From NCBI GenBank assembly GCA_009392515.1, contig VFGE01000020.1, positions 67,239 through 105,657 of the forward strand: 38,419 nucleotides of DNA. The letters are read 5' to 3'. Of this stretch, positions 1-38,419 are shown one piece after another (the stretch's first letter is position 1; each line of letters opens with the position of its first letter). This stretch comes from SAR202 cluster bacterium (GTDB taxonomy: Bacteria; Chloroflexota; Dehalococcoidia; Lucifugimonadales; UBA6952). The notes under the pieces are model-generated. The model did no database searches and was not told where the DNA came from. It saw only the letters and a program-made list of their open reading frames with translations. Position numbers and translations under genes: made by a program.

Positions 1-11
1 ATATTTTAAAT

Positions 12-257
12 CTATTTTTTTAGTCTATTTAGAATAAACTCTAGATGTAGTTGTAAATATTTAACCTGAGGTTCAAGTTGCATATCTTGCAATTGTTGAT
101 TAGGGATTTTCGAATGATTTGTTTGTTCACACCTAAGCATAAATTCTCTAATTTCACCACTTAGTTTTACTGCTGTATCATGTGCATTGTTTAAAACTTC
201 CAAAATACTATTATATTCTTCAAGTGAGTGCTTTTCATCATTTATTTCATTGTTCAT
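12..257 (-). CDS. Hypothetical protein, 81 aa
   Basis: I do not recognise this family. The reading frame encodes a hydrophilic, mostly helical protein, rich in Glu, Asn, Gln and Leu, with no signal peptide or membrane segment and a single Cys. It begins at an ATG with only a weak purine stretch upstream. It lies 71 bp downstream of the Fur-family gene on the same strand and could be cotranscribed with it, which would make it a minor partner of metal regulation, but nothing in the sequence itself shows that. No recognisable metal-binding cluster is present. It could also be a chance frame, though the composition matches neighbouring real genes. Confidence 0.5.
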   Translation of the reverse strand: MNNEINDEKHSLEEYNSILEVLNNAHDTAVKLSGEIREFMLRCEQTNHSKIPNQQLQDMQLEPQVKYLQLHLEFILNRLKK

Positions 258-328
258 ATATAACTCTATTATTTGTACATATTGTTTAAATCAGTAGATT
301 CTTGGGCTATAACTTAATAATTACTGAG

Positions 329-784
329 CTAAATTTTAGATTGACAAGGGTTACAAATACTTAAAAGTTCCAACGAGTGTGACAGAACTGAAATGTTATT
401 TAAAGATTCAATTTTTTGTATTTCTTTCTGTAAACTTGTTTCTATTACTTCATTTAATTCAAAATCCTCAACTGACCCACACGTCTGACAAAAAACATGG
501 TGATGATGGTTATCCTTCAAATTTGATAATTCTATAACTTTAGTATTATCCGGTGTTTGGAATTCACTAATTAAATTAGTACTTTTTAAAAAATTTATAA
601 TTCTATATAAAGATGACAAGGCAAGTTTCCCTTCGGACATCTTAATTACATCTTCGATTCTTAAAGGCCCTTTATGCTGTAACAAAATTTCTAATAAAAG
701 GATTCTAGGGCGTGTTATAGGTATGTCATTATCTATCAATAACTGTCTACATTGTTGAGTTAAATCTGTTTGGTCATTAGTCAT
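329..784 (-). CDS. Fur-family metal-dependent repressor, probably Zur
   Basis: DNA-binding metalloregulator of the Fur superfamily. The N-terminal half is a winged helix (helices around TRPRILLLEILL and LALSSLYRIINFL). The C-terminal half carries the metal sites: an HHHH run followed by V-F-C-x-x-C-G, and a final C-x-x-C four residues from the end, the usual structural zinc site. It is divergent from znuA and a zinc ABC transporter, so Zur is the likely specificity; Fur or Mur cannot be excluded. The open frame extends to a TTG at 820 and an ATG at 814, but I place the start at the ATG at 784. That gives the usual family N-terminus of about 151 aa and sits seven bases after a TATAAT box, implying a leaderless message. 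Confidence 0.88.
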   Translation of the reverse strand: MTNDQTDLTQQCRQLLIDNDIPITRPRILLLEILLQHKGPLRIEDVIKMSEGKLALSSLYRIINFLKSTNLISEFQTPDNTKVIELSNLKDNHHHHVFCQTCGSVEDFELNEVIETSLQKEIQKIESLNNISVLSHSLELLSICNPCQSKI

Positions 785-820
785 GATGCCATTATAACTA
801 GGTAATTTCACCATATGCAA
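785..820 (-). promoter_or_regulatory. Promoter of the Fur-family gene (leaderless)
   Basis: On the minus strand a TTGCAT -35 box (820-815), an 18-base spacer and a perfect TATAAT -10 box (796-791) are seen. The expected start of transcription falls on the A of the ATG at 784, so the mRNA would have no 5' leader. The boxes lie inside the longer open frame, which argues that the upstream TTG and ATG codons are not used. Confidence 0.6.
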
Positions 821-824
821 TAGG

Positions 825-878
825 TTGACATATTAAATTTACGATGTATTATTGAGAATAAGAATCATTCTCAATAAT
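825..878 (+). promoter_or_regulatory. znuA promoter with overlapping Fur/Zur-type operator
   Basis: A consensus TTGACA -35 box (825-830) and a TATTAT -10 box (847-852) are separated by 16 bases. A perfect 12-bp inverted repeat, ATTATTGAGAAT (848-859) and ATTCTCAATAAT (867-878), with a 7-base spacer, covers the -10 box and the expected transcription start. The TGAGAAT...ATTCTCA core resembles Fur-superfamily boxes. Position and symmetry indicate that the metallated regulator blocks znuA transcription. That the divergent Fur-family protein is the binder is inference. A GGAGG ribosome site follows at 880-884, before the GTG at 892. Confidence 0.78.
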
Positions 879-891
879 TGGAGGTAGTATT

Positions 892-2031
892 GTGCGTTTA
901 TTAAATTTACTTAAAAAATTCTCATTAATTTCTATTGCTATATTTATGATAGCTTGTGGAAATGACGATGAAAGCTCAGAAATACAGATTGAAGAAAGCC
1001 CAGAAAAGCAGATTAATGTATTAGCTACAACACCTATGCTTGGTGAATATGTTAAGCAGGTTGCTGGGGATAATATTAATGTTGATATTTTGATGCCATA
1101 TTCGGCAGACCCTCATCATTTTGAACCATCACCACAGGATGTCACAAAAATCGAATCAGCTGACTTGGTATTCTATGTAGGTTTGAAATACGAAACAGCC
1201 CCGCTATTAAAACTACTTGAAAACTCATCTAATTCAAAACAGGCTTTAATTGAAATCGGTGAAAAAATTAATCCTATAGAATTTGAAGAAGATGGTCATG
1301 ACGAACACGAAGGCCATGGTCATGATGAAGATAAAGATGAACATGATAAAGATGAACATGGTAAAGACGAACACGAAGGCCATGGTCATGATGAAGATAA
1401 AGATGAACATGATAAAGATGAACATGGTAAAGACGAACACGAAGGCCATGGTCATGATGAAGATAAAGATGACCATGAAGGCCATGGACATGAAGGCCAC
1501 GATCATGGAGTATATGACCCTCATTTCTGGTTTGACCCTACAAGAGTCGCATTAGCAGTTGATGCCATTAAAGTAGAATTAATAAATATTGACCCAGAAA
1601 ATAAAGATTCATACGAAACATCAGCTAATAATTATAAAGAGAAACTGACTGATTTAGATGTGGAAACTAAAAATTTAATAGCTACAATCCCATCAGATCA
1701 AAGAATATTTATCACTACTCATGAAGCATTGGGTTATTTAGAAGCTAGATATGATTTAGAAGTTAAAGCTACAATAATTCCAAGTATTACAACAGAGGAT
1801 ACAGCAACACCAAAACAACTTGTAGAAGTGATTGAAGAAATCAAAGAACATGAAATTAAAGTTTTATTCATGGAATCAGAAAGCCCAACCAAAGCTGCTG
1901 AAGTTATTGCACAAGAAACTGGAATTACTTTGGTTTCAGGATTATGGGTTGAGACGTTACAAGAAGGTCAATCTTATGTCGATTTTATGAAAAGTAATGT
2001 CAATATAATTGTGGAAAACTTAAAAGTTTAA
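892..2031 (+). CDS. znuA: Zinc ABC transporter substrate-binding lipoprotein
   Basis: Cluster A-I solute-binding protein that captures Zn2+ outside the membrane and delivers it to the ABC permease. Starts at GTG with GGAGG seven bases upstream. The N-terminus is a lipoprotein signal with a lipobox ending at Cys22 (F-M-I-A-C), so the mature protein is membrane-anchored. Family metal ligands are visible at His75/His76 (in the D-P-H-H-F-E-P motif), His211 (P-H-F-W-F-D-P) and His277 (T-T-H-E-A-L-G-Y), with an acidic stretch near Glu328 as the likely fourth ligand. Between residues about 130 and 208 lies a very long loop of His, Asp, Glu and Gly, a hallmark of zinc rather than manganese binders. 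Part of the loop is an exact 66-bp tandem repeat. The gene is divergent from the regulator and controlled by the operator in front. Confidence 0.93.
   Translation: MRLLNLLKKFSLISIAIFMIACGNDDESSEIQIEESPEKQINVLATTPMLGEYVKQVAGDNINVDILMPYSADPHHFEPSPQDVTKIESADLVFYVGLKYETAPLLKLLENSSNSKQALIEIGEKINPIEFEEDGHDEHEGHGHDEDKDEHDKDEHGKDEHEGHGHDEDKDEHDKDEHGKDEHEGHGHDEDKDDHEGHGHEGHDHGVYDPHFWFDPTRVALAVDAIKVELINIDPENKDSYETSANNYKEKLTDLDVETKNLIATIPSDQRIFITTHEALGYLEARYDLEVKATIIPSITTEDTATPKQLVEVIEEIKEHEIKVLFMESESPTKAAEVIAQETGITLVSGLWVETLQEGQSYVDFMKSNVNIIVENLKV
1300..1472 (+). repeat. 66-bp tandem repeat encoding the His/Asp/Glu-rich loop
   Basis: Two full units (1300-1365 and 1366-1431) and 41 bases of a third (1432-1472) are identical at the nucleotide level. 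Each unit encodes 22 residues of alternating His, Asp, Glu, Lys and Gly. Because 66 is a multiple of three, copy gain or loss keeps the znuA frame. Perfect identity, including at third codon positions, indicates a recent expansion by slippage or unequal recombination. Confidence 0.95.
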
Positions 2032-2042
2032 CCTAGGTAAAA

Positions 2043-2083
2043 AGAGGAGTCCTTCTCCTCCACTTCCCTTGAAGGACTCCTCT
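2043..2083. terminator. Strong hairpin downstream of znuA
   Basis: A perfect 13-bp stem, AGAGGAGTCCTTC (2043-2055) with GAAGGACTCCTCT (2071-2083), encloses a 15-base pyrimidine-rich loop. It begins 11 bases after the znuA stop, so it probably ends or protects the znuA message. There is no T run after the stem on the plus strand. On the minus strand the stem is followed by five T's, which is the classic polarity for a minus-strand terminator, yet no minus-strand gene is seen upstream of it. Confidence 0.7.
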
Positions 2084-2295
2084 CTTATACATCAATATAC
2101 AACAAATTACTGGTAGAATTGAATGTATACAAGATATAAATTATACTTCCAATCTATCTAATCATTCTTGTTCATTGTTGTTTTATCCAAATTTGAGTTA
2201 GACTCTGAGTAGTAGAGTCATTTCATTATAAATGTATAAGAAAAATTCAGGGAATCCATATCCCTACATAATTGATATTATAAAAAATTACGAAT
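2084..2295. other. Non-coding spacer before the ABC ATPase gene
   Basis: No open frame of substance is seen on either strand. Two small hairpins are present: GACTCT (2201-2206) with AGAGTC (2214-2219), and AGGGA (2249-2253) with TCCCT (2261-2265). A TATTAT box at 2276-2281 lies 14 bases before the ATG at 2296, without a good -35 hexamer. I see no second copy of the znuA operator. The spacer may carry a separate promoter or leader for the two transporter genes; I could not match it to a known riboswitch. Confidence 0.4.
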
Positions 2296-3072
2296 ATGTT
2301 AAAAGAAGCTTGTGATCAAATAATTTCAAATGGATGTTGTGTTACCGTGGGTAATGCAATGATTTTAGACGATGTATCTTTCACGATTAAAGAAGGTAGT
2401 TTAGTCGGTGTAGTTGGTCCAAATGGTGGTGGAAAAACAACTTTATTTAACGCTATATTAGGACTCACTCCAATTACTCAAGGTTCCCTGACCATAAATG
2501 GTATGAATCCAAATAATGTCAAAGGAATCATAGGATATGTCCCACAGAAAGATCAGTTGAATTGGAATTTCCCAATGACAGCTAGACAAGTTGTACAAAT
2601 GGGAATTACAAAAAATTCATCCTTCAATCCATTCTCAACAAAAAAAAATCGAGATTTAATAGAAGAATGTTTAGAGAAAGTATCATTACTCTCTATGATT
2701 AATAATCAGGTTGAGGATATGTCTGGTGGAGAAAGGCAAAGAGTTTTTTTAGCAAGAACTTTAGCTCAAGGTGCAGAAATATTACTCCTAGATGAGGTCT
2801 TTAGCGGAGTAGATGTTGGATCACAAGAACAATTAATTGATGTCTTAAGAGATCTAGCAAATCAAGGAAAGACAATTTTAATGTCTACTCACGATTTGAA
2901 TACAATTAATGAAAGATTTGATGAAGTATTGTGTCTTAATAGGCATTGCTGTGCTTACGGGGATCCAGTCAAGGTTTTAACCCAAGAGGTATTAGCAGAA
3001 CTCTATGGATCCCATACTTCTATGTTTAGAAACCATACTTTGAGTAATCATGGGCAGAATTATGGGGATTGA
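2296..3072 (+). CDS. znuC: Zinc/manganese ABC transporter ATP-binding protein
   Basis: Cytoplasmic ATPase that powers metal import. Canonical ABC motifs appear in order: Walker A (G-P-N-G-G-G-K-T-T), Q-loop (Y-V-P-Q-K), signature (M-S-G-G-E-R-Q-R), Walker B ending I-L-L-L-D-E, D-loop and switch His (S-T-H-D). At 258 aa it is the usual length for the family. The Walker B is followed by V-F-S-G-V-D in place of the common P-x-x-G-L-D. There is no clear ribosome site before the ATG. The 3' end overlaps the permease gene by 23 bp, so the two are translated together. Zn rather than Mn specificity is inferred from the neighbouring His-rich binding protein. Confidence 0.9.
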   Translation: MLKEACDQIISNGCCVTVGNAMILDDVSFTIKEGSLVGVVGPNGGGKTTLFNAILGLTPITQGSLTINGMNPNNVKGIIGYVPQKDQLNWNFPMTARQVVQMGITKNSSFNPFSTKKNRDLIEECLEKVSLLSMINNQVEDMSGGERQRVFLARTLAQGAEILLLDEVFSGVDVGSQEQLIDVLRDLANQGKTILMSTHDLNTINERFDEVLCLNRHCCAYGDPVKVLTQEVLAELYGSHTSMFRNHTLSNHGQNYGD

Positions 3073-3910
3073 ATTTCTATATGAACCATTTACATATGAT
3101 TTTATGTTGCGATCTTTAATAGTTGCCATAGCCGTTGGATTCATGCTACCGCTTTTAGGTGCATATGTAATAAATAGAAATTTGGGATTTATGGGGGACG
3201 CCCTAGCCCATTCAGCTTTTCCAGCTATGATTTTGGGGATATTACTAGGCGTAAATATTTTCGTGGCTGCCATTCCAGGAGTTGTAATTATGGCTCTGTT
3301 ACTTGGATATATTGTAAATAGATCCAAAATTGGTGAAGACACAGCAATCGGAATACTATTCTCAAGTTTATTTGCTTTAGGTTTTATTTTATTATCAATA
3401 TACGATACTATTCCTTTAAATATTGAAGATGTCTTATTTGGTCAAATTTTGGGTGTATCTAATAATGATGTTTTAATAACTTTCGTTTTGTTATTAATTG
3501 TTGTAATTACATCATTAATATTTTATAAACAATTCTTATTTATATCTTTTGACCCAATTGGAGCAAAAGTATCAGGATTAAGAGTCAATTTGCTGGATAA
3601 TATCTTTTTGATAGTTTTATCTTTGGCTATAATTGGCGCCTTGCAATCTGTAGGCATCATCTTGGTATTAAGTATGCTCATTACACCTGCTGCAGCTGCA
3701 AAATTAATTATGAAAACTTTTGTTGGTTCTATAGTAGCTGGAAGTATTTTCGGCATAACGGCATCAGTAATTGGATTGTATTTATCTTACTATTTGGATT
3801 TTCCCTCAGGTCCATCTATGGCCTTAACCGCAGCATCAATATTTGTAATTGTGTGGATTCTCAAACAATCATTTAACTATTCTTCTACTAATTATATTAA
3901 TCCAAAATAA
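3050..3910 (+). CDS. znuB: Zinc/manganese ABC transporter permease (ABC-3 family)
   Basis: Integral membrane permease that forms the metal channel, usually as a dimer. The 286-residue sequence shows about eight hydrophobic segments, beginning with the one around residues 20-40 (S-L-I-V-A-I-A-V-G-F-M-L-P-L-L-G). The family motifs G-D-A-L-A-H-S-A-F-P and S-M-L-I-T-P-A-A-A-A are present. The first ATG (3050) overlaps the ATPase gene; a second in-frame ATG at 3062 would shorten the protein by four residues and is equally plausible, as neither has a good ribosome site. It is the last gene of the transporter group; an AT-rich spacer without a clear terminator follows. Confidence 0.9.
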   Translation: MGRIMGIEFLYEPFTYDFMLRSLIVAIAVGFMLPLLGAYVINRNLGFMGDALAHSAFPAMILGILLGVNIFVAAIPGVVIMALLLGYIVNRSKIGEDTAIGILFSSLFALGFILLSIYDTIPLNIEDVLFGQILGVSNNDVLITFVLLLIVVITSLIFYKQFLFISFDPIGAKVSGLRVNLLDNIFLIVLSLAIIGALQSVGIILVLSMLITPAAAAKLIMKTFVGSIVAGSIFGITASVIGLYLSYYLDFPSGPSMALTAASIFVIVWILKQSFNYSSTNYINPK

Positions 3911-4068
3911 ACCTATATTTTAAAAATATCTCGTTTTCGAATTATTAAGTGTATATATTTATTCCTTATTGGTTTGTCTTAGATTACTAGTCATATTGAT
4001 ATTTACTAACAATTCAGATTAGAATGCGATGCAATTGGAAATTAATTTTTTTATTATCTGGGGAATAC

Positions 4069-5403
4069 ATGCAAAAAAAAATAGATCATGAAATTACACA
4101 ATATTATTCCAGAACGATTAAATCAAAATCTTTACAAGATAGGGCATCAAATTACTTACCCGGTGGTAGTACAAGAGATGCTCAATACTTTGACCCATAC
4201 CCAATATTTGCTAACCATGGAGAGGGACATTATTTATTCGATGTAGACAATAATAAATATCTGGATTTTGTTATCAACGCCACCAGTTTAATTTTAGGTC
4301 ACTCGCATCCAGAAATAATTACTAGTCTTCAAAAACAAGTGGAACTAGGAACCGCATTTAGTGCTCCTATAGAAAAATTAATTGATTATTCTGAAATTTT
4401 ATGTAAAAGAATCCCTTCAGTAGATACTTTGCGATTTACTAATTCAGGCACTGAGGCAACACTTCTAGCTATACGAGCTGCTCGAGCTTATACAAAAAAA
4501 TCCAAGATTGCCAAATTTGAAGGCGGTTACCATGGAACTCATGAATCTGTTGTTATTAGTGTAAATCCCCAATTAGAGAATTTATCAGAAACGGAATATA
4601 ATCCTGTCCAAGGGTATGAAAGCCAACCTACTAATATATTAGAAGATGTTGTACTGTTACCCTACAACAATCTAGATGTATGTGAAACGATTTTGCGTTC
4701 ACATAAAGATAATCTATCTTGTGTAATAATAGAACCAATAGTATCTGCTTTTGGTTACACTCCTCTGAATTTAAATTTCCTAGAAGGAATTCGCCAAATA
4801 ACGAAAGACTTAGATATTTTGCTCATTTTTGATGAGGTACAAAGTTTAAGAATTTCATCAGGAGGAGCTCAAGAATATTTTGGAGTAATCCCAGATTTAA
4901 CAGCTATGGGGAAAATTATTGGTGGCGGTATGCCAGTAGGCGCTTTTGGTGGCCGTAAAGATATCATGTCTATATTTGATCAATCCGAAGGTAAGTCATA
5001 TATACCCCATTCAGGAACTTTTAATGGAAACCCAATGACATTAGCTGCTGGGCTTGTAACAATGAACCATTTAACCCCAGAAGTATATGATCGACTAAAC
5101 AACTTAGGAGAAATATTAAGACAAAAATTACGATCTGTGTTTGCTGAATTTGAAATACCAACAGTCATATCAGGTATTGGTTCGTTTTTTGGAATACATT
5201 TCCGAGATAATGAAATTACTGACTATCGTTCAACTTTTGATTCAAACAAATCAATGAGAAGATTACTCTTTTTAAGTCTGATAAATAGCGGAATATTATT
5301 ACAAAGCCAAGCAGCAGGATCTTTAAATATATTATCAACTGAATTAGAAATAGATACTTTAGTAAATACCACTAGAGATGTTTTAGAAAGAATTAAATAT
5401 TAG
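4069..5403 (+). CDS. Class III PLP-dependent aminotransferase
   Basis: Fold-type I pyridoxal-phosphate enzyme of the class III group, closest in pattern to the glutamate-1-semialdehyde aminomutase/omega-aminotransferase branch. Visible features are the phosphate-binding N-S-G-T-E-A (residues about 125-130), the PLP-ring Asp in D-E-V-Q (255-258) and the Schiff-base Lys282 in A-M-G-K-I-I-G-G-G. I start at the ATG at 4069, which has GGGGA just upstream; the open frame extends 15 codons further to 4024, but that stretch looks unrelated to the family. The enzyme is followed after 15 bp by an amidohydrolase, so a catabolic role on an amino compound is more likely than haem synthesis. The substrate cannot be read from the sequence. 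Confidence 0.85.
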   Translation: MQKKIDHEITQYYSRTIKSKSLQDRASNYLPGGSTRDAQYFDPYPIFANHGEGHYLFDVDNNKYLDFVINATSLILGHSHPEIITSLQKQVELGTAFSAPIEKLIDYSEILCKRIPSVDTLRFTNSGTEATLLAIRAARAYTKKSKIAKFEGGYHGTHESVVISVNPQLENLSETEYNPVQGYESQPTNILEDVVLLPYNNLDVCETILRSHKDNLSCVIIEPIVSAFGYTPLNLNFLEGIRQITKDLDILLIFDEVQSLRISSGGAQEYFGVIPDLTAMGKIIGGGMPVGAFGGRKDIMSIFDQSEGKSYIPHSGTFNGNPMTLAAGLVTMNHLTPEVYDRLNNLGEILRQKLRSVFAEFEIPTVISGIGSFFGIHFRDNEITDYRSTFDSNKSMRRLLFLSLINSGILLQSQAAGSLNILSTELEIDTLVNTTRDVLERIKY

Positions 5404-5418
5404 AAAAGTGTGACACTA

Positions 5419-7014
5419 ATGACTGATTATATAGCTGATATAGTAATAACTAATGCTAATATCCATACCGTAAACAAGAAACAACCAAAAGCAGAAAGTT
5501 TTGCCGTCAAAAACGGGAGATTTGTTGTTGTTGGCAATAATTCAGATACAACAATGCTGATAGGTCAAAATACAAAAGTCTTTGATCTATCAGGAAATAC
5601 TATTGTTCCTGGTTTTATTGATGCACATATACATGTATTGAGTAGTGGTTCAAGGCATGTAATGGCTGCAGACTGTGATTTACGAAGCATTTCTGACGTA
5701 CAAGATGCTTTAAAAAGAAGAGCTGATAAAACTGAAAAAGGTAATTGGGTCCAAGGGTTTAAATATGACGATACTAAAACTGAAGATAACCGATTTTTAA
5801 CTTCAACGGACCTAGATAAAGTAAGTACCGAACTTCCAATTTATGTTGCTCACCGTGCAGGACATGTTTATTATGCAAATAGTAAAGCCCTAGCTCTTGC
5901 TGGCTATAACGATAATTCCCCTGATCCTCATGGAGGTAAATTAGGACGTGATCCAAATACAGGAAAGTTAAATGGCGTAATTTATGAAAGAGCAGCAGAA
6001 CCGATTAGAAATCTCCTTCCTCAAATAAGCTCTAACGATAGAAAAAAAGGATTAACATTAATTAATTCCATGCTTAGTGAAGTAGGTCTTACAAGTGTTC
6101 ATGACGCAATGGTTTCAAATGACGAATTTGTAACCTACCAGGAAGGTCTAAACAATGATGAATTAGGTTTACGAGTTTATATGTTAATGCATAGAGCTCA
6201 TTTTCCTGATTTAAAAGAAGCAGGTATAAGGACAGGATTTGGTAACAATCGCTTAAAAGTCGGAGGGATAAAAATGGTATCAGATGGTGCTATAGCAGCA
6301 AGAACTGCATACCTTTCTGAACCTTATATCGGGTCCGATCACGACGATTGTGGTATACAAGCTATGAGTGCTGAAGAAATTAATGAATCAGTAAGAGAAA
6401 TACATAATGCAGGTTTTCAAGTATGTATTCATGCAAATGGAGATCTCGCTATATCTATGGTTCTAGATGCATATGAATCTGCATTAAGTGAATTTCCAAG
6501 AAAAAACCCCAGACATCGAATCGAACATTGTACATTAGTAAACCCTGAAATCTTAAAACGAATGAAAAACACCGGTACTATAGCTACACCTTTTTGTACT
6601 TATGTCTATTACCATGGTGAAAAAATGCAATATTATGGTGATCAAAGATTAGAATGGATGTTTGCTCAAAAATCTTTTATGGATTACGGAGTGGTATCTA
6701 CAGGAGCTACTGACTACCCTCCAGGTCCATACGAACCATTACTAGGAATACAAAGTTGTGTTACTCGAACAGATATAAACGGAACTCTTTGGGGTGCAAG
6801 CCAAAAAATACCTGTTGAAGATGCATTAAGAATATATACTCTAAATGGCGCTTATGCTTCTTTTGAAGAAAATATTAAAGGATCAATAGAAGTAGGTAAA
6901 TTAGCAGATTACGTAGTACTAGAAGAAGATTTATTAAAAGTTGATCCGTTTGCTATCAAAGATATAAAAGTTTTACAAACAGTTGTTGGCGGGAAAACAA
7001 CTTATGAAATATAA
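5419..7014 (+). CDS. Amidohydrolase family protein (YtcJ/NfdA-like)
   Basis: Metal-dependent hydrolase of the amidohydrolase-3 type, predicted to be cytoplasmic. A short beta-sandwich N-terminus leads into the barrel with the metal motif D-A-H-I-H (His70 and His72). Later barrel motifs include C-I-H-A-N-G-D, R-I-E-H-C and G-A-T-D-Y-P-P-G, and a C-terminal G-x-I-E-V-G-K-L-A-D-Y-V-V-L typical of the superfamily. Length (about 531 aa) is normal. I prefer the ATG at 5419; a GTG at 5410 would add three residues. It lies directly after the class III aminotransferase and before a small membrane peptide, as in a catabolic operon. The natural substrate, probably an amide or cyclic C-N compound, is unknown. 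Confidence 0.85.
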   Translation: MTDYIADIVITNANIHTVNKKQPKAESFAVKNGRFVVVGNNSDTTMLIGQNTKVFDLSGNTIVPGFIDAHIHVLSSGSRHVMAADCDLRSISDVQDALKRRADKTEKGNWVQGFKYDDTKTEDNRFLTSTDLDKVSTELPIYVAHRAGHVYYANSKALALAGYNDNSPDPHGGKLGRDPNTGKLNGVIYERAAEPIRNLLPQISSNDRKKGLTLINSMLSEVGLTSVHDAMVSNDEFVTYQEGLNNDELGLRVYMLMHRAHFPDLKEAGIRTGFGNNRLKVGGIKMVSDGAIAARTAYLSEPYIGSDHDDCGIQAMSAEEINESVREIHNAGFQVCIHANGDLAISMVLDAYESALSEFPRKNPRHRIEHCTLVNPEILKRMKNTGTIATPFCTYVYYHGEKMQYYGDQRLEWMFAQKSFMDYGVVSTGATDYPPGPYEPLLGIQSCVTRTDINGTLWGASQKIPVEDALRIYTLNGAYASFEENIKGSIEVGKLADYVVLEEDLLKVDPFAIKDIKVLQTVVGGKTTYEI

Positions 7015-7017
7015 TTA

Positions 7018-7131
7018 ATGAATATGAGAAACTTTGTAGAAAAATTTTATATTAAAGATATCTCGTCCTACATTACAGCTATGTTAGTAGGTGCTATGCT
7101 CGGCCTTGCTATTTGTAAGTTTATGGCATAG
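7018..7131 (+). CDS. Small single-pass membrane peptide, 37 aa
   Basis: An ATG three bases after the amidohydrolase stop opens a 37-codon frame ending in TAG. The product has a charged, aromatic N-terminal half with net basic character (M-N-M-R-N-F-V-E-K-F), then one hydrophobic segment (A-M-L-V-G-A-M-L-G-L-A-I, residues 21-32), and a short C-terminus with Cys and Lys. This charge pattern fits a membrane helix. Tight coupling to the upstream stop suggests translational coupling. I recognise no family; it might be a small accessory subunit or regulator, or a chance frame. It is too short for most gene finders. Confidence 0.5.
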   Translation: MNMRNFVEKFYIKDISSYITAMLVGAMLGLAICKFMA

Positions 7132-7178
7132 ATAAATTTACAGCGAATTTATTTATCAATATTTAGAAAGAGTATAAA

Positions 7179-7568
7179 TTGAATTTAGAGCTTAAAAATC
7201 CTGAAAATGCCCCACCACCAGCTGGAAGATATAGCAACCTCGCAGTAGTACCTGAAGGAAGCAAACTGCTTTTTATAGCTGGCCAAATTGGAAACTTAAA
7301 AAGTGGAGAGATTCTAAAAGGACTAGAAGCACAATATGATCAGGCACTTCGTAACATAAATTCTATTATAGAATCTGAAGGTGGTACTAAAGAAAATTTA
7401 GCTAAAATTACGGTCTTTCTTACTGACGAACCAACAGACTGGAATTCAATTGGAAAGGCTAATGAAGAACATTTGAATAAACCAAGACCTGCAATGAGCT
7501 GGATATATGTTTCTAAACTATTCAAACCTGAAGTAAAGGTAGAAATTGAAGCAACAGCAGCAGTTTAA
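7179..7568 (+). CDS. Rid-family (YjgF/YER057c/UK114) protein
   Basis: Small cytosolic trimer-forming protein of the Rid superfamily, 129 aa, starting at TTG. Family signatures include F-I-A-G-Q-I-G, Q-A-L-R-N-I-N-S-I-I and the C-terminal V-K-V-E-I-E-A-T-A. RidA itself hydrolyses reactive enamine/imine intermediates released by PLP enzymes and needs an Arg in its P-T-R-S motif. Here the aligned motif is P-A-M-S, with Met106 in place of that Arg. The protein is therefore probably a Rid subfamily lacking classical imine deaminase activity, with another ligand or substrate. Its position between two PLP aminotransferase genes and next to an amidohydrolase supports a role in the same pathway. Confidence 0.88.
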   Translation: MNLELKNPENAPPPAGRYSNLAVVPEGSKLLFIAGQIGNLKSGEILKGLEAQYDQALRNINSIIESEGGTKENLAKITVFLTDEPTDWNSIGKANEEHLNKPRPAMSWIYVSKLFKPEVKVEIEATAAV

Positions 7569-7585
7569 CATATCCTAAAGGATGG

Positions 7586-8737
7586 CTATTTAGAAAAAAC
7601 TTTACTTAGCCTTTTAACACCTTCTACTAAATCATATGGCTCGTATAATGTATAAGTAAGCCTTAAAAAGTTGTCGTAATCACTAGTATGAGTAAAAAAA
7701 TTCCCTGGTCTAAATGAAACCCCTAGTTCTTCTGCTTTATCTAAAAAGTTTGATGTGTTTAATTTTTCAATAAATTTTATCCAAAAATAGTATCCGCCCT
7801 TTGGAAATATATATTCTATTGAATTATCAAAATACTGTTTGAGAGAATTATCCATTACTGTAGCCCTACGTAAATATTCATGTTGTAATTCATGAATATG
7901 AGACTCTAAAAGATTCATTCCAATCAATTCATTTACAATTGTTGAGGTAAAGTGATTCAAGCCCCCCCCGCTAAAGGCTAATGGAGAATCTGTAAAGGTT
8001 TTGATTAATTGAGGGTTAGAATAAATCCAACCAAGCCTTAATCCAGGAGCTAATATTTTTGAAAAGGATCCCAATGAAATCACCTTTCCTTGTGTATCAT
8101 AATCCAATAATGATGTCGGAGGAGGTTCATTGAAATAAATAAATTGGTAAACTTCATCAGCAACAATGTGAAAATTATACTTATTTGCTAAACTAACTAA
8201 CCGTTGCCTATTTTGTGACGGCATAGTTGTTCCTGTTGGATTATGAAAAGTGGGTATTGTATATAAAAATTTTGGTTTTAAACCTGACTTTAATTTATGT
8301 TCAAGATCGTCTAAATCTAGTCCATTCTCATTACAATTAACACCTATAACATTTAATTTATGAGTATTAAGCATTCCTTCAACTACAAAATAAGTTGGGT
8401 TTTCAACGAGAACACTGTCTCCAGCAACAGTAAGTAAGGTACAGATAAAATCTATAGCTTGCGAAGCTCCGCTTGTAATGAATAATTGGTTGGAGAATAC
8501 TTTATTTTTAGAATACCCTTTTTGCTGAGACAAAAATCTTGCCAATGTTTCTATGAATGGACCATATCCTTGGGAAGCACCGTATTGTAATGATTCAGCA
8601 TGATCATAACCAAGCATGCTAAGTGTAGATTGTTTTATTTTTTGCAATGGATGTAACCTTGCTGAAGGATGCCCCCATCCAAGGTCTATAACTCCATCTT
8701 TGATATCTAGTAGTAATTTGGGTAAATCTGATTTCAT
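7586..8737 (-). CDS. Class I/II PLP-dependent aminotransferase
   Basis: Fold-type I aminotransferase of the 2-aminoadipate/MocR-like aminotransferase branch, without the GntR-type DNA-binding domain those regulators carry. Seen in order are T-S-G-A-S-Q-A (residues 88-94), the H-N-P-T-G motif (165-169), the PLP-ring Asp in A-D-E-V-Y (193-197), the Schiff-base Lys227 in S-F-S-K and the substrate carboxylate Arg in the F-L-R-L-T motif near the C-terminus. At 383 aa it is full length. It converges on the Rid gene with only 17 bp between the stops. Likely an aromatic or branched-chain amino acid or 2-aminoadipate transaminase; the specificity is not readable. Confidence 0.87.
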   Translation of the reverse strand: MKSDLPKLLLDIKDGVIDLGWGHPSARLHPLQKIKQSTLSMLGYDHAESLQYGASQGYGPFIETLARFLSQQKGYSKNKVFSNQLFITSGASQAIDFICTLLTVAGDSVLVENPTYFVVEGMLNTHKLNVIGVNCNENGLDLDDLEHKLKSGLKPKFLYTIPTFHNPTGTTMPSQNRQRLVSLANKYNFHIVADEVYQFIYFNEPPPTSLLDYDTQGKVISLGSFSKILAPGLRLGWIYSNPQLIKTFTDSPLAFSGGGLNHFTSTIVNELIGMNLLESHIHELQHEYLRRATVMDNSLKQYFDNSIEYIFPKGGYYFWIKFIEKLNTSNFLDKAEELGVSFRPGNFFTHTSDYDNFLRLTYTLYEPYDLVEGVKRLSKVFSK

Positions 8738-8846
8738 AATTTACATGTTTTAATATATTTGAATACTATATCATTTTTCGAAAAAGTTTTTCTAAATGTT
8801 AAAAGTTCGTCAGATAAACAAAAATATCTATAGAAATATTCTATAC

Positions 8847-8879
8847 CAAGCTTAAAAATGCTTGATGTAAGGATTCAAG
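8847..8879 (+). promoter_or_regulatory. Overlapping inverted repeats upstream of icd
   Basis: Within the 207-bp spacer between the divergent aminotransferase and isocitrate dehydrogenase genes, CAAGC (8847-8851) can pair with GCTTG (8860-8864). The overlapping CTTGA (8861-8865) can instead pair with TCAAG (8875-8879). The two hairpins share bases and exclude one another. The second resembles half-sites of a HAIR operator but has a 9-base instead of 11-base gap. The rest of the spacer (8738-8944) holds no gene and no convincing -35/-10 pair. Confidence 0.25.
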
Positions 8880-8944
8880 TCGTATTATTCTGGCAAAAAT
8901 AAATACAAAAACATTAAGATTGAATATAAATTAGGAGAAAAGTA

Positions 8945-11173
8945 ATGGCAGAAGGATCCTATATTATTTATACCAAAACAGATGAAGCACCAGCTCTTGG
9001 CACATATTCTTTATTGCCGATAGTCCAAGCATTTACAAAGCACGCTGGTATTGAATTAAAGGAATGGGATATTTCCCTATCCGGAAGAATTATCGCAAAT
9101 TTTCCTGATAAACTTACTACTGATCAGAAGATTCCAGATTATTTAACAATGGCTGGTGAACTATGTTTGGATCCAGTAGCTAATATAATAAAGCTTCCAA
9201 ACATAAGTGCATCTATTCCACAGCTAAAATCAGCTATAAAGGAATTACAAGATAAAGGATACGACATCCCAGATTATCCGGATGAACCGCAAAATGATGA
9301 AGAAAGAGCTATATTTAATACATATTCAAAGGTATTGGGAAGTGCCGTAAATCCTGTACTTCGTGAAGGAAATTCAGATAGAAGATCATCAACTGCCGTA
9401 AAAGAACACGGGAAACGCAATCCCCATAAAATGATGAGGGAATGGCCAGAAATTTCTAAAACTCGTGTTGCACATATGCGAGAAGGTGACTTTTATGGAA
9501 GCGAAAAATCAATCACTATTTCTAATTCAGGGACTGGAATAATTGAATTTGAATCTAATAGTGGAAATAAAACTATTTTAAAAGACGACATTAAGTTAGT
9601 TGCTGATGAAATCATCGATTGTTCTGTAATGAATGTAAAAGCATTAAGGCAATTTTATGCAGAAGAAATGAGTAAAGCTAAAGAAGAAGGTATACTTCTT
9701 TCACTACACGTGAAAACTACAATGATGCGAATATCAGATCCAATTATTTTTGGACATTGTGTTTCAGTCTACTTTGAAGACCTATTAAAAAAATATGAAA
9801 AAACCTTTAATGAACTAGGTGTTAATCCAGACAACGGTATAGCTGAATTATATTCTAGGATACAAACATTACCTGACGACAAACGTAAAGAAATTGAATC
9901 AGATATAGAAAACACATATAGTCTACGACCAGAACTAGCTATGGTTAATTCAAGCAGAGGTATCACAAATTTCCATGTCCCAAGCGACATGATCATCGAT
10001 GCAACAATGCCTGTTATCGTTCGTGATGGAGGCCAAATGTGGGGCCCAGATAATGAACAACACGATACTATTGCAATGATTCCAGATCGATCTTATGCAA
10101 CTATTTATCAAACAGCAATTGAAGATTGTCAAAAACATGGTGCATTTAACCCTGCAACAATAGGAAGTGTATCAAACGTTGGTTTAATGGCAGCGCAAGC
10201 TGAAGAATATGGTTCCCACAATAAAACATTCAAGGCTCCAGGTAATGGCCTTATTAGAGTAAAAGATGCAAATGGTGCCACGTTAATGGAGCAACAAGTT
10301 GAAGAAAATGATATTTTTCGAATGTGTCAAACAAAAGATATTGCTATTCAAGATTGGGTAAAATTAGCAGTGAATAGAGCAAGAATTACTGGTTCTCCAG
10401 CAATATTCTGGCTTGACTCAAAAAGACCACATGATGCAGAAGAAATAAAAAAAGTTAATAAATATTTACCTAACCATAATACAAATGGATTAGACATACA
10501 AATTATGTCACCTATCGAAGCTATGAATTATACATTGGCACGAAGTAGACAAGATAAAGATACAATATCTGTTACCGGTAACGTACTTCGAGATTATCTT
10601 ACAGATCTTTTCCCTATATTAGAGCTAGGTACTAGTGCAAAAATGCTCTCCGTAGTTCCATTACTAGCGGGTGGAGGTCTTTTTGAGACCGGCGCTGGCG
10701 GATCAGCCCCAAGGCATGTGCAACAATTTGTAGAAGAAGGGCACTTAAGATGGGATTCGCTTGGCGAATTCTGTGCCTTAGTCGCCTCTTTTGAACATTA
10801 TGCACAAGTTCACAACAATGAACGAGCAAAAATAATAGCCAAAACTTTAGATGAGGCTATAGGAGAACATTTAGAAAACCAACGGGAACCATCAAGACGC
10901 GTAAATGAATTAGATACCAGAGGAAGTCACTTTTATCTAGCATATTATTGGGCAAAAGCACTTGCTAAACAAACAGAAGATTCTGAACTCCAAAGCATAT
11001 TTGTAAAAGTTGCAGACCAAATTTCAAATAATGAAGATAAAATTGTTTCGGAATTAATTGATATCCAAGGGAAATCTGTAGATATTGGAGGATATTATCA
11101 ACCAGACGAAAAACTAACTTCGAAATCAATGCGCCCAAGTAGTACTCTGAACTCCATACTAAATCAAATATAA
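8945..11173 (+). CDS. icd: NADP-dependent isocitrate dehydrogenase, monomeric type
   Basis: Oxidatively decarboxylates isocitrate to 2-oxoglutarate with NADP+ in the TCA cycle. At 742 aa it is the large single-chain type (as in Azotobacter and Corynebacterium), unrelated in sequence length to the usual homodimeric enzyme. Family landmarks are N-P-V-L-R-E-G-N-S-D-R-R (136-147) in the substrate site, V-I-V-R-D-G-G-Q-M-W-G, G-T-S-A-K-M-L-S-V-V-P and G-G-G-L-F-E-T-G-A-G-G-S-A-P in the cofactor region, and R-G-S-H-F-Y-L-A near the C-terminus. An AGGAG site lies seven bases before the ATG. The sulfatase gene begins five bases after its stop. Its product could feed the korAB enzyme encoded further on. 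Confidence 0.95.
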   Translation: MAEGSYIIYTKTDEAPALGTYSLLPIVQAFTKHAGIELKEWDISLSGRIIANFPDKLTTDQKIPDYLTMAGELCLDPVANIIKLPNISASIPQLKSAIKELQDKGYDIPDYPDEPQNDEERAIFNTYSKVLGSAVNPVLREGNSDRRSSTAVKEHGKRNPHKMMREWPEISKTRVAHMREGDFYGSEKSITISNSGTGIIEFESNSGNKTILKDDIKLVADEIIDCSVMNVKALRQFYAEEMSKAKEEGILLSLHVKTTMMRISDPIIFGHCVSVYFEDLLKKYEKTFNELGVNPDNGIAELYSRIQTLPDDKRKEIESDIENTYSLRPELAMVNSSRGITNFHVPSDMIIDATMPVIVRDGGQMWGPDNEQHDTIAMIPDRSYATIYQTAIEDCQKHGAFNPATIGSVSNVGLMAAQAEEYGSHNKTFKAPGNGLIRVKDANGATLMEQQVEENDIFRMCQTKDIAIQDWVKLAVNRARITGSPAIFWLDSKRPHDAEEIKKVNKYLPNHNTNGLDIQIMSPIEAMNYTLARSRQDKDTISVTGNVLRDYLTDLFPILELGTSAKMLSVVPLLAGGGLFETGAGGSAPRHVQQFVEEGHLRWDSLGEFCALVASFEHYAQVHNNERAKIIAKTLDEAIGEHLENQREPSRRVNELDTRGSHFYLAYYWAKALAKQTEDSELQSIFVKVADQISNNEDKIVSELIDIQGKSVDIGGYYQPDEKLTSKSMRPSSTLNSILNQI

Positions 11174-11178
11174 TTTGA

Positions 11179-12534
11179 ATGTCAGATAAACCAAACATAA
11201 TTATTTTTTCGACTGATGATCTAGGATATGGTGACCTAGGTTGTCTAGGATCTGAATATATCAAAACTCCCAATATTGATTCTTTAGGATCACAAGGAAT
11301 AATATTCAATAATTGGTATTCAAATAGTCCTGTATGTAGTCCATCAAGAGCATCATTATTAACCGGTAAATATCCTGGTAATACAGGAGTCCGATCTATT
11401 CTTAGAGGTCATAGAACTTCTCCGGGGCTTCCTACGACCAATTTAACTATAGCGTCTATCTTAAAAAATATCGGGTATGATACTTATATGGCTGGGAAAT
11501 GGCATCTTGGAGTATCAGAAGAAAATCGTCCGCACAATCACGGTTTTGACAAATGGTTCGGCCACTTAGCTGGATGTATAGATTATTATTCTCACATTTG
11601 GTACTACGCAAGTGGTAGAAATGAAAACAATCAACGTTTAAATCCAGTTCATGATCTTTGGGAAAATAATGTTGAAGTCTGGAAAAATGGAGAATATTTC
11701 ACTGAACTCATTACAAAAAAATCTATGGAATACCTTTATTCCTCGATACAGAAATCGAATCCTTTTTTTCTTTATATTCCTTACAATGCACCACATTACC
11801 CTATGCATGCACCACAAAAGTATGTAGACAGATATCCTGATTTACCTTGGGATAAACAAATTATGGCTGCAATGATTAGTGCTGTTGATGACTCTGTGGG
11901 AGAAATAATTACCTTTCTAAAAAAGAATAACTTATTTGAGAATACAATAATTATGTTTACTTCTGATAACGGACCTTCAAGAGAAACAAGAAACTGGCTT
12001 GATGGAACATTAGACCCCTATTATGGGGGTACATCTGGAAAACTAAAAGGTCATAAATTTAGTCTTTTTGATGGAGGTATCAAAGTGCCAAATATAATAA
12101 GTTTCCCTAATAAAATTTCTGGTAACTGGGTATCTGATGAATCATGTATAGCAATGGATTTTCTACCAACAATTCTTGATTTTTTAAATGTCGATCTAAA
12201 TCTATATAAACTTGACGGTATCAGTATAAAGTCACATTTAGAGAATAAAACTCCCGTTTTAAATCGTAGTCTATATTGGGAACAAGATAGTTTTATGAGT
12301 AGTCCTAGTAACCAAACAGCCATTTTGAAAGATAATTGGAAATTAGTACTGAATGGTAGATTAGTTGAATTTGAAAACCCTATAGCAGATATTTATTTAA
12401 GTAATTTAACAGATGACTTCTCTGAATCAAATAATTTGAAAGATGAATATCCTGAAATTGTAAAAGATCTAAAAACTGAAGCATTAAACTGGAGAAAAGC
12501 AATCGAAAATGTACCCAGATTTGATGGAAGGTAA
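11179..12534 (+). CDS. Cys-type arylsulfatase family protein
   Basis: Type I sulfatase that hydrolyses sulfate esters after conversion of its active-site Cys to formylglycine. The N-terminus carries the metal motif S-T-D-D-L-G-Y-G-D (residues 11-19), then the maturation motif C-S-P-S-R (53-57) and the second signature G-K-W-H-L-G (106-111); a T-S-D-N-G-P metal motif follows later. There is no signal peptide or lipobox, so the enzyme appears cytosolic, unlike most bacterial sulfatases. It begins five bases after the isocitrate dehydrogenase stop and is followed 13 bases later by its maturation enzyme, a clear functional pair. Organosulfate use for sulfur or carbon is likely; the substrate is unknown. 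Confidence 0.92.
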   Translation: MSDKPNIIIFSTDDLGYGDLGCLGSEYIKTPNIDSLGSQGIIFNNWYSNSPVCSPSRASLLTGKYPGNTGVRSILRGHRTSPGLPTTNLTIASILKNIGYDTYMAGKWHLGVSEENRPHNHGFDKWFGHLAGCIDYYSHIWYYASGRNENNQRLNPVHDLWENNVEVWKNGEYFTELITKKSMEYLYSSIQKSNPFFLYIPYNAPHYPMHAPQKYVDRYPDLPWDKQIMAAMISAVDDSVGEIITFLKKNNLFENTIIMFTSDNGPSRETRNWLDGTLDPYYGGTSGKLKGHKFSLFDGGIKVPNIISFPNKISGNWVSDESCIAMDFLPTILDFLNVDLNLYKLDGISIKSHLENKTPVLNRSLYWEQDSFMSSPSNQTAILKDNWKLVLNGRLVEFENPIADIYLSNLTDDFSESNNLKDEYPEIVKDLKTEALNWRKAIENVPRFDGR

Positions 12535-12547
12535 ATATTAAAATACT

Positions 12548-13480
12548 ATGAATTGCTGTACACCCGAAAATACAGATAAGAATACAAATTTTAATAATCA
12601 ACTTATTACTCCCAGGCAGAAAAGTTCAATTTTTAATAATATGGTTTCAATACCAGCTGGCTCGTTTATCATGGGGACAAATTCAAATATTGGATTTCCT
12701 CAAGATGGAGAAGGACCAGAAAAAAATATCTCCTTAGAAGATTTTAATATTGATATATATTCAGTAACAAATTCAGAATTTGAAAAATTTGTCACTGAAA
12801 CCAAATATAGAACTGAAGCTGAACAGTATGGATGGTCGTTTGTCTTTTATAAATTATTATCCAAAATAAATTTATCCAAAACTGAATACAAAGTAACCTC
12901 TACTCCATGGTGGTGTGTTGTTAAAAATGCATACTGGCGTAGGCCCGAAGGACCTGGGTCTAATATAAAAAATAGAGGAAATCACCCTGTAGTACACATA
13001 TCATGGAATGACGCCATGAACTATTGTACATGGGCAAATAAACGATTACCCACAGAAGCGGAATGGGAATATGCAGCAAAAGGGGGTTTAGAGAATTCTA
13101 TATATCCATGGGGGAATGAACTAACACCAAATAATGAACATCAGTGTAATATTTGGCAAGGAGTATTTCCTGAAGATAATTCGTTAGAGGATGGATATTT
13201 ATCTACAGCTCCCGTAAATTCATACAAGCCAAATGGATATGGTCTTTACAACATAGTAGGTAATGTATGGGAATGGACACAAGACTGGTTTAGTGCCTCA
13301 TATCCTAAAATTAGAGATAATAATAATCCTTTGGGTCCAAGCTCAGGAGAATCAAAAGTAATAAAAGGTGGGTCATATTTGTGTCACAAATCATATTGTA
13401 ATAGATATAGAATTGCTGCTAGATCAAATAATACCCCTAATAGTTCAACAAGCAATCTCGGATTTAGATGCGTAATCTAA
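12548..13480 (+). CDS. Formylglycine-generating enzyme (sulfatase-modifying factor)
   Basis: Copper-dependent oxidase that turns the Cys of the C-x-P-S-R sulfatase motif into C-alpha-formylglycine in the presence of oxygen. The FGE-sulfatase fold is clear: P-A-G-S-F-I-M-G-T, V-T-N-S-E-F-E-K-F-V, P-V-V-H-I-S-W-N-D-A, R-L-P-T-E-A-E-W-E-Y-A-A and G-N-V-W-E-W-T. Unlike most FGE-domain relatives, it retains the true catalytic pair Cys279 and Cys284 in the motif Y-L-C-H-K-S-Y-C-N-R-Y-R, as in actinobacterial and animal FGEs. The N-terminus begins M-N-C-C-T-P, also seen in that group. No signal peptide, matching the cytosolic sulfatase just upstream. The need for oxygen implies an aerobic organism. 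Confidence 0.94.
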   Translation: MNCCTPENTDKNTNFNNQLITPRQKSSIFNNMVSIPAGSFIMGTNSNIGFPQDGEGPEKNISLEDFNIDIYSVTNSEFEKFVTETKYRTEAEQYGWSFVFYKLLSKINLSKTEYKVTSTPWWCVVKNAYWRRPEGPGSNIKNRGNHPVVHISWNDAMNYCTWANKRLPTEAEWEYAAKGGLENSIYPWGNELTPNNEHQCNIWQGVFPEDNSLEDGYLSTAPVNSYKPNGYGLYNIVGNVWEWTQDWFSASYPKIRDNNNPLGPSSGESKVIKGGSYLCHKSYCNRYRIAARSNNTPNSSTSNLGFRCVI

Positions 13481-13490
13481 ATCCGAGATT
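13454..13490. terminator. 16-bp hairpin spanning the FGE stop codon
   Basis: Arms AATCTCGGATTTAGAT (13454-13469) and ATCTAAATCCGAGATT (13475-13490) are perfectly complementary around a 5-base loop. The stem includes the last codons and stop (13478-13480) of the FGE gene. No T run follows on either strand, so it may act as a 3' stabiliser or a Rho-assisted end of the icd-sulfatase-FGE transcript and of the convergent heat-shock transcript. Confidence 0.65.
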
Positions 13491-13505
13491 ATAACTTATT
13501 ACATC

Positions 13506-13592
13506 TTACATCCACCAATCATCATAAGAAGAATTTTTTGCGTACAGTTCAATAAATCTATCTAAAAATTCCTTAAGCTGTTCTAAAAACAT
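13506..13592 (-). CDS. Possible 28-aa peptide downstream of hsp20
   Basis: A minus-strand frame from ATG (13592) to TAA encodes 28 residues: an amphipathic helix-like segment (F-L-E-Q-L-K-E-F-L-D-R-F-I-E-L) and an acidic, aromatic end (Y-D-D-W-W-M). A purine-rich AAAGGTAGG lies eight bases before the ATG. It sits 72 bp downstream of hsp20 on the same strand and could be on its message. A small hairpin (13605-13622, 7-bp stem) separates the two. No family is recognised; a chance frame is quite possible. Confidence 0.3.
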   Translation of the reverse strand: MFLEQLKEFLDRFIELYAKNSSYDDWWM

Positions 13593-13664
13593 TTTTCGGC
13601 CTACCTTTCTTAACAAAGAAAGTTACAGTCTCACGCTTAAATGTAGAATATATAAGGATTCTAT

Positions 13665-14054
13665 TTATTTTGTTATTTGTTTATTACGAATTTTAACCTT
13701 ATTAGGTAATGCTGATTTTAGTTTTTGAAATGAAACGGTAAGTATTCCATTAAGTAACAAAGCATCTGCAGTTGATATATCATATGTGGATGGTATATTT
13801 ATAACTTTACGAAAATCAGATATTATTTCGTCTTTTGTAGATTCAATTTTTAAAGTATTATCTTTCGTTGTGACAGATAATTCTTCCATGGTAATCCCAG
13901 GAACTAAAAGTTCAATCGACAACTCATCGTCATGCTCTTGATACTTTATTGGGTAGTTTTGAATATTTGACCAAAACTTATCTGCGGATAAGTATGTAGG
14001 ATTGGGAGTATTATCAAACAATTGCCCTCTTAATAAAGAAATATTTCTCAACAT
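13665..14054 (-). CDS. Small heat-shock protein, Hsp20/alpha-crystallin family
   Basis: ATP-independent holdase that binds unfolding proteins. The 129-aa sequence has a short N-terminal arm, an alpha-crystallin domain from about residue 38 (Y-Q-E-H-D-D-E-L-S-I-E-L-L-V-P-G) and the domain-closing motif A-D-A-L-L-L-N-G-I-L-T-V-S-F. It ends with a short tail lacking a clean I-x-I motif (V-K-I-R-N), so oligomer assembly may differ from the standard. It has an AAAGGAG ribosome site and its own consensus promoter, and is divergent from the dnaJ-hspR-clpC operon. Confidence 0.88.
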   Translation of the reverse strand: MLRNISLLRGQLFDNTPNPTYLSADKFWSNIQNYPIKYQEHDDELSIELLVPGITMEELSVTTKDNTLKIESTKDEIISDFRKVINIPSTYDISTADALLLNGILTVSFQKLKSALPNKVKIRNKQITK

Positions 14055-14099
14055 AATATTCTCCTTTAATAATTATTTTTAACTAAGTAACATAAACAC

Positions 14100-14127
14100 A
14101 TTATATAAGTTAACATGATATTGTCAA
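14100..14127 (-). promoter_or_regulatory. hsp20 promoter
   Basis: Minus-strand TTGACA (14127-14122) and TATAAT (14105-14100), both perfect consensus, are 16 bases apart. The expected start near 14093 leaves a leader of about 40 bases carrying AAAGGAG. This is a housekeeping sigma-type promoter, so heat regulation would be by repression. An imperfect inverted repeat, AACTTGAC and GTTAACTT, overlaps it, but it does not match the HAIR consensus. Confidence 0.7.
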
Positions 14128-14156
14128 GTTTTATGATACAAAGATAATTATTATTA

Positions 14157-14185
14157 TTGACAACAAATATAAATTAAAGTATATT
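14157..14185 (+). promoter_or_regulatory. dnaJ-hspR-clpC operon promoter (leaderless)
   Basis: A perfect TTGACA (14157-14162), a 17-base spacer and TATATT (14180-14185) point to a transcription start at 14192, the A of the dnaJ start codon. No ribosome-binding site precedes that ATG. The first gene is therefore probably translated from a leaderless mRNA. Confidence 0.68.
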
Positions 14186-14191
14186 TATCTT

Positions 14192-15076
14192 ATGGAAAAA
14201 GGATTTTATGAAATACTAGGCATTCAGGGATCATCTACTGACAAAGAAATTAAGCAAGCTTACCGACGTTTAGCTCGCCAATATCATCCTGATGTTAATA
14301 AAAATGACAAAAGTGCAGAAGAAAAATTCAAACAAATCAATGAAGCATATGAAGTCCTTTCTGACAAAAATAAAAGAAAACTTTATGATTCATATGGACC
14401 AAATTGGAAACAAGCTGAGGGTATAAATGGTGATGGATTTAACCCATTCACTCATAGCAATATGGGTTTTAATTTTGGAGGATTTCAAAATATTAACTTA
14501 GGAAATATGTTTGATGGATTCTTTGGAGGCCGAACACAAAACCGGCAATCCTCTTATAATCAAACAAAACCAAAACCTTCTGAAGTATCTGTAGAGGTAA
14601 GCCTTTTAGAAGCTTTTACTGGATGCCAAAGAATTGTAAAAACTCCTTCGAATGCAAAATCAGTTGAAGTTAAAATTCCACCGGGAGTTGATAATGGCTC
14701 AAAAATACATATCAATTTATCAGGAACAGATGTTTATCTGAACATAAAAGTTACTCCTCATCATCAATATCTCAGAAAAGGTAATAACATATATATCGAT
14801 TTAGCAGTCCCCTACTATGATGCAATAATCGGTTCTGAAAAAGAAGTTACAACTTTATCAAAAAAAGTGATGCTTAAAATCCCTCCAGAAAGTCAAAATG
14901 ACCAAATTTTCAAGCTACAAGGATTGGGTATGCCTATATTAGGAGAACAACAAAAATATGGAGATTGTTTTGTGCAATTAAAATCCATACTCCCCACAAG
15001 TTTATCCGAATCAGAAAAAGAAATATTTATATCCTTAAAATCTCTCAGAGAAAAACCTGGAGTTAATAATGAATGA
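14192..15076 (+). CDS. J-domain co-chaperone, CbpA-like (class II DnaJ)
   Basis: Stimulates DnaK ATPase and delivers substrates. The J domain fills residues 4-68 with the essential H-P-D at 32-34. A Gly/Phe-rich linker follows (about 80-120: G-F-N-F-G-G-F, M-F-D-G-F-F-G-G), then two C-terminal beta domains with K-I-P-P-G-V-D-N-G-S-K-I and V-M-L-K-I-P-P-E-S-Q. The four C-x-x-C-x-G-x-G repeats of the class I zinc finger are absent, so it is CbpA/class II. Its last eight bases overlap hspR. No other J protein is in the window, although dnaK and grpE are encoded 13 kb away. Confidence 0.9.
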   Translation: MEKGFYEILGIQGSSTDKEIKQAYRRLARQYHPDVNKNDKSAEEKFKQINEAYEVLSDKNKRKLYDSYGPNWKQAEGINGDGFNPFTHSNMGFNFGGFQNINLGNMFDGFFGGRTQNRQSSYNQTKPKPSEVSVEVSLLEAFTGCQRIVKTPSNAKSVEVKIPPGVDNGSKIHINLSGTDVYLNIKVTPHHQYLRKGNNIYIDLAVPYYDAIIGSEKEVTTLSKKVMLKIPPESQNDQIFKLQGLGMPILGEQQKYGDCFVQLKSILPTSLSESEKEIFISLKSLREKPGVNNE

Positions 15077-15422
15077 AAGAATAGATGAACCAATATTCGT
15101 AATAAGTGTTGCAGCTAAAATGATTGGAGTTCATGCACAAACCTTACGATACTATGAAAGAGCTGGACTGGTAGACCCGAGTCGTTCGGATGGAAATAGG
15201 AGATACTACTCCCAGAGAGATTTAGAAAGATTAAAACAAATTAAAACTCTAATCGATGATTTAGGTGTCAACCTTGCTGGGGCTGAAATAGCCTTAAAAC
15301 TTATGGATAAAATTGAAAAACTTGAAGATTCCATGTCACAAATGCGCTATCAATTAAATATGCTCGAATCTAGATCCAATCCACGAGCATTAGGTGATGG
15401 AACAAACTCAACACAATTCTAG
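15069..15422 (+). CDS. hspR: HspR-type MerR-family heat-shock repressor (first copy)
   Basis: Repressor of chaperone genes that binds HAIR operators, usually with DnaK as co-repressor. The 117-aa protein has the MerR winged helix: V-I-S-V-A-A-K-M-I-G-V-H-A-Q-T-L-R-Y-Y-E-R-A-G-L spread over residues 11-34, then the wing with N-R-R-Y-Y-S. The helix L-E-R-L-K-Q-I-K-T-L precedes a coiled coil (about 72-98) and a polar tail. It has no effector Cys residues. Overlap with dnaJ (8 bp) and the gene order before clpC show one operon. It probably controls this operon, but I could not find a consensus HAIR site in front of dnaJ. Confidence 0.88.
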   Translation: MNERIDEPIFVISVAAKMIGVHAQTLRYYERAGLVDPSRSDGNRRYYSQRDLERLKQIKTLIDDLGVNLAGAEIALKLMDKIEKLEDSMSQMRYQLNMLESRSNPRALGDGTNSTQF

Positions 15423-15446
15423 GTATTATATTAGGAGAATATAGTA

Positions 15447-17924
15447 ATGTTAAAACCAGAAAATTTCACAGAGCAAGCTCAAGAAATGCTTACAGAAAGT
15501 CAAGATTTAGTACGAAAGTACAAACATTCAAACTGGGATGTGGAACATATACTTTTAGCCTTGATAAACATGGAAGAAGGACTCACATCAACAATTTTAG
15601 ATTCTCTAGGGGTTGATATAGACAATATACGACGTGAAATAGAAAAATCTCTAGATAAAAGAATCCATTTAACATCAAAGAATAATGGAAACTCACAAAT
15701 ATATGCCACTCCAAGAGCTATTGACGCAATTGAAAAAGCCCATGAAGAAACTAAAAGATTACACGATGAATTTATTGGTACAGAACATGTACTTATTGGA
15801 ATATTATCTGTAGAAGATGGTGATTCTTATAAAATTTTCCAACAATTTAATATTAATCAAGAAAATATTTATATTGCACTCGCACAAATTCGAGGCAATG
15901 CGCGCGTTACTGACCAAAGAGCAGAATCCAAGTATCGATCCTTAGAAAAATACACTGTTGATTTAACTCACCTAGCACATATAAATAAATTAGATCCAGT
16001 TATTGGAAGAGATAGCGAAATTAGACGCGTAATTCAGACTATCACCAGAAGAACAAAAAACAATCCTGTTTTAATAGGAAATGCAGGTGTCGGAAAAACT
16101 GCAATCGCAGAAGGATTAGCACAAAGAATAATTTCAAATGATGTTCCAGACACTTTAAAAAACAAAAAAATACTTTCTTTAGATATGGGCTCATTGGTAG
16201 CTGGAGCTAAGTTTAGAGGAGAATTTGAAGAAAGATTAAAAACCGTAATGGATGAAGTAAAAAATGCAAAGGGAGAAGTAATATTATTCATCGATGAATT
16301 ACATAATGTTGTAGGCGCCGGAGCAGCGGAAGGTGCTATAGATGCAAGTAATTTAATGAAACCAGCATTAGCAAGAGGTGAATTACAATGTATTGGAGCT
16401 ACCACCCCAGAGGAATATAGGTCTAATATAGAGCAAAATGCTGCTCTAGAACGCAGATTTCATCCAGTTTGGGTTGAAGAACCTGATGTAGAAACAACCA
16501 TAGAAATGCTTAAAATTTTACGTCCTAAATATGAAGCTCACCATAAGGTCAAAATTTATGATGAAGCTATAATAGCTGCTAGTAAACTTGGTGATAGATA
16601 TTTAACAGAACGTAATCTCCCAGATAAAGCAATAGATTTAATCGATGAAGCTGCAAGTAAAGTTCGTATTGATACACAAAGCATGCCAAAAGATTTGCGT
16701 ATATTAGAAGAAAAAATACGCCAATTAAATGACGAAGAACTAGCTGCTGCAGAGACCGCAGATTATGAAAAAGTTGCACAATTAAAAATGGAACGACTTC
16801 AGTCTGAGGAAAACTACAACAAACAACGAAAGATTTGGCTAAAAAAAGAAAAAATTACTACAAATGTAGAAAGAGAAACGATTGCTGAAATTATTGCAGG
16901 CTGGACAGGTATACCTGTTTCCCAGATTGTTCAAGATGAAGCTAATAAGTTATTAGATATGGAACAAATAATGAAAACAAAAGTAATTGGACAAGATAAT
17001 GCAATTACTACCATATCTGATGCTATTCGCCGATCTAGATCTGGAATACAAGACCCTAAACGACCTATAGGAAGTTTTATCTTTTTAGGACCAACAGGAG
17101 TTGGAAAAACTGAACTTGCTAAAACACTTGCAGAATTCATGTTTGATGATAAGGAAAATATGGTTCGAATTGATATGTCTGAATACATGGAGAAACATTC
17201 TGTATCAAGACTAATTGGATCTCCTCCAGGATATATTGGTTATGACGATGGCGGTCAACTCACAGAATTAGTAAGAAGAAGACCATATCAACTAATTCTT
17301 TTTGATGAAATTGAAAAAGCTCATCCCGATGTCTTTAATATTTTATTACAAATACTTGAAGATGGCCGACTTACCGATGGAAGTGGGAGAACTGTGAATT
17401 TCACCAATACAATAATTATTATGACTAGTAATTTAGGGACAACAGAAAATCCTAAGGATAATATTGGTTTCAAATCATTTACTGATACTATCAGTGATAG
17501 AGAAAAATTAACAGCCTCTATAGAATCTGCTTTAAAAGCCACATTTCGTCCTGAATTAATTAATAGAATTGATGAAATTGTCATATTTAACAAACTTAAA
17601 GAAGACCAAATGGCTGAGATAATACAATTGATCATAAACGAAGTTAATTATCGACTCAAAGAACAGGAGATTTCTATTATATTATCCAAATCAGCAACAA
17701 GATGGTTAGTCGAAAATGGATTTGATAAAGATTATGGAGCTAGGCCATTAAGAAGAATTATTCAACGTAAAATAGAAAATCCATTGTCAAAAGAAATACT
17801 TTTACATAATTATAACAAAGGTGATCAAATAAAGATTGATATTAAAAACGGATCTCTGACATTCAAAAAATATGGTGCTGACAAAACGCAAAAAACAAAC
17901 CGAATAAAGCAACCAGTTCATTAA
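15447..17924 (+). CDS. clpC: Clp protease ATPase subunit, ClpC type
   Basis: AAA+ unfoldase. An N-terminal double Clp-N domain occupies residues 1-150. D1 has Walker A G-N-A-G-V-G-K-T (211-218), pore loop K-F-R-G (255-258) and Walker B I-L-F-I-D-E (279-284). The middle segment (about 405-480) is short and contains a UVR-like stretch around 434-455, as in ClpC, rather than the long ClpB coil. D2 has Walker A G-P-T-G-V-G-K-T (548-555), pore loop G-Y-I-G-Y-D (595-600) and Walker B L-I-L-F-D-E (616-621). An I-G-F tripeptide at 673-675 matches the ClpP-docking loop, which ClpB lacks; so it probably feeds a ClpP peptidase rather than acting as a disaggregase. AGGAG precedes the ATG. Confidence 0.88.
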   Translation: MLKPENFTEQAQEMLTESQDLVRKYKHSNWDVEHILLALINMEEGLTSTILDSLGVDIDNIRREIEKSLDKRIHLTSKNNGNSQIYATPRAIDAIEKAHEETKRLHDEFIGTEHVLIGILSVEDGDSYKIFQQFNINQENIYIALAQIRGNARVTDQRAESKYRSLEKYTVDLTHLAHINKLDPVIGRDSEIRRVIQTITRRTKNNPVLIGNAGVGKTAIAEGLAQRIISNDVPDTLKNKKILSLDMGSLVAGAKFRGEFEERLKTVMDEVKNAKGEVILFIDELHNVVGAGAAEGAIDASNLMKPALARGELQCIGATTPEEYRSNIEQNAALERRFHPVWVEEPDVETTIEMLKILRPKYEAHHKVKIYDEAIIAASKLGDRYLTERNLPDKAIDLIDEAASKVRIDTQSMPKDLRILEEKIRQLNDEELAAAETADYEKVAQLKMERLQSEENYNKQRKIWLKKEKITTNVERETIAEIIAGWTGIPVSQIVQDEANKLLDMEQIMKTKVIGQDNAITTISDAIRRSRSGIQDPKRPIGSFIFLGPTGVGKTELAKTLAEFMFDDKENMVRIDMSEYMEKHSVSRLIGSPPGYIGYDDGGQLTELVRRRPYQLILFDEIEKAHPDVFNILLQILEDGRLTDGSGRTVNFTNTIIIMTSNLGTTENPKDNIGFKSFTDTISDREKLTASIESALKATFRPELINRIDEIVIFNKLKEDQMAEIIQLIINEVNYRLKEQEISIILSKSATRWLVENGFDKDYGARPLRRIIQRKIENPLSKEILLHNYNKGDQIKIDIKNGSLTFKKYGADKTQKTNRIKQPVH

Positions 17925-17937
17925 TTTATAAAAACAC

Positions 17938-17966
17938 TCGACCTATTGACAAAAATGTATTAGAAT
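17938..17966 (+). promoter_or_regulatory. Candidate rplU-rpmA promoter
   Basis: TCGACC (17938-17943) and TAGAAT (17961-17966) are spaced by 17 bases. A better-looking TTGACA (17946-17951) lies inside this spacer but has no good -10 at the right distance. The leader of about 70 bases before rplU contains GCTCT (17979-17983) that can pair with AGAGC (18012-18016) just ahead of the ribosome site. This could be an autoregulatory leader, but it is weakly supported. Confidence 0.3.
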
Positions 17967-18042
17967 ATTACCTTTGTGGCTCTGATATCTTCAATCCTAT
18001 GATTTAATGCAAGAGCTTCTTCTTTTGGAGGAAACAAGAAAA

Positions 18043-18468
18043 ATGGAATATGCAGTAATAAAAACAGGCGGGAAACAATACAAAGTATCACCAGGTGATA
18101 TTTTAGATGTAGACCGTATTAATGAAATATCTGAAGGAGAAAATATTACTTTAGATAATGTTTTGTTAATGTGTGATTCTAAAGGACAATTAACGTATGG
18201 AGATCCTGTAATAAAAGGTGCCAAAGTCACTGGTACTGTTGAAAAACATTTGCGCGGTGATAAAATCATTGTATTTCGATTCAAAAATAAAACCCGTGCG
18301 GGTACAAAAACAGGACATAGACAAGAATTAACCCGAATCAAAATTGATAAATTGGCTAAACGCCAAACAAGAGCACAAAAACCTAAAGCAGAAGAAGCCG
18401 GAGAAGCTTCTTCCAAACCACGAACACGTAAGACAAAACCTAAGACAGAATCAACATCGGAGAACTAA
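18043..18468 (+). CDS. rplU: 50S ribosomal protein bL21
   Basis: Binds 23S rRNA in the large subunit. The conserved core begins [13 protein letters not shown] and ends [14 protein letters not shown] (to about residue 105). It is followed by a 36-residue Lys/Ala/Glu/Pro-rich low-complexity tail that most bL21 proteins lack. The open frame extends 12 codons upstream, but the ATG at 18043, 11 bases after GGAGG (18027-18031), gives the standard N-terminus. The rpmA start follows the stop by one base, the almost universal rplU-rpmA arrangement. Confidence 0.95.
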
Positions 18469-18469
18469 A

Positions 18470-18724
18470 ATGGCACATAAAAAAGGTGGCGGTAGTAGTA
18501 AAAATGGTCGTGATAGTAATTCACAACGATTAGGTGTAAAAAAATATGGTGGCAATCAGGTATCTGCAGGAACAATTTTAGTACGCCAAAGAGGTACAAA
18601 AATCAGACCTGGAGTAAATGTAGGTATGGGAAAAGATTTTACACTATATGCAAAAATTGATGGTGAAGTAGTATATGATCATGCTACAAAATTACGAAAA
18701 AGAGTTAATATACAAGCTAAATAA
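18470..18724 (+). CDS. rpmA: 50S ribosomal protein bL27
   Basis: Large-subunit protein whose N-terminus reaches the peptidyl-transferase centre. The 84-aa sequence starts [16 protein letters not shown] and shows the typical G-V-K-K-Y-G-G-N and V-R-Q-R-G-T-K blocks. It has no N-terminal extension of the Firmicutes type that needs protease cleavage. A GGAG ribosome site lies inside the end of rplU, seven bases from the ATG. Confidence 0.96.
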
Positions 18725-18730
18725 ATTATT

Positions 18731-18931
18731 ATGAAACAAGATATTCACCCAACATATTATAACAATGCCAAAATTATCTGTGCTTGTGGTGTCACCATAG
18801 TAACTGGTAGCACTAAAGAAGAAGTCCGAGTTGAAATATGTAGTTCTTGTCACCCCTTTTATACCGGGGAACAACGTATTGTCGACACTGAAGGACGAGT
18901 TGAAAGACTTAAGAGAAGGTACGGTATTTAA
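18731..18931 (+). CDS. rpmE: 50S ribosomal protein bL31, zinc-binding form
   Basis: Large-subunit protein at the intersubunit bridge. The 66-residue sequence begins M-K-Q-D-I-H-P and carries four Cys ligands (Cys17, Cys19, Cys38, Cys41, with [10 protein letters not shown]), the zinc-containing type. Such forms can act as a zinc reserve when a Zur-controlled zinc-free paralogue is induced; no paralogue is in this window. It follows rpmA by six bases without an evident ribosome site and is presumably coupled to it. Confidence 0.95.
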
Positions 18932-18961
18932 TCCCAATTATCGTGTCGTGTCTAGTATAAT

Positions 18962-19900
18962 ATGAATCCAAAACAAGTCGGTACAAAACCTCCAGAACAA
19001 AATTTTTTCTATGGCGGACAAGCTCTTATTGAAGGGGTAATGATTCGCGGAAATAACAATTTGTCTGTATCTGTCAGAAAACCCGATGGGAACATTGAGT
19101 CGAAAACAACTGTCATTAGTCAAATTTTTACAGGACCAGTAAAAAAAATTCCTTTTATAAGAGGATCATTAGTTTTAATAGAAACAATGTTTCTTGGAAT
19201 AAAGTCTTTAATTTACTCAGCTAATGTGAGTGCTGGAGAAGAAGAAGAAGAAATTGGTAACCTTGGTGTTGCAATAAGTTTAAGTATATCATTAACGTTT
19301 ACAATCCTTGTTTTTTTTGTTTTACCGTTATTAGTTGTTCATTTTTTAGACAGTACTATTTTAAGTGCCCAAACACCAATAATATCATTTACAAGTAATT
19401 TAATTGAAGGAATAATCAGGCTGACTTTCTTCATTTTATATATATGGTTGATTGGATTTATGCCCGATATCAAAAGAGTATTTCAATATCATGGTGCTGA
19501 ACATATGACTGTAAAGGCTTATGAAGCTAATCTTCCTCTAGAAATAACTAATATACGTCAATTTTCTACCGCACACCCGAGGTGTGGAACAGCATTTTTA
19601 TTACTAGTTATGATCATCTCGGTTATAACTTTTGCATTCCTTGGTAGACCTGATTTATGGCTCAGAATAATTTCTAGAGTAATTTTAATACCTGTTATTG
19701 CAGGTATAGCATATGAAACGTTGCGATTTACAGGAAAACACAGCGATAACATTTTCGTGAAATGGTTAATTATTCCCAATATGGCTTTGCAAAAACTTAC
19801 TACAAAAGAACCTGATGATGATCAAATAGAAATAGCAATAGATGCCATGGAAAATGCAATTGAAGCTGACCAAAAAGATTTGACTAAGATTAATGAGTAA
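18962..19900 (+). CDS. YqhQ-like membrane protein (DUF1385)
   Basis: Integral membrane protein of the DUF1385 family, 312 aa. The family motif F-Y-G-G-Q-A-L-I-E-G-V-M-I-R-G occurs at residues 17-31. Four or more hydrophobic segments follow (about 100-125, 145-165, 210-225, 238-255), with Y-H-G-A-E-H-M-T-V and A-H-P-R-C-G-T-A-F in the loops. Function is not established; in many bacteria it sits beside rpmE and prfA, an arrangement partly kept here. No ribosome site is seen before the ATG, which lies directly after a TATAAT string. The acidic C-terminus is cytoplasmic-looking. Confidence 0.85.
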   Translation: MNPKQVGTKPPEQNFFYGGQALIEGVMIRGNNNLSVSVRKPDGNIESKTTVISQIFTGPVKKIPFIRGSLVLIETMFLGIKSLIYSANVSAGEEEEEIGNLGVAISLSISLTFTILVFFVLPLLVVHFLDSTILSAQTPIISFTSNLIEGIIRLTFFILYIWLIGFMPDIKRVFQYHGAEHMTVKAYEANLPLEITNIRQFSTAHPRCGTAFLLLVMIISVITFAFLGRPDLWLRIISRVILIPVIAGIAYETLRFTGKHSDNIFVKWLIIPNMALQKLTTKEPDDDQIEIAIDAMENAIEADQKDLTKINE

Positions 19901-19948
19901 CTTTCCTATATGTATTGTATTTGTTAAAATATATTTGAAGGATAAAAA

Positions 19949-20383
19949 ATGATTACCACAAATAAAAAGATTTATTTTTCAGTTATAGTTTTAATTTTAA
20001 CTATTATATATTTTGTTATATTAGCTTTTGATAGTTCTACAGTGTTTTACTATAAGATTGATGAGTTATCAAAAGCAAATATTAAATCTACAGAAACTAT
20101 ACGAGTAGTAGGTACATTAGTTGATGATTCATTCGATCGTGAAAAAGATTCAACCACCGCTGTTTTTCGGATTCAAAGTGAAGACGGTTCTAATATGTTA
20201 ACTGCTCACTATGAAGGTGTGGTACCTGAGCTATTTTTCAATGAACAATCCGAGATAGTTCTTGAAGGAAACCTACTACAATACACTAATTTAAACGAAG
20301 CAATTTTTGATGCTGAGAACATTATTGTTAAATGTCCCTCAAAATACGAAGAGGCTGAAACAGAAAAAACTCAGGTTTTATAA
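19949..20383 (+). CDS. ccmE: Cytochrome c maturation haem chaperone CcmE, Cys type
   Basis: Membrane-anchored haem chaperone of cytochrome c maturation System I. One N-terminal membrane helix (about residues 8-27) precedes an OB-fold domain with I-R-V-V-G-T-L-V, A-H-Y-E-G-V-V-P-E-L-F and a C-terminal C-P-S-K-Y. In the classical protein the covalent haem ligand is His in H-x-x-x-Y; here Cys129 takes that place (C-x-x-x-Y, Tyr133). Such Cys-type CcmE proteins are known from archaea and sulfate reducers. A GAAGGA ribosome site precedes the ATG. It is separated from ccmABCD by about 4 kb; ccmF and ccmH are not in this window. Confidence 0.9.
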   Translation: MITTNKKIYFSVIVLILTIIYFVILAFDSSTVFYYKIDELSKANIKSTETIRVVGTLVDDSFDREKDSTTAVFRIQSEDGSNMLTAHYEGVVPELFFNEQSEIVLEGNLLQYTNLNEAIFDAENIIVKCPSKYEEAETEKTQVL

Positions 20384-20404
20384 TTTTTAATAATTATTAA
20401 AAAT
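20383..20404. terminator. AT-only 22-bp palindrome between convergent ccmE and korB
   Basis: Arms ATTTTTAATAA (20383-20393) and TTATTAAAAAT (20394-20404) form a perfect symmetrical palindrome that touches both stop codons. It contains only A and T, so the RNA hairpin would be weak, but it has A and U runs in both directions and may serve as a modest bidirectional terminator. Confidence 0.35.
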
Positions 20405-21263
20405 CGTAATCTGAAAGCAATTGTGCTACATCACGAGATTTCACACTTTCTGTAATCCTTTTTGTTTCTGCCGTAAGAGAAGCACGAGTTTTATCTTCAT
20501 ATATTATTCCAACAGGAATCCCAGGAGAATTAATAAGCTCCTCGGCTGCTAATCTATCTGTTCTATCATATTCCTCAGGTATATCATAAATAAGACCAGG
20601 TACACCTTTTTTAGCATTTCCTTTAAGAATTTCATATGTATCATTATAGGTTGTGCATGGAGATTGAACATGGACTACTGCAAATCCAGGGTGTTCCATA
20701 CCTGCTTGTATTAATTTTGCTAAATCCCTAGGTTTACTAGAATAACCAGAAGCTATAAAACTAGCACCTATTGTCAAATAGTATTTTAATGGATGTATCT
20801 TATCTTCAATTTTACCGTAAGGTGTTGAAGTTGTTTTTACTCCATAATCTGTTGTTGGAGAACTCTGGCCTTTAGTTAACCCATATACGCCATTATCCAT
20901 TACTACAGAACAGATATCTAAATTTCTAGTTGCCTGGGGTGCTATATGTTCCATACCAATGCTTAGGAAATCTCCGTCACCTGCAACAGTTATTACATTA
21001 AGGTCAGGATTAGCCATTTTTACGCCAAAAGCAATTGGTAATGACCTACCATGAATACCGTGCAAACCATATGGTTGCGGATCTTCTAACAAATGAACTA
21101 AATTTCCTGAGCAGCCTATACCAGCCACTACAACAGTGTTTTCTATTATTTCTTCTGTCTCTTTAAGTCGATCATTTAGAGCAAACTCTACAGCTCTTCG
21201 TACACCGAAGTCGCCACACCCTGGACACCACGCAAAATCATATTCAGGATTTTTCTTACTCAA
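20397..21263 (-). CDS. korB: 2-oxoacid:ferredoxin oxidoreductase beta subunit
   Basis: Thiamine-diphosphate and [4Fe-4S]-binding subunit of an enzyme that interconverts a 2-oxoacid plus CoA and acyl-CoA plus CO2 with ferredoxin. Cluster Cys residues are at C-P-G-C-G (Cys13, Cys16), Cys51 (G-C-S-G-N) and a later S-P-C-T-T-Y. The TPP motif starts G-D-G-D (95-98). The 288-aa length fits the 2-oxoglutarate type. The start is TTG at 21263, inside the korA stop (TTGA overlap), with an AAGGCGGTGA stretch upstream. The 2-oxoglutarate substrate is inferred from similarity of pattern and the nearby isocitrate dehydrogenase. Confidence 0.9.
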   Translation of the reverse strand: MSKKNPEYDFAWCPGCGDFGVRRAVEFALNDRLKETEEIIENTVVVAGIGCSGNLVHLLEDPQPYGLHGIHGRSLPIAFGVKMANPDLNVITVAGDGDFLSIGMEHIAPQATRNLDICSVVMDNGVYGLTKGQSSPTTDYGVKTTSTPYGKIEDKIHPLKYYLTIGASFIASGYSSKPRDLAKLIQAGMEHPGFAVVHVQSPCTTYNDTYEILKGNAKKGVPGLIYDIPEEYDRTDRLAAEELINSPGIPVGIIYEDKTRASLTAETKRITESVKSRDVAQLLSDYDF

Positions 21264-22963
21264 TTTATCACCGCCTTATTCTCTTGATTTACTAAATCAT
21301 TAATATTTGAAACCAGATCACCAACCTTAAATGGTAATCCTGTATATTGTGTTATAGATTTTGCTTTAACTCCATGAGATCGCAAAATTGAAGAAAATTG
21401 ACCTTGGTAATTCAATTCTGGAACGATAACCAAATCTTTTGTTCGTAATTTCTCTAATAAATCTTCAGGAAGAGGATTAAGATACATCGTGTAAAGCCAC
21501 CCAATATCTAAACCTGATTCTTTTAACTGATTATATGCTTCACGTACTGAGCCTTTTGAACCGCCCCATGGCATCAAGACAATAGAGGAATTAGGGTTTT
21601 CTTCTTCATAATCGCCATTTCTTAGCAAATCTAATTTACTAAAACGTCGTTCTGTCATCTGTATATGTCTACTGGGTAAATGGGTAGTGTCACCCATTGC
21701 ATCGTGCTCACTTCCATTAGCTATATATGAACCAGGTTTGCCTGGAATAGGCATAGGTGATAATTCAAAACCATCATATCTCAAGTAACCATTGTTACCT
21801 TCATATACAATTCTATTTTCCACTTTGACTGATTCCAAATCAGGTTTTCTTATATTTTGAACTCTTTCAGCTAAAGACATTTCAGTTAATAATATAACTG
21901 GACCTTGATATCTTTCTGCCCAATTAAGTGACATGACTCCTGCTGTAAAGCATTCTTCAACATTCCCAGGTGCAATGACAGGTAAAGACACATCTCCATG
22001 AGCAGGATTTATTGCAGAAAATAAATCAGATTGTTCAGTTTTTGTAGGCAGTCCAGTAGCTGGGCCACCTCTTTGAACATCAACAACAACTAACGGTATT
22101 TCTGCCATCCATGCTAAGCCAAGACCTTCACTCATTAATGAAAATCCAGGACCAGCTGTAGCAGTCATTGATTTTTTCCCGGCATACCCCCCACCAAGAA
22201 TAGCATTTATTGATTCTATTTCTGAACTTGCTTGGTAAACAAATTTGCCATCTTGTACCAAATTTCTCTCCATATAGAGCAAAATTGTTGTAGCTGGTGA
22301 AATTGGATAACCAACATAAAAATTCAATCCAGCTTTTATTGCACCTAAAGAAATTGCATCATTACCCTTCATCATAGATTGTTTATAATCTGGTGGTGTC
22401 GGGGCATCTAATTCTCCTAGATTAAAGGGACTTTCAGAGGCTTTTTCTATACCAAAATCAATGGCTCTAAAGTTAGCATCAACAATTTCTTGTCCTCTCG
22501 ATAAATATCTTTTCTCGATAAATTCTTGTAAATATTTAACCGGCATATCAACTAAAGATGCTAAGGCACCCATCATTACCATATTAGCAGTTCTTGCATC
22601 TCCTGCTTCTTTGGCTAGATCATCGAAAGGCATACCAATGGCTTTTTCGTCACCTGATGGTGTAAATGAAGAATCGTATAAGATGATTCCATCAGATGCC
22701 ACCTCTCCTCTATGATTTTCATAAGCTTCTTCATTCAAAGCTACTAAAACATTTAATTCATCTCCTGGACTTAACACAGGTGAGGTCGAAATTCTTGCTT
22801 GAGTATAAGTTGGACCTCCCATAATTTGTGAAGGAAAAGTCGCAAAAGTAAGAGAATGATACCCAACCTCTGAAGCAATTCTTGCTAATGCTTCTGAAGC
22901 CGTTACTACTCCTTGACCACCTTCTCCTGCAAATCGAACAACAAAATCTTGTCTTTTAGACAT
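21260..22963 (-). CDS. korA: 2-oxoacid:ferredoxin oxidoreductase alpha subunit with fused gamma domain
   Basis: Partner of korB. The first 185 residues are the gamma (CoA-linked) domain with G-E-G-G-Q-G-V at 13-19; the pyrimidine-binding alpha domain begins near 198 (M-K-G-N-D-A-I-S-L-G-A) and has G-Y-P-I-S-P-A-T-T at 218-226. This two-subunit fused architecture occurs in actinobacteria, archaea and Chloroflexota. The open frame reaches 23065, but I place the start at 22963: GGGGAG lies four bases upstream and the conserved family sequence begins there, whereas the extra 34 residues are basic and unrelated. Together with korB it probably forms the oxidative (or reversible) 2-oxoglutarate step. 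Confidence 0.92.
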   Translation of the reverse strand: MSKRQDFVVRFAGEGGQGVVTASEALARIASEVGYHSLTFATFPSQIMGGPTYTQARISTSPVLSPGDELNVLVALNEEAYENHRGEVASDGIILYDSSFTPSGDEKAIGMPFDDLAKEAGDARTANMVMMGALASLVDMPVKYLQEFIEKRYLSRGQEIVDANFRAIDFGIEKASESPFNLGELDAPTPPDYKQSMMKGNDAISLGAIKAGLNFYVGYPISPATTILLYMERNLVQDGKFVYQASSEIESINAILGGGYAGKKSMTATAGPGFSLMSEGLGLAWMAEIPLVVVDVQRGGPATGLPTKTEQSDLFSAINPAHGDVSLPVIAPGNVEECFTAGVMSLNWAERYQGPVILLTEMSLAERVQNIRKPDLESVKVENRIVYEGNNGYLRYDGFELSPMPIPGKPGSYIANGSEHDAMGDTTHLPSRHIQMTERRFSKLDLLRNGDYEEENPNSSIVLMPWGGSKGSVREAYNQLKESGLDIGWLYTMYLNPLPEDLLEKLRTKDLVIVPELNYQGQFSSILRSHGVKAKSITQYTGLPFKVGDLVSNINDLVNQENKAVIN

Positions 22964-23069
22964 GTATCTCCCCATAGGAACACGTTGTAATTTATTAAAT
23001 AGTCTTATAATTAGCTTTAATTTTCTAGGACAAAATGGACTTATCTGAGCTACTATATTGACCATAAAA

Positions 23070-23099
23070 ACTTTAGCACTGTAATCTATTTACTGTCAA
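23070..23099 (-). promoter_or_regulatory. korAB promoter
   Basis: On the minus strand TTGACA (23099-23094) and TAAAGT (23075-23070) are separated by 18 bases. The expected start near 23063 leaves a leader of about 100 bases before the chosen korA ATG at 22963 and falls within the upstream ATG at 23065, so that upstream ATG would not be on the transcript. Confidence 0.55.
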
Positions 23100-23147
23100 T
23101 ATGAGATTGATTAAAACACATATATAAATTGGTATTTTTTTCTATTT

Positions 23148-24344
23148 ATGAAAAATTTAAAATCTGAATTAATATCTAGAATTAAAGAACATGGTCCAAT
23201 AACATTTGAAAATTATATGGATCTTTGTCTCTATTGGCCAAAAGGCGGGTTTTATACGGGAAATGACATCATTATTCATGATGACTATTACACTTCGCCT
23301 ATGGCACATCCCGCATTTGGAGCCCTACTATCCTTATATTTAGAATCTCTATGGAAAAGTAGGCAATTTAACAACAAATTATTCATAATGGAAATTGGAG
23401 CAGGAAATTACCAATTAGCAAACGATATTACAAACTATTCAAAAAATTTATCAACTGATTTTTACAATTCAATAGATTACATCACAATAGACATTAGAAA
23501 ACCCCAAAAACCTAATAACAATTTCAGTCCAATTATTAGTAACACCATACCTTTCAATAAATTCACGGGTATTATCATCCTCAACGAGGTTTTTGATGCT
23601 TTCCCATTCCACCGCATCATAAAGATTAATAATCAAATAAAAGAAATATATGTAGATTATAAAGACGGGGATTTTTTTGAAACATATGGACCTGTTTCTT
23701 CAAATAAGATTTTTGAATTTCTTCAAGAGCACAGTATTTCACTAGACGAAAATCAAATTAATGAAATATCTTTAAAAAGCACTGAATATCTAAAAAACTT
23801 ATCCTCTATTTTGGATACTGGAGTTATTGTAAATATCGATTATGGAGATACATCAGAAAATTTACTGTCTAAATTTAAAAAAGGGTCCCTTTCTTGTTAT
23901 TTCGAACACACCATGTCACAAAACCCTTTTTTAAGTCCTGGTAAACAAGACATAACCTGCCATGTCAATTTTTCAGCATTGATAAGCGAAGCTACACAAA
24001 ACAATTTAGAATCAAGTAGTTTAATATCACAGCGAGAATTTTTATACCAACAAGGTTTTGAGTACTTATTAAGTAAATTGAGAAACTTATCTCTTAATCA
24101 ACATGAAATCAATTCAAACAGGATGGGTATGTTAAGTCTTGTTGACCCAAATGGGTTAGGTAACTTTAAAACACTAATACATTCAAAAAATATAAAGCTT
24201 AGCAAGCTTAATTTTGAATCCCAACTAAAAGATTTAAAAGATAAATACCCCGTACCGCTTTTAGATGATCATCATATTAATTTATTCGGAGCTAAATACC
24301 CTGATCAAGCACAAAATTGGAATGATTTATTTAAAATTAAATAG
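23148..24344 (+). CDS. MidA/NDUFAF7-like SAM-dependent methyltransferase
   Basis: Member of the SAM-dependent methyltransferase family related to mitochondrial NDUFAF7, which methylates an arginine of a complex I subunit. The N-terminal family signature is seen at about 19-36 (T-F-E-N-Y-M-D-L-C-L-Y, then W-P-K-G-G-F-Y), followed by Y-Y-T-S-P at 47-51 and motif I, M-E-I-G-A-G-N-Y-Q-L (81-90). N-E-V-F-D-A-F-P lies further on, and I-D-Y-G-D in the later fold. At 398 aa it is full length. It is convergent with ccmD, overlapping by eight bases at the 3' ends. A role in respiratory complex assembly is an inference from the eukaryotic relative. Confidence 0.82.
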   Translation: MKNLKSELISRIKEHGPITFENYMDLCLYWPKGGFYTGNDIIIHDDYYTSPMAHPAFGALLSLYLESLWKSRQFNNKLFIMEIGAGNYQLANDITNYSKNLSTDFYNSIDYITIDIRKPQKPNNNFSPIISNTIPFNKFTGIIILNEVFDAFPFHRIIKINNQIKEIYVDYKDGDFFETYGPVSSNKIFEFLQEHSISLDENQINEISLKSTEYLKNLSSILDTGVIVNIDYGDTSENLLSKFKKGSLSCYFEHTMSQNPFLSPGKQDITCHVNFSALISEATQNNLESSSLISQREFLYQQGFEYLLSKLRNLSLNQHEINSNRMGMLSLVDPNGLGNFKTLIHSKNIKLSKLNFESQLKDLKDKYPVPLLDDHHINLFGAKYPDQAQNWNDLFKIK

Positions 24345-24456
24345 AGCTATCTTTATCCAATTCATCTTTAATATCTTCAATCTTTCTATTAAGAACAAAT
24401 AAATATGCAAAGTACACAACCCAAGTTATAGCAAAAACCGCAAATAAATAATTCAT
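24337..24456 (-). CDS. ccmD: CcmD-like small membrane protein, 39 aa
   Basis: The frame encodes 39 residues: one membrane helix at the N-terminus (Y-L-F-A-V-F-A-I-T-W-V-V-Y-F-A-Y-L) followed by a charged C-terminal helix (N-R-K-I-E-D-I-K-D-E-L-D-K-D). This is the topology and length of CcmD, the peptide that stabilises the CcmABC-CcmE haem-release complex. A GAGG ribosome site lies five bases before the ATG. It directly follows ccmC, completing ccmABCD. The last eight bases overlap the end of the convergent methyltransferase gene. The sequence family is weakly conserved, so position and topology are the main evidence. Confidence 0.8.
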   Translation of the reverse strand: MNYLFAVFAITWVVYFAYLFVLNRKIEDIKDELDKDSSI

Positions 24457-24474
24457 TTTAACCTCTAGTATTAG

Positions 24475-25134
24475 TTAATTTTTCAATTCTTCTAATATCC
24501 TTAATTGAAATCTTCTGACAAGTAAAAATACCCCAAGAACAGTAAAGGCAAAAGTTGAATATATGAGTATAAATCCCATAGAAGCTGTTAGGCCTGCATC
24601 TGATTCTTTTAAAGGACCAATTATCATTTCTGGATGAACAGTTCTCCACCACACTGATGCCATGTAAACTATGGGTACATTAATAAATGAAATAATACCC
24701 AAAACAGAGGCATATGTTGCGCCTTGCCTTATATTAGAAGAATAGGCTCGTAACATTAGATAACCAATATACATCAACCACATAATTAATGAAGTAGTAA
24801 GCTTAGGGTCCCAAGTCCACCATACCCCCCAAACAGGCTTAGCCCAAATAGCACCGCTAATAACCATAATAGTTGTTGTGATTACTCCAATTTCTCCTGC
24901 TGATTGACCAAAATAATCCCAACGAATATTTTTTGTTATTAAATACATTATTGAAGAAATAAAAACAAAAAAGAAAAACAGAAAACCCACCCAAGCATTT
25001 GGAACGTGAATATACAAAATCTTCTGAACATGCCCCATAATAACTTCTGTAGGCGCAAACAAAGTGATTAATGCAACATCAAATATAATTATTGCAGCGG
25101 TAATTATTAAAAAATAAATAGATTTAATTTTCAT
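24475..25134 (-). CDS. ccmC: Haem exporter membrane protein CcmC
   Basis: Six-helix membrane protein of the haem-handling superfamily that presents haem to CcmE. The external Trp-rich motif W-G-V-W-W-T-W-D-P-K-L-T is present. The two conserved His ligands appear in Y-I-H-V-P-N-A-W and in W-R-T-V-H-P-E-M. At 219 aa it has typical length. It lies 18 bp downstream of ccmB in the ccmABCD operon. Confidence 0.94.
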   Translation of the reverse strand: MKIKSIYFLIITAAIIIFDVALITLFAPTEVIMGHVQKILYIHVPNAWVGFLFFFFVFISSIMYLITKNIRWDYFGQSAGEIGVITTTIMVISGAIWAKPVWGVWWTWDPKLTTSLIMWLMYIGYLMLRAYSSNIRQGATYASVLGIISFINVPIVYMASVWWRTVHPEMIIGPLKESDAGLTASMGFILIYSTFAFTVLGVFLLVRRFQLRILEELKN

Positions 25135-25152
25135 GTGTATTCAAATATTAAA

Positions 25153-25830
25153 TTAATAATCTTTCATGACGTGTGTAAACAAAAACGAACATACTATAGT
25201 AAATATTATATCAATAACTGCCAATAATTGTATCCATTTATTATACTCAGCCCATGTTTCTCCTCTTAAAACCGAAGTTGTTACCTCAATTGCACCAAGT
25301 AGCATAGGAAATATTAAAGGGAATAATAATATTGGTAAAAGAGTTTCTCTAACTCCTGTATTTGAAGTCATTGACCCAATAATTGTGCCGATAACTGAAA
25401 TTCCTAGAGTTGTTAATACTGCAACTAAAATAATAGGAGTGTAAATAATATTTAAATTAAAAATGATAGTAAAAATAGGAAAAATTAATATTTCCAAAAC
25501 TATCATAAACAAGAAAAGAGTAGTAACTTTACCTAAAAATAAGATATCTCTCGAAATGGGAAGAAGTAATAATGATTCAAAATTACCACTATCCCTTTCT
25601 GTAGATAAAAATCGGTTAAGTCCTAAAACGGCTGTAAAAAAGATTGTAACCCATAAGATTCCTGGAAGAACACGAATATACGAATCATTTGCTACATCAA
25701 TGGATATATTAAAGATCACAACACATGTAAACGAAAAAATTGTAGTAAGAACAAGTAAATCTTTACGTTGCAATTCAGCTCTGATATCTTTTATTGCAAT
25801 ATACCATATGTATAAGATGTAATTTTTCAT
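25153..25830 (-). CDS. ccmB: Haem exporter ABC permease CcmB
   Basis: Membrane subunit of the CcmAB ABC transporter that drives release of haem-loaded CcmE. The 225-aa protein shows about six hydrophobic segments and the family stretch L-N-R-F-L-S-T-E-R-D-S-G-N-F-E-S-L-L-L-L, equivalent to the E-R-E-x-G-x-L-E motif of the family. Its ATG overlaps the ccmA stop (ATGA), so the two are translationally coupled. Confidence 0.9.
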   Translation of the reverse strand: MKNYILYIWYIAIKDIRAELQRKDLLVLTTIFSFTCVVIFNISIDVANDSYIRVLPGILWVTIFFTAVLGLNRFLSTERDSGNFESLLLLPISRDILFLGKVTTLFLFMIVLEILIFPIFTIIFNLNIIYTPIILVAVLTTLGISVIGTIIGSMTSNTGVRETLLPILLFPLIFPMLLGAIEVTTSVLRGETWAEYNKWIQLLAVIDIIFTIVCSFLFTHVMKDY

Positions 25831-26546
25831 AATACACTTTCATTTATTGATTCATATTTTTCTATTAAATTTGGGAACTGATCTTCATCTTGTACTTGAA
25901 ATTTCACTTTTCCTGACTGCAAAACACCAATGGTACTTGCTACAGATAATGCAAAATCAGAATTGTGTGTCGTCAAAAATACTGTCATATTTCCATTAAT
26001 GGCGTTTGGAAAAAAATTATCAGTTAAATTATTTATAGAACCAACATCTAATCCAGAATCTGGTTCATCCATAATCAATAAAGAAGGATTACTCATCATT
26101 GCTTTCATAATAGAAAGTCTCTTTTTTTCCCCATGAGATAATTTTGCTACTTTTTGGTTGATCAGACCTGAAAAGTTTAAAATTCTAGTAAGATATTCAA
26201 ATTGTGTGTCAAAATCAGTATTTTGATAAAATTTACTGAAAAATTTTAAATTTTGATATCCAGTTAAATCACCATAAAGTAAAGAGTTGTGTCCTACATA
26301 TCCAATAGTTTCGCGAATTTTTTCGGGATCATTAGATGAATTATATCCATTTATAATAACTTCTCCTTCATCTGGAGAATACAAAGTTGTTAATAATTTA
26401 ACTAAAGTTGTCTTACCTGAGCCGTTGGATCCTAAAAGCACATATCTTTCGGACATTTTTATTGTTAGAGAACAAGCCTTTAAAATAGGATTAGAACCAA
26501 ATGATTTACTTACATTGTTAATTTCGATCGAATTTTTCTCTATCAA
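25827..26546 (-). CDS. ccmA: Haem exporter ABC ATP-binding protein CcmA
   Basis: ATPase of the CcmAB complex. Walker A is G-S-N-G-S-G-K-T-T, the signature is L-S-H-G-E-K-K-R (Lys where Gln is usual), Walker B ends L-L-I-M-D-E-P-D-S-G-L-D, and the switch His lies in T-T-H. Length 239 aa. The start codon is TTG at 26546, as no ATG precedes the first beta strand. First gene of the minus-strand ccmABCD operon, divergent from the molybdoenzyme gene. By sequence alone it could be another drug/haem-type ABC ATPase; the neighbours decide the name. Confidence 0.85.
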   Translation of the reverse strand: MIEKNSIEINNVSKSFGSNPILKACSLTIKMSERYVLLGSNGSGKTTLVKLLTTLYSPDEGEVIINGYNSSNDPEKIRETIGYVGHNSLLYGDLTGYQNLKFFSKFYQNTDFDTQFEYLTRILNFSGLINQKVAKLSHGEKKRLSIMKAMMSNPSLLIMDEPDSGLDVGSINNLTDNFFPNAINGNMTVFLTTHNSDFALSVASTIGVLQSGKVKFQVQDEDQFPNLIEKYESINESVL

Positions 26547-26629
26547 TTGCTATACTTTCTAGAATTTAAATAATAAATAGACTAAAACAATAAATCATTA
26601 CATCCTATTCTATCAAAGGACAATTATAA

Positions 26630-27238
26630 ATGTATCAAAATAATCAACAAGCTGATATGCAAACACAAGATCATAATATACTTAGCAGAACACCTCCAGG
26701 GCAAAAATTAACTGATAAATTCCCTGTCCTAACTTATGGAGATATACCTCATATCCCCTTATCAGAATGGATCTTTACGATTGATGGATTAGTTAATAAA
26801 AAAATTTCCTATAACTGGGAAGAAATAATGTCCCTTAAACAAACATTACTAACTAAAGATTTTCATTGCGTAACTCAGTGGAGCCGATTAGACAATTTAT
26901 GGGAAGGAATTAGAGTAAAAGAGCTTATAGGTCATAATAATTTAAAATCTAATGCTAAACACGCTTTAATTTATTGCTATGGTGGATATACTACAAATCT
27001 TCCATCTGAAGTATTGCTGGAAGAAGACGTATTATTAGCACATAAACATGATGGAAACCCTCTATCTCCAGAGCATGGTGGACCTATGCGATTAATAGTC
27101 CCTAAATTATATGCATGGAAAAGTGCCAAATGGGTTAAAGGTATTAATTTTATGGAAACAGAGGAATTGGGATTTTGGGAAAATTTAGGATACCACTCCT
27201 ATGGCGACCCATGGAAAGAGCAGAGATTTAAATTTTAA
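26630..27238 (+). CDS. Sulfite-oxidase-like molybdopterin-binding protein (YuiH type)
   Basis: Molybdenum-cofactor enzyme of the sulfite oxidase fold, 202 aa. The segment T-P-P-G-Q-K-L-T-D-K-F-P-V-L and D-G-L-V-N-K-K-I match the N-terminal part. Cys80 in the F-H-C-V-T-Q-W-S motif is the expected Mo ligand, and G-G-P-M-R-L-I-V-P-K-L-Y-A-W-K-S-A-K-W is the conserved C-terminal block. There is no Tat or Sec signal and no C-terminal dimerisation domain, so it is a minimal, apparently cytoplasmic oxidoreductase with unknown substrate. AAAGGA precedes the ATG. It is divergent from ccmA. Confidence 0.87.
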   Translation: MYQNNQQADMQTQDHNILSRTPPGQKLTDKFPVLTYGDIPHIPLSEWIFTIDGLVNKKISYNWEEIMSLKQTLLTKDFHCVTQWSRLDNLWEGIRVKELIGHNNLKSNAKHALIYCYGGYTTNLPSEVLLEEDVLLAHKHDGNPLSPEHGGPMRLIVPKLYAWKSAKWVKGINFMETEELGFWENLGYHSYGDPWKEQRFKF

Positions 27239-27282
27239 ATCATCCCAGTTATAATTATTAGAATTAGAAATATAGAAAATAT

Positions 27283-27894
27283 ATGGAAATTACTATGAAA
27301 ATGAAATTGTTACTAATATCTCTTATGATAGTCAGTACATTCTCCGCATGCTCAAACGAAAGTAAAGAAGCTGTACAAAACATACGTCAAAAAGTAGGAG
27401 ATGCTATTGCAGGTGATGTTACTGCTACCCCAACAGCTTTGCCAGAATCTATTCAAACTAACGAATCTATTGCTACACCTGAACCTACACCTGAACCCAA
27501 AGCTACTGCTAAGCCTGAGGATACAGCTACACCTACCCCAACTCCTGAACCAGACAAATGTGCTCCTGGTAAATGTAGCAATAACCCGGTCAATGAACCA
27601 TTGTCAGTTACTTTTGATGAAGATGGTTTCTATACAAAACTAATTTATGGAACCTCAGAATTTACACTAAAAATCAATAATATCAGTTCAGTAGTGCTTT
27701 CTATAGAAGTCACCCCAAAACTTCCTGGATCCAATACTACAATAGTAGTAGATCCAAATGAAGTTGAAAACATTAGCTTATATGATTCAAAACAGGCTCC
27801 TGAATATAATGGGGATATAACACTAAAAGGCTCTTGGGAAATCTCTGGTTCAGAACCTTTATCACAATCAATAAAAATCAGAATTCTAGACTAG
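27283..27894 (+). CDS. Lipoprotein of unknown function, with Thr/Pro linker
   Basis: Exported lipoprotein: basic start, hydrophobic h-region (L-L-L-I-S-L-M-I-V) and a lipobox ending S-A-C at about residue 23. The mature chain has a Thr/Pro/Glu-rich linker (about 47-91), a short C-x4-C motif (C-A-P-G-K-C) and then a compact beta-rich domain of about 100 residues. I recognise no family. Translation may begin at 27283 or at the in-frame ATG codons at 27295 and 27301, which give more usual signal lengths. It lies 44 bp after the molybdoenzyme gene on the same strand, and the Cys pair could be redox-active or structural. Confidence 0.75.
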   Translation: MEITMKMKLLLISLMIVSTFSACSNESKEAVQNIRQKVGDAIAGDVTATPTALPESIQTNESIATPEPTPEPKATAKPEDTATPTPTPEPDKCAPGKCSNNPVNEPLSVTFDEDGFYTKLIYGTSEFTLKINNISSVVLSIEVTPKLPGSNTTIVVDPNEVENISLYDSKQAPEYNGDITLKGSWEISGSEPLSQSIKIRILD

Positions 27895-27900
27895 CACCAC

Positions 27901-27930
27901 CTTGACATGGTCTATATCAAGAACTATTAT
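27901..27930 (+). promoter_or_regulatory. hspR-grpE-dnaK promoter with HAIR-like operator
   Basis: TTGACA (27902-27907), a 17-base spacer and TATTAT (27925-27930) form a strong housekeeping promoter. Overlapping its -35 and spacer is CTTGACA-N7-TATCAAG (27901-27921), which matches the HAIR pattern CTTGAGT-N7-ACTCAAG in the outer CTTGA/TCAAG half-sites and exact spacing. HspR bound there would block the -35 region. The first gene encodes an HspR-type protein, so the circuit is probably autoregulatory. Confidence 0.68.
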
Positions 27931-27958
27931 GTATTATATATAAAACATATGTAATATT

Positions 27959-28451
27959 ATGACAAATTCTATCAAAAATAATTCTAAAATTGCTCGTCTT
28001 GATTTACGTGATATAAATAAAGCAGAAACACGTAGAGTTAAAAAAAAGCTATCCATAAAAAACATTAATCCTAACGAGATACACGACACAGAAGGTGTTT
28101 ATATAATCAGTGTCGCTGCAAAAATTTTAGCTATGCATCCACAAACATTGCGCAAATATGAACGAGCAGGTCTTATTTCACCATCAAGAACGATAGGAAT
28201 GCTAAGATTATATTCTATCCAGGATATTAATAAAATTAGATTAATAAAATACCTAGTGGATGATATTGGAATGAATTTATCTGGAGTAGAATTTATTTTA
28301 CATACGCTTGAAGAATTAGAAAAAGCTAAAGGCTATATCAATAATATTGTTGGATCTTTTCACAAAACTGAATTTGAATCTCATCTTAAACAAATATACA
28401 CTTTGATAAATAAGCCGCTTATTAACATCAAATACAAAACTGGTAAGTATT

Positions 28452-28459
<8 letters not shown>
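27959..28459 (+). CDS. HspR-type MerR-family repressor (second copy, extended)
   Basis: Second HspR-like regulator in the window, 166 aa against 117 for the first. The MerR winged helix (I-I-S-V-A-A-K-I-L-A-M-H-P-Q-T-L-R-K-Y-E spread over about 49-68, then R-A-G-L-I-S-P-S) is close to that of the first copy. It is preceded by a 45-residue basic extension and followed by a longer C-terminal tail. It heads the grpE-dnaK operon with an eight-base overlap into grpE, and a HAIR-like site lies in the promoter. The basic extension could add DNA contacts or be a start artefact; a later ATG is available only inside the domain, so I keep the full frame. Confidence 0.82.
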
Positions 28460-30918
<2,459 letters not shown>

Positions 30919-30939
30919 GAATATCTAAAAGGAGCCATT

Positions 30940-31773
30940 ATGGTAATGAAAACTCTTATACTTGGTGAGAATTACCAAACTGAATCTGGAGAAAACTCCA
31001 AGATAAATGAAATACTGTTTTCAACAAAAGACAAATCAATAGTCGGAATTAATGTTAGGATTAATAACTCGACACCAAATTTATTTATACCATTAAATAG
31101 ATCAATTGATAATAAAAAATCTAACCAAAAAGGAATGATCCATTTTTCGAAAAAAACGATTATTCGAACCAAAGATAATATTAAATCTCAACTTTATGGT
31201 TTGATAATAGACCAAAATACTTTCAGACCAAGTTATTTTTTGGTAAAAGTAGGGAGAAAAATTATAAGTGTCGAACATGAACTGTTAAGTAATATAACCT
31301 CAGGTGCTCCCACTTTGGATTCAAATATAACAATAAACGAAATTCCAATTTACTTATCAGATGAATTAGCTACAAAAGAAGCTAATCACTCATTAAAAAA
31401 ATTTTACGAAGCTAACTATTCTTCAATATCAAATGTAAAAGTAGAAGTGAATTCAGGAGTAGCAGATTTATCTGGTACTTGCCAATTTAATGAGCAAAGT
31501 ATTTCTATAGAAGATTTTATAAAAACTCTTGATGGCATTTTATCAGTAGAAAATAATATTGTGTCTGATTCTGAGCTTGAAATAGCTCTTGCAAAAAAAT
31601 TAGCTGATGCCAATATTTATCACGACGGATTTGTATCGATTAAAATTTTCAACAATACAATTGCCCTTAAAGGAAACTTAGGATCTCAAAAAAAGATAAA
31701 TGAAGTTCAATCTATAATACAAGAATTAGAATCAACAAAACTTATAGAAAATAGTATTAAATTAAAAAGTTAA
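30940..31773 (+). CDS. BON-domain protein with PRC-barrel-like N-terminus
   Basis: A 277-aa protein with no signal peptide. Residues about 15-110 resemble a PRC-barrel region (I-N-E-I-L-F-S-T-K-D-K-S-I-V-G-I-N-V), and the C-terminal 120 residues hold two BON-like repeats (around V-E-V-N-S-G-V-A-D-L-S-G-T and I-A-L-K-G-N-L-G-S-Q). BON domains elsewhere bind phospholipid surfaces or act in stress envelope proteins. It follows dnaK by 21 bp with a strong AAAGGAG site, so it is probably part of the heat-shock operon; its role is unknown. The domain calls come from pattern only. Confidence 0.7.
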   Translation: MVMKTLILGENYQTESGENSKINEILFSTKDKSIVGINVRINNSTPNLFIPLNRSIDNKKSNQKGMIHFSKKTIIRTKDNIKSQLYGLIIDQNTFRPSYFLVKVGRKIISVEHELLSNITSGAPTLDSNITINEIPIYLSDELATKEANHSLKKFYEANYSSISNVKVEVNSGVADLSGTCQFNEQSISIEDFIKTLDGILSVENNIVSDSELEIALAKKLADANIYHDGFVSIKIFNNTIALKGNLGSQKKINEVQSIIQELESTKLIENSIKLKS

Positions 31774-31848
31774 AGTGATTTTTTTAACAAAATAGTGTAT
31801 TTTTATTGAAGTATTATTTCAGGTCAATTATTTTTATTCTTAAATTTA

Positions 31849-32514
31849 ATGAAGGATATTATATTGAACTATAGCATCGAAGGAGATTCAATAATCGTTC
31901 CTGAGGTAGTTGTTCAAAGATTACCTCACTACCTTAATATATTAAGTATTCTACAATTAGATAAAACAAAAATTGTAAGCTCAGAGCAACTTGGATACTT
32001 AGCTCAAATCACGCCTGCTCAAATTAGAAAAGACTTAAGCTATTTCGGAAAATTTGGCAAACAAGGCAAAGGTTATTCTGTAAATATTCTTGTAAAAAGA
32101 TTAAGAGAAATACTTGGAGTGAATTTGCAATGGGAGGTTTGCTTAATTGGTGTTGGTAGACTAGGAAAAGCTTTATTAAGTTATCCAGGATTTGCACCTG
32201 AAGGATTTAATATAATTGCAGCATTTGATTCAGATGTTGACCAAATTGGCCAACAGATCGGCAAAATAAAAATAAAGGATATTGTAGAATTAGCTAATTT
32301 TTTACAAAGTAGTAAAATTAAAATTGCGATTGTAGCAGTACCAGCTCATGTAACTAAAGATATATTAAACCTACTTTACGATTCGGGCATCAAGGCTGTT
32401 TTAAATTATGCACCATTTACACCACTAGATCACAAAGATATGATTATAAGGAATATTGACCCTGTAGCCTCCCTACAATCATTAACTTACCACTTGAAAG
32501 TTATTAACTCTTAA
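31849..32514 (+). CDS. rex: Redox-sensing transcriptional repressor Rex
   Basis: Homodimeric repressor that senses the NADH/NAD+ ratio. The N-terminal winged helix has R-L-P-H-Y-L, V-S-S-E-Q-L and the recognition segment A-Q-I-R-K-D-L-S-Y-F-G-K-F-G (57-70). A Rossmann domain follows with G-V-G-R-L-G (101-106) and a C-terminal swap helix. Length 221 aa is typical. A TTG at 31864 is a possible alternative start. It converges on the ATP synthase operon, and its stop codon overlaps that of atpC by four bases. No consensus Rex operator is visible here. Confidence 0.93.
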   Translation: MKDIILNYSIEGDSIIVPEVVVQRLPHYLNILSILQLDKTKIVSSEQLGYLAQITPAQIRKDLSYFGKFGKQGKGYSVNILVKRLREILGVNLQWEVCLIGVGRLGKALLSYPGFAPEGFNIIAAFDSDVDQIGQQIGKIKIKDIVELANFLQSSKIKIAIVAVPAHVTKDILNLLYDSGIKAVLNYAPFTPLDHKDMIIRNIDPVASLQSLTYHLKVINS

Positions 32515-32936
32515 GAAACAGAAGGTGGTCTATTTGATGATCTTCTTTTTTGAACTATTTTAAGACGAACTTGAGCTCTTCGCATTGAAGCGACAGCGTT
32601 CGCCAAGTCTATATCAGACTGACTAGTACTTATCTTTTCTTCAGCTTGTTTTATTGCTTCTTGAACCTTTGCTTCATCTATTTCTTCCACGCGTTCAGCA
32701 GCATCAGCTAAAATAGTAACATGGTTGCCTAATACTTCAATAAACCCACCTGAAAGATATAGATAAGTATCTTCAGATCCATCTTGAATAATGCGAACTT
32801 CTCCTGGTTGAAGCGACGTTAATAAAGGAGCATGGTTATCAAGTATGGCAATTTCGCCTTCTATACTTGGTGCTACAACACCACGCACATCATCAGAATA
32901 AATATTTTTTTCTGCTGAAACAATCTCTAATTTCAT
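32511..32936 (-). CDS. atpC: ATP synthase epsilon subunit
   Basis: Central-stalk subunit of F1 that couples rotation and can inhibit ATP hydrolysis. The 141-aa protein has the N-terminal beta sandwich (L-E-I-V-S-A-E-K-N-I-Y, G-E-I-A-I-L-D-N-H-A-P-L-L-T-S-L) and a C-terminal helical hairpin (A-E-R-V-E-E-I-D-E-A, then A-M-R-R-type R-A-Q-V-R-L-K). Last gene of the atp operon, 24 bp after atpD. The stop overlaps the convergent rex stop. Confidence 0.94.
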   Translation of the reverse strand: MKLEIVSAEKNIYSDDVRGVVAPSIEGEIAILDNHAPLLTSLQPGEVRIIQDGSEDTYLYLSGGFIEVLGNHVTILADAAERVEEIDEAKVQEAIKQAEEKISTSQSDIDLANAVASMRRAQVRLKIVQKRRSSNRPPSVS

Positions 32937-32960
32937 TGAGAAAAATTCTCCTATAAATAA

Positions 32961-34367
<1,407 letters not shown>

Positions 34368-35225
34368 TTAATTTAGAGCAGCAACTCCGCCCACTATATC
34401 TAATAGTTCTGTAGTAATAGCTTCTTGCCTTACTTTATTCATAAGTAATGTTAATGAATCAATCATATCATTAGCACTGTCAGTAGCATTTCTCATAGCA
34501 ACCATTCTTGAAGAATGTTCACATGCTCTAGATTCTAATAATGCATGATAAATTTCCGTCTCAATATATCTGGGTAATAGCAATTCCATTAAATCTATAC
34601 TTGATGGCTCATATATATACCCAACTGTTTCATTGCTTGATAATTCTGATGGTATCACTGGTAAAAGTTGTTTAATAATAGGAGTTTGTAATGTTACATT
34701 AACAAATTGAGGGTAGCTCAATACTACTTTATCTATACTCCCATCCATATATCCATCTATGACGAGCTTAGCAATTGGCATAATATCTTCAACAGTTGCT
34801 CTGTCAGGTAAATCGGTGAATACGGCCATAGGTTGATTACCTGTCCTAGTAAGGAAATCTCTTCCTTTTTTACCAACTGCCACAGTAGTTATTATTGAAC
34901 TTTCACCAAGAATATAATCGCCACATGACCTATTAAGGTTACCTGGCAACCCTCCACAAAGCCCTCTATCAGGGGTCATATGAATTACAGCTGTGTTTGT
35001 AATATCACGCTCGACCAACAATGGGTGAACTTCTTCTCCTTCAATAGGTTGTGCTGCAAGATCAGATAATACGTGCTCTATTTTTTCAGCATAAGGTCTA
35101 CCAGCAAGTGTAGCAAGTTGAGCAAATCGCATTTTAGATGCTGCTATCATCTGCATAGCTTTAGTAATTTTTGCTGTACTTTGAACGCTTCTAATTCTTC
35201 TTCTAATTGTTCTTACATTTGCCAT
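34368..35225 (-). CDS. atpG: ATP synthase gamma subunit
   Basis: Rotor shaft of F1, 285 aa. N-terminal helix T-I-R-R-R-I-R-S-V-Q-S-T-A-K-I-T-K-A-M and C-terminal helix with Q-E-A-I-T-T-E-L-L-D-I-V-G-G-V-A-A-L are the conserved ends that pack as the coiled coil. The Rossmann-like middle begins D-R-G-L-C-G-G-L-P-G-N. No redox Cys insert of the chloroplast type is present. It lies between atpA and atpD with 17-18 bp gaps. Confidence 0.96.
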   Translation of the reverse strand: MANVRTIRRRIRSVQSTAKITKAMQMIAASKMRFAQLATLAGRPYAEKIEHVLSDLAAQPIEGEEVHPLLVERDITNTAVIHMTPDRGLCGGLPGNLNRSCGDYILGESSIITTVAVGKKGRDFLTRTGNQPMAVFTDLPDRATVEDIMPIAKLVIDGYMDGSIDKVVLSYPQFVNVTLQTPIIKQLLPVIPSELSSNETVGYIYEPSSIDLMELLLPRYIETEIYHALLESRACEHSSRMVAMRNATDSANDMIDSLTLLMNKVRQEAITTELLDIVGGVAALN

Positions 35226-35242
35226 ATGATTCCTACTGTATA

Positions 35243-36754
35243 TTAAGCTAGATTGACTTTATTAAATGCCTCAATAGCTTCCTTAAGTTTAGTTTCAGTT
35301 TCTTCATCTATATCTGCATTTGTGGTAATGCTTTCTAAAATATCATTATGACTAGCTGCCATAAATGCGAGAAAATCATTTTCCCATTTTTTAACTGTGT
35401 CAACCGGAACTTGATCCATAAATCCGTTAATTGCAGCATATAAAACCACTACTTGGTTGTTCATTGCCAGTGGCACATATTGTGGTTGCTTTAATACTTC
35501 ACTAATCCTTTGTCCTCGTTCTAATCTTGTTCTTGTAGCATCATCAAGATCATCTGTACCAAATTGAGCAAATGTTACTAATTCTCTATATTGAGCTAAA
35601 TCAAGTCTTAATTGTCCTGCAACTTTACGCATAGCTCTTGTTTGAGCTGAACCGCCTACTCTTGAAACAGACAAACCTACGTTTACGGCTGGTCTAGTTC
35701 CGGAGTTAAACAAATCAGTTTCAAGATAAATTTGCCCATCAGTAATAGAAATAACGTTTGTTGGAATATATGCAGAAACGTCACCTGCTTGAGTTTCAAT
35801 AATTGGTAAAGCTGTAATCGAACCTCCCCCTAATTCGGGGCTAAGTCGTGCTGCCCGTTCTAACAAACGACTGTGTAAATAAAAAACGTCACCAGGATAT
35901 GCCTCACGACCTGGAGGTCTCTTTAATAATAAGGAAAGTTGACGATAAGCCCAAGCATGTTTTGATAGATCATCATAAATAATCAAAACATCTTTCCCCT
36001 GGTCCATAAAGTATTCGCCAATTGCACAGCCAGTATAAGGCGCAAGATATTGAAGTGCTACAGGGTCAGAAGCATTTGCTGCTACAACTATAGTATGATC
36101 CATAGCACCGTACTCTTCTAACTGAGCAACAGTAGCTGCTACTTTAGCAACACGCTGACCAATAGAAACATATATACAAATAAGGTCTCCACCTTTTTGA
36201 TTAATTATAGTATCAATAGCGATTGCACTTTTACCTGTAGATCTATCCCCAATAATCAATTCTCTTTGGCCTCGACCTATAGGAATCATACTATCTATTG
36301 CTTTAATTCCGGTCTGCATAGGGGTATTAACAGCCTGACGACTTACCACGTTTGGTGCTACTTTCTCAACTGGTCTAGATTCTGAACTTGTTATAGCTCC
36401 TCGACCATCGATTGGTTCTCCAAGTGCATTCATCACTCGACCAATAACCGTATCTCCTACTGGAACCTCAGCTATTCTTCCAGTAGATCGAACTTCGTTT
36501 CCTTCAGCAATTTCTTTATCGTCACCCAAAATAACTGCAGAGACTGAATCCTCTTCTAAGTTCATAGCCATCCCGATAACACCACCAGGAAACTCTAGAA
36601 GTTCTGTTAATTGAACTCCTGATAGACCATGAATGTTCGCGATTGCATCACCTACTTCAGTGACAACGCCAACATTTACCATACTAGCAGAAGAACCATA
36701 CTCCTCTATTTGTTTTTTTATAACTGACGCTATATCCTGTCCCCTAGTCGTCAT
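35243..36754 (-). CDS. atpA: ATP synthase alpha subunit
   Basis: Non-catalytic nucleotide-binding subunit of F1, 503 aa. Walker A is G-D-R-S-T-G-K-S (169-176), where most bacteria have G-D-R-Q-T-G-K-T. The signature [17 protein letters not shown] supplies the arginine finger to the beta site. C-terminal helical domain complete. The upstream gap of 43 bp to atpH shows only a modest ribosome site (TGAGGTGA). Confidence 0.97.
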
Positions 36755-36797
36755 AAATTCACCTCAAATAATCTTCTTATCGTTATTTAAATTAAAA

Positions 36798-37328
36798 CTA
36801 TTTACCAATTTGTCTTTTCAGACCAACTAATTTTTCTTGTATACTTCCATCAATGACTAAATCATTAACTCGGACAACTAACCCACCTAATAACTCAGGA
36901 TCTTTGTTATACGATACCTGAAGTTCAGAGTTTAACCCTTTTGATATACTCTCTTCGATTTTGGATTGTTGTTCTTTATTCAAGTCAACTGCCGTATAAA
37001 TTTCTGCTCTCGCCACACCACTTGCAGCATCAACTAATTTGTTAAATTCTTCTGTTATAGTTCCAATTAAACCAATTGAATTTCTTATAGCAAGTAAACA
37101 AACAAGGTTACCTATTAAAGGATTAAAACCTTTCATTGTAGTGTTCAATACAGAAAGTTTATCTTGTAATGGAACTTTTGCAGAACTCACAAAAGAATAT
37201 ACTGATTCATCTGCCATCAATTGAGATAAATCAGATAGTTGAGAAGCCCATTCTTGCAAATCACCTGAGTTCTCTGCAATTTGAAAAGCAGCTTCTGCGT
37301 ACCTTTTTGCCTTGGGTCCTTTAGCCAT
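36798..37328 (-). CDS. atpH: ATP synthase delta subunit
   Basis: Peripheral-stalk subunit joining b to the top of the alpha3beta3 head (OSCP equivalent). The 176-aa protein starts A-K-R-Y-A-E-A-A-F-Q-I-A, the family N-terminal helix, and ends with the C-terminal block L-L-G-G-L-V-V-R-V-N-D-L-V-I-D-G-S-I. It is separate from atpF, not fused as in mycobacteria. It begins five bases after the atpF stop. Confidence 0.94.
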   Translation of the reverse strand: MAKGPKAKRYAEAAFQIAENSGDLQEWASQLSDLSQLMADESVYSFVSSAKVPLQDKLSVLNTTMKGFNPLIGNLVCLLAIRNSIGLIGTITEEFNKLVDAASGVARAEIYTAVDLNKEQQSKIEESISKGLNSELQVSYNKDPELLGGLVVRVNDLVIDGSIQEKLVGLKRQIGK

Positions 37329-37333
37329 TTATT

Positions 37334-37840
37334 CTATGACTCCTCAGTTTTATCAGTAAATGCATTTTCAAGAACATTATCAATAATATCTTTATGCGTA
37401 TTCTCATCAAGAGATCGTTGAATAATCTGTTCAGCAGCTGAAACTGCTAAACCACCAAAATTAGCACGAAGTTCATCCATTGCAGAATCACGCTCGCGCT
37501 CTATATCACTTTTAGCTTTTACTAAAAATTCTTCGGCTTCTTTCTTGGATTTTTCTCGTTCCTGATCACTAAGCTTTTCAGCAGCAGAACGAGCATCCTC
37601 AATAATTGCTTGGCCTTGTTTCCTAGCTTCTACAAGTTGATCGTCTAGTTGAGCTTGTTGCTGTGCACTTTCTTCACGCACTTTATCAGCTAACTCCAAA
37701 CTATCTTTGATATTCGATGATCGCTCATCAAGAATCTTTAATATTGGTTTGTAAGCGAACTTAGATAAAACTATCAACAAGATAGTAAAGTTTAACAAAT
37801 AAGCTATTAAACTTGGCCAGTGAAAACCTAAATCTGCCAT
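37334..37840 (-). CDS. atpF: ATP synthase b subunit
   Basis: Peripheral stalk of Fo, 168 aa. One membrane helix (about residues 9-28, L-I-A-Y-L-L-N-F-T-I-L-L-I-V-L) is followed by K-P-I-L-K-I-L-D-E-R and a long, highly charged helix rich in Ala, Glu and Lys for dimerisation. Only one b gene is seen between atpE and atpH, so the stalk is presumably a homodimer. Confidence 0.94.
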   Translation of the reverse strand: MADLGFHWPSLIAYLLNFTILLIVLSKFAYKPILKILDERSSNIKDSLELADKVREESAQQQAQLDDQLVEARKQGQAIIEDARSAAEKLSDQEREKSKKEAEEFLVKAKSDIERERDSAMDELRANFGGLAVSAAEQIIQRSLDENTHKDIIDNVLENAFTDKTEES

Positions 37841-37883
37841 AAGTTACTCCAGTATTCTATATTAGTAAAACTATGCTTATGAA

Positions 37884-38171
<288 letters not shown>

Positions 38172-38182
38172 TTACACTATTT

Positions 38183-38419
38183 TCAATGGTCTTCACCCTC
38201 ACCATGATGAGGCTCAATAGCCATCGATACGAAAACTAAAGTTAATGCTGAGAAAATCAATGACTGTATTACTCCTACAAGCAATTCAAGACCATAAAAC
38301 GGTAATGAAAACGCAAAAGGAATTAAAAACGATGTCATAAGCAATAGTATTTCTCCAGCTGTCATATTCCCAAACAAACGGAATGTAAAACTGACGAGTC
38401 TTATAAATTCACTGAGTAA
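38183..38419 (-). CDS. atpB: ATP synthase a subunit, partial (3' end)
   Basis: C-terminal 78 residues of the Fo proton channel; the gene runs off the window end in frame. The essential stator Arg lies in the motif F-T-F-R-L-F-G-N-M-T-A-G-E, matching the E. coli R-L-F-G-N-M-x-A-G-E. Two membrane helices follow, then an acidic tail with several His (E-P-H-H-G-E-G-E-D-H). An internal TTG at 38377 is not the start, because coding sequence continues upstream of it to 38419. Confidence 0.94.
   Translation of the reverse strand, partial: LLSEFIRLVSFTFRLFGNMTAGEILLLMTSFLIPFAFSLPFYGLELLVGVIQSLIFSALTLVFVSMAIEPHHGEGEDH

Follow-up and report, generated by a model that had tools for sequence, protein, structure and literature searches.

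Organization of the ccm locus

The window analysed here is a stretch of 38,419 nucleotides (contig VFGE01000020.1, positions 67,239 to 105,657 of the forward strand) from the SAR202 cluster bacterium assembly GCA_009392515.1, a member of the order Lucifugimonadales in the Dehalococcoidia, a class within the Chloroflexota. The assembly comprises 1.55 Mb in 62 contigs, and is 98.45% complete and 2.84% contaminated. A ccmE gene was found at positions 19949-20383 on the plus strand, as an ORF with an ATG start encoding 144 amino acids. Its product belongs to the Pfam family CcmE (PF03100; E 9.5e-19, 68 bits, cut-off 24.6) and consists of an N-terminal membrane anchor, recognized by eye, and the CcmE domain, which adopts an OB fold in solved relatives. 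At the site of the usual His motif, the protein carries the haem-binding motif Cys129-Pro-Ser-Lys-Tyr133, with both residues exactly at the positions given in the earlier note. The closest solved structure is 2KCT, the CcmE of D. vulgaris (E 1.4e-4), which is likewise a Cys-type protein (PMC3884852).

The genes ccmABCD, described in the earlier note as a compact group with a ccmD of 39 amino acids, were all recovered at positions 24337-26546 on the minus strand. The ccmD gene (24337-24456; 39 aa) matched the NCBIfam model TIGR04391 CcmD_alt_fam with an E value of 1.4e-8 and 34.5 bits, above the cut-off of 24, and its product is 87% identical across 38 amino acids to its counterpart in locus L005, from a metagenome-assembled genome of the same genus. 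The ccmC gene (24475-25134; 219 aa; PF01578, E 1.8e-30) encodes the WWD-type stretch VWGVWWTWDPKLTT, and ccmB (25153-25830) encodes a protein of 225 amino acids (PF03379, E 4.1e-31); their matches to the NCBIfam models ccmC (E 2.5e-39) and ccmB (E 9.5e-14) fall under the respective cut-offs. The gene assigned as ccmA (25827-26546, with a TTG start as listed) encodes an ABC ATPase of 239 amino acids (PF00005, E 2.1e-30). Since the NCBIfam ccmA model matched it below its cut-off and was not the top hit (E 7.8e-33), its identity rests on its position in the operon.

Both groups of ccm genes lie within positions 19949-26546, as the earlier note had it, but they form two pieces rather than one operon, because other genes separate ccmE from ccmABCD. 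These are the beta and alpha/gamma genes of a 2-oxoacid:ferredoxin oxidoreductase (20397-23065, minus strand; PF02775, PF01855, PF01558), convergent with ccmE, and a Methyltransf_28 gene (23148-24344, plus strand; PF02636, E 1.6e-41) between the oxidoreductase pair and ccmD. We regard both as neighbours and not as parts of the ccm system. The same gene order is present in L005, which belongs to the Dehalococcoidia MAG ALOHA_A2.5_17, was the single locus returned by a named-relative search of genome contigs, and encodes a CcmE 92% identical to that of the window.

Thirty-five other genomes of the order supplied 37 ccmE loci. Upstream of ccmE, a ccmC match on the same strand was found in 23 of these loci and a ccmD match in 19, with one more overlapping; missing ccm neighbours mean little in these counts, because most loci extend about 1.5 kb per side and the queries were the window's own proteins. 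The counterparts of ccmD in relatives sit between ccmC and ccmE. In 10 of the 37 loci, the oxidoreductase beta gene follows ccmE in convergent orientation. In locus L034, near the window's lineage on the CcmE tree, ccmC lies upstream of ccmE, and ccmB and ccmA lie downstream on the opposite strand. The simplest reading of these arrangements is that the ancestral order was ccmABCDE and that ccmABCD would have been relocated within the window's genus.

Remaining components of the Ccm system and aerobic respiration

The earlier note asked whether a CcmH is present, and this can be answered positively. The only CcmH of the genome (E 4.2e-28; LMCPVCPAETLDQSQ), with its CxxC pair (CPVC) in place, is encoded on another contig of the same assembly (C46), adjacent to the genome's only ccmF (E 1.2e-50). 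Residues 2-641 of CcmF align nearly full-length with the solved CcmF 6ZMQ (E 8.4e-89), and the stretch WGGYWAWDP is common to both. On this contig, ccmH and ccmF come after a gene for a CxxCH protein and a gene set that we read as alternative complex III-type. Downstream of ccmF follow an ORF of 128 amino acids, an ORF of 392 amino acids and a CcmG/ResA-like thioredoxin. The 128-aa ORF (L004 9482-9868) has a zinc-ribbon-like end by eye, and the 392-aa ORF matched no Pfam family. The thioredoxin carries the motif SWCQQC and scored below the cut-off of the NCBIfam DsbE/CcmG model. A DsbD/CcdA-type protein (DsbD_TM, E 9.8e-9, above cut-off) is encoded on a further contig (C47). Of the components proposed for a search, CcmF, CcmH, a CcmG-like protein and a five-CxxCH protein were recovered; no CcmI was recognized among the ORFs behind ccmF, including the 128-aa ORF. 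In the relative L168, the ORF in the place of the 128-aa ORF has an N-terminus that looks CcmI-like by eye.

Likely substrates of the Ccm system in this genome include the five-CxxCH protein, encoded immediately ahead of the first complex III-type gene, the one-CxxCH protein encoded before ccmH, and a protein with a CAACH motif encoded beside COX1. The COX1 gene itself, for haem-copper oxidase subunit I (E 2.8e-161), together with the alternative complex III-type genes, supports the view in the earlier note that the bacterium is aerobic.

The genome therefore holds the classical System I set of ccmABCD, ccmF, ccmG and ccmH, with ccmA and ccmG assigned by family and context, and its CcmE has a Cys where classical System I has the haem-binding His. 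We read this as an aerobic and nearly complete System I whose CcmE is of the Cys type. The co-membership of the ccm genes rests on binning, because they are spread over two contigs of a fragmented assembly.

Distribution of Cys-type CcmE in the order and in the Chloroflexota

The order-level set comprised 40 genomes, i.e., the window's own genome, one genome of the same genus (G001, identical in DNA to L005 over the 15,001 bases compared) and 38 others of the same order. CcmE was present in 37 of them, and all 37 encode a Cys-type copy, with the motif CxxxY in 36 and CxxxF in one. Such conservation means that the Cys is neither a chance variant nor a sequencing error, and the refuting condition of the earlier note, a Cys that is not kept in relatives, does not apply. 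In one genome (G017), a His-type copy (HDENY) stands beside the Cys-type copy; its branch on the CcmE tree is long, and it could stem from acquisition or contamination.

CcmH was found in 36 of the 40 genomes, counting as present a match with an in-frame stop (G029), and in 34 of the 37 with CcmE. Two genomes (G010 and G039) have CcmH and CcmF matches and no CcmE match, and one (G013) has no match to any of the three. The CcmE-bearing genomes in which CcmH was not found are G001, G027 and G035. These absences look like assembly gaps, because CcmF is missing as well in G001 and G027, and in G035 the CcmF frame is cut off by the contig end, on the side expected for ccmH.

In a draw of 201 genomes from the phylum, CcmE was detected in 140 and CcmH in 109. 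We read the motif in 76 of the 138 CcmE-bearing genomes outside the order, a non-random set made up of the 30 best-scoring genomes and at least one hand-picked genome from most of the remaining families; counts are by genome, and four genomes with two motif forms were each counted once. Cys-type CcmE was found in 61 of the 76, and 47 of these 61 also have CcmH. A CcmH match was present in 62 genomes in total, comprising the 47 Cys-type genomes (20 CxxxY, 26 CxxxF, 1 CxxxL) and 15 His-type genomes (7 HxxxY, 8 HxxxF), including one match with an in-frame stop (G208) and one weak match (G230, E 2.8e-7). The 14 genomes lacking a CcmH match are all Cys-type (10 CxxxY, 3 CxxxF, 1 CxxxQ), and CcmF was found in every one of them. 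The Cys-type is the common form of CcmE among the Chloroflexota genomes read, and it mostly occurs with CcmH. We also considered whether the His-type needs CcmH, given that 15 of 15 His-type genomes have it and 14 of 14 genomes without it are Cys-type; this pattern was not taken as a test, because the genomes are related and non-randomly chosen and some absences may be gaps (e.g., G194, with 560 contigs).

A first CcmE tree of 121 rows, with the motif included, implied two changes between Cys and His and weakly supported a position of HxxxF next to CxxxF. For a second tree, the motif and everything after it were removed, and five rows were dropped, three of them long-branched (L042, L135 and L105) and two with CPH[SR]Y copies (L074 and L075); the 116 rows kept include the long-branched L006. 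The free tree implied four changes, whereas grouping all 17 His rows improved the score by 33.8 log units, and the grouped tree was not rejected (p-AU 0.879). We make no claim of independent Cys/His switches within the Chloroflexota.

A search of plasmids for related loci gave 27 records, each with less than 60% identity, of which 19 were from Rhizobium. The CcmE motif was read in two of the plasmid records, being HDETY in Rhizobium and CPSKY in Cytobacillus.

Comparison with described cytochrome c maturation systems

The variant in which a Cys replaces the His of CcmE is known as System I*, and was at first connected, in archaea and Desulfovibrio, with a missing CcmH (Stevens et al. 2011, PMC3601427, which cites Allen 2006 and Goddard 2010). 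In that paper, Chloroflexi are named among the carriers of Cys-type CcmE, CPSKY is given as the majority motif, about one third of the bacteria with a Cys-type CcmE are stated to have CcmH, and the absence of CcmH is considered not characteristic of System I*. A 2025 review describes the conserved residue of CcmE as a histidine or cysteine (PMC12285233). The earlier note had assigned the Cys variant to archaea and some anaerobes in which the rest of System I differs. With its presence in Chloroflexi and its overlap with CcmH already published (PMC3601427), and with a CcmH in the genome studied here, the idea that a Cys-type CcmE points to a modified System I is outdated. In the open-access literature searched, PMC3601427 alone was found to deal with the CPSKY motif of CcmE, or with CcmE, CcmH and the cysteine together in Chloroflexi, and we found there no paper on a Cys-type CcmE system in SAR202 or this order, nor on CcmE in Dehalococcoidia or cytochrome c maturation in SAR202.

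The system of the window's genome resembles the System I* of Desulfovibrio, Chloroflexi, some Firmicutes and archaea in its CPSKY-type CcmE, CcmABCD and CcmF (PMC3601427). It has the C-x-x-x-Y motif by which System I* is recognized, kept in relatives, and not the absence of CcmH that was the original observation in 2006. Unlike the Desulfovibrio system, reported to be without CcmH and CcmG, it includes a CcmH and a CcmG-like protein. Archaeal System I* is also generally without CcmH, for which a 2015 survey gives a single archaeon, Ferroglobus placidus, as the exception (PMC4429474). The association of CcmH with Cys-type CcmE is commoner in the window's order than the one third stated in 2011. 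The CcmABCEF system of Methanosarcina acetivorans shares a CXXXY-type CcmE, but is described as being without CcmD and CcmH and as having its CcmF split in two (PMC9084895). Compared with the classical System I of E. coli (CcmABCDEFGH), there is a counterpart for each of CcmA to CcmH, whereas the Cys for His, the distribution of the ccm genes over three places and the lack of a recognized CcmI domain among the ORFs behind ccmF set the two apart. On plasmid p1 of Cytobacillus firmus (NZ_CP107028.1), a CPSKY-type ccmE adjoins ccmF and an annotated ccmH, and the same cluster includes ccmB and genes for an ABC ATPase and for cytochrome c biogenesis; eight residues lie between the two Cys of this CcmH, in contrast to the CxxC in the window's genome.

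Proposed haem delivery and alternative explanations

We propose that the window very probably encodes the haem-delivery half of a Cys-CcmE-type System I (System I*) in an aerobic bacterium of the Dehalococcoidia, with the synthase on another contig. By homology, CcmA and CcmB would power the loading of haem on CcmE at the outer face of the membrane, where CcmC with CcmD would put the haem on CcmE. Cys129 would replace the His of E. coli and most likely be joined by a thioether to a vinyl group of haem, Tyr133 being the probable iron ligand; these assignments are based on earlier studies of D. desulfuricans, M. acetivorans and E. coli. From holo-CcmE, the haem would then pass to CcmF-CcmH, the synthase encoded on C46. 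The CcmG-like thioredoxin and the DsbD/CcdA-type protein would maintain the apocytochrome CxxCH thiols in the reduced state. The products would include the five-CxxCH and one-CxxCH proteins linked to alternative complex III and the COX1-linked CxxCH protein.

The main uncertainty concerns the covalency of the Cys-haem bond in vivo, attachment to Cys129 being predicted. According to a 2013 review, the binding of ferric haem by D. vulgaris CcmE, through C127, is non-covalent, contrary to the report on D. desulfuricans (PMC3884852), and it is this protein that gave 2KCT, the best solved match to the window's CcmE. On this basis, Cys129 could coordinate the haem iron by its thiolate, and CcmE would be a non-covalent shuttle. 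We consider this unlikely, as a Desulfovibrio Cys-type CcmE expressed in E. coli with its own Ccm operon bound haem covalently (PMC3601427), and in M. acetivorans, where the Cys is required for haem attachment, the C120A mutation abolished haem staining of CcmE (PMC9084895). According to the same study, His and Cys could not stand in for each other in the cases tried.

The remaining alternatives concern gene content. The contig with ccmH and ccmF could be a binning contaminant in an organism whose System I* is devoid of CcmH, like that of most archaea and Desulfovibrio. Besides the spread of the ccm genes over two contigs, this would agree with G001, the only same-genus genome searched, which has CcmE and neither CcmH nor CcmF, and with two single-contig genomes of the same class (G113 and G144) that have a Cys-type CcmE and CcmF without a CcmH match. 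The readiness with which the three CcmH absences in the order are read as gaps, and the presence of CcmH in nearly all its CcmE-bearing genomes, make such contamination improbable. Even less credible is a second, His-type CcmE elsewhere in the genome that does the main work, which the earlier note had named as a possible objection. The precedent for it is G017, with its doubtful His-type copy, while a genome-wide search of the 98%-complete assembly at E values up to 0.001 gave a single CcmE match.

Implications for CcmE in the Chloroflexota

The Cys-type CcmE is usual among the sampled relatives and has already been described as System I*. By themselves, our results leave established views as they are, since the literature already reports the variant, its occurrence in Chloroflexi and some overlap with CcmH. 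What our analysis adds is breadth, i.e., the co-occurrence of Cys-type CcmE and CcmH nearly throughout the sampled order and the wide replacement of Tyr by Phe in other Chloroflexota. Both halves of System I are present in the window's lineage, and Cys-type CcmE and CcmH commonly occur together, against the picture of 2006.

As a tentative extension, to which we give somewhat less than an even chance, a Cys-type CcmE would be common in the Chloroflexota and work with CcmF-CcmH, the Tyr iron ligand would be changed to Phe in many of the families read, in Cys (CPSKF) and His (HxxxF) forms alike, and the phylum would represent a natural mutant series for the hand-over of haem from CcmE to CcmF. 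If the CPSKF and HxxxF forms work, then the His, the Tyr and the absence of CcmH would all be unneeded for the carrier chemistry. The natural variants CxxxY, CxxxF, HxxxY and HxxxF, and the Cys forms with and without CcmH, would offer material for understanding how CcmE releases its haem.

Variation of the CcmE motif in Chloroflexota

The Tyr of the haem-binding motif is replaced by Phe in many CcmE proteins of the Chloroflexota (loci L073-L154, e.g., L083, L092, L114 and L127), and this replacement was seen both in the Cys-type (CPSKF) and in the His-type (HGPEF). The presumed Tyr iron ligand is thus often absent from CcmE in this phylum. Besides, the Chloroflexota family f54 includes two genomes that each encode a tandem pair of ccmE genes (L074 1498-2403, minus strand; L075 9-950, plus strand), in which one copy carries CPSKY and the other CPHSY or CPHRY, the latter copy having both Cys and His within its motif.

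In one relative from the same order as the window's genome (G017), we detected a His-type CcmE with the motif HDENY (contig C2; L006/L158) in addition to its Cys-type copy. This His-type protein sits on a long branch in the CcmE tree, and it could have been acquired or be a contaminant.

Other genes in the window

At window 11179-13480, a putative sulfatase with the motif CSPSR adjoins a formylglycine-generating-enzyme-like protein, which carries SYLCHKSYCNRYR and, judged by eye from its sequence, would be of the oxygen-dependent type. Also assigned by eye were a putative zinc/manganese substrate-binding protein (window 892-2031), with a long His/Asp/Glu-rich repeat, DKDEHDKDEHGKDEHEGHGHDE, that is probably metal-binding, and two MerR/HspR-like regulators (window 15069-15422 and 27959-28459), each adjoining chaperone-like genes (DnaJ/ClpB-like and GrpE/DnaK-like).

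CcmH beside Cys-type CcmE

On the Cytobacillus firmus plasmid p1 (L188 8394-8891), a CPSKY CcmE is accompanied by a CcmH-family protein, in which the two Cys are widely spaced (GCTDSMTADYC) rather than forming a CxxC. Two single-contig genomes of the same class as the window, G113 and G144 (L155, L156), encode a Cys-type CcmE (CASKY) together with CcmF, and searching these genomes gave no CcmH match in either. G113 and G144 offer a natural comparison without CcmH, near the lineage of the window.
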